From: Watersipora subatra
Lineage: Eukaryota > Bryozoa > Gymnolaemata > Cheilostomatida > Watersiporidae
Reading direction: 5' to 3'
DNA: 64,000 bases
Assembly: GCF_963576615.1 (NCBI RefSeq)
Contig: NC_088717.1
Coordinates: 55,445,526 to 55,509,525, forward strand
Shown in pieces: positions 1 through 64,000 of the stretch; positions within the stretch are counted from its first letter, which is position 1; every line of letters begins with the position of its first letter. A program made the translations under genes and the position numbers. The notes under the pieces are model-generated. The model was not told where the DNA came from, did no database searches, and saw only the letters and a program-made list of their open reading frames with translations.

Positions 1-728
1 TCGACCTTATCATATACAGTATGCACACGCTAAATGTGCACTTTTGATTATTAACTAATATTACCTTTTGCATTTAAAATTGTTTAAAAACTAAATTTTT
101 TCTACCATTACCTATTTTTTAATTTGCAATTCTTAAATGTGCCGTTTCAGTTTCGAATGTGCCATTACACTTCTATTTCCGGTTTTTCGTAAGGTTCGAT
201 TAGAAAATTGGTAAAGGCTAATACTTTTCACGTGGACAGTTGTATTATCTCAAATACAAATAGCCTCTTCATTCTCTCTCTGCTCGGTCAGACAAAGTAC
301 CAGACAAAGACAGTTCGATATTTCATTTTTAACAGTATCAAGAGGTATCAGTATCGTCATATTCAATGTTTTGATGGATAGCTGCTGTGAGAACAGTCAC
401 CTTTTTACTACACACTCTTATGCACGAATTATTATTCAACTTGTTCAAGATTTTTATTTTGTTTTCTCAGTTCGTATTAATTGTATCATTACCAAATCAT
501 CTTTCAATGTAATCGTAGCAAAACTGACTTAATTTAGCTATTACTTGCTAATTATTTCAGGTTTACATCTAAATCCATTTATGGTTGTTTTTTTAAATTT
601 ATTTGACCTCCACAAAACATTCTCCTCATGATATGAAGTTTAAAAGTTACAGTTGTTTGACAAAGATTGAAAACCTTTACAGCTGTTTTTATTTTCTCTT
701 AAATTATTTCAACTACACAAAACACTTT
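1..728. other. 3' flank, no gene seen
   Basis: AT-rich sequence without a credible frame or RNA gene. Two related blocks near 600-660 and 700-760 (ATGA-GAAGTTT.AAAGTTA) show local duplication. Confidence 0.5.
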
Positions 729-849
729 TCTCGTGAGATGAAGTTTGAAAGTTAGAATGACAAATGGTGTTATATGTTAAATACAAATCAATTTTTTGTG
801 CAAATACTTTTTTGTTACCCGAGCAATGTCGGGCGTTCACCTAGTATAT
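729..849 (-). mobile_element. Fragment of the CCGGCGTTGCCCG repeat family
   Basis: Read inverted, it matches 19770-19905: a start resembling CTAGGTGAACGCCCGACATT, then AAAAATTGATTTGTATTTAA and AACTTTCAAACTTCATCTCA. Confidence 0.55.
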
Positions 850-1435
850 ATACCAGGTCTAGTGAAACGCGTGATGCGTGAAGAATTGCATGACACTGTG
901 TTATGGTTAAAATCATGCCAGATCGTCATAAAATTTCTCCCAATGGCTTACCATATGCATTTTAAGTAATATCTCAACAATACAGGTCCACGGTTTTTTT
1001 CAAGCACATGTGAATATGACTCTTGACATTTTCTAATAGATTTTAAAGTATTTTTAGCTGGTTTTAATACATTTTGAACTAATTTTGACCCTCATGGGTT
1101 TTTCTAGTCTGTTGAGATTTTTCTCAATCTAGACAAATGCATAAGGGTCACAATTGGTCCAAAATGTATTAAAACTAGCTAAAAACACTTTAAAAACTAA
1201 TAGAAATTGTCAGGAATCATATTAACATGTGCTTGAAAAAAAGCCGTGGACCTGTCTGTATTAGCTTGAAAATAATTTAAACTTGGAAAGAAGATCTCTG
1301 ATTTGTTGAGATATTACTTTAAATGCATCTGGTAAGCCATTGGGAGAAATTTTATGACGATCTGGCATGATTTTAGCCTTCACGCAACGTCACGCATTTC
1401 TTCACGCATCATGCATTTTACTAGACCCAGTATAT
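850..1435. repeat. Long foldback element (about 585-bp imperfect palindrome)
   Basis: The left arm TACCAGGTCTAGTGAAACGC is mirrored by TACTGGGTCTAGTAAAATGC at 1433-1414. The mirroring continues inward (GCCAGATCGTCATAAAATTT, CAAGCACATGTGAATATGAC) to a short centre near 1110-1130. It could form a hairpin of some 280 bp. Flanks are AT-repeat (TATATA). Confidence 0.85.
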
Positions 1436-1461
1436 ATATACCTCTATGCAATTTACCTACG

Positions 1462-1645
1462 ACTGAAAATTCCACTAAGTTAGTAAGCTTCAAATGCCGG
1501 TAGGCAATGACATTGTGTCAGCATTGTTGTCCAGCTAGGCTATTCTGATAATAGCTACAGCCGGAATGCAGACAGATATACGACATACAGACTTTGAGAA
1601 ATACGACATACTTTGAGAAATATATATATAATATATATAGATAAA
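1462..1645 (+). mobile_element. Short interspersed repeat, (TA)n-tailed, 3' part
   Basis: Ends ATAGCTACAGCCGGAATGCA, CAGACTTTGAGAAATA and an ATATATATA tail, as in the copy at 19768-20216. Confidence 0.55.
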
Positions 1646-2407
1646 CTGCTAGAGATCAAGTAGTGACAGGAAAAGGATTACCTGTAATAGCCTCTTATAC
1701 AAGACAGACTTAAAGAAACCTCCCATACAAATTACCAGCCACAAAAACCTTGATTTCACAAACAAAGAATATAAAATGACCAATTTGATGGAAATGAACC
1801 CTGAGTGAAGACACAAAAACAACGATTGAAAATACCAAATCTTTAACACGCAAAAAATAACTTTTAAAATCCTAACTGTAAAATTTTTATTCCCCGCCAA
1901 AGGTAAAATTGAGTCATTTAAAAGTTGCCTACACTAGCAACAAGAGATCAGGCGAAAGTACTTTACCACAACATGTACTATCTTTCTCTGAAGAAAATTT
2001 ACTGCCTGACCTACATACAAGTATGTGCCTTCAGACATGACTGCCACTTAGGAATAAAAAATGTTAGTATACGGTTTGTTATTATTATTGTACATGTACA
2101 CAGGCCTGCACTATATCTATTATATTCATATATAACACTCATGATCTTATTGGCATAGAATATACGTATGTGTAACATCTCTAAAACAATTGAGTTATCT
2201 CCTACAATTATCAGGCATTGATACAGGATTTAGCGATTTTCATGTGTCAGGTTTTCCATTCTAAACACAACTTTCACTTTCCATTCGTAAGCTTCACCCT
2301 CATTACCTCACAAAGGTGAAAGATAGAAATTATATATGATATTTTCAACATAAAGATTTTTTGTTGTGGATCACTCCATCCCATGCTGATCAGTGAATAA
2401 TGTCTAG
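1646..2407. other. 3' flank of DELE1, nothing recognised
   Basis: AT-rich, with only short chance frames. A minus-strand AATAAA at 1892-1887 is the nearest canonical poly(A) signal after DELE1 but is over 1 kb from its stop. Confidence 0.4.
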
Positions 2408-2528
2408 TACCATAAAACCTCTATTTGAACGCCATGACGCTGCATTTTTCAACCCTTCGCCTATAGTGACCTTTCTACTAGAGGTGGCATTCAAATAAAG
2501 ATAGCGTTCAAATAGAGGCTCTACGGTA
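2408..2528. mobile_element. 121-bp MITE
   Basis: Ends TACCATAAAACCTCTATTTG and, inverted, TACCGTAGAGCCTCTATTTG, with TA at both edges. No coding capacity. Confidence 0.8.
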
Positions 2529-2969
2529 AGTCGTTCAATAAAAAACAATCTTGTAAGAATACAATACTTTCTAAATAGAGAATTAAAGATGAGAATTTTA
2601 TAGAATAAGTAAAATATATTTGTTGAAAATAACTGATGCATTACACTATATACATGTATCCATGTAAAAATCGTCAAGCTGCCGTCAGTATTGGCAGTAA
2701 TAAGTATACTTATAAAAATATCATGACCTGCACAACCAATTTATAATAAAGAAAAACCTGTTAGGAAGCACAACAAACAGCATTAGTTAATCATCTCTTT
2801 TACAACAAAAAGCCTGACCAACGATGCATGCTTTAAAATAAGGAATTGCATGAAGGATACACTTGGCATATAAAGTTGCGTAATATGATTCTCAGGGGAA
2901 CAATTATGCAAATATCATATTGTTAAGTCTAATTATACAATATTATGAATTGGCAGCGATGCTTCCATG

Positions 2970-3127
2970 CTAAGCAAAGATAATCTCTGGTTCGTCTAGC
3001 TGAGGTCTGTAAAGACTCGAGTTTGACAAATTCAAAGGGATCTCATGCACCTTTCGTAATGGATAGACGCTGGACAATGAGGTCTTCTCTGGTATGAACT
3101 CGATAGAAAAATTGTCATCTTGTCGCT
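2970..3127 (-). CDS. DELE1: DELE1 exon 12: C-terminus and stop
   Basis: Acceptor TTTTTTCTTGTAG|AGCG; 52 codons including TAG at 2972-2970. Encodes NFSIEFIPEKTSLSSVYPLR and ends DEPEIIFA. No canonical AATAAA was seen on the minus strand within several hundred bases downstream, so the 3' end is not placed. Confidence 0.8.
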
Positions 3128-6100
3128 CTACAAGAAAAAATTATGCATCCGAATGTTGAACTATTAAAATAATCCATTTCTTCCTTGAGTTATAGCATTA
3201 GAGAACATATAAAACTGCAAATATACTTATTCAGTCCCCTGACTGATGATTTGTACACTTTACCATTTGGAAAAAGCAAAAAGCCCGGCCACACTATTGG
3301 CTATGCAAGGAAGCCTGGTGACACTATTGGGTTGGTAAGAAATCTCTGTCATACTATTGGCTAAGCTAGGAAGCCTGGTGACACTATTGGACGGGTAGGA
3401 AATCTTTGTCATACTATTGGCTAAGCTAGGCATAAAATATGGTCAATGTATACAGAAAATCTATTAGCAGTTGAAGTGATACTGTGATAAAAAATACTTC
3501 ATTATGCCAAAAGTACCTTAGGGGGAGTGGAGCAAAATTACTCGAGAGGGGGAGTGGAGCAAAAGGGAGGGGGGTGGAGCAAACGTAACAAAAGGGAGGG
3601 GGAGTGGAGCAAAATGGAGGGGGGATAGAGCAAACGTACCAAAAGGGAGGGGGAGTGGAGCAAAAGGGAGGGGGAGTGGAGCAAAAGGGAGGGGGGAGTG
3701 GAGCAAAAGGGAAAGGGGGAGTGGAACAAAAGGGGGGATTGGAGCAAAAGGGAGGGGGAGTGGAGCAAAAGGGAGGGGGAGTGGAGCAAAAGGGAGGGGG
3801 AGTGGAGCAAAAGGAAGGGGGAGTGAAGCAAAAGGGAAAGGGGGAGTGGAGCAAAAGGGAAAGGGGGAGTGGAGCAAAAGGGGGAATTGGATCAAAAGAG
3901 AGGGGGATGTGGAGCAAAAGGGAGGGGGTGTGAAGCAAAAGGGAGGGGGGTGTGGAGCAAAAGGGAGGGGGTGTGGAGCAAAAGAGAGAGAGTAAAACCA
4001 AAGCCGCAGCCTACCTTCTGGTAGCAAGAGAGTGCAAGCAAAGAGCAAATATTGAGAGTTTTCGATGTTTATTCCTTAGGAATCATATCGTTTGCGCTAA
4101 AAGCTACCTGCTAACAGCTACCTGCTAACAGCTACCTGTGTGCTCAATGCTTATTACAGCACAAACACTTCTGAAATGGATCGTAAATATGTAATTATAA
4201 AAAACTGTTCATTGTATTTTTGTCAGAACAAACTATTATTTTCTACTGGTCTGCAGCTTAATGATGCGGAATGGACTGCCCTTCATGCCTACATCGACAG
4301 CATAGCTTCACTTGCGGTAGTATGGGTGCCTCTTTACAGTCTCTGATCGCGTGTGACTCGCAACCGCAGACAAGACGTAGACAACTAACTTGGGATACTA
4401 CAAACGGAGAGCTTTGTACAACTTAAATCCGTACACTTAAATCATTCCTTTGTTGATTGCATTTCTCATTTTGATTACCATTCTTATTAAATTGTTCAAT
4501 CCGCTGTGCTGCCAAAATATTAATGAATAAAAGACAAAGGCCATGGTAACTTTCATGTACAACGAACACTGTCAGCTCTGGTTAACGTATGAACATCTAG
4601 CTAGCATCTGCCAAACTGAGTACTAGATACATACATGATCAAAACCCTCTATACTGGCTATTGTACGTAATAATTGATTTATACGATGCCTGCATATACA
4701 GGGTGCACCTGGCCTATTGATTACTTAGATAATTTCTAGCAAAGAGGCGCAGCTGAGGCTACTCCTAATACATGTAGTTTGTGTTCAACTCTTCTAAAAT
4801 TGAAAGCATTTGTTTATTTTATAAATATATTTAACAATGCTGCCTAAAGCTTCATTGCACTCATTGATATGTTTGCTACAGTTTGCCACCTCTGTTTGCC
4901 AGGCTCTTATTATAAAAATGGTTAGCAATTTATGTAAATATGCTAGTAAATATGCTACGGTATTGCGGACATAGATGACCAGAAATTTTCCCCTTAAAGA
5001 TGTAGTTGCGTCAAAAAAGTCAATTAGGACCCATAAAAGGCTAAAACATCAGCTACAATTTGATGCCATTTTTGTCTTTGTAGACCAACCCTGTCCAGAG
5101 ATATATGCGTTTGAATGAGGCCCTCTTTTAAAAAGCTCACGTTCCAGCGGGTGCCTATTTCGTGACGTCACAAGCAAGGTATCTGAAACGAAACCACAAG
5201 CAATAAATTTGAGGTCGATTCGTTAGCCAATCATGCGTGCGAAATTTTTATATAGGCCGTAATAAATGTTCTCACTCGTAAAACGCGTTGTCTGTGATCT
5301 CGAAGATTCTCCTAATTAGAGAATTCATTCTCATTACGCGTTACAGATTCAACGCGTTTCAACAATTACTAAGCTATACATAGTTTTAAAATGGCTTCAA
5401 GTTCGAGCGACCGCTACTCAGAGTTATCTGAGCAACTTTTAGTAAAAGATTAGAGTAGACAGCCTATGGCCAAAGCTGACAGGCGTCAGCAGCGTTTTGC
5501 TGCAGAAGAAGACAGAATGGAAGTAAATTAACTTAGAGTCTTCTATACTTGAGTAAATGTAATATTTTTTATAGTCATAAATACATATACTAATTAATAA
5601 AATGATAATTCTTTGCCATCTCTAATCATCGTTTCATAGCCTATTTGCCGTTTTACCTAGCTATAATATTTTTTTCAAATTTTCTTTGGTAAATTAGAGT
5701 CATGATTACAAATTATTTTCACTCGTAGGAAGTGGGTTAAATCGATTGATCTTTGCAAATCTTTAATTTCCAGAACCAAAGATTCGAATCGTTGGCTTGG
5801 CGTACTTGTGCCTTTATTAAATGTTTATTCGTTTTTAAAATTACACTCGCAATCTATTTAACTCCCAATTTGGAAGCTGTCAATAGATACGCTTTAGAAT
5901 GACATATCTATGAATGACATATTTATTGCATCTACTTTGTTTACATTTACTTGTTTTACTGATTACAGAATGTTTATGTCGTCCCACCAGCCGAAGAAGC
6001 TTTGTCAGTGTGGAAACTGCCATAAAGGAAAAAGCAAGACTTGAATGCGTGCTGGATAAGCCATGATGTTTTGTTTGAGTTTGTTGCAGTAGATGAATTT

Positions 6101-9100
6101 GTCTTATTGTATCAGCTAATACTATGTGAGTGGCCACGACTTGATGAATATTTTTAATAAAAGCTTTATGCCGAAATGAAAATATATTTGCTTGTAAAAA
6201 TTATATAATAAAATAATATTGTTGAAGATAATGCAAAACATGATTTGCAGAATATTGTAGTGAATCGGATATGGTATATGGGTGTCCGCAGAACTGGAGA
6301 ATGTGAGTTCAAATCCAGTTTGCAGCAGACTTCTCATCCTTAAAACTCTATCCCTGTCTATATTCTTTTCAAAGAAGTGGCTTGCTTATTTCACTTATCT
6401 AGTATTCGGTAAGAATACTACTAGTAAGAAACTAGTACGTAGGCAATAGGTAAAAGGCGACATAATGTGGGAGGGGCTTATGGGAGGCTGTATATCGTTT
6501 GTATGGGTAGCGGCAGAACTGTGCTGATACAAAGACCGCGTTCTACAAAAGTGACTTGACAGAATTACCGTAGACCGGTAGAATTGGTAGTCGGTACCCA
6601 AATGTTTACACAACATTTGGAGAAAGTGAGTAGAACAAATTTTCAATTTTCGTTATTTGAGGCCTTTGAAACATTCATAATAATGCATCTGTAGCAGGAT
6701 TTAAAATTTTATTCTAGCCAACATGAGCAAATACAAAATAAGATATATGCCAATAGAGCCGCGTAAGACTAGACTTTTATCGCAAATACCCGATGTGAAT
6801 ACGAGAGATAGAGACAGGTTGTCAAATGCGTGACATCATTTTGGGCAAGTCTGGGCACGTTTTGGTGGCCTGAGCGTTTTTACGGCGATCAGATTTTTTC
6901 GGTTTTAATCTTCAAATATCTTGGCAATGCGATCGCGTAACACAACAAACAACATATCAACTGATAGAGAAAAAAAAAATGCTTTCTTTTAAGATCAACT
7001 TAAATTTGACGCAACTACATCTTTAATAAAGTGATAGATGAAAAACTACACCATTTTTACTAAAAATCTTCTAATGACGACTAAATAAGTTTATTGCAGA
7101 TGTACAAGTACGGCTGCAATGAGGAGTCATGCATTTGCTGGGAATAAACAAATACAAACATGATGTAATGTATACATCCAACATTCTCACAATCGATGTG
7201 CAAAGATGATAAAACTGCCGAACCCATGCCAAGCATGACTTATAGTCATTTTAAATAATTAAAAAAGAGTTAATTCTTACCTAAGCGGAGACTCGAAGAG
7301 GAGGCGGAGCTAAGACCCTCATCTGACCAATTAGTTAAAGAATCACCTAGAGAGAGCTCACTTTCTTCAGAGGGGATATAGAACTGAGGTCGTCCAGCCA
7401 ATGACGAAGCTGTAAATAGATACAAAGACCAATCAGGTATTTAAAGCATCAGCTAATATTGCCTGTAGAAAAGATATATTGAGCTCATTATAATGATGCG
7501 AATATCACGGTAGTGAGATACACCAGTTCTAGGAAATTACATCTACAGTGCCACATATACATCTACAATCTACATCTACGACGCCCCTATTATACAGCTT
7601 GTTCGCCTTACGATGTGTAACATGTTTTAGTCCCCTACTATACAGCCTTGCTTTTGCCATACGATATCAACGCAAATGTCTCTCGAAATTTAAATTCGGT
7701 GGTCGGTGTGCTGAATACGTTGGAATAGCGAAGATGCCGAAATGCTATTTGCCAAAATCCTTCCCCCAACGCCTGAAAGAGATACAATGTTCGCTCTCTC
7801 TCAGTTCGGCATTATTCATTACAAGTTATACTAAAGACGAAATCGGAAACAGATAACAAAGATTAAGACGATGACAAAATTAATGTTTAGTTTAATACGT
7901 ACTAAAACTTAGCTTCAAGTGTGTGTTTAGTGAGCTAAATGCATTTAAGGTAAATTCAAAGTTAACGTTATACATCTGTCTCAAAGGTAAGATCTCTATA
8001 TAGTATGTGTTGTACATAGTAATATTGCATTTTAATGCAGACCACTGAATAAGCTAAAGTTACTGGAGGTAACTACACTTACTAAGGTTAATATACTATT
8101 TTGTTATTAATTTTTAATATGTACAATATGTATAAAAAAATTTGATGTTTTTTTACCTGGGGCGTCTGCATTAGATAATTACTATGGGTTTTTATATCCC
8201 TCTATACGACATTTTTGTCTTACGATGCCAACACCAAAATGAATTAATGTCGTATGGCAGAAGTCAACTGTATAGGTTTAGTCAGTGTACACCCTTCCTC
8301 TATTAAAACAATTAACTCAACGACAGACCCGAAGGCTGAAGCGTGTGAGAGGTGAAATGAGAAGTGAAAATACTAGTGCCAGTCCAGCGACAAGCACTCT
8401 GCAAAGCTCACATAACGAAAAATGCAAACAAAATATTTTTTCTTTGATATCTACATGTAAAAAATTTGATAATGCTAGTATGTAATATATATAGAAACTT
8501 TTTTGTAATGCAATAAAAACAGAAAGGATCACCTGAAGCAATTTTCTTTATTACAATTGGTAATTTTAAATAATAGCTAGCGCTCTCTCCATTCATTGGT
8601 GAATGTGAAATGATTTATAATAATTGATTCATTGAAATGAGTGGTCCCCATTGGACAGATTACAATTTCCATTGCTATTCTTTGTCGGAAATCAGCCTTA
8701 ATTCAGATTCACTCAAGGGGACTTACAGATTCGTAGTTAATAAAATGTGACTTTTGAATTAATGTTACGCTGTCAGAAATTATAAAGTGCAGTATGGATG
8801 TCAAAGCCTTTTATTTTTGTGTTACAACTTCAGTTGTTTTAATTTAAGTGTGTCAACTTTCGCACAATCACAAAATTCTGTACACGCAATGAGATTGAAA
8901 AATTGGCACATGTGAGACTTCAACCAACGACATGCGGCTAATTACCGGTAGTCTGACATTCCAACCAACCGAGCTAATCAGCCTCCTCACAATGACTCAG
9001 AATAATTGAGGACAGTCTTTAGTTCTATGACAGAAAACGTGAACAAACGGATGGATGTCGGGCAATAGTATATACATGTATATACTAGTGAATGCCTGGT

Positions 9101-12100
9101 GTTGCGCGGGTCATGAAATAATTACCTAATGAATTTGAGTAACTTAAGCTAGTAACTTATGCTAATCTAAATCTTTACTATAATAGGAGCCGTTTCTGAA
9201 GCCAGTTTAATAATTGTTAGATTACGCGTAATGAACTCTCATGGAATAATGATTTTCGAGAGTGCTGGTAATAACCAATATTATTTTTTCAAGTGGTTTA
9301 AGCATGCGTATATTAACCAATGTAACAAGTATGATCACAATTATTCCATTGTATAGCAATGTAATGCAGCTGCTTGGCAAGGTGGTTTAGGACGCCTGTC
9401 TGCAGACCTGAAGCATCCGAGTTTATGACTTTAACTGGACACACGAACAACAGACCGACAGACAAACACTGAGATTTATATATATATAGATAAACCTATA
9501 TTTGCATTTTTATAGCTTTATTAATAAAAATTTTTTGATTTGAACAGAGCTATATTATTGTAGTGTAACAAAAGTTTGTAATACACAAGAACACATTCTT
9601 TTGATACACTTTGCCTTTCACTTTATAACATACTCATAATAGGGTCACATAGATAAAAATGAGGCACCCTATTGCATACTAATTGTTAGTGTCAATCGCA
9701 TGACCACGTCTCCCACATGGATATGAAAATGTGTCCATGTCTGCGAATTCATACAATGTTTCTCCAGCAATCGGTTACAGTAATGATAAGGAAAGACAAC
9801 TACAGCTGATTAACAGGTTGCGACTTGATATGCTTAATTAACGACTGTCCTGGCAATTTAATACTTTTAACATTCATGAACATGAAAAGGAAGCAAAACT
9901 TACAAGGAAATGCACAAACCAAACTGTTTTGTGTTTTTAATCTCTGGGTTGCAGTGATATTTGAAGCTTGTGTACAGATACATGTAGATATCCATGTGAA
10001 TTTAAGGAAGAATTGAGCAAGCAAAAGTTGATATTTCCAAAACATTCGTGAAGGAAAGCCTTCTGAAAATTAAAGCTAATTATTATGACAAAATCCCTCG
10101 ACCCTAATCAGCCCATTAAATTTGCACCAAAAATCCTTGAAACTTATCATAAACTTTTATCTAATCAAAGGCAAGCCATCTGCATATTACTTTATCACTG
10201 TTTGTACGAAACACACTTCTCTTTGTGATTTGGGTGTAACTCTTTATTGCTGATATGTTAAACTGTTAACAATGATAACAATTATCAGACAGGCCAACAA
10301 TCCTCATATCTGAGCCTGAATAGGAAACATCCTCTATAAAGGGTGTGTAAGGAAAGCATCCTGCAGAAATTGTTATATTATACACAGGCGCTGACTCACA
10401 TTACAGATCAATAAAGATAGTGTGACTATCAAACATGGAGTATAAGTGTTCTTAAAACTACAGTATGTCTCATCCATCATCTCTCCCACACACTTCTCTC
10501 CCACGCGCTCATCTCCCACGCGCTTGCTGTATGGATGGATGGAATGAACCTAAGTTGAAGCATTCATGAGTAATGCGTATTGACAGCTATTCGGAAGATA
10601 TCATTATTGCATAACATTTTATCTAGAGGCTTTGAAAGCGGGCCAACTGATGACGTTGATGGGTGGATACCAAAAATTCACCTATGATCACAAAGATATG
10701 AGACGCCTGCACCCAAAAACCAATTTCCTTTAACAATTTGATAACAGCAGAATTGAATTTCATAACAGCCTCCAAACTAAAAAAATACAAAACTTTAATA
10801 CATTTTATTTTGTGAGTGCTTGTATCAGACCATCTCTCACCGATGGCCATAACAAAAATGCATTCTGTGCATCTCAAAAAATTGCTAAAACTAAATTTTT
10901 GAACAAGTTCTAAGAATCAATTGGTATATTTATTACTTCAATTGTGAAGCGTTATATAAATAAATATAATAAATAAATATAAAATTGAAAATCTGAACTG
11001 TACTATGTTAAACTATAATTGTGGTTACTTTGATAAAAATAGCACACGGGTTTGCTGTGAGACACTTCTTAAAAAACCATGATTGCTTTATGAGTGGTCT
11101 TTTTGGGTAAGCACGACAATTGCGTTATATCAAGATATGAATGCGCAATGCAACCAAATGTTCCAAAAACATTTACGTTGTAGAGATTTTACGTTATAGG
11201 AACAGTGAAATACATGTAAATGGCCTAATCCGTTCCAAGATTTTTTTAAACTCACCTTTGGGCATAGAAAAAAAATTTAACTTTTTTAATTTTTGTAAAT
11301 TTTACAAAAAAGCGATACTACCTGTTCGTCGTCTATCTGTATCCAGGGGTCAAGGTTACGATAAAAGAAAACTTTTGACGATGCTCCAACCCATGACATT
11401 CGGATTGGTTGACAGACGCAGCACTACCAGCACCAATCAATTGCCTTTGTATTTATGAACTATAGGCAGCTACTCTATTCTATGTCTTGTCGACACATCT
11501 GATAATCTATCACGACGAACATGATTGTTTCGAAAGTTGTATGTATAATATGCAAGTATAACAGTATACGCACATCCTTTTTTCTTACGCAAGTACGGCG
11601 AGATAGATTAACGTTCAAATCGAATTTGAGAACTCACCCGGCTTTGCACTTTACGTTATGCGGAATTTTTACGTAGTACGAAGCAAAAACTTCACCTAAA
11701 TTTTTTATGTTATCTGGAATTTACGTTACAGGAGGTATACACTATAAGAACATCTACTGTACTGTCGTTAATCCTTTTCACAACTGAGCGTTCACAAGCT
11801 ACCAGCACTGCAAAGACAATGCTAATTAACAAAACATTTTGTTTCGAACATTGCTGCAAGAAGGCCGCTATATCTTACCTCCAATTTGTAATGAATCCTG
11901 AAATAAATATGCATTAGAAAACCGAGAAAATTCTTTCGAAACCAATATATTTTGCTTGCAGTTAACATTTGACAATCTTCTAACGATCTAATCCCACTTG
12001 CAATTAGTTGGAGCCATTAAACTTTTTCGTTTTGCCAAATTTGAACGCAGTTTTTGGATTTTATCAAAAGATTTAACAAGGTTGTATCAAGGCTCATTGC

Positions 12101-15100
12101 CCTTATTTATATGTTTGCTACAGTTTGTAACAAAAATCGGCTGTTTATGTACAATAGAAATCGAGTTATGAACCTCTACTCATTGTAAGCTTAGTTTAAA
12201 TAATTGTCTCGTGTCATCAAACGACCTGCTAGAAATCTGCAAATTTGTAGGATGAGTAATAATAATAATCTACCAAACATTAAAAATAAATATATAAAGG
12301 CAAGTGCCATAAAAAAGTTTATATTACTTGCAGAAACCAAAATAAAAGCACGTGAATAAATGTTTTATTGTTGTTATCTTCTTGGCTTCCGGTACCAGTT
12401 GTAATCTCACTGTTGCTTTCATTTTACCCCACTTCACCTTTTTCTGTGCTTTCAATTTTCTATTTGCCATGTTGTAACCTAAAATCCCCTTCTGGACTGC
12501 TGACCCAATCGATATCAGCATCAAAATGAATATGTAAGTAAGTATTTGTGTTGCCATTTTCAATAATTTTACAGAAAAGATGAACTTTTATAAACAAGCA
12601 CTGATTGCACACGAGTACTAAGCACAAATAATAATGTAATAGTGGTATAGACTATATCATGTTTACTTAGGCTGAGAAATTGCTGCCATAGCAGAAATTT
12701 ATAAATAGGTAAAATGATTTTAAAAGGGTCAATCTAAATCCAACACCGCCGTGATTCATTCTGGAGTCAGCGACCTTGCCGATAACTGATATTGCAGGGA
12801 TCTGTCTTGAAGGGGTTTAATAAGTCCTTACTTAATAATTACAGACACTTTTTGCTAGTCAGGCTTATGTCAAAATACGTATGTAAACTTGATAAAGAAC
12901 AAAAGTATGGAAACACGAACTGCAGGACATTGTAAGGATGAAACACATCTACACAACCTCTGGAATATGTAGTAGATAAGTAATAGATACGTGTATGTAC
13001 GGACATGTAATGGATATATGTGTAAATAATGGCGTGGTCTCATAATTCCTGACAGCACAAGATCAGCTCATCACCTTTCTAGATATGCCAATTAGCCATT
13101 CTAAAAATAACTATGACTACGAATTTCCAATCTCTGCTCAATAGTCTATAGTCTATACATAGAGAAAACAACCAACTCTAGAACCGAAGCTAAAATAGAC
13201 TAGTTAAAAGAAATGGAGTAACAAGGTTGCTATACTTGGAAGACTGTCTCAATACAGTTCTTCATATAAAAGCTGATATATGGACGTTATCATGGGCTTT
13301 GCGGCCGTATAACCCCTACTAAACACAAAACATCTCTAGTAATATTGCCCATATGTTTATCTATTTGTTTGTCGCTAGTTTTAAGATGCACTGAGGTTAT
13401 GCATAAAGGGGTGGTCACACGAGAGCCAAAACGATATAAATGACGCAAAACGACGTCGCTGTCAGTTGTAAACTGTTCGGCCGAAGACATTTCTGGCCGA
13501 AACGAACCATTTCGGTCATTTCGAAATTTCTGGCCGAATCCTGGCTCTTATTGGCTGGATAAAATTCTAACGAGCACATGTCACATTTCTCCTTAAGTGC
13601 GTGTGAGCAAAGTTAAAAAAGAAATGGGACGATACTTTTATTTTGTTAAATAATCAACATGAAGCAATTTACGACAAGGCTCACCCGGACTTGTGATTGT
13701 GTTGCATAAATGTAAGATGTTGCACTTAAGTTTTGCATAAATGTAAGAGAATGGTTGTGGTTTTCTTTCGTGTAGAATATAAGTAATGTGTCATACACAT
13801 CCTGATGAAGTATCGTTGACTGATTTATTTATGTAAAACCACAGTACTATGATAAAGACGTTTTTGTTTGTTATGTACTCAGCATTGAAAAACATTCATA
13901 TGTTAATAAAAAATATAATTACTGTATGTTGATGGGAAGGGTTGGCAAAATCTTTGTATCGAGTGATTTATTTTGAGCAGCTGAACGATCTTCTGATAAA
14001 TCTGCGGCGTAATTATAATTAATAGTTGTTCCTCAAGGTTTTTTGTTTACAATAGAAATATTTAGCTCAAATACATAAAAACTACCAATGAAACAGTGTC
14101 CTGTCTTCATGCGTATGTTATCTAGGAAGCGAAGTGACTTCGGATGCCGTGTGACATGTGGCTTAGCCGAACCGAAGTAAATCAACCTCCGAACCAAACC
14201 TAAGTCGGTTCGGCCATCGTGTGACCATGGCTTAAGAATACCTGTCTAACAGGCCAGCAGTAGACCTATGGCTAATGATAGGTCAAGGGAATTACCCGAA
14301 GAAGCATGGGATGGCGGTGGTGCGACAGCCTTGGGAGTCCGCTTGGAGGAAAGAACGGTATCGGAATAGCCTCTGTGCATGCCAGGCACCGCTAGGTCAG
14401 AGAGGGTGTGAGGCAAGTGCATGCTTATCGAAGGAAGGGAGGCAGAAGGCGGGAGACGATCAGCTTCTGCAATAAATGAATACCGGAGCGCTAGCTGACA
14501 GCTAGCAGACATAATACTCATGAAAAGCTATTACGACTAAAAACTATTACGCTATTACGAACACAATGCAGCATTAATTATTAATGTCTAGTGACCGATA
14601 ACAAAGGGTTTAAGGTACAGCTGACACTAGTGTATTGATCGTTATCAGACTTCCTGATGGCGTAAGACCATACCATATGTACTTTTAAGGATTTGCAAGC
14701 GTTGCCAATGGTAGGAAAATCAGTAAACAATGTCTCGGTTATAACATATGAAATCTGTAGTTATGAACTCAGTTAGAAGGTAATACATCAGACACTAGCG
14801 GTGACATAATACTAGCGCTAAAATGATAAGTTGATGGCTTGTGATGCATACAGAGCAGATTCTGCAGTAACAGACCTTTTCATGTAACTCTTAATATTGA
14901 AAATTCTAATATGTTCTGTTGTTGTTAAATTGCTGAACATGGCTATAAAACAGTCGCGAGAAAGTACACACGGTGACTCAAATAGCTAGGCCATGTGCGT
15001 AGGATGGAGCACAACCAACTTTACGAACAGTCGCTATACACCCAGCACCATGATGGAAAACCTAATCAAGGATGACCTAGACAGAGATTTAAAGGCACCA

Positions 15101-18100
15101 AACCAAAAATGAAGTGGAGAAACATCCATCATGGTTCCCAACACCTAACAGCTTAAAAGCCTCACGGAGGGCTGCCATAAAACCAAATCATAGTACCGTA
15201 GTACTTTTTGGACTATAAACCGCACCCCTATATAAGCCGCATCTGCTTTATTTTCCAAAAACCGATAATAAAACAATACATAGGCCGCACCTTTGTATAG
15301 GCCGCAGAACTCAGGACGGTGCTTTTTAACACGGCAACAACTTTGCTGTTTAAAACGGAACAGTGTCTAACGGCATTATTTCGTATTAACCGACGCTTTT
15401 TAACCTAGTGCCTAACGGAACAGTATCGTTAGGCATTGTTTCGTATTTTCTTTCACGGCTAGAGGCGCACTAACCAGAGATTATGGTTAATGCGCCCTAG
15501 CGGTCAAAGAAAAAGCCACGGAATAGCCGCACCCTTATATAAGCCGCATGGCTCAAATCATCAGAAAAAAGTAGCGGCTAATAGTTTGAAAAGTACGGTA
15601 GAGTCTTAGTCGAATTGGAGAGATCGAGAGAGATAGAGAACAGTGTACTGTTAACTCAGTCAATTGGTAGTTCCATGCTGACGAGTGAAGTTAATTGGTT
15701 TTTTGCAAGTCATGCAAAAGAAATGTGAGCCATGAAGGAAACATTTTAATAGAATTTTTCTTGTAAACACATATGTTCTATAGACTATCTGATTACAGAG
15801 AATAGATTGACTAAGAAAACAAGTAGATGCAAGAATGAGGAAGTTGAACCCTGAAGAGCTAATTAAAAGTTTCGTATTTCTAATCACTTGGCAAGTCACA
15901 GATTACTTCAGTCTTAGAATGAACTGATCAAATAAATGACGACCACATCAAACATTACAGACTGCCATATTAGATACGCATATCAACTCACCTATTTCTC
16001 TGAGTCGCTCCTTAGCTCGTTTATTGCCTTGTTTAGCCGACTCGTTGAGCCAATAGAGAGCCTTCTCACCATCTATGCCTAGTCCGCCTAAAATATTGAA
16101 AAAAAAATGCAAGAAAATTGCGGAGATAATCGAAAGTTAACTTACAAAAACAAAGGATCCTGTCAAATTTTGAAAAGCAATCTTTCCCAAACCAAAACAC
16201 ATGTAAAGGCATAGCAACTAATTTTGTGTTACTGCTAAAAAACAAAACCTACAACATTTGAGGGCTGGCAGTGCGTTTATGTACTACTTGGATTATACTT
16301 CTAAATATTCTACCTAATGGACTCCTAAATTTGTTTCGTTTCTACTAAATGTCCGTTATAGGTAAACAAAAGTTGATAAATCTAATTTAAAAGGCAGTTT
16401 GAGGCAGTTTAACTAATTAGCTTTCGGAATCTCTTCTGTATTATGCCAAAGTTGAAAAACACATTCTCCACTGAATGAGCCTGCAACAGTTGCGATCAAG
16501 CCATCGATATACAGTGAAACATGGATAACTCGCCCTCGGATATATCGAACACATGGTTAACTCGGATGGATTTGCTTGGTCCGTTCCCATGCAATGATAA
16601 ATGGCTCTATATAACTCGAACTCAACACTGTTATTTCAAACTGTTTTTTGCCCAACGGCTACCGAAACGGTTGCTATCGCTTTAGAAAATCACTTTATTC
16701 CAAGCCATAAAGGTAAACCTCAACTTTTCGTAATTCATAAGCGTCGTTATTACCACCATCGGCAAAATATTTTTGTCAACGACTTCTCTAAAGGTTTGGT
16801 GAAATTTGATTTATACCAAACATCCGCGTAGCGATCGCCCTTCGGAAGCGAGGTAAAGTGAGGTAATCTTTGCATAAACTTCAAGAAAAATCGGCAAAAT
16901 TGATCGTGGGTAAAACGCTCAAAAGAAAAAGATGTCTTTTCTTTTGAGCATTTCAACAACGATCAAGTTTTGCCAATGTCAATCTAAAAAAACGTCCTGG
17001 CAATAACATCACCTCAAACAACGAACCAATCTCAAGTGATAGAAAAATCTCTATACTTTTTGATAAAAACGTTTTAAACTTTACATTAGAAGCATTTAAT
17101 TTGAAACAAGCCATTTGTGCTTTTGCTTTATATTATAGTTTGTATATGTACATGTATCTACTAATAAATAAGTAAATACATGGACTTGTGACAGTGCACT
17201 GATAACTTGAACGCTCTGATAATTCGAACACTTTTGCTCGGTCCCTTGAAGTTTGAGTTATCCGAGTTTCACTGTATATATATTTCTCAAAGAATATTTT
17301 ATGTCTGTATGTGGTGTGTCTGCATTCCCGCTATAGCTATTAAAATCTTGGAATAAAGAACCTGAACCGAAGAAGATTTGATCTCGGACCCTACCGTTCG
17401 CCAGTCCGACACCCTAGTTAGCTTACTACAATTTTCCATTGGTAATATGCCAGGCTAATAGCAAGTGTCAGACAACTCTCATTACTTCTCATTGTTTAAA
17501 AGCTGATTTTTAAAACTCAGGCAATGCCGGGTAGCACAGCTAGTTGTTTATAAATGCAACATCACTACTAATTGTTTAAGAACAACTACAACCTGATGAT
17601 AGATAAAAAAAATTCCTTATTCTATTCCCCAACTGTTACCTATTGAATTCCAAACATAAGTTGTTACCACCAACAACAGTATTGAATAGGTATTATGAAA
17701 TTAAGTGACGGATGACCAAACAAATTTCCTTTTTTTGCAATTTGTTCTAGCCCATTATACAAACAATGACTATTTTATACAGGGGAGTCCAAATTTTAGT
17801 AACTCAAATTTTACAATCTCTTTCACATGCAAGCGGTGGCATCTATTGAGTCGTGGTTCAACTGACATGGTTCTTGGTCAACAAAACGATTAACAGCAAA
17901 TACTGCTTGTACGCATTACAAATGAAATTGAAATAGTGATATTCGTTTCAACCTCTCTGCTTGCAAATAGACTATGAAGAGTAGAAAGCTAAGTCGACTA
18001 CAGAGAAATATCACCAGAATCTAACGAGAGATCTTAAAACTTCTTTTTTAGATCTGTACAAAAAAAATTTTTTTTAAATTATTCTTGGACCAGTTTGTCA

Positions 18101-21100
18101 TAAATGAGTTGATATATTATTGTTAAGGCTATTTAGAATAACTGTAGAATAAACTATTTGATGGACCAGTTTGTCATAAATGAGTTGATATATTATTGTT
18201 AAGGCTATTTAGAATAACTGTAGAATAAACTTTTTGATGGACAAGTTTGTCATAAATGAGTTGATATATTATTGTTAAGGCTATTTAGAATAACTGTAGA
18301 ATAAACTATTTGATAAACCAGTTTGTCATAAATGAGTTGATATATTATTGTTAAGGCTATTTAGAATAACTGTAGAATAAACTATTTAATGGACCAGTTT
18401 GTCATAAATGAGTTGATATATTATTGTTAAGGCTATTTAGAATAACTGTAGAATAAACTATTTGATGGACCAGTTTATCATAAATGAGTTGATATATTAT
18501 TGTTAAGGCTATTTAGAATAAACTGTAGAATAAACTATTTGAAAATTTGAATGAGGCGATTTAGAATTTCGATTGATGCCTCAGACATGTCAATAAGTGA
18601 GATGAAGTGGCATCTCTGTTCATAAGTAATACACATTTGGAAATGGAATTGAAAAGTAAATGAAACCTTGAACATTTTCAACAGAGTGAGTGATACTAAA
18701 TTTATTAAAACATCCTGCACCGCAGTCCCAATTGTACGCCAAATTTGAAAGACAATCTACAAATTTCAAAATGTAACTTTTTTTCTGGTTGCATAAAGCA
18801 GTTTAATCTTTGAATATATTACATTTGATAGAGTTGACCGTATGGTATGAGCTTTGAATTTGTTCTCATTGCTTAAAATTTGCGCTCTGACTTGAACCAC
18901 AACTTTACACTATGACTACAGCTGTATGCTATGACTACAGCTGTATGCTGTTGTAGCTTTCTCAGTACCAGATCAAGGAAGTGATCTTGTGAGACTTACA
19001 TGCCCTAATGACTTCCTCTATTTACTTAACCGAGTTGCTGACTTGTTCTTTGCTATTATCAAGCTGACTTATCACCTCAGCTTTCTACAGTATGTATCTG
19101 TAGAATAAATAGTAGAAAAACATGAGACATTCTTAATCTCCAATCATAAGTTTTATCTGTAGCTTAATAAGGTATTTTTGTATTTGGCAAATCATATTCC
19201 AATTGTCAGCTGCTCACAAATCTTTTGCTGATGAGACATTTTTTGGAAAAGCTATATGCTCATGCCTTCATGTCTCCATCACAGACTTTTATACATCTAG
19301 AGACTTTCTTCTGGATGTACCACGATTATGAAAAATGTTGGATATTGGATCAAACCGAGGCACCTGTCCATAACCCCCTATTATTCGTTTGTGTCTTACA
19401 CAGTAGTTTAGGATATTAGATGTATGACTTGTAATAACTTTTGACTGTTGCTACACAGTTCAACGCTAATGGTTTTTTCCCCAAACAAAATGCTTTCCCA
19501 TACAACTTCCAGTGAGCAAGGGTAATTTGCACAGCTTGAATACTTTGGAACCCATTATTCAATAGAGTTCTTGGAATCGTTGCGGGAAATGCTTTGAAGC
19601 CTGAATCTGTTTTTAGTGAGAATCTATTATACTGAGATCTACAATAAATCTACTTCATTGAACCAGAAGTCTGTCATGTTCAGATGAATTAATGTTTGCT
19701 CAGTTTTGATTCGATTGTTTGTGTCTCAGTTTCTACTTTTTTTTTGGAAGGTCACCTTTATTTCACTACTAGCTGTGCCACCCGGCGTTGCCCGTGTAAT
19801 AGAAAAGTATTTGGACAAAAAATTGATTTGTATTTAACATATAACAACATTTGCCATTCTAAGTTTCAAATTACATATCATGAGAAAAGTTTTTTGTCTT
19901 ATAAACAATGAAAAGTAGTGAGAGTTTTGCTATTAGCCAGTTTAACAATGTGAGCGAACAGCTTCTCGTGACATTACGCTATAACCCGCGTCATACGCAA
20001 AGCAGTTAGGTTTTGCTCTGATATAATGACGTACATTGGCAGGCTAGCAATTCGACTTCCGTAGTCCAGTGGGCAAGGCGTCGGACTGGTGAATGGCTTG
20101 GTCAGAGATCGAATCCTCTTCGGTACGGAATATTTATTCCAAGATTTTAAGATCTATAGCCGGATTTCCGACGACGACAGACTTTGAGAAATATATATAT
20201 ATATATATATATAGATGTTTTTAATAGTGCTGGCTTTAGTGGTTTCCTGTATTTTCCTTGACAATGCCTTTATTTATCATGTTTATCATATTTCATCATC
20301 AATACTTATCATGTTTGTAACGTTGTAAAAAGGGTTGGCCATTTTGCATAGCACAATCACGTTTTAACAATTAATCTGTTCAAACATTCTCATAAATGAA
20401 TATGAACAGCCGGTTAATTAGCACTGTGCCAGAAATTAGTTCCTGGTACAGGTGGACTAAAGCAATAGGGTCAATATATGGTAGCATGACACACCCGATA
20501 CTAGGATGTTCAAGATGGAGATGATATAACCAATCAATATTTGGTGGAAACAGTCAGTATTCATTAGAGGTGAGAATAAACGAACATGATTTGGCATCTT
20601 TTAGAACGGAAACCAACTTGTGCAGCCATGTTGCATTTTGCGGTTCGACTATTGTAGTTTTTTGTTAGCCAACAGCAATGCATCATTGAGAGTTAATGGC
20701 ACTTAGACTTGGCCTGCATAAGTGAACAGCTCTTTTGTTAACTTGTTGTGCCTACACTAATCTGAAGAGCCTTGTTAATGGACAATGACAGAAATGAACA
20801 TATTAATTGATGCTGTGCCTCTTATAGACAAGAAAATAAGTACATAAGCAGAATTTTTGACTACTACAACTTTCTTTATTATACGAAATGATAAGTTTAT
20901 TATGTAATTTAAATTCTCCTTCCACAGAAGTTGATTTTGTAAATTGGGATTTCACACATACTCAAGCATAGGGCTCCCCGACCTCTGGAGTTGAAATTTA
21001 GGAGGAAAAAAGAAGCATTCTTATAGGCTTATTATGGTAAATTTCTTGAGTAATTAAATCTGCTAATATCTGCAATTCCCCCCAATGGTTCATTTCAAAA

Positions 21101-24100
21101 ACCGAAATTATGTTGCACCTGACTGATATTAATCATTAACGAGCAGCTATTTTCCTTGAGCAAAAATGGTAGCCATGCAAATCTATATACATTTCTCAAA
21201 GTATGTGTGTATGTGCGTTCCTCCAGCTATAGCTATTATTAGAATAGCTGTAGCTGGACAACGCTGACGCAACGTCATGGCGTACAGTCATTAGAAGCCT
21301 AGCGCTTATTAACCAGCTTACTGGAATTTTCCATTGGCAATGTGCCAGGCTAATAGCAAGTGGCGGGCAACTCTCATTACTTCTTATTGTTTATGTTGAT
21401 TTTTAATACTATTTTCCGTTGGCAATGTACCAGGCTAATAGCAAATGGTAAGCAACTCTCATCACTTCTCATTGTTTATGAGCAGATTTTTAATACCCGA
21501 GAAACGCAAGACGGCTCAGCTAGTAGCTGTATAAATGTTACTGCCGCCATAAATAGCTGACAATTCGTACGAGATAATTAATATTAACAGTAAAGAAAAG
21601 TCTTTAAAATGGAAAGTAAACTCTTCCGCAAGTAAAGGAGAATTGTCAGCACATGGACTGGGTGCACACAAGGGTAGGATTGTCTGAAACAGGTACACAG
21701 AGTAGTTGACACTAAAGCTATTCAAGTCAGAGCGAATATCTCAGACAGTAGTTTACACTCGAACTACACCGCAGGAAATTGCCTTTACTTTGACCTTTCA
21801 GCTAACTAGTAGGGAGCATCACTGCACTGCATCTCCAATATAATTGTCACCACAGACATAAATATTCTTTTTAAACTCTGGATGAATTAAAACCGTTTGT
21901 AGCATCTTCTAAAACATTTTTAAAACAATAATTTTTCCAAACATATATATTATGGTGCATAAGTAGACTGGTGATTCAGTCTGATACCAGTAGCTGCTGT
22001 GACATTGTTAAAAGTATCTCCAATAATTATAAAATTAGAAAAGTTGTATGGCTAATATATGAGGTCAAATATTTACAACCAATAGCAGCTCAGTGTGAAC
22101 TGCAATAGTGCAAAGCGACTATTTACTGCCTTTCTAAGGAACCCTAACATAGATACGAGAAAAACTTTTGCCTACCACAACCCTCTTCTAGAAACATGGC
22201 AATGTTGAACTGGGCATCTGATTGGCCTCCTTTTGCAGCTTTCATGTAAAACTCAGCTGCGCGATACATATCAGGAGAGTGCAGGCCTTCACCTGTCTCA
22301 TAGCAGATGCCCAAGTAGAAACAGGCCTCCACATCCTACAAACGAGATCAAATTTAGGAGTTATCTACCCATTCCAATTAGAGAGAAGATAACTTTTACA
22401 TAGGAATAGCCTGAGAGGAAATGACAGTTTGTAAAGGTTAGTCGAAACTTGAAAACGAGTAATTTAATGAAAATGATTGAATGCAAACAATAAGATGGAT
22501 GGAATATAAAAAAGCTAACGATGTCAGCCCTCTTTATTACTCTGAAATTGAATTAGAAAATAACGCATATCCAACGAGTGTCACAGCAGCAGCTATACTA
22601 TTGCTAACTTAACCAAGAGCCACGCCTCCCTATTCGCTATCATCATCACTCCCCCTATGACTGACGCGGGCAATCTCGCACCCCCTTTTTTGAACCAAAC
22701 AAAAAAGTCTCAAAACAATGAAAAACAGGCACATTTGGAATATATGACAGCGATATGTTATTGGAAAGTGACTCTGAGATGAATCCCACGTTTCCACACA
22801 GGAAACATATATAAGTCTTGCTGATAGGTTGTGACTAGTTATATGAACAAAATCTTAACTCAGATTTTTTGATTGATTCTTACACCCTGCGAACAGCTAG
22901 CACCCTTCAAGGATGTGAGTACCCCGACTCGGGAAGCCCTGACCAACACATGTTAGAACAAACATAATCCCTCGAGGTTTGTAATTTGACGAACAAGCAT
23001 TTACAATGTTGTTCAGAGCAGACCGACCGGTTAAGGCAATACAAAATGATAAATAGTATATAGTATTTTATGGAAAGAGTAGATAGACTCACATCCTGAG
23101 CAGCAGCTTTTCTGTAGTATTCAACGGCCAATGCCTTTTTTCCCTCATGAAAGTGCATAGTTCCTAGAAAGGTCTGTGCCTGCCAAAAAATAGACAGAAT
23201 AAATGCAGATAAACATAACAGGAGTGTTATTCCTCCCTCTTTTTGTTGTCAACAACCCCTCCCATAGCTTTCTAGCCAGGTTGTACAGCCAACTACAACC
23301 TTCCTGAAACAAACCACTAATTGTACAACTCTTTATTGCGCAAAGTGAGTCACAACGAACACCAGAGAGAGTAACCGAATCAGTTTAATATGACTATCGA
23401 GTCAGCCTTCAGCTTAATCATTTCAAATACCTATTTTTTGCCGAAGCGTTTCAAAACGAACCCAATTTATGCAATTTTGTGTATTTTAAGCAAGTTCCAG
23501 ACAGGATAAACTGTAGTAAAAAACTAGATCGATATTCCAAGGCCGCAAAACCTTGTTTCCTTTATTAGTAAAGTGAAACTAGTTAGGTTTTAACCTGAGA
23601 TATCTCGAAGTAGCTTTAATTTACACCAGTAATCGCCAAAATAGCCTAGAGTAGTTTTATTTTTGCACAGTATGAATTCTGAGATATCTCCTGCGCAGTC
23701 CTACAATTTGAAAACACGACTTGTGAACTATCTTGGGTTAGTCTGTTAAGGAGTTAATAGCAATGGTCAAACATACACCGCTTTAAAAAAACATCACGAG
23801 TACATCAAAGAGTACCTTTGCATAGTTGAGTCTCGCCGACTCCTTCATCAAATCCAAACTTCTGGTCGAACCTTCAACTAGTCCATTCATTTGGAGCATG
23901 GCTTGCCTGTACATAGCTCTGCGACACTGGTGCTCTATAGCCTGAGTGTAATAAGCGGAAGCCTGCTCATAGTCAATAGGAACACCATGCCCGCATTCGT
24001 ACATAACTCCAAGTCTGTGAGCGGCGACAGGGGTTGCAAACTTGTCTACTGTGCGCTGCCAAAGTCCAGCGGCAAAAACAAAGTCGTGACCTACAAAAGA

Positions 24101-27100
24101 AAAAAATTGCATGATGACAATCGTGGCACTGACAGACCAGTACTCAAGACATATAGATGGTCTAACATAGACATAGCAAGGAAATATCTAGTGTCCGACT
24201 TATATCATAGGTCAGCTACTATCTCGAGTTACTCCATCAGATGCTCCGCGTCATTGTAAGTTATCAACACAAGTTACTAAAATTTCATAGGTGGAAAAAA
24301 CTTATTCTAAAATAGTAAAGGAGATGCCTTACAATACCGACTCTAAAACTAAAATAAATATATTAAGTCCAGGCTACAAGCACCTACGATATACATTGCC
24401 GACGTGTAGGGTAGATATTCACTGTGGCTACGCATATCGATGCTGCTCAATGCTCCGCCATGTTGACAAATAGATTTACCAATGAGAATTGGCCTTTGCC
24501 GTGTGAAGCCCATGACATCCTAGCTGGATTTTCCAGTACACTTACCATATAAAATATCATCAAGATATTATCTAACACGGATGACTTGAGAAAGTAATAA
24601 CTTTCATGCAGTTATTTGTATTGCCATAGTTTGCTCAAGAAAGCGTTATTAACTAGCTAAAATAACTGCCAAATATAAAAAATATTTCAAGTTGATGACA
24701 TTGATTGATAGACTAAAGGATCAAAAAACCTTAAAGGTTGACTTGCAACAAAATTCACATTACAGTTATTTGGTATCAAAAGATTCCCCATGTCTTACCC
24801 TGCTGTGCTGTAAGTGCCAAATATGAGGAAATGTGACTACAAGCTCTTATAAGCTCAAAAACGAAAAGCGGCCGTAGATTGGAATCTCTTTATTTCGATG
24901 ACGTAGCCACGAAATTTGGTTATCGTCTTGTCACGTATGTTCTCACGTGAATTGAAAGGCCAATACAAAGCTCAATATAAAACTTATTGTAGTACTAGTT
25001 AATGACAAACACATCGGGTTTTACCGAAGACTCCGTATCAAATATAGATGCTCGCTACTTTACAGTTTTGTTTCGGCATTATTCAATCGTCAAGTCGTTC
25101 TCTGATCATGCGACCCAATACTTCGCAAATAATTTTTGCAGCACTTTTCGATTATCACAGGTGACCAACAGGCTCGTCATGATTATCAGACAATGATATG
25201 TACTCCTTCGAGCTAAGATTAAAAAGTTTAGCGATTTTTTACGGTAAGTTATAAGATATCAGTGCTAAAAGTGACAGCATTACAATGATGATAAAACAGA
25301 CGCGGAAGAACAATAGACATAGTTTTATTGAATGCGTGAAGTATATTTGTGAAAATATTTCGACGAGTGAGGTTGCATGAAAGTGTAAACAGAAACCATC
25401 TCTCACAACTACATCACATTTGAGCCGTTTTGGAAAGGGAATCCAAACTACGGCGGTCGCATGTGGCTGCGATTTTCTGTTTGTTTTTGAGCTTTAAAGA
25501 GCTTGTAATCACCTTTCCACATATTTTGCACCTACAACACAACAGAGTAAGACATGGTGAATCTTTTCGTATCAAATAACTGTAATGTGAATTTTGTTGC
25601 AAGTCAACCTTTAACATATAGAATCACCAAACCGTCTAAGGCAGGAGTATGCAACAGGCGGCCTGCGGGCCACAATCCGGCCCACAGGCTAAGATAATTC
25701 ACCTAGACTCTAAGGCGTTTCATGAAAAGTTCCTTTTTATAATAGTAACTGAAATATAGCGGTTATATTAAGGAATATCATTCTCTATTTATAAACAGTT
25801 GTTTATAGCCCTGTTGTTATCAGCTTTCAAATGCCGTAACTTGTTTACATTAGAAAAATGAAAAAATTGAATCGAGATCGCTATAATCAAGTAATTCAGC
25901 CAATTACCCAATCAGCCAACATGTTCCTCTTAAAACGACGCATCAACAACGTGATGGCTATGCAAATGATGCATTTTATCGGTGATTATAGGCCAGGCAT
26001 TTATACCAATTAAAAAGGTACATCAGATAAAATCTTTGGTTGGCAGTTTAGATGACAGAGTCATTTCTGAATGCTTGTTGTGTGAACCAAATGTTTCCTA
26101 ATTAGATTCTTTACAGCTTGTGTCAGGCATTGGTGAAGAGCAACCAGAAAAACAAAGTATTTATACTGACAAAAACAATGTTGCAGACTGATTAGTTATC
26201 TTGGGTTATTGGATGATTTTTGGTAATATTTTCTGTAAAGGAGATTTAGTGCAGACAACTAAGTGCTTTGAACATTGTGTCTTTGCAGAAAATAATTGCA
26301 AAACAAAAAAGAAATTATGAACATTTAGGATAAAACAGCTTGAAAAATAGTTCCACCAAATATAATTAATACATTGTAACTAACCGAATGCCCGGCGTTG
26401 CACAGGGAATAGAATAATTACCCACTGAGTTTGAGTAACTTACTTTGTTAGCTAGTTTGTGATCTTTACTATAATAATTGCCTCGTTTGCAGTCGGCTTA
26501 ACAACCATTCCTTTACCCGTAATGATCAACAGTGCTAGTTATTAACCCCAAGTTCTTTAAGCGTGAGTATTATAACTAGCCTGTCTTGACAAACTGTTGT
26601 TTTGCGGAGTTGTTCCCCCGCTCGACGGGTAATACAACAGCTTGTCACAAGACGTACTGCACCTGATGCATCAGCTGCACTGAAAGGGAGTTGTTCTCTT
26701 CCGTCTATGCGGCTTGGCTGCGATGTTATGGCGGTCGCTACATTAGCAATCATAACGAATTTCGTGCAAAAATTTATGTAGAAAAAATAAGATTACAACG
26801 TTTAACCAAAGACCAGTCTTTGTTGTCAATGTTAGCAGAATTTAAGAATAAAATAAATTGAAAATAAAATCCATAAGAACAAATAAAACTGACTGATACA
26901 AAAATAGAAATAAAACTGACTGAGCGCACAAATAATGACATGTTTAGTCGCTGTTGTTGCCTAAGTTCTCAGGTTCTACTAAAGTTTACCGCTGAGACTG
27001 GTCGCTGGTTGAACGTTGTAATCTTATTTTCTCTACATAGATTTTTGCGCGAAATTCGTTATGATTACCAATGGAGCGACCGACATAACATCGCAACCAA

Positions 27101-30100
27101 GCCGCATAGACGGAAGAGAACAACTCCCTTTCAGTGCAGCTGATGCATCAGGTGCAGTACGCCTTGTGACAAGCTGTTGTGTTGCTCGCCCGCTCGACGG
27201 GGGGACAACTCCGCAAAAACAACAGTTTGTCAAGACAGGCTATATTATAACTGATGTAATGGATTTGTTGACTACTATTGCCGTAGTCAAACGCTTAAGC
27301 TAGCTGCCCCTAAATCTGAAGGTTCTGAGATCAAATCCAGTGCAATACGGATTTTACATTGCTAGATTTTAATGGTTATAATGGGACACGGGGATGAAAA
27401 TAAATGAGGGATGAGATATATATAGAAAACTTGTTCACCAATGTAACACATAACAACAGTAGGTGCTGAGTGAATTATTTACAGAATCTTCAAGATTGAA
27501 TGGTTGCAGCATTCAAAGACATGATTAAAATGATATTCAGAATTATAGCGCAGAGTATTGAACCAGGTGTGACCAATACTATAATCCCTCCTACTTAACA
27601 GCTTTAACTATAGTGAGTTCATTGTATCGCGGGTGTTGCAATCACTAGAGTTTCTTCACCCTTATTATAATAACTAGAAATTCCCCTGTCATACAGCTTA
27701 CGACCAAAGTGATATTGGAAAAAAGAAAGGGTACTGATAGTTGAGAAATGCAATATTAGCAGTCAAATGGCACTGCAGTGCAATGGTTGCTGTAATGTAC
27801 TGGGTGTTATTATGTACAACAAACAGCAATAATGAAAGGAAAAGATTATATGTTTATATCTTCCCCCTGCAATAGGAGAAATGTAATATTAGAAGTAAAA
27901 TGCACTGATATTATTAGAATAACCCATATTATTAATATAGTAATACAGTAATAATAGAAAACCAATGCACAAGTTTGTTTACATTTCAAAACGTCATAGC
28001 AATCAATATCAAGAAGTTGTGATATTTATCTAGATTTTTAGAAAATCTATTTAACAAAATTATTTAGAAAAAATAATAACAGTAACATATTGCCCAACAT
28101 CGGTCACTATATACTTTGATCTTGTAAATTCGAATGATTATTCTTATAATTAAACCTTATAAAATCGAATAATTATTCTTATAATTAAACATCGTAATAA
28201 TCTTATAAGAATCGTTAGAAAAATATCATTGTCATTTCTGTTACTTTCACTGCTTTGGACAACAATTGGAATACCAAAGTACTCATAAGTGTCTAAAATG
28301 TCAGTTACTTTGAAATCGGCAAAAATGAAACGATTACTTTTCAGTACTTCCACGTTAGTTACAGAAACCTTTGGCAATTCGACAATGCTATAGACTGGTG
28401 AAATGAGCATGTTTTTCTTGTGAAATGCGCACGACTTAATGGTTCTACCCTCTGTCTCACGGCCTTCTCGGCGTTTCGCTGGCTGGTCTTAATTTGGATA
28501 AAAAAGGCTTGTCAAAGTTTTAATAGCAATTTTAGGTCCAATTAATCTGTCCATTTATGTATAATCCGATCAGATGGGTACGGTTTAGGATATTGTCTAC
28601 AAATTTCAAAGACTTAGTAACATATTTAAATAGGTTTATATGTGTTTTGTATTTTATTGTGTTATTGTATTATTTTTTATTGTGTTTTTATTATACTTAA
28701 ACGACTCCATTGAAAAATGGTTAAATTTGTTGAGGAGATTTTGGTACAAGGGTTTGAGATGGTCGTTGATGAATAATTTTCGTGAGTTGTCTGCACATAC
28801 GCATTTATCATAAAGCTCTCGAACAATCGCTTCACTCATGTTTGGTTGTGGGATGATAATTTATGCTTAAAGGAGGTAATCATCTTCTCATTTTGAAATG
28901 AATAAATTAAAGAGTCGGTACAGTATACAGCACTACTGTATATTTTATTGTCACTATGTGACTCCAGGACGATCCCTTCACCTGCAGTGACCTTCATTTG
29001 GATAATCATAACAATACACTGTCAGTAACATCGTCATTAAGGCCTGACTACAGAGCGGATAGTCTATTGATGTGAAAGTCTCCTAGCAATGAGCTGGTTG
29101 ATGTTATTGGTAAAAATAAAAGCTCTTTCTTGATATCTATGGATTTCATATTGTATATACAAGGTACTAAACAAGTATGCAGCATGTAAGTACATGTACA
29201 TGCCCTACATGTGCATGTACTTACATGTTTAATAATTACAGAAGCTTTAGAGACAGCTAAGTTTTCTGAAGTGTTACAACTAGGGTTCACACTTCAAAAG
29301 CGTCTAGTTTCTATTTCATGTAAGTTCTCATTTTGCAAATGGGTCTCCACAACCTCGGCAAAATAGAGGAGGGATTACTGAACTATTGATTAACTATTGA
29401 TCACTTATTGAATATACACCGATCACTTGTAAGTATGGACTATGGAATTCCATACTAAAATACATGTCATGCATAGCTATATTTTAAAAGATTAGCATAC
29501 TCTCAACCTTTATTAAGGCATATTGCGGTTATATTAAAAATGCTTTGTAAGTTTTAGTAGTACAAATGGTATTCCATTTAGAGACAAAAAAGAGGATTAC
29601 TCCAATATTCAATTAATAATTTGGTACAAACACTTTTTGTTCATGTAGCTTGATCCAGGCTCATTTTTGCTCATGGTCGATGTTGTTACGAGCTTGGAGA
29701 GAATAGAAGAAGCAATTCAGAGAAGCCAATCGGTATAGCAAACATTGCAGTAGCTGTTAGTAGCGACAGATATATTTTACACTAATTGCGTCAAAATTAA
29801 CTCATATTCTACCTACAAAAACTGAAAATTTTAAAATGTTCAAAAATATGCTTGTGAAAACAAAATAACTTTTGATTATGCGTGTTATGTTGTTGACTTC
29901 CTTTTTCACAACCTTAAAATCGAATCTTCAATGCGACAATAATCATTCACTCATTCATTCATTCATTCATTCATTCATAGAGTATGGACAGATGCTATTC
30001 AATCCAGAAAACCACTGAATTCAAGTAACTCACTGTCCCAAGCCCTCAATGCCAAGAAATGATCAACTGCCAAATTTTCCTTGTCGATATCTCCTAGCTT

Positions 30101-33100
30101 TTCTGCTATAGCATTAACAGCGTCCTGAGCTTTCTGTCAAACAAGCAAAATATCAAAAGGGTTATACAGAAGGGCAACAAGAGCAGTCATACTCAAATCT
30201 TGAGGCAAACCGTCTCACAGCCATAGATCTAATTATTCAAAATCAGATAGAGCAACTACGAGTCCATGAACAGACCTGTCCACTGCTACCTTTTTGTCTT
30301 ATGATAAGCTAAATACCTCTTATTTGATTTGAGAAATTGTACTAGGAGAATGTAACTCCAAATTGGTCTATTTTCAGCTTGGTTGAATTGTCGGTTACGA
30401 GTATCGCACTGCAATCCATTACCACGTTATGCGTAGTCAATTACTGAACTGTTGAATATCTTTATGGAGAACGATGACTGGTTCCACACAGAACCAAAGA
30501 AAGTATCAAATAGAAGACAATCTCACCTTACATTCCGCTTGCCCGCTCCCATCCTTGTCTACTGACTCCTCTACAGCTCCTAGACCTGATGACCTAGGCA
30601 ACCCAGCGGTTGATTGAGGTACAATGGATAAACCCGTTCTGAACCTGCTTTTCTGAATTGGCAACAAATCGATGGCTACATTTGTGATGGCTCTGAGAAG
30701 AACCCCTGAAGACGATTGCTGGGCGACAGGGCAATATTTCGACCTCGCCTTGTTTCTTGCATTGCCTCTACCGCTGCAGTAGGCATGGACTGTTTTGAGC
30801 GCAGCGCAGCCAGCACCCTGTATCACACTTGTTGGTCAATATGACTACCAGTGTAAAACTAGGCAGCACCCTATGATCAACAAATACCAAAAACTATTTA
30901 AACATTCTTATAGAGTCATAATGAACTTGCAGGCCTTGCATCGGCAGTAATATCTTCATTAACAATATTTATGTAATGTAACCAGGGAAACAGTGATGCA
31001 TGCTTACGATTGACACAGTGACTGCATGAGCAAATAACTTTAAATAACATGAGCAAATAACTGCATAAGCAGAATACCAAATTGACACAATGAACAATGA
31101 ATGGCAGCATAATACTGTAAAGTAATTGCAATAAACCATGTGAACATTGAATTTCAAAATCCGTAAACAATAATAATACAAATAATTAGCCTTTTTTTGC
31201 TGACTTGACTTTTAACAGGTAATCCAGTAATAAACCATTGCAATCTCTTTTCGGCAGTTTCAAGTGTACAGTAATCCACTCTTGGTCACAGAAACCAAAC
31301 CAAACCAAACTTTGTTTACAAGTTTCACATGTAGTACAATAAAACCTGTGGAAGTGTCATCGAAAAACCAAAAGATAATAGAAATCACTAACTAGAACAT
31401 TGCACTAATTTTTATTTTGAAAGAGTTACCTATTACTATCATCTATCATCACAAGAGCATCACTAAACACTGTACCTGACACAAACTGAGAACAGGTCAA
31501 TGTGAAATAGACAAACTAACCAACAGAGCCCCGGAAACCAGGCCATGTGATGGAACAGATCTGGTAAAATGAGATTCGGTGTTATTTTGTGATGAGTGCG
31601 CATTTTGATATTGCTCAGCACTTTGGGAACTGCGATCAGCATCATGGAAACCGCTACAACATATGATAGCCTGTCGATTTTGAAGATATTACCATAGCTG
31701 CAAATACGTATTACCAGAGTTTGTGATGTTGATCTCCGAAAGATAAAAGATTTAATAGTTTTATGAGGCAGCGTTGGTACAATTTTTGAACAATCCAAAA
31801 CCTTTTGAGTATTATCCAACTAACGAGCAAGTGAGGACAGTCAAACCTAAGATCAATATCAATTAGATACGAATCTAATTCATTCCATGATTAAGCTTGT
31901 ATATCAATTAACTCATATGTCAATCAAATTAATTAACAAATAAATGAAATTGCATTAATGTGGTCCAGACATAGAAAGAACATGTTGTTATCACTGAAAA
32001 TTGTGATATAAACATAATTTGTAAATGACTTGGTTATTGCGCAAAGGAACAAAATAATCTATGCATTTGCAAGAAAAAACAAAATAGTTTTCTGTGTTAT
32101 TGAATGCACCATTGTGGTAGAGAAACATAAAGTACTCGATGCAGAATAAAAACATGGTGCACACCATCTCTTGTTTGCCATGAACACCATATATGTGAAG
32201 GCAGCTTCCCTAAAACAACAGCTCGTATCTCAAATTTTGGCTCAAACAAAAATTTGGCCTAAATCTTGGATCGTAAATAAAAGCACTCAAATATCAGACT
32301 GCTCGTACGTTGAGGTTAAGTTGTGAGGTTTGACTGCATAATAAACAACATACAAGCCAGAGTTTTAAAACATGCTGCCTGCTTTACATAATAAAGATGT
32401 ACTACCAACTCAATTATATGACGTGCATTTTCATTCAATGTTTTGTACATTTGTATTCCAAAACAGGCTTTTCCATGAGAACTGCTTTGTATTCAAGGCT
32501 ATTCAACTTGCTGTAATAAGCAAATGATACAAACTTTGATCTTGTCTTGTAAGTATTGCTAATAAAAATATTTCAGAGTTATTCCATATAAGCTTGTGAA
32601 GACAACTCCATATAGAACGCACCAAACCCTATATTCCAATTTTCCAAATTGTGATTTTCTATAATTCTTGATAAACAATATCAATGATAAATGCAACATA
32701 TTTTAAACAGCCTGTCACTCAAATACCAGCATGCAAAGTTCTGATTTAGCTTCAGTTGATCTGACATTTAAAACAAGACTTCTAAGGTGATGCTAAGAGC
32801 TACTGTAAATGGAAAACAGAAAACAAACTGAGCTTAGCGTGCTAGTTATCAAGAAAACCTCTCTTTACTAACATGAACTTACACCAATGTCAGTGTCACA
32901 TTAGACCCCAAGGTGGAGATGAAAATAAAAGAGTGGAAGAAAAGGGGTGTGCCTTGTTTGATTAGACAGAATTATTGAGAGGGACTCAACCAGCTTCAAG
33001 CTATTATGGATCAGTTTTTGCAATGCTAAACAAGTGGAGAGATTGGGCATTCAGAGGCTTCTTATTCAGAGCGAACAGTACTACCCATCAGAACTAACTT

Positions 33101-33624
33101 CAGAGCGAACAGTACTACCCATAAGAACTAACTCAGCAGAGCGAACAGTACTACCCATAAGAACTAACTCAGAATTAAATTGGGATGTCAAATTAAGAGG
33201 CAAAAGGCTTTTGAAGTTCCCTTTGAAGCTGCTATTGACTTTGGTATTCTTTTGGTGGATGATCTTATCAGTACCAGAGATTGAAATATGAACAGACTCT
33301 TAATCTAACAAGAACTAGAGTTAAATTGAAATATACAGATATTTTGAAAAACTTGGATGGCAGCGCAGACGAACTATTAATGCAGTTAGTGAATACTTTT
33401 TTAGAGCAGTTTTTATATCCGTAGTCTTTACACAACCTAACAATGAATGAAAAAGTTCAACACTTACTAGGACGATGCCGGTAAAGGTCGAGATAAAGGT
33501 ACAGATGTCACCTCACAGTATGATCGCCGTTGCTGAACCGGACTGTCACCAACACAGGTTTCAAATTCTTCTGAGTCATGAGCTGCTTTCTGGCATGGTG
33601 CATAGGCTTGATTAGACCTAAACA
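2970..33624 (-). CDS. DELE1: DELE1-like Sel1-repeat mitochondrial stress relay protein (coding exons 2-12)
   Basis: Eleven exons on the minus strand, in order 33624-33468, 31697-31521, 30827-30527, 30133-30034, 24090-23816, 23179-23093, 22335-22176, 16087-15992, 14466-14296, 7409-7281 and 3127-2970. They join in phase into about 603 residues ending at TAG. The centre is a run of Sel1/TPR-type repeats (AAHRLGVMYECGHGV, AQTFLGTMHFHEG, ACFYLGICYETGEG, GLGIDGEKALYWLNESAKQG) whose spacing matches vertebrate DELE1 repeat for repeat (LGICYE.G motif). A hydrophobic segment precedes a disordered linker, and a Ser-rich tail follows, as in DELE1. In vertebrates DELE1 is imported into mitochondria, cleaved by OMA1 under stress, and its Sel1 domain activates the eIF2-alpha kinase HRI; the same role here is inferred. 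Human DELE1 is about 515 residues, so this version is longer. Other Sel1 proteins (LRP2BP, SEL1L) fit less well. Confidence 0.83.
3284..3430 (+). repeat. Imperfect tandem repeat with five CTATTGG motifs
   Basis: Units of about 30 bp alternate in pairs (AAGCCTGGTGACACTATTGG / AAATCTCTGTCATACTATTGG-like). Lies in the last DELE1 intron next to the G-rich array. Confidence 0.75.
3519..3992 (+). repeat. Polypurine minisatellite (GGGGGAGTGGAGCAAAAGGG)n
   Basis: About 22 units of 19-22 bp, nearly all purine on the plus strand, with many G runs of 3-6. On the minus strand, the sense strand of DELE1, it reads CTCCCTTTTGCTCCACTCCC. Because the unit lacks stop codons, long frames appear in three minus-strand frames and one plus-strand frame; these are not genes. 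Confidence 0.95.
4105..4139 (+). repeat. 14-bp tandem repeat
   Basis: AGCTACCTGCTAAC in about two and a half copies. Confidence 0.8.
4993..7026. mobile_element. 2.0-kb TTAA-flanked element (Kolobok- or piggyBac-like target)
   Basis: Left end TTAAAGATGTAGTTGCGTCA; right end inverted identical over the same 20 bases. TTAA at each edge fits the target site of Kolobok or piggyBac elements. The interior has a short frame from about 5391 (MASSSSDRYSELSEQLLVKD, then stop) and a Cys-rich scrap near 5990 (CGNCHKGKS), but no transposase. It includes a perfect CRE palindrome, TGACGTCA, at about 5163. Superfamily is uncertain. Confidence 0.75.
7281..7409 (-). CDS. DELE1: DELE1 exon 11: acidic Ser-rich tail
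   Basis: 129 nt, acceptor TCTATTTACAG|CTTCG and donor CTTAG|GTAAGAA. Encodes RPQFYIPSEESELSLGDSLT and a poly-Ser run (SSASSSSLRLG). Phase 1 in and out, like exon 10. Confidence 0.78.
7410..8900. other. DELE1 intron, possible diverged element
   Basis: Between about 7540 and 8275, ends rich in CATACGAC / TTACGATG motifs occur in inverted order (GCCATACGATATCAAC; GTCGTATGGCAGAAGTC), hinting at a degraded inverted-repeat element. No gene is evident. Confidence 0.3.
8905..9000 (-). mobile_element. tRNA-derived SINE head
   Basis: Read inverted: GCTGATTAGCTCGGTTGGTT, an A-box with the TAGCTCGGTTGG form of true tRNAs, then a B-box-like GGTTGAAGTC about 45 bases on. Acceptor stems do not pair well, so it is not called as a working tRNA. 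Confidence 0.5.
9087..9494 (+). mobile_element. Copy of the CCGGCGTTGCCCG family
   Basis: Starts AATGCCTGGTGTTGCGCGGG, has a tRNA-like middle (AAGGTGGTTTAGGACGCC) and ends in TTTATATATATATAG. Confidence 0.6.
9495..11126. other. DELE1 intron, no gene recognised
   Basis: AT-rich with short chance frames. A repeated CTCTCCCACRCRCTT motif lies near 10488-10530. Confidence 0.4.
11127..11765. mobile_element. Second, shorter copy of the CAGTAGRCGCTCCTA element
   Basis: Shares the ACATGTAAATGGCCTAATCC and ACGTAGTACGAAGCAAAAAC blocks and the end ...CATCTACTG with the copy at 38986-39859, in the same orientation. Its left terminus is not recognisable, so it is truncated or diverged. Confidence 0.65.
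11766..13402. other. DELE1 intron, mostly unremarkable
   Basis: Apart from the small reading frame at 12324-12563, no repeat end or exon was recognised. Confidence 0.4.
12324..12563 (-). CDS. Small open reading frame with signal-peptide-like start (uncertain)
   Basis: A 79-codon frame on the minus strand begins MATQILTYIFILMLISIGSA from the better-placed ATG at 12557. That is a strong hydrophobic leader, followed by a Lys-rich part (ANRKLKAQKKVKWGKMKAT). AATAAA lies just inside the end. It could be a tiny secreted or membrane peptide gene nested in the DELE1 intron, or chance. I do not recognise it. Confidence 0.22.
   Translation of the reverse strand: MKMATQILTYIFILMLISIGSAVQKGILGYNMANRKLKAQKKVKWGKMKATVRLQLVPEAKKITTIKHLFTCFYFGFCK
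13403..14236. mobile_element. MITE with GGTCACACG terminal repeats
   Basis: The left end AAGGGGTGGTCACACGAGAG and the inverted right end AAGCCATGGTCACACGATGG are similar. Inside, repeated GGCCGAA motifs occur on both arms. No coding frame. Confidence 0.7.
14296..14466 (-). CDS. DELE1: DELE1 exon 10: Ser/Pro-rich tail
   Basis: 171 nt between an excellent acceptor, ATTTATTGCAG|AAGC, and donor TTCGG|GTAATT. Phase 1 on both sides, so it could be skipped without a frame change. It encodes a disordered tail (LPPSASLPSISMHLPHTLSD, TPKAVAPPPSHASSG). It is clearly richer in G+C than the surrounding intron, which supports coding use. Human DELE1 also has a Ser-rich tail here. Confidence 0.78.
15194..15600 (-). 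mobile_element. Non-autonomous Tigger-family MITE
   Basis: Ends TACCGTA...TTTTTGGACTATA and, inverted, TACCGTACTTTTCAAACTAT. The subterminal GCCGCACCCTTATATAAGCC is shared with the full element at 36373-38036. Nearly the same 407-bp sequence, inverted, is at 44281-44688. Confidence 0.88.
15992..16087 (-). CDS. DELE1: DELE1 exon 9: last Sel1-type repeat
   Basis: 96 nt, acceptor AATATTTTAG|GCGGAC and donor ATAG|GTGAGTT. Encodes GLGIDGEKALYWLNESAKQG followed by NKRAKERLREI, the final repeat of the solenoid (human ...NEAAQERLRALF). Confidence 0.92.
16511..17275. mobile_element. MITE with ACAGTGAAAC terminal repeats
   Basis: Left ACAGTGAAACATGGATAACT, right inverted ACAGTGAAACTCGGATAACT, flanked by TATA. 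The interior contains mirrored AACTCG/CGAAC motifs and no transposase. Confidence 0.8.
17276..17548 (-). mobile_element. Copy of the CCGGCGTTGCCCG family
   Basis: Inverted relative to 19768-20216: (TA)n tail, TTTCTCAAAG, a tRNA-like segment with B-box GAGATCAAATC, and the end AACTAGCTGTGCTACCCGGC. Confidence 0.7.
18087..18541 (+). repeat. 76-bp tandem repeat, six copies
   Basis: Units begin GGACCAGTTTGTCATAAATG and end GAATAAACTATTTGAT. Copies differ by only one or a few bases, suggesting recent expansion. Lies in a DELE1 intron. Confidence 0.95.
18905..18950 (+). repeat. 19-bp direct duplication
   Basis: TATGACTACAGCTGTATGC occurs twice in succession. Confidence 0.85.
18951..19767. other. 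DELE1 intron, nothing recognised
   Basis: No exon-like frame or repeat end seen. Confidence 0.4.
19768..20216 (+). mobile_element. Full-length-looking copy of the CCGGCGTTGCCCG repeat, with tRNA-like region
   Basis: Starts ACTAGCTGTGCCACCCGGCG. At 20061 it has an A-box-like GTAGTCCAGTGGGCAAGGCG and at 20105 a B-box GAGATCGAATCC, 35 bases apart, within matching TTCCG / CGGAA stems. It ends CAGACTTTGAGAAATATATA with (TA)n. The tRNA-like part is internal, not at the 5' end as in an ordinary SINE. Confidence 0.7.
20217..21185. other. DELE1 intron, nothing recognised
   Basis: No gene, array or terminal repeat recognised. Confidence 0.4.
21186..21532 (-). mobile_element. Copy of the CCGGCGTTGCCCG family
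   Basis: Inverted; keeps ATTTCTCAAAG, the ATTTTCCATTGGCAATGTGC block (duplicated inside at about 21410) and a diverged end GACGGCTCAGCTAGTA. Confidence 0.6.
22176..22335 (-). CDS. DELE1: DELE1 exon 8: Sel1-type repeat
   Basis: 160 nt, acceptor TCGTTTGTAG|GATGTG and donor TTGTG|GTAGGC. Encodes ACFYLGICYETGEG, then AAEFYMKAAKGGQSDAQFNI. This is the best single match to DELE1, whose equivalent is YHLGICYEKGLG. Phase 0 in, phase 1 out. Confidence 0.94.
23093..23179 (-). CDS. DELE1: DELE1 exon 7: Sel1-type repeat
   Basis: 87 nt, exactly 29 codons, acceptor TTTTTTGGCAG|GCACAG and donor GGAT|GTGAGTC. Encodes AQTFLGTMHFHEGKKALAVE and ends KAAAQD, equivalent to AQAFLGVLF...EQRAVKYLWLAA in human DELE1. 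Confidence 0.92.
23816..24090 (-). CDS. DELE1: DELE1 exon 6: Sel1-type repeats
   Basis: Textbook acceptor TTTTTTTCTTTTGTAG|GTCACG and donor GCAAAG|GTACTCT. It encodes HDFVFAAGLWQRTVDKFATP, the Sel1 motif AAHRLGVMYECGHGV, and SLDLMKESARLNYAK. The helical repeat pattern aligns with human residues beginning AFSYFQKAAARGYSKAQYN. Confidence 0.93.
24731..25614. mobile_element. 0.9-kb TTAA-flanked element with long inverted repeats
   Basis: Left TTAAAGGTTGACTTGCAACA and right inverted TTAAAGGTTGACTTGCAACA, with similarity continuing about 180 bp inward. No transposase. The end pattern TTAAAGRTT..TTGC..CAAAA resembles that of 4993-7026. Confidence 0.85.
25640..25720 (+). mobile_element. hAT-like terminal fragment
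   Basis: CAACAGGCGGCCTGCGGGCC and CCGGCCCACAGGC resemble the GC-rich ends of hAT elements. No matching second end was found. Confidence 0.4.
26384..26530 (+). mobile_element. Copy of the CCGGCGTTGCCCG family, 5' part
   Basis: Begins GAATGCCCGGCGTTGCACAG, matching 9087 onward (TTACCCACTGAGTTTGAGTA). A foldback follows directly, and a tRNA-like B-box GAGATCAAATCC at about 27329 with a later ATATATATA tail may be the far end of the same copy. Confidence 0.5.
26567..27247. repeat. Foldback element with 250-bp inverted arms
   Basis: Arm 26567-26815 (for example CGTCTATGCGGCTTGGCTGC) is repeated inverted at 26996-27247. Both arms contain the same frame when read outward to inward (GREQLPFSAADASGAVRLVT), a by-product of the duplication rather than proof of a gene. 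The spacer is about 180 bp. Confidence 0.85.
28387..28839 (-). CDS. Unrecognised coding-like gene fragment nested in a DELE1 intron
   Basis: ATG at 28839 opens SEAIVRELYDKCVCADNSRK and continues to 28697, where TTTAA|GTATAA is a possible donor in phase 2. An acceptor CAGTCTATAG|CATT at 28387 joins in phase to IVELPKVSVTNVEVLKSNRF and onward to about 28250. Amino-acid composition looks protein-like, but no family is recognised and the 3' end is not defined. Confidence 0.28.
29183..29227. repeat. Hairpin of TACATG motifs
   Basis: CATGTAAGTACATGTACATG is mirrored by CATGTGCATGTACTTACATG across a short CCCTA loop. Confidence 0.8.
29948..29978 (+). repeat. (ATTC)n microsatellite
   Basis: About seven perfect tetranucleotide units, beside DELE1 exon 5. 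Confidence 0.95.
30034..30133 (-). CDS. DELE1: DELE1 exon 5: helix leading into the repeats
   Basis: 100 nt between GTTTGACAG|AAAGC and GACA|GTGAGTT. Encodes KAQDAVNAIAEKLGDIDKEN and onward to ALRAWD, corresponding to the LSLEEAVTSIQQLF helix that opens the human DELE1 repeat domain. Phase 0 in, phase 1 out. Confidence 0.82.
30527..30827 (-). CDS. DELE1: DELE1 exon 4: low-complexity linker before the repeats
   Basis: 301 nt from acceptor CCAACAAG|TGTGATA to donor TAAG|GTGAGA. It encodes a Ser/Gln/Arg-rich linker (VAQQSSSGVLLRAITNVA, SVDKDGSGQAECK). A second acceptor ten bases downstream (GATACAG|GGTGC) would give phase 0 entry. It leaves in phase 0 into exon 5. Confidence 0.72.
31521..31697 (-). 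CDS. DELE1: DELE1 exon 3: hydrophobic segment
   Basis: Acceptor GTATTTGCAG|C joins in phase with exon 2. It encodes a membrane-like stretch (LSYVVAVSMMLIAVPKVL) followed by basic residues and a Trp, which resembles the N-terminal hydrophobic segment of human DELE1 thought to act in mitochondrial sorting. The donor TTG|GTTAGT is moderate and was chosen because it gives phase 2. A later GTTTGT (phase 0) is an alternative if exon 4 begins at its second acceptor. Confidence 0.55.
31698..33066. other. DELE1 intron, nothing recognised
   Basis: AT-rich, no exon signals in phase with the gene, no repeat ends identified. Confidence 0.4.
33067..33172 (+). repeat. 34-36-bp tandem repeat, three copies
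   Basis: CAGAGCGAACAGTACTACCC plus CATMAGAACTAACT. The third copy is shifted by two bases. Confidence 0.92.
33468..33624 (-). CDS. DELE1: DELE1 exon 2: linker
   Basis: Acceptor ACGTTACAG|TGTTTAGG and donor CCTA|GTAAGTG bound 157 nt without stops, encoding a polar linker (for example EEFETCVGDSPVQQRRSYC). It enters in phase 1 and leaves in phase 2. It has no recognised domain; position before the hydrophobic exon fits the variable N-terminal part of DELE1. Confidence 0.65.
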
Positions 33625-34385
33625 CTGTAACGTAAAATCTTAATGTTATGTAATCGTCTTGTGAAGTAAAATGTAACATAATGATATTTGTGGCAATTGT
33701 GAGACATCAGGTGAAACAGTGACATCAATGGTGAGAAATCAAGGCCAGTGGCAATATGACGAAGGTGGGGAGCTGTCAGATTACGACAGTGTAGGATTAA
33801 TAACTTTATGGATTTTAGAATGCTTGGTGTATATATAGGCTATCGAGGACCCTCCAGTCGGCCTTATTTTATAGCGTTGTTTCAGGTAGATACTTACACG
33901 TTATTTAAAATAGTGTCGATGGCAGCCACCATTAGCACTTGTAATACTAGTAAATACCGATTTTTTCCAGCCATCCAGAATAAATTTAATAATTACCAGA
34001 AAAAATCTAACCCTGAGTTAAGTATTGGTGTGTGCAAGTACATGACTACTAGACAGCGCAATACCCTACAGGATGAAAATATTCGATGGATATAAAAATT
34101 TGCGATTTCGTGAACAGTCAATTCCGTGAATTATTAAATTCCGTGAAAAAGTTCTATTTTTAATCACAAGGGAGAATAACTACTGCCTCAGACTTAAAAA
34201 CTAGTCACTAGGCAGAAATACTAAACGTAGCTGAGTTCCAAAACCTTTTTAAAATAGTTGCCGGGGCTTCGAGTTAACCCCATTGCTAATGCATCACATT
34301 TCTTTACAAAATTATTTAAGGCGTCACAAGTTATTAGGCATCACATCGTCATCGCAAAAATCTCTCCTACAGCCATTTTACATAG

Positions 34386-34655
34386 AAATCAACCTCTAAT
34401 ATCGAAGTTGAGGCCGATTATGATTCTGATCCGGACATAATGGTATGTATTTGATTTGCAGTGCAGATACGTTATTCATAATTAACTGCGTTAGTTAATT
34501 CTTTTGTTAAAAAACTGATCGCGTTCATTAAATGCTTCAGCTATTGTTTTTGTACTTCCTTTACACATGGTAATATTTTTCTTCTGTGTTTACTGCAGAT
34601 TGAGATTAAAACAGAACCTACCGGTATTCTAATTACGAAAACTAAAGACAAGTAG
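34386..34655 (+). pseudogene. 3' remnant of a plus-strand gene (acidic tail, two exons)
   Basis: Possible exon 34386-34442 (acceptor TTTTACATAG|AAAT, donor ATAATG|GTATGT) encodes NIEVEADYDSDPDIM. It joins in phase 0 to 34599-34655 (acceptor TTTACTGCAG|ATTG), encoding IEIKTEPTGILITKTKDK and TAG. An AATAAA follows at 34817. No room for a body of the gene remains between this and the left inverted repeat, so it is probably the surviving end of a longer gene of the element. Confidence 0.35.
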
Positions 34656-34793
34656 TAATATTCACCGAGGCAGGAATATTGGCAGAGAAGCAACTAGTTA
34701 ACCTAGACCACTTCATCAACAACAACTTCTTGATATTGCTGCGGCAAACATGATTATATTATATATTTCATTTCATGTATAGATATATTATAA

Positions 34794-34822
34794 TTTATTA
34801 CAAACTTGAGTGTACAAATAAA
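34794..34822. terminator. Overlapping convergent poly(A) signals
   Basis: Minus-strand AATAAA at 34799-34794 (HIRAN-like gene) and plus-strand AATAAA at 34817-34822 (acidic-tail remnant) sit back to back. Confidence 0.45.
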
Positions 34823-34966
34823 ATATTTCAAATACAAATAAGATTTTACAAACGATAAATGGAGTAAATAAAAACAGTTTCGCCCATATGGCGGTTGTCT
34901 GACAATGAAATTAAACTGATACTCTTGATAAGTAAATACTAGCGTTTAATAATGCTCTCTGACTAG

Positions 34967-35506
34967 TTATTCTGGTAATAGCAGCTCTATATCGAGGTCA
35001 CTGTCTTGGGTAGATGTTAAAGCCGATTCTCTCGCTACTACATGGCTGGTAAGGGAGTTATTATCAGAACTCTCCTCTTGGCTTACTATTGGAAAGTTCT
35101 GCCGGTTGGCAAAAAATTTGTGCTCGTAAAGGCGTTTTTGTTCCTTTTTTAAAACAGATATATTCTCCTCGTTAGCAGCTGCGGTCACTTCTACCTCAAT
35201 TTCAAGACCTCCCTGAATGATTGGTGATGATCTTCTAGGAATGACATCTACCATCCTTGCAGTCATTGTGCCTCCGTGTATGATGAAAAATCTCTCACAC
35301 TAAAACAAATAACGAAGCGGTAGGGATGGAAAAAATAAATACTGCGTTTTACCAAAGAACTAAAGTAAAATTTAATTATTAATTTAGTAAATGGTTTTGA
35401 AAAAAAACTCATTACTTACCACAAGTTGTTGGTTCATCAAAGGCCTCCAAATCGACGAATATTCTTGAAAACCTCTGAACGCAGCAAGAAATTTATAGCT
35501 TAACAT
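34967..35506 (-). CDS. HIRAN-like small protein (two exons, central part of domain missing)
   Basis: Exon 1 is 35506-35420 (ATG at 35506, donor TTGTG|GTAAGT). Exon 2 is 35299-34967 (acceptor TTTGTTTTAG|TGTGAG, ends TAA/TAG-type stop at 34967). They join in phase 0 to 139 residues. Exon 1 gives AAFRGFQEYSSIWRPLMNQQ, the RGF..Y..IW.P opening of a HIRAN-like family common in cnidarian and mollusc genomes. Exon 2 gives CERFFIIHGGTM, then IIQGGLEIEVEV, the family's FF..HGG and QGGLEI closing motifs. The usual centre (RE..N..D..AVAV...VVGH.P) is absent, and the 120-bp intron cannot hold it. A polar acidic tail ends in DIELLLPE. HIRAN domains bind DNA ends in HLTF-type proteins; function here is unknown. 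Family assignment is from memory. Confidence 0.6.
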
Positions 35507-35731
35507 GATCTACTCGTAGTTGTAACCGAGTGCGGTGTGCGCATGCGTAGGGTTAACTCTATCGCTAGCCACAATAGAGTTAACTCTTAATGGAGAGTGA
35601 CAGTGTTCACCCACGAATAAATTAATTCGCGAATATGCATGAAGGCAATTTGCGCGAAACTCAACTCCGCGAATAAATTCATCCTGTAGAGTATTAGTGC
35701 TTTCCCTAGGCTGCGACTGGTTAGTGGGAAT

Positions 35732-36372
35732 GTGTCTAGTTCTTTTAGGTCTTTTCTTAGTGAGTTTGAGGTTGTGTGTGAACTTACTCAGTTGCATATG
35801 GGTAATACTGATGATGGCATCTTATTATTGAGTGCTGTTGGTAGCAGTGAAATGAAACTACTGAGGAACTTAGGGTTTGAAGCTGCGAGATATAATATAA
35901 TGGAGGCAATAGGGTCTACAGGAATGGACAATTATTTAAGTAGATGATAGATATATGCAAAATAAGGGTCGAAATCTGATTGGTTTTAGGCATAAAACAA
36001 GGTTTTGAAAAAATTAAGAAACTATTTACTACAGCTTCTATATTGTGTGCTTTTGTTATTGCTAAAACAGTTTCAGCTGATGCAAGTAAGAGTGTTATTG
36101 GTGCCATTTTGTTGCAGTTGAACAGTGACAATCTATTGCAACACGTAGAATATGCTTCTAGGACTATGTGATATGCTGGAATTAAACACACTTAAATTGA
36201 GAAAGAGGCTTTTTGCTATAACTTGGGCATGCAAAAAACTTGATTACTACCTCATAGGTAAACATCTTGAAATTGAAACAGATCACAAACCGTTTGTTGC
36301 AATTTTGGGTGAAAAGGACAGAGCTAATTGACCAATAAGGTTACAGAAATTTAGGTTGAGGATTATGTGATA
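35732..36372 (+). pseudogene. Gypsy-type retrotransposon debris (gag-like piece, then RT/RNase H end)
   Basis: From about 35983 the plus strand reads KQGFEKIKKLFTTASILCAF, KTVSADASKSVIGAILLQLN and YASRTM. A stop and frameshift follow, then EKEAF, the Y-LIGKH.EIETDHKPFVAIL pattern and RLQKFRLRI. This is the connection and RNase H region of Ty3/Gypsy polyproteins. The open stretch 35732-35944 (LLLSAVGSSEMKLLRNLGFE) resembles a Gypsy gag helix region, but less surely. Stops and frame breaks show it is dead, and gag, protease and most of the reverse transcriptase are missing. Confidence 0.6.
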
Positions 36373-38036
36373 TACCGTACTTTCGGACTATTAGCCGCTA
36401 CTTTTTTCTGATGTTTTGAGCCATGCGGCTTATACACGGGTGCGGCTATTCTGTGGTGTTTTCTTTCACCGCTAGGGTGCATTAACCGGAATTAGAATCA
36501 ACACTAAAGAAAATTTACACAAATAAGCAGACGTTTCTTTTTTATTAAGCGAGCAAATATATCAGGATTATAAATAAGTAAAGCATTATGGGACCCAAAC
36601 GAAGAAGTTCGTATGAAGCAAGTTTCAAGCTGAAGGCCATCAATTTTGCTATCCATGAAGGAAACCGTGCGGCTGCAAGCATGTTTGACATCAATGAATG
36701 TATGGTGAGACGCTGGAGGGGGCAGCATGAAGAGCTCATGCGATGCTAAAAGTCAAAGAAAGCTTTCAAAGGACATAAAAGCAGGTGGCCTGAACTCGAA
36801 TATGTCCTGGAGGACTGGGTAAACATTCAGAGAGGAGATGGCAGAGGTGTATTCACTGTTCAGATCCGACTTAAAGCCCAAACAATAGCGCGCGAAATGA
36901 ATATTGCATATTTCAAAGCGTGGCCGTCATGGTGTTTCAGATTTATTAGACGTAAAAACCTGTCCATCAGGGCACGGACCACTTTCTGCCAGCAACTTCA
37001 CCGTGACTATCACGAAAAGATTACAAACTTTCACACATTCGTTAAAAGTAAGATACAAGAGCACTCAATTGGACTAGACGAGATCATAAACATGGATGAA
37101 GTACCACTTACATTTGATCTGACTAGGACAGTTAACAAAACTGGCGAATCATCCGTGTTGCTAAAAACAACTGGCCACGAGAGGGCACACTTCACATGTG
37201 TGCTGGCCTGCGCGGCATCCGGACGAAAACTTCCGCCTATGGTAATTTTTAAGCGCAAAACTATGCCTGAAGAACAACTACCGACAGGTATAGTGGTCAA
37301 TGTTAACGCCAAAGGATGGATGATTGAAGGGCTGATAAAGGAATGGTTAAGCGAGTGCTACAGCAAGCGCCTGGGAGGAGTTTTCACAAGAAAAAAGGGC
37401 TGCTTGTTTTGGATAGCATGAGGGCGCACATCACAAATTCAGTAAAAGAGGCGATCAAGAAAACAAACTCAATTCCAGCTGTAATTCCTGGAGGTACAAC
37501 AAAGTATTTGCAGCTGCTTGACATCAGTGTGAACCGGGCATTTAAAGCAGCACTCCGGGCTGAGTGGGAGACTTGGATGACGAGCGGGGAGAAGTCATTT
37601 ACAAAAACCGGCCACATGCGAAAAGCATCATTTTCTGATGTCTGTCAGTGGATCCTAACAGCGTGGAGTTCTGTGAAAGAATCCGCCATCACCAACGGGT
37701 TTAGAAAAGCAGGACTGCTTCGTAAGCCTTCAGAGCCAACTTCACCGGAGGAAGATAGTGACACCGAGAATGAGGCAGACGTGGACAAATGTGATGAAGC
37801 GCTGATGAGATTGTTCAACTCCGACACTGAAGAAGAGGACTTCATGGGTTTCAGCGAAGATGATTAATGTGAAGTGGGTGAAATAAAGTTACCGGTAAGT
37901 AAATACGTACTGATTATTTTCTAGTTCTGCGGGCTATACAAAGGTGCGACCTATGTATTGTCTAATTATTGTTTTTTTTAAATAGAGCGGGTGCGGCTTA
38001 TATAAAGGTGTGGCTTATAGTTCGAAAAGTACGGTA
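36373..38036 (+). mobile_element. pogo/Tigger-type DNA transposon inserted in Gypsy debris
   Basis: Left end TACCGTACTTTCGGACTATT, right end inverted TACCGTACTTTTCGAACTAT, with TA duplicated at both sides as in the Tc1/mariner-pogo group. About 1.66 kb including one broken transposase gene. It lies between the RNase H end (36372) and continuing Gypsy sequence (38037 on), so it inserted after the Gypsy copy. Confidence 0.88.
36588..37867 (+). pseudogene. pogo/Tigger transposase, broken by a stop and a frameshift
   Basis: ATG at 36588 opens PKRRSSYEASFKLKAINFAI, a Brinker/CENP-B-like N-terminal helix-turn-helix ending in VRRWRGQ. A TAA at about 36747 interrupts it. Then come a CENP-B-type HTH (WPSWCFRFIRRKNLSIR) and the DDE_1 domain. 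Acidic residues lie in INMDEVPL, in LLVLDSMRAH and in QLLDISVN, giving a DDD-type triad. A one-base frameshift at about 37370-37400 separates the second half from the first. An acidic tail (EEDSDTENEADVDK) ends at 37867. It cannot encode active transposase as it stands. Confidence 0.88.
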
Positions 38037-38170
38037 ACTAAATCATATTTCATACTTCTAGCAGAAAGATTCTTTTAACAAATTCTTTAAGTAGCCCAAA
38101 TAAACCTAAAGCGTGTACAGTAGATAGTTTAAATTGTGTAGAACTAGAACAGTATGCAAGTGCTGTGGTG
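38037..38170 (+). pseudogene. Gypsy debris continuing after the Tigger insertion
   Basis: Directly after the Tigger right end the plus strand reads HTSSRKILLTNSLSSPN, then CVELEQYASAVV. These match the HVPGK....DALSR and later stretches that follow RNase H in Gypsy polyproteins. It shows the two halves were once contiguous. Confidence 0.5.
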
Positions 38171-38985
38171 AAGATGTAAATAATGATAAGAAGATATAAC
38201 AAGCTATGACTGATGATGAAGTATGTGAAAACCAACCTAATGGGGTCAGTTTCGAGATTTTGAGCCAGCTATGACGGCTTGGCCAATAAAAAATTTAAGA
38301 AATTTTTGTTCTTGAGCAAAGTTAGTGGAATTTTGGATGAAGTAGGAAGTGGTAGCCTCTTGGATGAGAGTAAATTTGATAAAAACGGAAAATATTAGTT
38401 CAACTCGTTGCCTATGGCCAAGAGCCACAAGGTGCGGCTTCAATAGGCTTCGTACGAAACGCTTTTGATTAGTAAGTAGTTAATTACCCTATCGTATACA
38501 TACTTGAACAAAAGAAAACAATTATCTGCATGCGTTGAGCCAATAGAAAATATGTTTACAGCCCCATCATTAGAGTAGTTTCACTTTGTAAAAACTTTAC
38601 TTTTTATCCCAATTTTTCTTAGCAATGACCAGTTGTGTCAGATGTATTACAGCTATGGAAGTTTCACTAATTAGACATCAGGGGACTTTGGGTGAGTTTG
38701 TATAATTGAACAATGGTACTAATGAGAGTGACTATTTTATTTTCAGCAATAACAATCATAATGCGGTTAGCTGTAGTAAGATTGATCACTCATCTGGCTC
38801 GGACATGCTCAGGGTAGAAGTGAAAATGGCCAAAAGTGTTCAAGCTCATTCTGCAAAGCGTTAGTGGCATTTTTTAAGGCATCAGCTGATTTGAAGCTTT
38901 ATGCATACTAATTTGGTATCCAAATATTTTTTATAGACCGTGTGGTTCAAAAGTTATGATAGTTTATTTGCGCCCATGTCACTTA

Positions 38986-39859
38986 CAGTAGGCGCTCCTA
39001 CAACATAAATAATCCGTTCCAAGAATGTTTACGTTATAAGGAATTTACATTATAAAAACAGTAAAATACATGTAAATTGTCTAATCCGTTCCAAGATCTT
39101 TTCAAACTCACCTCTCTGACCATGCACAAAGGAAAAACTTGACTTAACTCTTCTAAGTTGTGGGCTTTACCATAACTGCAGTATTATTGGTTTGCATCGA
39201 CAACTGCTCTCCTTTTTAAGATCAATCTCACTGGTTTTATAGACCATGGTTGCGGTAAATTTACAACAAGTTGATGGGGACTGCACATTTTTGACATTCA
39301 TTTACAGCGATTTGCTTATATTTCCTAAACAGCAGTCTATTCTGCAAAGTAAAACTAATAACAAAAATATTTTACACCTACAATAAGGCAAAACAACAAA
39401 ATCTTTACAATAAAAAGCGGTTCTACTTGTTCATAGTCTATCTGTACCCAGAGGTCACGGTTAAGATAAAAGATAACTTTAGACGATACTCCAACTCGTG
39501 ACATTGCGATTGGTAAACCGACGCTGTAACACCTGCACCAATCGATCGCCTTTGTATTTATGAACGATGGCGCAGCTATTCTATTCCCCTTTTGTCGACA
39601 CATTTAACGATGTATCAAGACGCACTAGAATGCCATGAATGTTATATACAATAGATATAACGCTATACGCACGGCGTTTTCTCTTCCGCAAGTGCGGCAA
39701 GATAAATTAACATTCAAATCGAAATTGAAAACTCGCTCGACTTGTCACTATACGTTATATGGATTTTTTTACGTAGTACGAAGCAAAAACTTCACATAAA
39801 TTCTTTCTGTTATTTGGAAGTTATGTTGTAGGAGGTATACGTTATAGGAGCGTCTACTG
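38986..39859. mobile_element. DNA element with CAGTAGRCGCTCCTA terminal inverted repeats
   Basis: Left end CAGTAGGCGCTCCTACAACA; right end inverted CAGTAGACGCTCCTATAACG. The interior shows no coding frame. The same interior (for example ACATGTAAATNGNCTAATCC and ACGTAGTACGAAGCAAAAAC) recurs at 11127-11765. Confidence 0.75.
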
Positions 39860-39867
39860 TTTTAGGT

Positions 39868-40440
39868 TTTATTACATATGCAATTATGTCCCGGTAAAAA
39901 ATTGATTTGGTAGCAAAAGGGTTAAGGAGAGTGGAGTTACATGGCAAGTTTGAGGAGCAGATGAGGGAGTTAGAGAATGAGAAAACGGAGTTCAGAGAGG
40001 AGTATGAGTGCTCTGTCACCTTACAAGGCATCATAAATAAAATAGTCAAAGTGAAAATTCATTAAATCGCTAGATCAGCAAAGGCTAGGCCCGCGGTGGA
40101 CAGTGTTTCTGCCAGTGCCCATGCTGGAACAAGAAACACTGCGAGACCCGGCTTTTGCAAACCAAGTCTGGAGGCGATTTCAGGGAGACTTTGAGTGTGG
40201 AAAAAACCAGGGTAGAAGCTGTTGATCTTGCTGAAAGTTTTCTGAAGAGTCTCTTGAGACCCCAGGGTTGTTTGAAGGCAGCAAGCCTGTCAGTACGACA
40301 GATGCTAACACTAGCTATGAAGATTCCGAGATCTTCAACTAGCTGCATAGGAAGAGTCCTTGGGAAATGAAGAGGGTTATAGGTTAGTTGAAATGATGGA
40401 GAAGAATTTAATGGAATTTGAAGATTCGAAGTAAGATTAA
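39868..40440 (+). other. Low-complexity coding-like debris, unrecognised
   Basis: Between 39900 and 40400 the plus strand has Glu/Lys-rich stretches (EEQMRELENEKTEFREEYE) and Cys-rich pieces, broken by stops. It may be more retroelement gag debris, but no motif decides it. Confidence 0.25.
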
Positions 40441-41563
40441 AGGATAAAGTATAAAAATGTAACCAATGGCATGTTTGTAATGTTTGTAGAGTTTAATTTT
40501 TTGATTTTTTTTTAATTGGTAACTTTCATGGTTTGGATTTAGTGAAAATGATAACATCTGAAATGATTTGTGAAATTAAGATCTTTTGTGGTGGATTTTT
40601 TTCTAGGTAAAGGGGAATAAACTGTAATCGTATATATTGAAGTATTACGTAACGATGTTTATGGTAATGATGAGACACTACCAGGCGTCCAGATCGATGG
40701 CAACAGTGTGACAACCGTCAGATTAAGACATTGTAGTATTTATAGCTTCATGATGATGCTGTGGCTTTTTGAGATAGGTATACACGCTGCAGGTAAACAC
40801 GCTTTTGCTAGGTATACACGCTATTGAGGAACCGGCAGGCATATACCTGCACGTTATTTAACAGTTACGTCTCATAAATGAGCAAACATGCTGGCCAATA
40901 AATATTCGAAATATATATTAGCATAAGCTTATGCATATCACTATTATTCACCAAGAAGCGGTGATGATTATTCGTCAACGACTAAAGCTAATGTAACCGA
41001 TGGCAACCAAAAATGTAACCGATGACAACACTATTAAGACCGACCTTTATTAATTCCTTGAACAAATCTCAGCATTGTTGCGAGCTGAATTCAGGTTTAA
41101 ATCGACACCACATTCGTGGTGTCTCGCTATAAAAGGTCTAGAGTCATTGCTAGACTAAGGTACTAATGTGAGTCATCGTGAATTTCCTAACAGGATACTC
41201 CTGCACGAGTTTGATTAGCGCATGCGTCTAGGGTGTGTTGTTAGTTAGCTTGGTCTCTTTTTCGCAGGCTAACGGGTCATACATTAGATCGCACGGTGAG
41301 GTCAATTTTCTTCCCGACTTTTCGAGAGCAAAGACACTCTATTTAGTATCTTTGACATCCATTACAAATTAGCGTAGTTTCCTACGTAGGATTTTTCAAG
41401 GGGTTCTCGTTTGCAATCGGATAGATTCCTTATTCACTGAATAACGCTACTCTGAAGCTAACTCTTTGACGTCAGCGTAGTAAACAAAGAATACGCACGC
41501 ACGGCTTTATTGGAGTTCCCGCCGATACAGGGCTTGAGCGAGGAAGTGTATTTTGGGACTCAC
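40441..41563. other. Upstream region of the DELE1/ANKRD10 pair
   Basis: No exon, TIR or tandem array was recognised between 40441 and about 41450. From 41450 the sequence becomes less AT-rich, as expected near a promoter. Confidence 0.4.
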
Positions 41564-41741
41564 GGAATTTTTCAAGCTGCTTCTCCATAACAGTTGAACT
41601 CGATTCGTCATAGTAGTTTTAGTAAAACGTTACTGCCATATATTTTGTATCTGGAACAAGCACCTACGTTGTGTTGACAGCAGTACCGATTGATATTAGT
41701 GTACAAATAGTGCGGTTGTTTACTAAACCTCCAGCAGAGCA
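41450..41741. promoter_or_regulatory. Candidate bidirectional promoter and 5' UTRs
   Basis: The candidate DELE1 start (41611, minus) and ANKRD10 start (41742, plus) point apart with 130 bp between. An AATAAAGCC motif on the minus strand near 41505 is probably incidental. No TATA box was convincing. Confidence 0.35.
41564..41611 (-). CDS. DELE1: Candidate first coding exon of the DELE1-like gene
   Basis: On the minus strand an ATG at 41611 opens MTNRVQLLWRSSLKNS, followed by a strong donor, CC|GTGAGT. The peptide is basic and amphipathic like a mitochondrial targeting sequence, as DELE1 needs. Problem: this frame reaches the donor in phase 0, whereas exon 33624-33468 expects phase 1. A second ATG at 41589 (MEKQLEKF) reaches the same donor in phase 1 but looks less like a presequence. 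A small undetected exon could also explain it. The link to the gene is an inference from position and character. Confidence 0.4.
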
Positions 41742-41942
41742 ATGGATAGTAACAATGGGACCAAACAGTGGAGCAGAGCATCAGAAGAAATACTTAAAAA
41801 CCGCTATCCTATGCATAAAGCATGTCGAGAAGGAGATATTGAAAGCGTATCGCTCTTAGTAGTATCTGGGCAACAGAATTTACTACAGGAAGATGAGTTT
41901 TATGGATGGACTCCAGCGCACTGGGCTGCTTATTTTGGAAAA
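41742..41942 (+). CDS. ANKRD10: ANKRD10 exon 1: start and first ankyrin repeats
   Basis: ATG at 41742, donor GGAAAA|GTAGGG in phase 0. The last codons FYGWTPAHWAAYFGK are near-identical to human FYGWTPVHWAAHFGK. An upstream ATG at 41671 lies in another frame. Confidence 0.94.
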
Positions 41943-44900
41943 GTAGGGATTTGACTACCTAAATTTATTTGCATGTGTTACTCACATTCGATAAGATACT
42001 AAATTCATAGTTATTTATATTTTCCCCATCTCATGAGTCAGTTCTTCATTTGCTAACAGCTGGCATGCTTGAGAAGAATAATCCAATCGCTCTCTTCAGA
42101 GCCGATGTCATCAAGATATCAACAGACACCTGTCCATTTAGCTGCATACGCCGGTCATCCGCAGTGTCTTGCCTGGCTTCTCAATTCTGGGTCTGACATT
42201 TCGAAAGTTGTAAGTTTGCTCGTAGTTGTGTACTTGTGAGATTTCTATCAGTGATTTCGCTTAGTGTGGTGAACCAATAAGTAGTGATTATTAACAAGCT
42301 AGTTAATGGGCTGTCAAGCGTATCCATATACTTCATGAATATGAACCATACGCCTAAACAGCGCCCGTGCTAGCAGAACTTCCTTGTCACATTCAGGCGT
42401 AACCTCTACTGCTCTCCTTTCTGGAGTCTTTTAGTCAATAATAATCAATATATCTTGTTTTTGTAATATTGTCTCCCATTTGCAGGACTATTTAGGAGAG
42501 ACTGCTGTGCATAAAGCTGCTCGAACTGGAAGCATGGAATGCGTATCCTTGTTAGCTGAACGACGAGCAGATTTAAAGTAAGTTATCTTCTTTGTGTAGT
42601 GTGGCAGGATTGGGTACAATGAATTATCCAGCTCCCTAGATGAAAAGGAATATTATGTCATTTAATGATGGATAACTTCAGTTAATAATTAAATGCCCTC
42701 TCTGTAATGCATTAGCTCAAAAGCTACTGGAGGAATGTTTTTTATATTGATGGCTATGGAGTTGCCTAACGATCATAATTGCAATTATGATCACTAGATC
42801 AGTGTGAAGATGCTAACATATGTTGCAACAGTCCTTCTACCAATTATACATGTATTGAAAATAGTTAGCAGACGTTTTTGCTTAAGAGTATAATTTCACC
42901 TGTAGCTTTTAAGCTCTAAAGCACTGTGTGTAGGATAGATCGCGGAGACACTGGTATATCCCACCTTCTGGTTTCGACTTATTCTGAACATCTTTCGCAG
43001 TTTGAGTAATATGAAACTGAAAAGACAAAGTTAATAGTTATCTCTTGTAGTCATCCTCAGTCACGAATCAGCAACGAGTCAGTTGAGAAAGCTAAGACTT
43101 AATGCAGGCTCTGCATTAAGGGCCTCAGTCTTAAATGAGTTAAACCAAGGCCAGGATCTGGTCAAACTATGCAGTAAATGAAAAGTGTCAAAATCGACCT
43201 CAGTGACCAATAGAGGAGCGGCATCTATCCAACATTAAAGTTGGAACTGGGCACATGCACTTTAATCACCTTTTCTGCTAAGAAATTAAAATATACAAAC
43301 CTAGATCATCGAAGTCATGGACAAAGGCTTCACATAGGCCTGCTGAACTCTGGTGTATCCAAGTTATCATTTATTTATAGAAATCATTGGTGAGTAACTT
43401 ATTTCCTCCGGTTGCTGAGAGTTTTCAGTTCATTAGTGAATCACTGAACGCCCGTCACTCTTGACTGCTCGCAATTTACGTGTAATATTGCTGACAACCG
43501 TGTAGCTACACGCTAATTGAATATTTACCGCATGCTCTTCGGCGGTGAAGCCCATCCTCGCAATTGACTCACTCCATCTTGTTCACACATCCTTTGTATA
43601 AGAAATGTACATATAACATGTTGACATACGGATACCGTTGTTGCAGCGCTAAGAACAATGTCGGGCTTACGCCATACAATCTGGCAGCTCAGTGTGGATT
43701 CCCAGATTGTACCCTTTACCTCAAGAGAGTTGCTGACCAGCAGCTGCTGAAAGAGCAAGGAGCGATAGCTGAGATGGTTTTTCCTGTAGTACACTCACAG
43801 ACAGTTCTCCCAGGGCAGTGTCCTGATAGGGCAGTCATGGCTCAGGTGTGTATTACTTCCAGTCATCAAAAACTGCTTAAAATTTTGTATTCTACAGAGT
43901 GAGAGTCATTTTGCTATAAGCGCCGTCTGTTTGTCCGTCTGTCTCAAGCGTCGACTGGAGGTTGAGAGAAACAAGATTGCATTGCATGGTATTTGAACTT
44001 GGGCCTTTCACTATAGCAGCTGGGCACTCTATCATCTGCACCACTCATGAGCATTGCAGAAAAATTTAACATATAGTTATTACACCTTACGAGCTCTTTC
44101 GGTGCGTCGGCATGGCTGGGTTCAATAATAATTTTGACAAAAATTGAAATTGTCGGTATACAACGCATTATGTCATTTAAGATTTAGGACAAAAATAGTT
44201 GAAATGCATTTAATCGGAATACATAGCGTAGCCCTCGATGTTTGCTGGTTGCTGTCTGTTTGTGTAGTAATGAGACTAATTACCGTACTTTTCGGACTAT
44301 TAGCCACTACTTTTTTCTGACGATTTGAGCCATGCGGCTTATATAAGGGTGCGGCTATTCTGTGGCTTTTCTTTCACCGCTAGGGCGCATTAACCAGAAT
44401 CTCCGGTTAGCGCGCCTCTAGCGGTGAAAGAAAATGCGAAACAATGCCTAACGTTACTGTTCCGTTAGACACTAGGTTCCAAAGCGTCAGTTAATACGAA
44501 ACAGTGGCGTTAGGCACTGTTCCGTTTTAAACAGCAAAGTTGCTGCCGCGTAAAAAGCACCGTCCTGAGTTCTGATGCCTATACAAAGGTGCGGCCTATG
44601 TATTGTTTTATTATCGCTTTTTTTGGAAAATAAAGCAGATGCGGCTTATAATAATAGGGGTGCGGTTTATAGTCCGAAAAGTACTGTAACAGGTGTGTAG
44701 CTTGCTGATGATGTGGTTGATAGCTTGGAGAATTGAATGTCCAGGCGCACTCAATTATACCCTGTTTTTTGCTTTTCATCCCTCGGTTTTTTGTCAAACA
44801 CAATACAATGTTTGAAAGATATTGCTTACCACTTGCAATGGTTGTTTTTACTAATGAGTTGAAACATCGGCCTCATTGCCATATGCTTTAAAACTTGAAA

Positions 44901-47900
44901 AGCCCCGATTTGTTCTACATAACTCTATATCTGGATCTGGTTTATCTATATCTGGATCGCAAGTTTATGAGTTTGCTAAACATAGCTTCTGACAATTTTA
45001 TTGTTTTAGGTGCCTCAAACTGCCTATATCCTATTTGTAAACGATGTTAAAAATTAGCTATGTTGTTCTCGAGGCTTGCTTAGTATTTAGTAGCGTCTTG
45101 TAGGGATGTCACCATTACCGACAACTCATAACTGCGCATTGATAAGTACTCACTATGTTTCTATTGTGCGAATGATGCAGATTTGGAGTTGTGTGCACAT
45201 TGGGTTACTGCGCGATAAGTGTTACAATAAACAATCACATGTTGGGGATTAACACGACGCTTTTTCAAAAAGATAAGGAAGTCTACGCCAGAGGTCAGAA
45301 GGTCATAGCGGCACACTCCTGTTTCGCGTAGTAGCACGCTTTCAAAATAGGAACGGCTGAAGTGTGGAAAACGTTTAAAATGGAATATCGTGCGTAGCAT
45401 TTTATTTTCATTTGCGAGTGCCAGTTCCATCTTTTGAAAATATAAAACATTCGACAAAAATGCGTAACTAAACTCGTTTTGACTTGCGGGTTTTTCGCGT
45501 TTCCAACTGGCGGATGACACAACCTTGGGGGGGGGGGGGTGTTAACCACATCATGGAAACATAGACATAGCGACTGATGCCTAGATGTAAAATGCAATTA
45601 CAATTGCAGTAAATCTTTGTTTGTATATCTATATAGCTGCAGAAGCAGTTGTAAACTTGTAACAGCCGTGCAGTTTGCATACTTTTCCTACCCCGCAGTA
45701 AACAGTATTGGTGCAGTGGAAGTATTACCTACTGCACAATGTGCAGTGCTGATGCAGTGGGAGTGTTGTTAGTTTGCATTTTGCAGTGCTAGATGCAATA
45801 GCAATTTTTGCATTACATTGTATATACACGCTCAGCACATTTTTTGTGAAAACATATCACAGAATCAAGTGTTGAGTTGACCTTGACACAACCAGAACAC
45901 AATTGCAAGGTGTGAATGCTACTTGAGTACTAGTACGAATGTGGAAACTGGTTGAAATGGGAATCTATTGTGGTTTTACTATATAATATAGATGATAATA
46001 TAATACTTAAACTGTAATTTCATTGGAGTAGTGTTGATGCCTGATTCCCTATTCTGAAATAAGTGAGTTCAAATGCAAGTTGAGGAGCTCTCTAAATATA
46101 GCATCAGAAAATTTTGTGCAATGACATACATATGCTTGAAAAGCCAGCAGTGTCGGTTGTTATACACGATCAATTTCACAATAATGCGCGTTTGCAGTAC
46201 ATATATAGCTTCAAGTTTTGAAGAATACACACTCGCAATATGCATAAATTACTAGATTATGGAAGTTAATGCGCAGTAGATGGCAGAGGCAATTAACAGT
46301 AGGGGCGCAGTAGTAGTAAATTGTACTGCGTTGCAAAACTAATGCACTGCAGAGGTGCAGTTCTAATGCTTCAAAACCCTGGCAGCTTGCGTCGAGGTTT
46401 TCCTGGTTAGCAGCTCTGCCCGAGATCTGCTAGGTAGGCCATTTCAATGATTAATTTATTCCTTGAATCCTTAAAAACTTTTTAGTGAATGAATGGCAGT
46501 GTTCCCTTTCTAATTTATTGCAACAGTATCTAGTTTAACTTCTGCTCAGACATAGATGATGCAATACCTTATGCCTACAGCGCTATTACGGGTTTTACTT
46601 GCTGCAATATTTCTTTCATACTCGATAAAGAGACGCTGCTATGTTTTCTATTACTCTGTTTGATTTGACATATGAAAGGCCAGGTTTGACTTCAATAGTG
46701 TTTCAACTCTTGTTTCTGCTAAGACGAACTATCACTAGTCCCGTGGCCATCCTGTGTACGTGAAAGATCGCCAAGTTTAATAGCTAACTGCATAGTTAAG
46801 GCCCGAATATCACTCAAATCAACGTTTAGTATGGCGATAGACCGCAACGATTAGCTGTTTTGACGTCACGATAAGCTGTACACATTACGAGCGATTAACT
46901 GTAAAAACACAATTTTGCATTTCTGATATCGCGCAAGTCCTTCTGTTATCTTTTACGATTATGTTGAACGCTCATCGCAAAAAATGTCATAGCAGCTAAT
47001 CGTCGCGATCCATCACACAGTTAAGTGTAGATCTGTGTGATAGTGTACATGGACCCTGTTCCTAAATACACCAAGGTGGTCGATTGGTGCAGGTGGTAGG
47101 GTTGGTCTACCAAGTCAAAAGTTACTAGTTCGAATGCCATTGAAAACGATCTTTTTTCCGAACCTCTGCATGGCTTCAGACAGACGGACATGGTTCCTAT
47201 TATGCTAAAGATCATATCCCATTTGGCCTTTTTTGGGAGACAATGATAAGGAAATTTGTCAACTTCCTCTACATTCCGCTGACTGTTAATTGCCCAGCCT
47301 GTCTGAACTATCCCTATATAGCTGTCACAATTACTTGGAACGCGGATTGGATGTTATTAACAAGTAGTATTTATTCCAAGTTACGCAAAACAACTATCAT
47401 AGAAACCTCTATTTGTGATGTGATATGCTACGATAATTTTGGAGCTGTCAGTCCACCTTTAGTAAGCTTTGGAAGGAGAGGCCAAGTATCGTGTCAGCGA
47501 TAAACAAAGTGGTCAATCCAAGTGAAACCACTCGATCGCTCATGATTAACAGATGCCACCCTGACTCGGTGAAGTCTCTTCTTATTGGCCATTGTAGTGG
47601 AATAAAACTCTTCTTATTGGCCATTTTAGTGGAATAAGTCTCATCTTATTGGCCATTGTAATGGAATAAGTCTCTTCTTATTGGCCATTGTAGTGGAATA
47701 AGTATCTTCTTATTGGCTATTGTAGTGGAATAAAACTCTTCTTATTGGCCATTGTAGTGGAATAAGTCTCTTCTTATTGGCTATTGTAGTGGAATAAGTC
47801 TCTTCTTATTGACTATTGTAGTGGAATAAGTAACTGAAAACTGAGCATGAGCAATCTGAATTTTTGACTAATTGTTGCGCAAGTTTTGATCAGCTTTTAC

Positions 47901-48986
47901 CCACAAATTGTTTTGAATGAACCTTCAGTTTAAGCAATATCTCCCTGTTTAACACGCAGCTGTAAAGATAGCAGTTATAGTAGTTTCTTTAGGATTCAAT
48001 GGGAGCTTTTCCCGTCATGATTTATTGATAGAACTGATTTTGTCGAAGATGTCATTAGCTAAATTTGTACCGAAATCTTAAATCTCGTGCAGATCTTAGC
48101 AAATAGAAGGCATAGGCTAGCAAGCTGTTTTTATTCATATGACGGAATGCTTGCAGTATGTACTGTACTTTACGTGTCTTCAGCTAAAACCCTATCTTTC
48201 GTTTTACGACTTGTAGGGTCTGAATGGTGGTTGTCTCCCCCACTCTATTGACTCTAACTGCTTAACAAGGGATGACCAGGGGATGGATATGGACTGCCCG
48301 ATGGATAGCCAAGGAGACCATTTCAGTAACGGCATAGCAAATGGAAACTCCATGCAAAATGGATTCTCTTTCGGCAATGGACACGGAGATGGTTTTCCAA
48401 ATGGAACCAATGGTTTCTCTTGCATCAATGGTCTACACAAAGATGTGACAATGTCTCAAGATGTTTCTTTAAACAGGGCGACAGTTGCTGGCAGAAAAAG
48501 AGGGCGAGAGGTGCTTGACGAAGATTTGGATGACTGGAAACGCGCTCGACGTCCAGAAATAGAAGCCTTTCCAGGTCAGTTATGCGCGACAGAGTCGCCG
48601 TCTGTCATGGATGTGACAGTCAAGGATAAGACCAGTTTCTCTGTGCCAGTTCGAAACCGCTGCGATGTAGATTATTTTGTCTGCAGCAGTAGCCTGCGGT
48701 ACAAAAACGCTCCTTGTCTTTAGATGACCTGTTGGTTTGTAGAGCTCAGGCTAAATGCTCATCCCTTCATCAGCTATCTTGCGAGTCGACACTAATTTGG
48801 ATGAGTAAAAGTTATCATCTGATTGCAGAGGCTCTTCCTGTTATGATGTCTCGACCTCACCAGCCATGTTCTCTCCAGCAAACGCACTCAACCTCTGTAG
48901 ATGAGCACTTTCGGTGTGTTATAGCGCAGCAAGGTTATGATAGTCTTATGTATGAGAGCATGCTGAGAGATTATCACGGAGCGTGA
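41742..48986 (+). CDS. ANKRD10: Ankyrin repeat domain protein 10 (ANKRD10-like)
   Basis: Six coding exons, 41742-41942, 42060-42209, 42486-42577, 43647-43845, 48217-48574 and 48724-48986, join in phase to 420 codons plus TGA, the same size as human ANKRD10. Ankyrin repeats occupy roughly residues 20-150 and match the family closely: PMHKACREGDIES, FYGWTPAHWAAYFGK, TPVHLAAYAGHPQCLAWLL, GETAVHKAARTGSMECVSLL, GLTPYNLAAQCGF. A Gly/Asn-rich region (FSNGIANGNSMQNGFSFGNG) and a basic KRGREVLDEDLDDWKRARR segment follow, like the KRCLEDSEDFGVKKAR region of the human protein, a plausible nuclear signal. The C-terminus QQGYDSLMYESML echoes human QERYDSAVLGTMH. ANKRD10 is a poorly understood, probably nuclear protein. 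The start follows the human exon 1 layout. Confidence 0.93.
42060..42209 (+). CDS. ANKRD10: ANKRD10 exon 2: ankyrin repeat
   Basis: 50 codons, acceptor TTTGCTAACAG|CTGG, donor AAAGTT|GTAAGT. Encodes TPVHLAAYAGHPQCLAWLLN. Intron 1 is only 117 bp. Confidence 0.94.
42486..42577 (+). CDS. ANKRD10: ANKRD10 exon 3: ankyrin repeat
   Basis: 92 nt, acceptor CATTTGCAG|GACT, donor TTTAAA|GTAAGT. Encodes GETAVHKAARTGSMECVSLL. Phase 0 in, phase 2 out. Confidence 0.94.
43647..43845 (+). CDS. ANKRD10: ANKRD10 exon 4: last ankyrin repeat
   Basis: 199 nt, acceptor CGTTGTTGCAG|CGCT, donor GCTCAG|GTGTGT. Encodes NNVGLTPYNLAAQCGFPDCT and a linker ending DRAVMAQ. Phase 2 in, phase 0 out. Confidence 0.93.
43925..44060 (-). 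mobile_element. tRNA-derived SINE, inverted
   Basis: Read inverted: GGTGCAGATGATAGAGTGCC (A-box region), then AAGTTCAAATACC (B-box), then a tail with GACGGACAAACAGACGG. Similar in plan to 47075-47200. Confidence 0.6.
44281..44688 (+). mobile_element. Non-autonomous Tigger-family MITE
   Basis: TACCGTACTTTTCGGACTAT at the left and its complement at the right. The interior consists of paired GTTAGGCACTGTTCCGTT-type blocks, matching 15194-15600 in opposite orientation. Lies in ANKRD10 intron 4. Confidence 0.9.
45161..45520 (-). other. 119-codon open frame in ANKRD10 intron 4, unrecognised
   Basis: Uninterrupted on the minus strand, with a fairly protein-like composition (GVDFLIFLKKRRVNPQHVIV). 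No family recognised, no clear splice sites, no repeat ends. May be a relic of a mobile element or chance. Confidence 0.2.
45527..45539 (+). repeat. Run of 13 G
   Basis: Unbroken homopolymer in otherwise AT-rich intron; also a likely site of sequencing error. Confidence 0.9.
45540..47070. other. ANKRD10 intron 4, middle
   Basis: Several GCAGTG/TGCAGT-rich blocks near 45660-45800 and 46270-46360 look like degraded repeats. No gene seen. Confidence 0.35.
47075..47210 (+). mobile_element. tRNA-derived SINE
   Basis: GGTGCAGGTGGTAGGGTTGG (A-box region), then CTAGTTCGAATGCC (B-box) about 35 bases on. The tail is CAGACAGACGGACATGG, like the copy at 43925. Confidence 0.65.
47575..47830 (+). repeat. 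32-bp tandem repeat, eight copies, each with ATTGG
   Basis: Unit CTCTTCTTATTGGCCATTGT plus AGTGGAATAAGT; copies differ by one to three bases. Each of the first seven carries ATTGG (CCAAT inverted), and the eighth has ATTGA. Lies in ANKRD10 intron 4, about 390 bp before exon 5. Confidence 0.95.
48217..48574 (+). CDS. ANKRD10: ANKRD10 exon 5: Gly/Asn-rich and basic region
   Basis: 358 nt, acceptor TACGACTTGTAG|GGTCTG, donor TTTCCAG|GTCAGT (phase 1). It starts GLNGGCLPH, where human has GILNGGHQN. It then has a run of Asn-Gly motifs and a Lys/Arg cluster. Reading on past the donor reaches a stop at 48721-48723. Confidence 0.9.
48724..48986 (+). CDS. ANKRD10: ANKRD10 exon 6: C-terminus
   Basis: Acceptor CCTTGTCTTTAG|ATGACC joined to exon 5 restores the frame. 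Encodes DDLLVCRAQAKCSSLHQL and ends YDSLMYESMLRDYHGA before TGA. The tail resembles that of human ANKRD10, which supports this splice over reading through the intron. Confidence 0.85.
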
Positions 48987-49467
48987 TGACTTCAATTGGC
49001 CTACATCCCCCGAATTTTAGTTTTTCGGCTAGTTAGACCATGACATGTAAATAGTCCATATAGTTTCTTTTTGATATCCTACGTAATTGACAGATCTCAC
49101 AACGAAATATTAGATGTACCTTTTCTATTTTGGGTGCAAGCTGAAGTCATATTATAGTCCAATAGATCTCTTATAATTATTTTTCTCTCTTTGATCAAAT
49201 TTTACACCTAAAGTAGTCTCTCTAATGTAAATTTCATTCGTGCTGAACTCTAGTACTAGACTGTCTCAAAAGTTTCTTGACTTTCACCGTAATAAGAACT
49301 ATTTTTAATCTATCGCATTGTCATGCTATTGTACATAAGATTTTATTGTGTTATTATGAAATTAGTTTATATAATATTATGAACTTAAGCAAAACTTGTA
49401 GTTTCATGTCACAGATAGTATTTCTATGATGCTATTTCTAATACTTCATTGTTTCTGTTTTTGAACC

Positions 49468-49473
49468 AATAAA
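49468..49473 (+). terminator. ANKRD10 poly(A) signal
   Basis: AATAAA about 480 nt after the ANKRD10 stop, the first canonical plus-strand signal seen in the 3' flank. The sequence between is AT-rich untranslated region. Confidence 0.55.
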
Positions 49474-51352
49474 CTAGTCATGACCCTGCAAAAAGTTATA
49501 AATTAGTGGTCATTGCAACAGGTGGAACAATAACCTGCATGCAATGCCTGTTGTCAAGGGATTAGTTGATATAATTCTTCATTCTCTCACGACAGATAAA
49601 AACACGTAAGATGATAATACAGTACTTGTATGCGAGTGATCACTTTTACCCTTGCAGTCATTGATGAGTGAAAACAAACTTATGTTGTCTCTACTTGGCA
49701 TTAAAATGAGTAATTTCTGCACCAGTTGTTTTGTCACATGCAGATTACATACTGTTTTGAATCATTTTATTCATACCTATGCATCTTTTTTCTGCTTATT
49801 TTAAAACTAATGTATTTACTAAAAGTGTGAGATGGGGAAACGAAAAACCTAACAGATTAATGTAAAAAGTATGCTGGCAATTTGTCGTATGTGTATTAAT
49901 TCGTGCCTAAATTTCTTAAATATATTTTAGCGTATATAATATTTGACAGGCTGAACTGTGTTTTAATGTGTACACCCCATGCCAAACCTCCACAAAGTTA
50001 CACTCTGATAGTGAACTCTGGGGCAAGCTACTATCTTCCCCATGAAGCCATGAGAATATTCTAGAACATTCACAAGCAAAGGAACAATAGACTCCTAGCT
50101 GGTTGGCAATACTCGAACTAGTGCAGCATCTCTGGTTGTACAGGACTACTTGATGAATATTTTGGGAATAGGCCTGGTTATTTGTAAGCAGTGAACTGGC
50201 AGCACATGACATGTACAGGAAAGCACATCACAAAAAGCACATCACAATATCGACTGGGTGGATACTAATTTTATACAAACATTAATTTAATGCTCTTATG
50301 AGTCGTATCACTCCACCCAACAAACAGATAGATTTACAACACTGTTGTCAAAATTGTCAGTCAATCGGATTGACTCACTGGCAACTATGATGTCATAGCC
50401 CGGACACGCTGATAAGGTTAGTCTCCCAAACAAGATAGCCATAAATTGCAGGTCGGTATCATATTGCATTCACAAATAGCATCATTGGCAGAGCCTTACG
50501 TTGTTCAATGGATACTCGCAGATGGACTACGGATGGACGACAAATAAATAATATTTACAACAATACAAGAACTCAAAATGAACATAGAGCCAGGGATGAA
50601 ATACTTGTAGCAATGATGAGCACACATAAAAGCAACAGCTTGTCTTGTCATAGCCAAGAGCTAGGAATGTTCAGTCAGCAGGCTGGGCAAAGCTAGAGGT
50701 AGAATCCAGACTAACGCAAGTCGAATAGCTTTATTGTATAACGATATGCATCCTTGTCTATTGTGGGTGGGTAACCTTGCTAGCTTAAGATCCAAAACTT
50801 CCTTAGTCAAACTTGAGGGCACAAGTCGGTATCAAGGATCTGTAAGTTCATCGATGATGATAGGGTAGCTATCGTTGTTGCTGTAGGTACTGCTAAAAGG
50901 AAGCATGGAAGCTGTTAGCTGCAGACTACGCAAGGTGCATCATAGACATTATTCCAGTTGGTCATAATAGAAATATATCTACCCTATTCATTTAGGTAGT
51001 TATAAATCAAAAGTTAAGTTATAACTAATGCTGCTCTTTGACTCAGTTGTCAGTTGACTAAATACATAATAAATTAATCTGTCCAATTTTTGCCTCACAA
51101 TTCTGTACAGATATTTTCCGCCCTTGGGGAGTGCTTGATCTCAAAATTTCAAAGGTCAGTAGACTTACTGCAGTAGTTTTGATGCCAAAATGCTACATTC
51201 ACTTCCTGCTAGTTGTAAAACCAATAATAGTAATTTTATCAGAGTGTCTAAGTGAACTATTAGACTCGGAGCCTTTTAAATCCAACATTAGAGTCAGGAA
51301 ACAAACATTACTAGATGAGCTTGTTGTTTGGTGAAGGTTAGGCCCAAATTAT
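49474..51352. other. Convergent intergenic stretch between ANKRD10 and HERC2
   Basis: AT-rich, with only short chance frames on both strands. No RNA gene, TIR element or tandem array was recognised. It includes the distal 3' sequences of both genes. Confidence 0.45.
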
Positions 51353-51358
51353 TTTATT
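51353..51358 (-). terminator. Candidate HERC2 poly(A) signal
   Basis: AATAAA on the minus strand about 515 nt after the HERC2 stop. Other AATAAA-like sites lie farther down, so the choice is tentative. Confidence 0.4.
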
Positions 51359-51743
51359 TTATGATTTCGTCACAGCAATTCACTTAGTGTCGACATAAAT
51401 AAGCCAGCCAGTTTTAGATGATCACTTTCAGATAACTATAATTATTAATTATTATTATTAATTATTAACTATGTTTTACATAAACTAATTCACATCTTAC
51501 AGACTAAGTCTGATCTAACCTATGCATATAAGGAAAGTATAAAAAAGGTGGTGGGAGTTTAGCTACTTTGTAGTTGTCACCTTTTGCAGTCAATGATGAC
51601 ATCATTTAACCGCGATTAATGAGGGGTTGCTGTACTCTTAGCTCAATAACAGGAAAACAGTATGCATTGCATTAATGGTGAAAGCATGTGTAAAATTTTA
51701 CTGTGATGAAAGAGAGGAACCACGATGAAAAAAAAATTTAAAT

Positions 51744-51840
51744 GGAGAAGATGGTAGCAGCAACAGGAACTAAGGAGAAGATGGTAGCAGCAACAGAAAC
51801 TAAGGAGAAGATGGTAGCAGCAACAGGAACTAAGGAGAAG
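51744..51840 (+). repeat. 30-bp tandem repeat in the HERC2 3' untranslated region
   Basis: Three copies and a bit of GGAGAAGATGGTAGCAGCAA plus ten more bases, differing by one base. It begins about 30 bp after the HERC2 stop. Confidence 0.85.
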
Positions 51841-51871
51841 TAAAAGAATACAATGAGAAAATCAGTAATAG

Positions 51872-52035
51872 TTACTCGTAAGAATGATTATCATCCTCAT
51901 CTTCCGCCCCTCCACTCATTGTGTTCAACTCATTCTCGCTGTCATTCTCTGTATCATTATCATCATCACTATCATCGTCGTCGTCATCATCATCATCATG
52001 GCTGCTAAGAGCGATCCTGGCATATTCGTCGGTGT
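51872..52035 (-). CDS. HERC2: HERC2 exon: acidic C-terminal tail
   Basis: Acceptor GCTTTCACAG|ACACC; TAA at 51874-51872. Encodes [12 protein letters not shown], then His, nine consecutive Asp, and further Asp/Glu/Asn. Human HERC2 ends with a similar acidic tail (DDSSDDSDNEDVDS). The run arises from mixed GAT/GAC codons. Confidence 0.93.
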
Positions 52036-55000
52036 CTGTGAAAGCATCACCGTTGGAGAGTATGCTTATGTGTTCATATACAGAGTGTGCGATAAAAGAA
52101 GGCGCAGTTCTGTGCTAGGCATAGATGACCAATTGAAGTACAGTAGATGCTTCTATAACCTAAGTTCCATCAAATGTAAAGATTTTATGATTTTATGTAA
52201 AGCTTTTGCTTCGCATCCCAGAAGAAATTTTACATAACATAAAGCGTCAAGTTGGTGAAAATTTTCAAATTTGATTTGAATAATGAGAACCTCGTAAAAT
52301 ACTGTTTTTCGTCGGCGGCACTTCGGAGAGAGAACTTTCTCACAAATAGTACGCTGAGTCTAAAATAATTTGACTTATTTTTCGATTTTATTAATACTTA
52401 TTATATACAAGAAGTACGCTGTCGGCCTTAAGAAGCTGTCTGATTTCTTTAACAAAGAAATTATGGTGTATGATTTCTTTAACACCGACATGGTGTCAGT
52501 GTTAAAAAAATCATACGCCAACTAAGAGGAAGCGAAGAGATTTACTAGAAAGAAACTATAAAGAAACTACTAGAGAAAAGAAAGGGAAATGCCTACCTAT
52601 GCTTTTGCAGAAGTGAATCGCATATTTCAGTTTGTCCCTGAGAATATCGATAGATGTATATCTGGGCATTTTGAGCAGGAAGAAGCAGGTGTAGCTTTCA
52701 GGTAGGAACTTGTCAGGTGGACTGTACTTGTCCAACACCTACACACACAAAAGTAAATTTAGCGTGATTGACTGGAACTCTCAATACAATCTTAAAAAAC
52801 CATAGCAGCAACGCTTCGATTCTAACACGAGCTCTTATAAGGGATACTCGAAAATTTTTCAACCTGTTTGCATTACTGCTACTTAGTCCAGGATCTTGCA
52901 GGGTGTGCTACGTGAATAATTGTTTGGGGGTAGCCTCTAGCGTGCCCGTTCAGTTGGTAGTGAACCCGCCGAGTCCCACAACTCAGCAGAAGCAACCAAC
53001 TCAAACGGAGCAACTATATATGAAAACTTACGAAATGTGTGAAGGATGGTTTTGTTTCTGTATTTCCATCAAATAAAAACTGAGAAGTCAAGCATCTGAC
53101 AGGAAGTGGTGTAACCATTATATTTAAATTCTACAGACCAGTATGTGCTGGTTTAGTACACTATGTTATTATGTTCTTCAATATCCATTGGAATGGTTTC
53201 ATTTATAAAAAGCTAAATGGAAAAGCTACAATTAATACCTTTCTTAATGATTGCTACTGCGAGTGACAACAAATTAATGGACACAGATTCAAAACCTCTT
53301 GCAATAATAATGCTAACATAGATTACAAAAGATTATAAGATTATCAGGTTGCTGTTTGACACAATGAATAGGTCCTTGACTAGATAAAAATTGAGAGTTG
53401 TGGCGCCTTACTGCAAGTTCTCAGTGTGACTTTTTGAAACAGTAGCTTGTTATTGAGTGGTTTCACTTTAAAAATTTAGGCTGCCTCTACTAGCATTCTG
53501 AAGAAAGGTTAACAGTTTTATTTGTTTTAAGAGAAATAAAAGAAAAATAAAGCACATTTAAGAAGTTGTGTTAGTGTAGAGCATGTTATGTCAGTTGCTG
53601 ACCAGACCCCACACCAGCGGACAATAATAGCAAATATGTATGGAAAAAAACCAAGCAACCAAACAGAATTTTGTCTGGAGACGTAAAGTGTTAGTTGTAC
53701 TATAGCCTGAAGTCACTTTCACTGAATTTGTCACAAAATTAATAGTTACCTGGAGAACGAAGTCTCGTCCTCTAAAGTCAGCTACAGTACGAGGGAGCCG
53801 AGTTCTCCCCCAAACAAATCTTAGGAACAAACTTCGCTCCACATTACTAAATTCTTCCATTACTTGCCAGAACCAGGAAATGAGTGGTGCGTTTGGATCA
53901 ACTCCTTTGTAAGTCGCCACCTGTAAACCAAACATGCCGAGCGAGCTGGAGAGGCAAAGATAATGCCCATAACAATGTTATTCAACCAGACTGCTCAGAG
54001 TACAGGTGAAGACAAAAAGATAATACCAGGATGACAAAAAATTGCAGTGATGTCATGACATACCGACTGAAGCAGAGCAAGGGGGATGTCTGGACTTCCA
54101 CAGGCCATAACCTCAAGTTCTGAGCCAGTAAATAAAGACAGCAAGGGAACGGGTATCACTTTGGCCATACCCTCCCTCACCCATGATATCTGTTCATCAC
54201 ATTCGTGTAGCCTAAATAGAACGAATGCATCGTCACCTCAACAGCCATTCACGTGTCAAGGATTTGTAAACGCTTATCAATGTGATGAGTTGAACAAGAC
54301 TCATGCCGTAATCCTATCATCTAGATGATGAGATACTTGTCACACTTATGGACACAAGTATGCCCATAAGTGTGATAATTCATACTTATGGACACTCTTG
54401 CAAACTCGGCACTTTTAAGATATCCCTTGTGCTACAATGCTCTATATATTCATTATTATATTATGTAATCATATAATAATGAACATAATATATCTCTGTA
54501 TATGAGAAAACTTGGACACTTGGCACTACAACTTTGCATTATAGCTGTTGAGCCACTTCTGTACAGGTTCCAACAAAAAAACCGCAAGGAAAATAGGGCT
54601 GTAAGAGAATTACAGCGGAATATTTTTTTGGCATAAATACATGTAGAAGAGAGCTTTTTTTGATCCTGTCACATACGAGTGCCACGGCATTGCAAGCGAC
54701 CTTCATTTCCCTACAGCTGCATAAAATATATTTTGTAGGTGCCATTTCCTTCCCCACTGGGCAGATGTGTTAGCTGAGCGTTAAGAAATAACAATTTTTG
54801 ACAACCATTTGCTGCAATACAGTTTGATGCGTCAAAAAGGCAGAAACTGCATTGGGTAAAACATGTTTTAGCAACTCACAGGAAATTGAGCAACTCACAT
54901 AAACGGCGGTTGTGTTGTGAAATATTTGAATTTTCAATTGAAGTTTTTTTCACCAAACTCTCTCCTGAACGACTTTGTTCCAGAATTGCATGTCTTTTAG

Positions 55001-58000
55001 CATGTGATACTTTAAACTATAGACCTTAAACTGAGTATAAGCAAGGTTACAATACCTGGGATTGACCTAGTTGACACCTCGGATTAAGTGAAGCTGATAC
55101 AGCAGGGTCAGTGGAGAGAATACAAGACAATAAACACTCCCTTATCATCTAACTCGAGCACAATTTAAACAGAGAACTTGAAACTGAGAGAAAGATATGA
55201 ACGAGTGTTTACCGGTACTTGAGGGCGAGGCTAACATACTCCCGCTTGTTCTCAGGAGTTATCTTACTATGCTTGTGACTCAGTTGGACCACCTGCCCTG
55301 TCACACTGCTCGTGCTGAAGCCTAGCTCTGCTGATGACAGCGTTTCATCAGGCATATCCTTAATGCTTTTTAAGCCTGGGAACCATGAAACAGGAAACAC
55401 TCTTTCCAATAGGATTGTATTGGACAATAATTCATATATGCAGAATGTATTTCCATAATAAAATAAAGTAATATTTTTCACTAGACTGATGTTTTTACTA
55501 AACCCATTTAGGAGAACTACAAAACAGAACATATTATGTGTATAACAACGATGCAAGTCTAAAGCTAAGTTTAGCTAACGACAGTGTTATACTAATGTCT
55601 AGTGTGCCCCGTAGCTACACAATTTTTTTAGTTGTTTTGTTATATACACGACTATAGGAAGTATGTCATACCTTAAAACCAACCCCTTGCTATCAACTCA
55701 TGAAAACTATATAGAGTGCAAACAATATGAATTGAATTAAAGATTTTGTAGTGATATTAAAAGGCAGAAAGCTACCTGGCAAAAAGCTCTTGTCCACCTC
55801 GCTGATGTCAGATGTTTGGTGATCTATTCCGACCAGCTGCCTCCAGACAGGCTCAGCTAAAGCAAGAGACAGGGGACTACCTGTTCGTACCGCAATACCT
55901 GCAATTAAAAGATATAAGGCCATTAAGAGGCCAGAACTAGCTAATACACTTACAACATTAATACACAAGAATAAATGTACAAAGGTCTTTGATTTGGCTA
56001 GTTTGCCAGTCTATGAAATATTTATGTGCGTTACTACAGCCATACGAGCAACTATAATCCTGGCTGTTGTGGAGAGGCACTAATGAAACCAACTGTCCGA
56101 TACTCTCCACCGACAGAACCAACCCCTTTTCATCCCACATGTGCAGTAGACAAAAGATGAGCAATGAGCCTCGAGAAAAAAATTAGTCTATTCTAGCTAT
56201 CTTCCAAACTCTAGCATATCCTCGAAACTATAAAAAGGTTGATTCACTCTGCTAAACCTCTACTCACAGTTGGGGAATTAGACGGAAGGTACAAACCTAT
56301 GAGAATGCCAAGCATCTTAAACATATTATGGTGAAGCTTGCTGTTACAGGACGGGTTGAGGAGAAAGCAGTCTCTGTTAGCACCAGCTTCAGCAACTCCA
56401 TTTGGTGTCGGGCACAAGATGCTCACTGAACCATTCTGCAGCTCCTCACAGATCTCTGCAATCGACTCACTGTAGCCTCCTCCACAGTCGTCAACCTATA
56501 ATAGCATTACGATGAGGTTATGATCAGTTTACAATCATGTTATGATTATGGTACGATCATGCTATGATCAGTTTACGATCATGTTATGATCGAGTTACGA
56601 TCAGGTTAGGCTCATTTTACGATCATATTACAATCATGTTACGATCAACGCATAGCTTGTGTGAGAGAACATAATTCTTAACCCTTTCGTGGGCGAATTT
56701 TCAAAACTAAATCAGGCTCCCATGGGCGAATTAATTTTCCAAAAAATCAATTTTTTTCAAAAGGTTCATACACTTTTCTGTGTGTTATTATGTGCATATC
56801 TCTATGTTTAAAGGTGCATATGTATACATGTATATGTCCATAGGCATATATATATTATAAACAAATAAAAATGTATAACATAAAATATATGCTTTTCATA
56901 ATAATTGTCTATTTACGAATGATATTTTCGAAAGCATTCTCCTTTACAAAGGCCCACATCCCAGTCTTTGCACCATGTACTTATTTGTGCAACAAAGAGC
57001 TCCCACAAAATTGTACTTCCTGGATTGACAGGCTCAAAAAACTTTTCAAAATACTCTACTGGTTGAGCATCTACTGGAGTAAATACTGGACCTGTCACTG
57101 CTCTAAACTGCTGAATTGTAGGAGATTTATCTCTGTTTATGTTGGTTATATTCTTCCAGGCACTGGCATCACTCCTACTCACATCCTCATCATTACTGCT
57201 ACCAGCCTTTTCATCACTGTCACTTCCAGATGTAAAGTCATTACAATCACAATTCAAACCTGATTCACTGCCATCTCTTGCTACTAAATCTAAAAAGTCA
57301 CTGTCATCTCTGAATCTTTTAGTAATTTCGGTACTAGTACTTGCTTTATGAGAATAATCTCGGGAGGTTCTTTTAGAAGTCGCCATGACGGTAAACTAAA
57401 GTCAAACTCTCAAAAAATTCGGTAAACAAAAGCTAAAACCGAAGCAAGAAAAATAAAAGTTGATAAATTATTTAGAACAATTTTCTAATTTTTTTCGAAA
57501 GTTTATTTATTCATCACTGCTAAAAACGATCGTTTTTTTTCAACCTTGAAGTCAATTTTTGAGGCTAACCGAAACTACTATATCATAGCTTGCTATTGGT
57601 AAAAAAAGTAAACAAAAAACGGCATTTAGCTAACCAGAAACGGCAATAATAAAATACGTTACCGAAACGACCAAAACGTCGCACTGCCCATTAGCAGCCG
57701 TATCGCAAAGCGACAAAAACGTCGCACTGCCCGCGAAAGGGTTAAAAAGAGGTAAAAGTTAATACCATTATTATATAGATTTAGGTTTTTTTTGTCAACT
57801 AAAGTTTCCTCAACTAAAGTTGGTGCATAATTGGTTTAGTATGACAGCTAGGCAAACAAAAACATGTCACACCAAGAATAGCCTGAACGTGATTACAAGT
57901 TCTGAAAACCCTAAATCAAACTGTGCTAGGTTCCTGGGTAACAGAAAGTAATATAATTTGAGAACTGAATGTGCCTCTTTGTGTCACTGGCTAAACCAAA

Positions 58001-61000
58001 ATTTGGCTATGGTCATTTAACTACGGCGAATTATTTTTCAATTGATCAGACGTTATTGGAAGGTTTACATTTAAATATAACTACCGTAAGTCCTCATGCT
58101 CAAGCCGCGCGGCTTGTGCTCAAAACCAGATAATTCACGAAAGAAAAAATAATCCTCCAACAAGCCGCGTATGCCCACAGACTGCGGCTAATGACCGAGG
58201 TTAATGACCGAGGTTTTGTCGTCCTTGACCCCTTCAGGAGCGAGAGTGTTGAGAAGGGTTTCATTATACCCAGTACTCTTGAATAAGAAAACAGGCTACA
58301 TCAGTACATGTGAAAAGAATTTTCTTTTACTTCCAAGTTCGAATTAAAATTTCTAAACCCTTGCATCAACAACTTTTTGTCATGTCTCAGCTAAAATTTT
58401 TATTGCGCTGTTAGAAGGCTTCACGTTTATGGAAATATGCGGTCAGGAATGAAACGGTTTTAATGACCTACGACTGCGGTGAGTTAAACAATAGCGATAA
58501 ATTCTTCGTTAGTCTAAAGTATTCCATATACATGACCATGAAAATAAACCAGTAGGTCGCCAAAATCCCGTACATAAAAGTGTATCATGACTGCGGTTCT
58601 ATGGTTATAGCGCGGAACTGAGCAGAGACCGCATTTATCGAGAAGCCGCCCTAAGCCTCACATAAGTTTTAAAAACTTGGATTTAGCCGCGGCTTATTAC
58701 CTTGAACCAGAAGCCGCGCTCAGCGACAAGTCGCGCGGCTTGTGCATAAGGACTTACGGTATTGCAAATACACTCGGAAGATAATATTTTAAACTAAAAA
58801 CTAAAGCAAATACTTTGTAGTCATAATCAGTGAATAACAAGGATGTTCTAAACTAATCCTCCCACAGACATTAATACTGCATCCAAAATCTTTCAAACTG
58901 ACCTTGACCTACAGTTCAGGACTGACAAATAAATCCGATTGAGTTACTATGAGATACGCATCCAACCACAATAAAATACTAATGATGTTTCAAAAAATTG
59001 ATGCCATAAATTGGAAGGAAATCTATGAGATCTAATGTGTTGCTGAAAATTCTAATAAAAGCAATTAACTTAGAAGTTTTATTAGCACTGTCAGTTGGCA
59101 CGGGGCTCACTTATTTCCATCAGTACTCACCTTGAGGGCTGATCAACAGAATTCATTAATTAACACTTTCTATCCGCACCAACATACGACTTATTGTTTA
59201 AATATAAATTATTAGCAAGGACAAACGTGAATGAACAAAAGTGGATATTTTTTTTAACAAATTAAAACAGATAAATTTCAAAAATTAGCCTCAACCTCTT
59301 TTGGGTAATTTTTTCTGACAAATTGCTTCAATAGAGTGCAGAGGATGTGCTGGTAAAGCAATGACAAGTCATGAACTGCAACATAAGAATGCAACTTTAT
59401 CTCATTGGTGATCTACGACTTTCACAAGGAAATGCACATTTGAAGCACCAAACATGCAGACAGAATATCTACGAGTTAAAACTTTAAACAGCGATGCATC
59501 TGTTCAAACACAAAGAGTATGTTGTATAACTTGGAAGAAACATGCTTTTCCTGTAAGCGATACCCACCGACTCGCCAACAAACTTGACCTTCCACACTCT
59601 GTGGGGCAGCAACAGGGACTGTGGAGTGAATGTGGCCATCATAGAAACGAGCTGTCCAAATACAGATTTTGTTCCGTCTACACCTGCGAGCCCTCCCCTG
59701 GATCTTGACTTTTTCACCTGCTCAGGCATAAAAACTAACCTTAGTCGCTGTTTGGTGTCAGCAAACTTTCTGAAGCAAAATGAACCAGCTACAGGCCAAC
59801 ATAAGGAACTAACTAAAAGGTTTAGCCTAATTTATGTCAAGTCTGGTGTCAAGGTCATGAACGTAATAAATAATAATTGTCCGTTAACACTTATGAAATA
59901 CAAAATTGATAACTGTGTCTTCTTTATTTCCATGGTTATTAATAAAGATACGCCAACTCATTCTGTCACAAAGATGTATGAAAATGCATGTACAAACATA
60001 CTTCCATGCCAAAAGCCACCATAGAGTACAGTAGTAAAGTTCCATCAAATACACTGTTCATAAGCTACATGTGCGCGCTAGAAAGGCATCAAACTAAAAT
60101 GCACATATGCCTTATAGTCGAGGACACCACTGATAAGAAGGGAGATGGTGAGGGTTCCAACCAAGCCATATCTAGAGGAGCTGTTCACAAGTCATACCTG
60201 ATATCGATTGAGCTCAATGACAGGCCCGTGTTGCCGGTCTCTCACCATTGTTGTCTGTATGTTTTTACGCAGAACCCCTTCTTTAGTCTGAGAGATGAGA
60301 GTAGTTCTCAGGCAGCTGGTTACATATGGATCCGCCAGGTTCACCATCGGTGTGATGGGACAGAATATGTTTGAAAAGTGGTGTAATAGTATCAACCTAT
60401 AAGATTAGGTTAGGGAGAATGCTCTATAGCAGCATGCCCAGCCAAAAAACTACCGACCCGTAAACATCTAGCTCGAGTTATGAACATTCCAACGCTGAAT
60501 GTTCGTCAAGGCTGCAAGTCATGCAAGAAAGTTGCTGAGCAATAACTAGGGCACCAGGCTTAGTCGCAGACCTTGAACAAAATTATGGCACAATCCTCTA
60601 AACAATGCACGCCTACAACGATTTGCCATTTTATGGAGTAGGCATGCAGCCACCATCCACAGACTACCTTAGTATCAACAGTTCATAGGAAGACAGGCTA
60701 TCGTGTGCTATCACACACCAACACATATATGCACACCATAAGATCAACATACGAACTGAATCTACACACCTGTTTCTTAGTGTCGTTATAGGCAGATGGT
60801 GCAAGTGGTTATATTCCATCGGTATGCTGCTAGGAACCTTGCCTTGGCTCTCAGGTTTTGTAGTAGACCAGGCTACACTGTGAGCAGATCCACAGGCTAC
60901 ACGATTTATCATTTTACCTGTAAAAACCAATATTTATTTTAACTATTAAATTAGAACGTAAAAGCTCACATCAGATCCTCAGAGTCGTCCAAGATTTTGA

Positions 61001-63912
61001 TCTATCAAAACCAATCGATTGTTGAGCAACTCAACTCTTATACATACAGTGAATAAGACATGAGAGTCAAATACCAACCATTCAAGGCGAGGACTTGTCG
61101 AGGTCTTTGAATAGCATTAGTGCTCCCGTCTCCCAGTTGTCCTTCATCGTTATCTCCCCATGTATAAACATCGTTGTTATCTGACACAGCTACACAATGA
61201 AGAGAGCCACAGGCTATCTCCACGATACGCTTATCCTGTAACTCAGTTACCTGTCTGGGGAACCTAATGTGATCATCTGAGCCGTGCCCTAGGCGATGGT
61301 AATCTCCTTTACCCCTGCATAGTACAAAGATACACGGTAAAGCCTCGGCATACCTTCTAAAGTTAAGTAACTGAACGTACACATCGCTGAAAGGTCTGAT
61401 GCTTGGAGTAGCTACCAGATGAATGTCTGATGGCAAAAGGGGCTGCCACATAAATGTCTAAGAGTTAGAGTGGCTACCAGATAGATGTCTGCTGCTTATG
61501 AATGGCCAACAAATAAGGCGGCTCTCCCTATTGGCTAGTCTGACACAGTATTTTAACCCATCAGCCACTCATAAAGTTTGTCAGTGGCACCAGTACTGGT
61601 AGGAAATATTTTGGTATTTGTCACAACGAAACAAAAAATATTTGGCGAAGACCGATATTAATTACACACCAATTGAATAAACATCAATAGTACTCCTATT
61701 GTAATGACACGGAGATTAAAAACATGATCTCTATAGGAGAAAAGAAGGGGCGCAGCTCCATCAGCCCATCACAATTATTTGATGATTGAGATGGGCCAGA
61801 GCTAATATTCATCAATGAAAATACCACTGCAATCAGTTTGTACAATTAGGGATAAGGCTGAGGGTGTAGCAAAGGATAGAAGTTACAGTTCAACTAGTGA
61901 TAGTAAACAAAAGCTAACAATTGGAACATGAGCTATTTCAACTTTGATAGCTGCATGATAGCCTTGAGCTCGTAGGTCACTCACCAGGTGAAGAGAGCAC
62001 CATCTGTGCTGAGAGCAACGGAGAATTGCGATCCACACTCGACACGACAGATGCAATATCCTTCTAGTTTATCTACTATCTGAGGAGTTTTGCAACCATC
62101 ACTTCCTCCTCTACCTAACTTTCCATAGTCTCCATCTCCCCATGACCAGACCTGGCCTCCTTCCGTAATACAGAGAGTCTGAGCATCTCCAGAGCCACAT
62201 GCTATGTCTATCACCTTGTTACCTGTACAAACATGTCATCGAACGTGACGGCAAAATATCAGAGTTACTATCAAAACAGTGAACAATGTCGGTTTGATAT
62301 GACAGCTGAACAACTGCATTTAGTAGGTCGATGAGATAACTCTCGCTGACATGAGTCAGTAATGTTTCAAAAGAATAGATCCTGTGATGAGGCAATGATG
62401 AGGTCATTTAAACAAAAGGTTGAACACCCAAATGTACACCTGGCAGCATCAGACAGTCAGAGCGTACACCACACAACAGGTATGAGAAAACAGGTCATTT
62501 GGAAAAACATTGATCAACCAAATGTATATTACTCGACATCATAAACCTAGAGAGCACTCCATTCAACATCAGACAAAGAAAAAACATACACCACACAACT
62601 TACAGGTGCACACAAAAATGCTTGAGCATTTACAATGCATGTATAAGTAGAAACATCCACAACCCAGCGCATCCAAAGCAACAGCACAAGCAGTGCAACA
62701 ATAAGCAGCGGTGAGCAAGTCTCACCGACAAGAGCATCGACCAATTTTGGTTTCATCTGATCATCGCTGTCTCCATGGCCAAGTCTACCATACCGGCCTT
62801 TGCCCCATGTGTAGAGTTCACCCTGAGCGGATATGGCAGCGCTGTGGGCCCCACCAGCTGCAACCTTGATTATCTCCACTCCTCGAAGTGACTCAATCAT
62901 CATTGGCTTCTCACACGGCATCCTAAGAAACTAGTACTTATGCAACTAAGTTCCATACATGAAAGCAATAAGCCCGCCATGATTAGAGTGCAGACTCTAC
63001 TATATTGATGATAAAGCAATATAAAAGGAGACTAAATACCTTGTCTGGAAAATGTCAATTTAGATACTAGTATAGATATAACAGGTGTCTGCTTGTCACA
63101 GATTAATTGCCTTTGAATTTGCTAGTTTTATGATATTATTAATATGCATGTACATGCAGATGTTGTAGGCCTGATGAACTCAGGTGCACAGGCTAATAAG
63201 GCGGGATAAATAGCTGTAAAATTCCCACCAATAACAATCTTCTGAAGATGAGAACTAGAGACTAGAGAGCTGCCATATAAAGTAGTTATTCATGACGGAG
63301 TGTCCACTGCTATGTCTGCGCAATTAAACTTCTATAACGGTCAAACATTTACGACTGCAAATAAAGTCAGCTCTACACTTACCAGAACATCAGCTTGATG
63401 GTTAGGCCAAGGTAAGTTCATACATAAACTCAAAGTATGGCCACGGTATATGCTATACTACCCCTGATATTACTTTCCAATGCATACGAAACTCTCTAGG
63501 CTACGCAATAAACATTCAATACCTATGTCTGTAGCTCTAACAGATTCTTACATAACTCACTTATTTCGATTGTTGCACATGTATGACACATCTATGCACA
63601 TGTATGACACATCTATGCACATGTATAACACATCTATGCTTGAGTTGTGTTAAAATCTCTACACAAGCTGATTCTGCAGAGCCTTGTGTATGTGACTCAC
63701 CTGTTACCATGACCTAGTTTACCATCCTCGGCCTCTCCCCAAGAAAAGACTTCTCCATCAGCTGTCAAGGCAAGGCAGTGCTTTCCACCAGCATTCACAG
63801 CAATCTGCTTTATGAAATAATGCTGCAGTCGGTCCAAAAGAGTGGGAATCGCAACCGAATCTGTACCACCCACCCCTAGTCGGCCTCCAGCCCCATAGCC
63901 TGTTGCATACAC
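51872..63912 (-). CDS. HERC2: HERC2 E3 ubiquitin ligase, C-terminal 14 coding exons (5' part off the right edge)
   Basis: Exons run 63912-63701, 62922-62726, 62222-61985, 61314-61079, 60917-60770, 60396-60198, 59717-59568, 56495-56297, 55898-55776, 55375-55213, 54211-54064, 53920-53750, 52738-52597 and 52035-51872. They join in phase to 829 codons plus TAA. The first four and a half exons hold RCC1 blades ([39 protein letters not shown]) of the third RCC1-like domain. After a linker comes the HECT domain, including [18 protein letters not shown] and the active-site segment [16 protein letters not shown]. Its cysteine, codon 52687-52685, is the one that carries ubiquitin. An acidic tail ends the protein. 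Human HERC2 (about 4,830 residues) acts in DNA-damage signalling and centrosome/ubiquitin control and partners UBE3A. Identity to human over this part is very high. About five sixths of the gene lies outside the window. Confidence 0.97.
52597..52738 (-). CDS. HERC2: HERC2 exon: catalytic cysteine
   Basis: Acceptor GTGTGTAG|GTGTTG, donor CATAG|GTAGGC. Encodes [20 protein letters not shown]. The Cys in ESYTCFF is the thioester-forming residue of the HECT ligase, so the visible domain looks catalytically intact. Confidence 0.98.
52739..53749. other. HERC2 intron, nothing recognised
   Basis: A 102-codon plus-strand frame (52768-53076) lies opposite the gene and has no recognisable domain or splice context. 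Confidence 0.4.
53750..53920 (-). CDS. HERC2: HERC2 exon: HECT domain
   Basis: 57 codons, acceptor GTTTACAG|GTGGCG, donor CTCCAG|GTAACT. Encodes [20 protein letters not shown] and [20 protein letters not shown], among the most conserved HECT C-lobe sequence. Confidence 0.98.
54064..54211 (-). CDS. HERC2: HERC2 exon: HECT domain
   Basis: Acceptor CTATTTAG|GCTACA, donor CAGTCG|GTATGT. Encodes [20 protein letters not shown] and [13 protein letters not shown]. Confidence 0.97.
54340..54375. repeat. Perfect 12-bp-stem hairpin
   Basis: TCACACTTATGG, a 12-base loop, then CCATAAGTGTGA. Half of it recurs at about 54381. Lies in a HERC2 intron. Confidence 0.85.
55213..55375 (-). CDS. HERC2: HERC2 exon: HECT N-lobe
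   Basis: Acceptor GGTTCCCAG|GCTTAA, donor TACCG|GTAAAC. Encodes [20 protein letters not shown] and [11 protein letters not shown]. The first half is less conserved than neighbouring exons, as in other HERC2 proteins. Confidence 0.95.
55776..55898 (-). CDS. HERC2: HERC2 exon: HECT N-lobe
   Basis: Acceptor TTAATTGCAG|GTATTG, donor GCCAG|GTAGCT. Encodes [20 protein letters not shown] and [13 protein letters not shown]. Confidence 0.97.
56297..56495 (-). CDS. HERC2: HERC2 exon: HECT N-lobe
   Basis: Acceptor CTATTATAG|GTTGAC, donor CTCATAG|GTTTGT. Encodes [20 protein letters not shown] and [20 protein letters not shown]. The intron upstream (3.07 kb) is the largest in the visible part of the gene and holds a piggyBac derivative and a MITE. 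Confidence 0.97.
56503..56648 (+). repeat. Degenerate 11-22-bp tandem repeat (TTACGATCATG)
   Basis: About twelve diverged units of TTACGATCATG/TTATGATCAGT directly beside HERC2 exon 56495-56297 and ending just before the piggyBac derivative. Confidence 0.85.
56682..57741 (-). mobile_element. piggyBac-type element with internal deletion
   Basis: Flanked by TTAA at 56678-56681 and 57742-57745. The ends CCCTTTCGTGGGCGAATT and, inverted, CCCTTTCGCGGGCAGTGCGA share the CCCTTTCG-GGGC start. Subterminal GTCGCACTGCCC repeats occur at the right end. Only the N-terminal transposase frame remains. It sits in a HERC2 intron. Confidence 0.88.
56913..57386 (-). pseudogene. piggyBac transposase N-terminal fragment (open frame, catalytic domain absent)
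   Basis: ATG at 57386, 157 codons without interruption. A basic start ([13 protein letters not shown]) and an acidic Ser/Asp stretch ([18 protein letters not shown]) lead to [11 protein letters not shown] and [10 protein letters not shown], the usual opening of the DDE_Tnp_1_7 domain (cf. P..YF.LFF). The catalytic Asp residues and the Cys-rich C-terminus are missing, so it cannot transpose by itself. Confidence 0.78.
58082..58761. mobile_element. MITE with TACCGTAAGTCC terminal repeats
   Basis: Left TACCGTAAGTCCTCATGCTC, right inverted TACCGTAAGTCCTTATGCAC. Both are followed by AAGCCGCGCGGCTTG, itself a palindrome, in TA context. The interior is GC-richer (GCCGC motifs) and has no transposase. 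Confidence 0.88.
59568..59717 (-). CDS. HERC2: HERC2 exon: start of the HECT region
   Basis: 50 codons, acceptor CCTGAGCAG|GTGAAA, donor GAGTCG|GTGGGT. Encodes [16 protein letters not shown] and [16 protein letters not shown], the entry to the HECT N-lobe. Confidence 0.96.
60198..60396 (-). CDS. HERC2: HERC2 exon: linker
   Basis: Acceptor ATCTTATAG|GTTGAT, donor TATCAG|GTATGA. Encodes [16 protein letters not shown] and [19 protein letters not shown], conserved in animal HERC2. Confidence 0.96.
60770..60917 (-). CDS. HERC2: HERC2 exon: end of RCC1 domain and linker
   Basis: Acceptor GTTTTTACAG|GTAAAA, donor AACAG|GTGTGT. Encodes [20 protein letters not shown] and [12 protein letters not shown], as in the human linker before the HECT domain. 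Confidence 0.96.
61079..61314 (-). CDS. HERC2: HERC2 exon: RCC1 blades
   Basis: Acceptor TACTATGCAG|GGGTAA. Encodes [16 protein letters not shown] and [20 protein letters not shown]. The donor AATG|GTTGGT is weak but is required by phase and by the conserved junction [14 protein letters not shown]. Confidence 0.95.
61315..61984. other. HERC2 intron, local duplication only
   Basis: A block GAGTAGCTACCAGATGAATG is repeated near 61464 as GAGTGGCTACCAGATAGATG. Nothing else recognised. Confidence 0.4.
61985..62222 (-). CDS. HERC2: HERC2 exon: RCC1 blades
   Basis: Acceptor TTTGTACAG|GTAACA, donor ACCTG|GTGAGT. Encodes [40 protein letters not shown] and [20 protein letters not shown]. Confidence 0.97.
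62726..62922 (-). CDS. HERC2: HERC2 exon: RCC1 blade
   Basis: Acceptor GTTTCTTAG|GATGCC, donor CTTGTCG|GTGAGA. Encodes [20 protein letters not shown] and [20 protein letters not shown]. Confidence 0.97.
62923..63573. other. HERC2 intron, nothing recognised
   Basis: AT-rich, no exon, repeat ends or RNA gene seen. Confidence 0.4.
63575..63637 (+). repeat. 21-bp tandem repeat, three copies
   Basis: GCACATGTATGACACATCTAT, the third copy with one change. Confidence 0.92.
63701..63912 (-). CDS. HERC2: HERC2 exon: RCC1 blade
   Basis: Acceptor CTGTTATAG|GTGTAT, donor AACAG|GTGAGT. Encodes [20 protein letters not shown] and [10 protein letters not shown], at the start of the third RCC1-like domain. 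Phase 0 in, phase 2 out. Confidence 0.97.
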
Positions 63913-64000
63913 CTATAACAGAGATGAAATGAGTAGTAATCAACAACTAGCAACCATACTAACTTCACTATATCCCAGAATGCTAGTATTTAGGCAGAGT

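Follow-up and report, generated by a model that had tools for sequence, protein, structure and literature searches.

The element and its genes in the window

In the window, i.e., the complete 64,000-nt stretch of Watersipora subatra DNA analyzed here, a copy of a non-autonomous DNA transposon with terminal inverted repeats (TIR) was identified. The 24-bp inverted ends (TACCCTACAGGATGAAWWTATTCG) bound the region 34064-35691 and are each flanked by a TA dinucleotide. The inverted arms (34060-34085 and 35670-35695) have a length of 26 nt and a complementarity of 88%, with a spacing of 1,584 nt. The ends of the family consist of TACCCTACAGGATGAA, followed by AA or TT and then TATTCG, resulting in a length of 24 bp. 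The annotated features are given below, with the basis of the annotation in brackets.

34064..35691, no strand: whole element, 1,628 bp, copy of a non-autonomous TIR DNA transposon (alignment to the family majority)
34062..34063, no strand: TA of the target-site duplication, left side (sequence, family copies, joined flanks)
34062..34085, plus strand: left-end copy of the 24-bp terminal inverted repeat, class AA, TACCCTACAGGATGAAAATATTCG (sequence)
34404..34442, plus strand: remnant of the left gene, initial piece EVEADYDSDPDIM, followed from 34443 by the donor GTATGT (sequence, majority)
34599..34655, plus strand: remnant of the left gene, last piece, ending at the stop (sequence, majority)
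34794..34822: two poly(A)-like words pointing towards each other, AATAAA on the plus strand (34817-34822) and AATAAA on the minus strand (34799-34794) (consensus words only)
34967..35299, minus strand: HIRAN-like gene, exon 2, 110 aa and stop (frame, alignment)
35300..35419, minus strand: HIRAN-like gene, intron, GTAAGT .. TTTTAG (GT..AG) (sequence)
35420..35506, minus strand: HIRAN-like gene, exon 1, 29 aa, MLSYKFLAAFRGFQEYSSIWRPLMNQQLV (frame, recurrence of a 19-bp word)
35670..35693, minus strand: right-end copy of the 24-bp repeat, class TT, differing from the family end at one position (base 4, C to T)
35692..35693, no strand: TA of the target-site duplication, right side (sequence, joined flanks)

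The right-hand gene comprises two exons with a total of 139 aa. It had originally been predicted as a HIRAN-like gene enclosed by terminal inverted repeats with TA at the edges, and this arrangement is real: a two-exon gene on the minus strand lies inside the 24-bp ends. The HIRAN label needs correcting, since exon 2 of the window copy lacks approximately 98 bp which are present in the full-domain copies L028 (outer copy), L039 and L051. The left gene has lost its family ATG in the window copy, where this codon is altered, and for the family left-gene peptide no match was found in Pfam. Both genes, the left one on the plus strand and the HIRAN-like one on the minus strand, converge at 34794-34822, and each has a predicted AATAAA word there. 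A transposase frame was not recognized in the window copy. The identity between the window copy and the majority sequence of 29 copies, which is 1,805 bp long including both TA, was determined to be 93.8%.

To the right of the element, RNase H-like retroelement pieces were found. Past these pieces and 680 bp right of the HIRAN-like element, a pogo-like element (36373-38036) with its own inverted ends (TACCGTACTTTCGG.. / ..CGAAAAGTACGGTA) contains DDE_1 frames at 36897-37421 and 37343-37867.

Family size, insertion sites and linkage of ends and gene

The exact 24-bp end was found 653 times on the forward and 653 times on the reverse strand of the genome (1,306 in total; reversed-pattern control 0 + 0), so that it is by no means a single occurrence. 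The exact 19-bp word of exon 1 was identified 309 + 298 = 607 times (control 0). Since 1,306 exact ends and 607 exact exon-1 words stand against controls of 0, chance is ruled out. When the left and the right 79 bp were used as queries against the genome (783.7 Mb), matches were obtained at all scored places, namely 40 of 40 for the left query (best 40 of 946 candidates) and 40 of 40 for the right query (best 40 of 1,545 candidates).

Both ends were detected in 35 of the 40 left-end places read, with a median length of 1,803 bp; among these 40, both ends were not found for L013, L017, L024, L033 and L049. These places are the ones most similar to the left end of the window copy, and the sample is thus biased to the window lineage. 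The TA was kept at both edges in 30 of the 35 two-ended copies, and the HIRAN-like region was present in all 35. Together with the 1,306 exact ends, these counts support the proposed carriage of the gene by a TIR transposon. For the alignment, six copies longer than 2.2 kb were dropped, as was L022, which represents the same duplicated site as L012, and L053 was added. The 29 aligned copies are 91-96% identical to the majority. In viral contigs, a relative was not confirmed.

On C1, 16 of 22 pairs of adjacent exact ends are spaced by 1.59-1.85 kb. Five longer pairs with distances of 3.0, 3.8, 6.4, 6.9 and 9.6 kb could be larger elements. The exact exon-1 word is present in each of the 3.0-, 3.8- and 9.6-kb pairs. 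No such word lies between the ends at C1:27804756-27811135 (6.4 kb) and C1:29931205-29938079 (6.9 kb), which may represent larger elements or contain nested inserts. The combination of the 24-bp end with a differing interior was found at two places, one of them with a HIRAN match approximately 350 bp inside. Nesting was observed in L028, where one element copy (L028:837-4237) lies within an older full-domain copy. Close to their left ends, L057 and the outer copy of L028 both contain part of the exon-1 region a second time, oriented like the regular one.

A third class of ends, AT (TACCCTACAGGATGAAATTATTCG), accounts for 7 of the first 64 ends listed (C1:2831717, 4530825, 4983273, 22224136, 27292356, 27563171 and 35672127). 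Among the ends listed, the exact exon-1 word occurs at the family spacing for 12 of 28 ends of the TT class and for 10 of 29 of the AA class, and within 2.5 kb for 0 of 7 AT-class ends. The latter result implies that an element with such ends does not necessarily carry the gene. Possibly, the AT class is a family lacking HIRAN; it may also represent a separate family sharing the same transposase, or the autonomous family.

In the range of C1 covered by both the list of ends and that of exon-1 words, an exact end was found at the family spacing for 33 of 52 exon-1 words, compared to 12 of 5,200 shifted positions. The remaining 19 words comprise L050 and L051, which have mutated ends, two with a right-end match, and 15 for which an end has not been seen so far. 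An exact end is not expected for every exon-1 word, because the copies differ from the majority by about 4-9%. HIRAN-like copies lacking these ends had been named as evidence against carriage. All four loci picked by the HIRAN searches have ends (three are two-ended and L056 has the left end only), so that such copies were not encountered among the loci read, with the 15 of 52 words on C1 as a reservation.

Next, the flanks of the 35 copies were joined at a single TA. This resulted in 28 rows crossing the joint in element-free relatives, derived from six copies; the 12 rows inspected have identities of 74-93%. Related empty sites with a single TA, which had been suggested as a check, were indeed recovered, as the joint was TA in 8 of 12 inspected rows (of 28): L011 compared with the window and L024; L025 with L045 and L015; L026 with L033, L014 and L028; and L046 with its own locus. 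In the other four rows the joint was not TA, being TG for L010 (the relative of the window site) and AA for L016 and L020, and the relative of L023 is gapped. The duplicated target comprises two bases; a longer direct repeat was not seen in the listed flanks of the copies. When the window flanks are joined at a single TA, one of the frames runs through 66 codons free of stops, and the insertion in the window interrupts an open frame of a retroelement.

Further dispersed genomic repeats are located in the window at 16510-17281 and 27670-28854. Relatives of the latter repeat contain at least two insertions of the element, as the joined flanks of L011 and L026 align to it.

Identity and decay of the HIRAN-like gene

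The 139-aa protein of the window copy gave no HIRAN match in Pfam at E-values up to 1, owing to a deletion of the central part of the domain. The gap of approximately 98 bp is common to seven copies of the window lineage that were aligned beside three full-domain copies. It removes a stretch reading about EPNNLHDPFAV..VGHLPREISR, which is the core of the domain. The full domain within the family ends was found in L028 (outer copy), L039 and L051.

For an artificial 94-aa HIRAN query, 150 of 551 candidates were scored, all of them matching. Judged by the query range, most of these 150 matches span the middle of the domain. Three of the matches correspond to L028, L039 and L051. Three others (L056, L057 and L058) were chosen for their clean frames, and all three contain the full domain; L057 and L058 are two-ended, and L056 has the left end only. 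Both ends are also present in L053, which originates from the search with the window protein (best 150 of 3,749 candidates).

The frame of L056 scored 26.7 bits against the Pfam HIRAN model PF08797, which is above the gathering cut-off of 24.7. Read as two exons, L051 reached 23.4 bits and is narrowly below the same cut-off. Its best matches in the PDB were HIRAN structures of HLTF, a weak match with an E-value of 0.019. For the L056 frame, single-sequence structure prediction reached a mean pLDDT of 31.6, which is too low for the model to be used. The genome-wide search with the Pfam HIRAN model resulted in 0 matches among 87 scored candidates; it misses the L056 exon despite its 26.7 bits and does not indicate absence of the domain. 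The HIRAN label holds for sister copies within the same ends, and not for the protein of the window copy.

The coding variants of the 29 aligned copies were then compared with all possible single changes (exon 2: 214 synonymous, 719 non-synonymous and 39 stops; exon 1: 49, 197 and 15, respectively). For exon 2, variants present in at least 4 of the 29 copies comprised 6 synonymous and 20 non-synonymous changes, and rarer variants 56 synonymous changes, 171 non-synonymous changes and 5 stops. For exon 1, the corresponding numbers were 1 synonymous change, 5 non-synonymous changes and 1 stop, and for the rarer variants 17, 46 and 6. A clear excess of synonymous changes was not found in either exon, and the gene behaves close to neutrally in the abundant lineage.

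Due to a stop, a frameshift or a truncation, 32 of 35 copies are broken, and both exons are unbroken in only three, including the window copy. Exon 1 is missing in L056, and in L057 and L058 it is not cleanly open as read. When full-domain copies and the majority sequence representing the deleted lineage were compared in pairs, dN/dS ranged between 0.42 and 1.33 and was below 1 in 16 of 21 pairs, in a set that leans to constraint as it includes three copies chosen for open frames. A weak past constraint on the gene is conceivable. In the abundant lineage the HIRAN-like gene is most likely a passenger, and the open frame of the window copy is most likely a matter of luck. The role of a working DNA-end-binding cargo, which the original prediction had considered, does not apply to the window copy, as the core is lost, no synonymous excess is visible and 32 of 35 copies are broken.

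Origin of the element and relation to known systems

The most probable reading, with a probability of about 0.87, is that the window element is a copy, with a dead gene, of a TIR transposon of the cut-and-paste type that is non-autonomous, derived from a larger ancestor, was moved in trans, and carried its HIRAN gene without selection. This reading builds on the ends, the TA duplication, the copy number, the linkage of ends and gene, the full-domain sisters, the shared deletion and the decay. The AT-class ends and the five long end pairs on C1 weigh slightly against it. From these we infer the larger ancestor, the movement in trans, and a HIRAN gene inherited from that ancestor rather than captured from the host. 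The ancestral element would have had 24-bp inverted ends, inserted at TA with duplication of the TA, and contained at least two converging genes: a right gene with two exons and a full HIRAN domain, and a left gene of which two short pieces are left today. Loss of most of the left gene through internal deletion may have produced a form with a length of about 1.8 kb. One lineage would then have lost a further 98 bp or so of the HIRAN exon before it reached a high copy number. The copies would have been moved by a transposase from elsewhere which recognized the shared ends, with the HIRAN-like gene presumably carried along unselected.

An origin of the right-hand gene outside the transposon can be imagined in two ways. 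DNA transposons are known to capture pieces of genes, and a simple TIR element could have captured a host HIRAN-domain gene once and multiplied it as a passenger, unrelated to the ancestral transposon. Such a capture would be consistent with the near-neutral state of the gene and with the lack of the HIRAN exon-1 word near all seven AT-class ends. However, the gene possesses a start, an intron, a stop and a facing poly(A)-like word of its own and converges with a second gene, which resembles a resident gene more than a fragment, and a two-ended copy without the HIRAN-like region was found in 0 of 35 cases, so that capture appears unlikely. The probability is virtually negligible that the gene belongs to a host gene family at whose edges inverted ends occur by chance or because small elements were inserted there later. 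Apart from the presence of open frames, nothing agrees with it; it is already refuted by the TA at both edges and the empty-site relatives, and the fixed spacing between end and exon 1 (33 of 52 compared to 12 of 5,200 shifted positions) stands against it as well.

A different question is whether the gene served the transposon. The HIRAN domain of HLTF binds 3′ DNA ends, and the protein might accordingly act as a functional accessory that binds free 3′ ends after excision or guides repair, supplied to the family by the full-domain copies. The retention of the full domain in several copies, the full-domain exons without internal stops among the matches of the HIRAN query (three of them being L056, L057 and L058), dN/dS values below 1 in 16 of 21 pairs, HLTF as the best PDB match (E 0.019) and the end binding established for the HLTF domain all point in this direction. 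The abundant lineage, however, spread with the domain core deleted and hence did not need the gene in cis; it shows no synonymous excess, 32 of 35 copies are broken, and exon 1 is missing in L056 and not cleanly open in L057 and L058. Such a function is thus considered quite improbable for the family, and the intact gene may have acted as an accessory in the ancestral element, though this is unproven. A wider proposal, an undescribed TA-inserting lineage with a stand-alone HIRAN protein as second gene handling 3′ ends or repair intermediates, from which the numerous HIRAN-like genes noted for some invertebrates would have descended, is rather doubtful.

The preferred reading of movement in trans calls for a transposase encoded elsewhere. 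Among the copies read and the matches listed, neither an autonomous element nor a transposase gene within these ends was found. For DDE_1 (best 150 of 718), 14 listed matches on C1 are in the range of the 100 ends listed, the nearest being 14.6 kb from an end; for DDE_3 (best 150 of 488) there are likewise 14, the nearest at 15.1 kb. Among the matches listed, one DDE_3 match (C6:34052940) is located about 2 kb outside a right end, i.e., not in the element. In L033, a left end is followed about 1.2 kb on by ALS2CR8 and RNase H-like pieces, from which an ALS2CR8/ZSWIM-like (MULE-like) transposase could be suspected to move the family. The left part of this sequence recurs at 39 other places that were scored, in none of which the match begins at query base 1 (the left end), and in the ALS2CR8 copies L054 and L055 the family ends are absent from the stretches read (2.2 and 2.3 kb). 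This partner was rejected as very improbable, and L033 is best read as a separate ALS2CR8 family nested in a left end.

The inserted sequence, L033:254-1112, corresponds to the left portion of a transposon of the ALS2CR8/ZSWIM-like type and represents a repeat family of its own, with 84-89% identity at the 39 further scored places. The two copies L054 and L055, one on C1 and one on C6, share 99.3% identity over 2 kb and may thus have moved recently.

The HIRAN-like gene is widespread in the genome of Watersipora subatra because it is transposon-borne, and frames of this abundant family should not be counted as host DNA-repair genes. HIRAN is known as a domain from replication-fork reversal; if the autonomous element regularly included the intact gene, transposition would be linked to a domain of this process. 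The similarity to HLTF/Rad5 HIRAN (PF08797) comprises the full-domain sister L056 above the Pfam cut-off and the weak HLTF match of L051. Unlike HLTF/Rad5, the gene described here is small and has two exons, a helicase or RING part was not seen, and the window copy lacks the domain core.

The closest known systems are non-autonomous TIR DNA transposons that insert at TA, with Tc1/mariner (IS630) including pogo in first place. TA duplications are also described for PHISTA and ESTA (PMC12730594). The family shares with these groups the short inverted ends, the TA duplication and the many copies of one size class; unlike Tc1/mariner, PHISTA and ESTA, it has no transposase seen here, its ends start with CCCTACAGG, and a HIRAN gene is aboard. 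A superfamily cannot be assigned since no transposase was seen, and the TA duplication alone is insufficient, as it is shared by PHISTA and ESTA (PMC12730594).

The ISL2EU elements of the PHIS superfamily are likewise animal DNA transposons with 2-bp duplications. They are described to duplicate AT within A|AT|T, with ends usually starting with GG, and their autonomous forms mostly contain two genes, one for the transposase and a second for a YqaJ nuclease domain protein (PMC4482050). ISL2EU was rejected as an assignment, as the family duplicates TA and has ends starting with CCC, compared to AT and GG in that description (PMC4482050).

Among the listed titles of the literature on HIRAN, no HIRAN gene in a TIR transposon was found. 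The carriage of TET/JBP genes in fungal DNA transposons (PMC12730594) is similar in that a DNA-acting domain occurs inside several kinds of DNA transposons. The domain and the hosts are different, and the fungal elements encode transposases (PMC12730594). Transposons with an extra gene are already known, and the family identified here is a non-autonomous TIR family that inserts at TA and contains a HIRAN gene as a relic.
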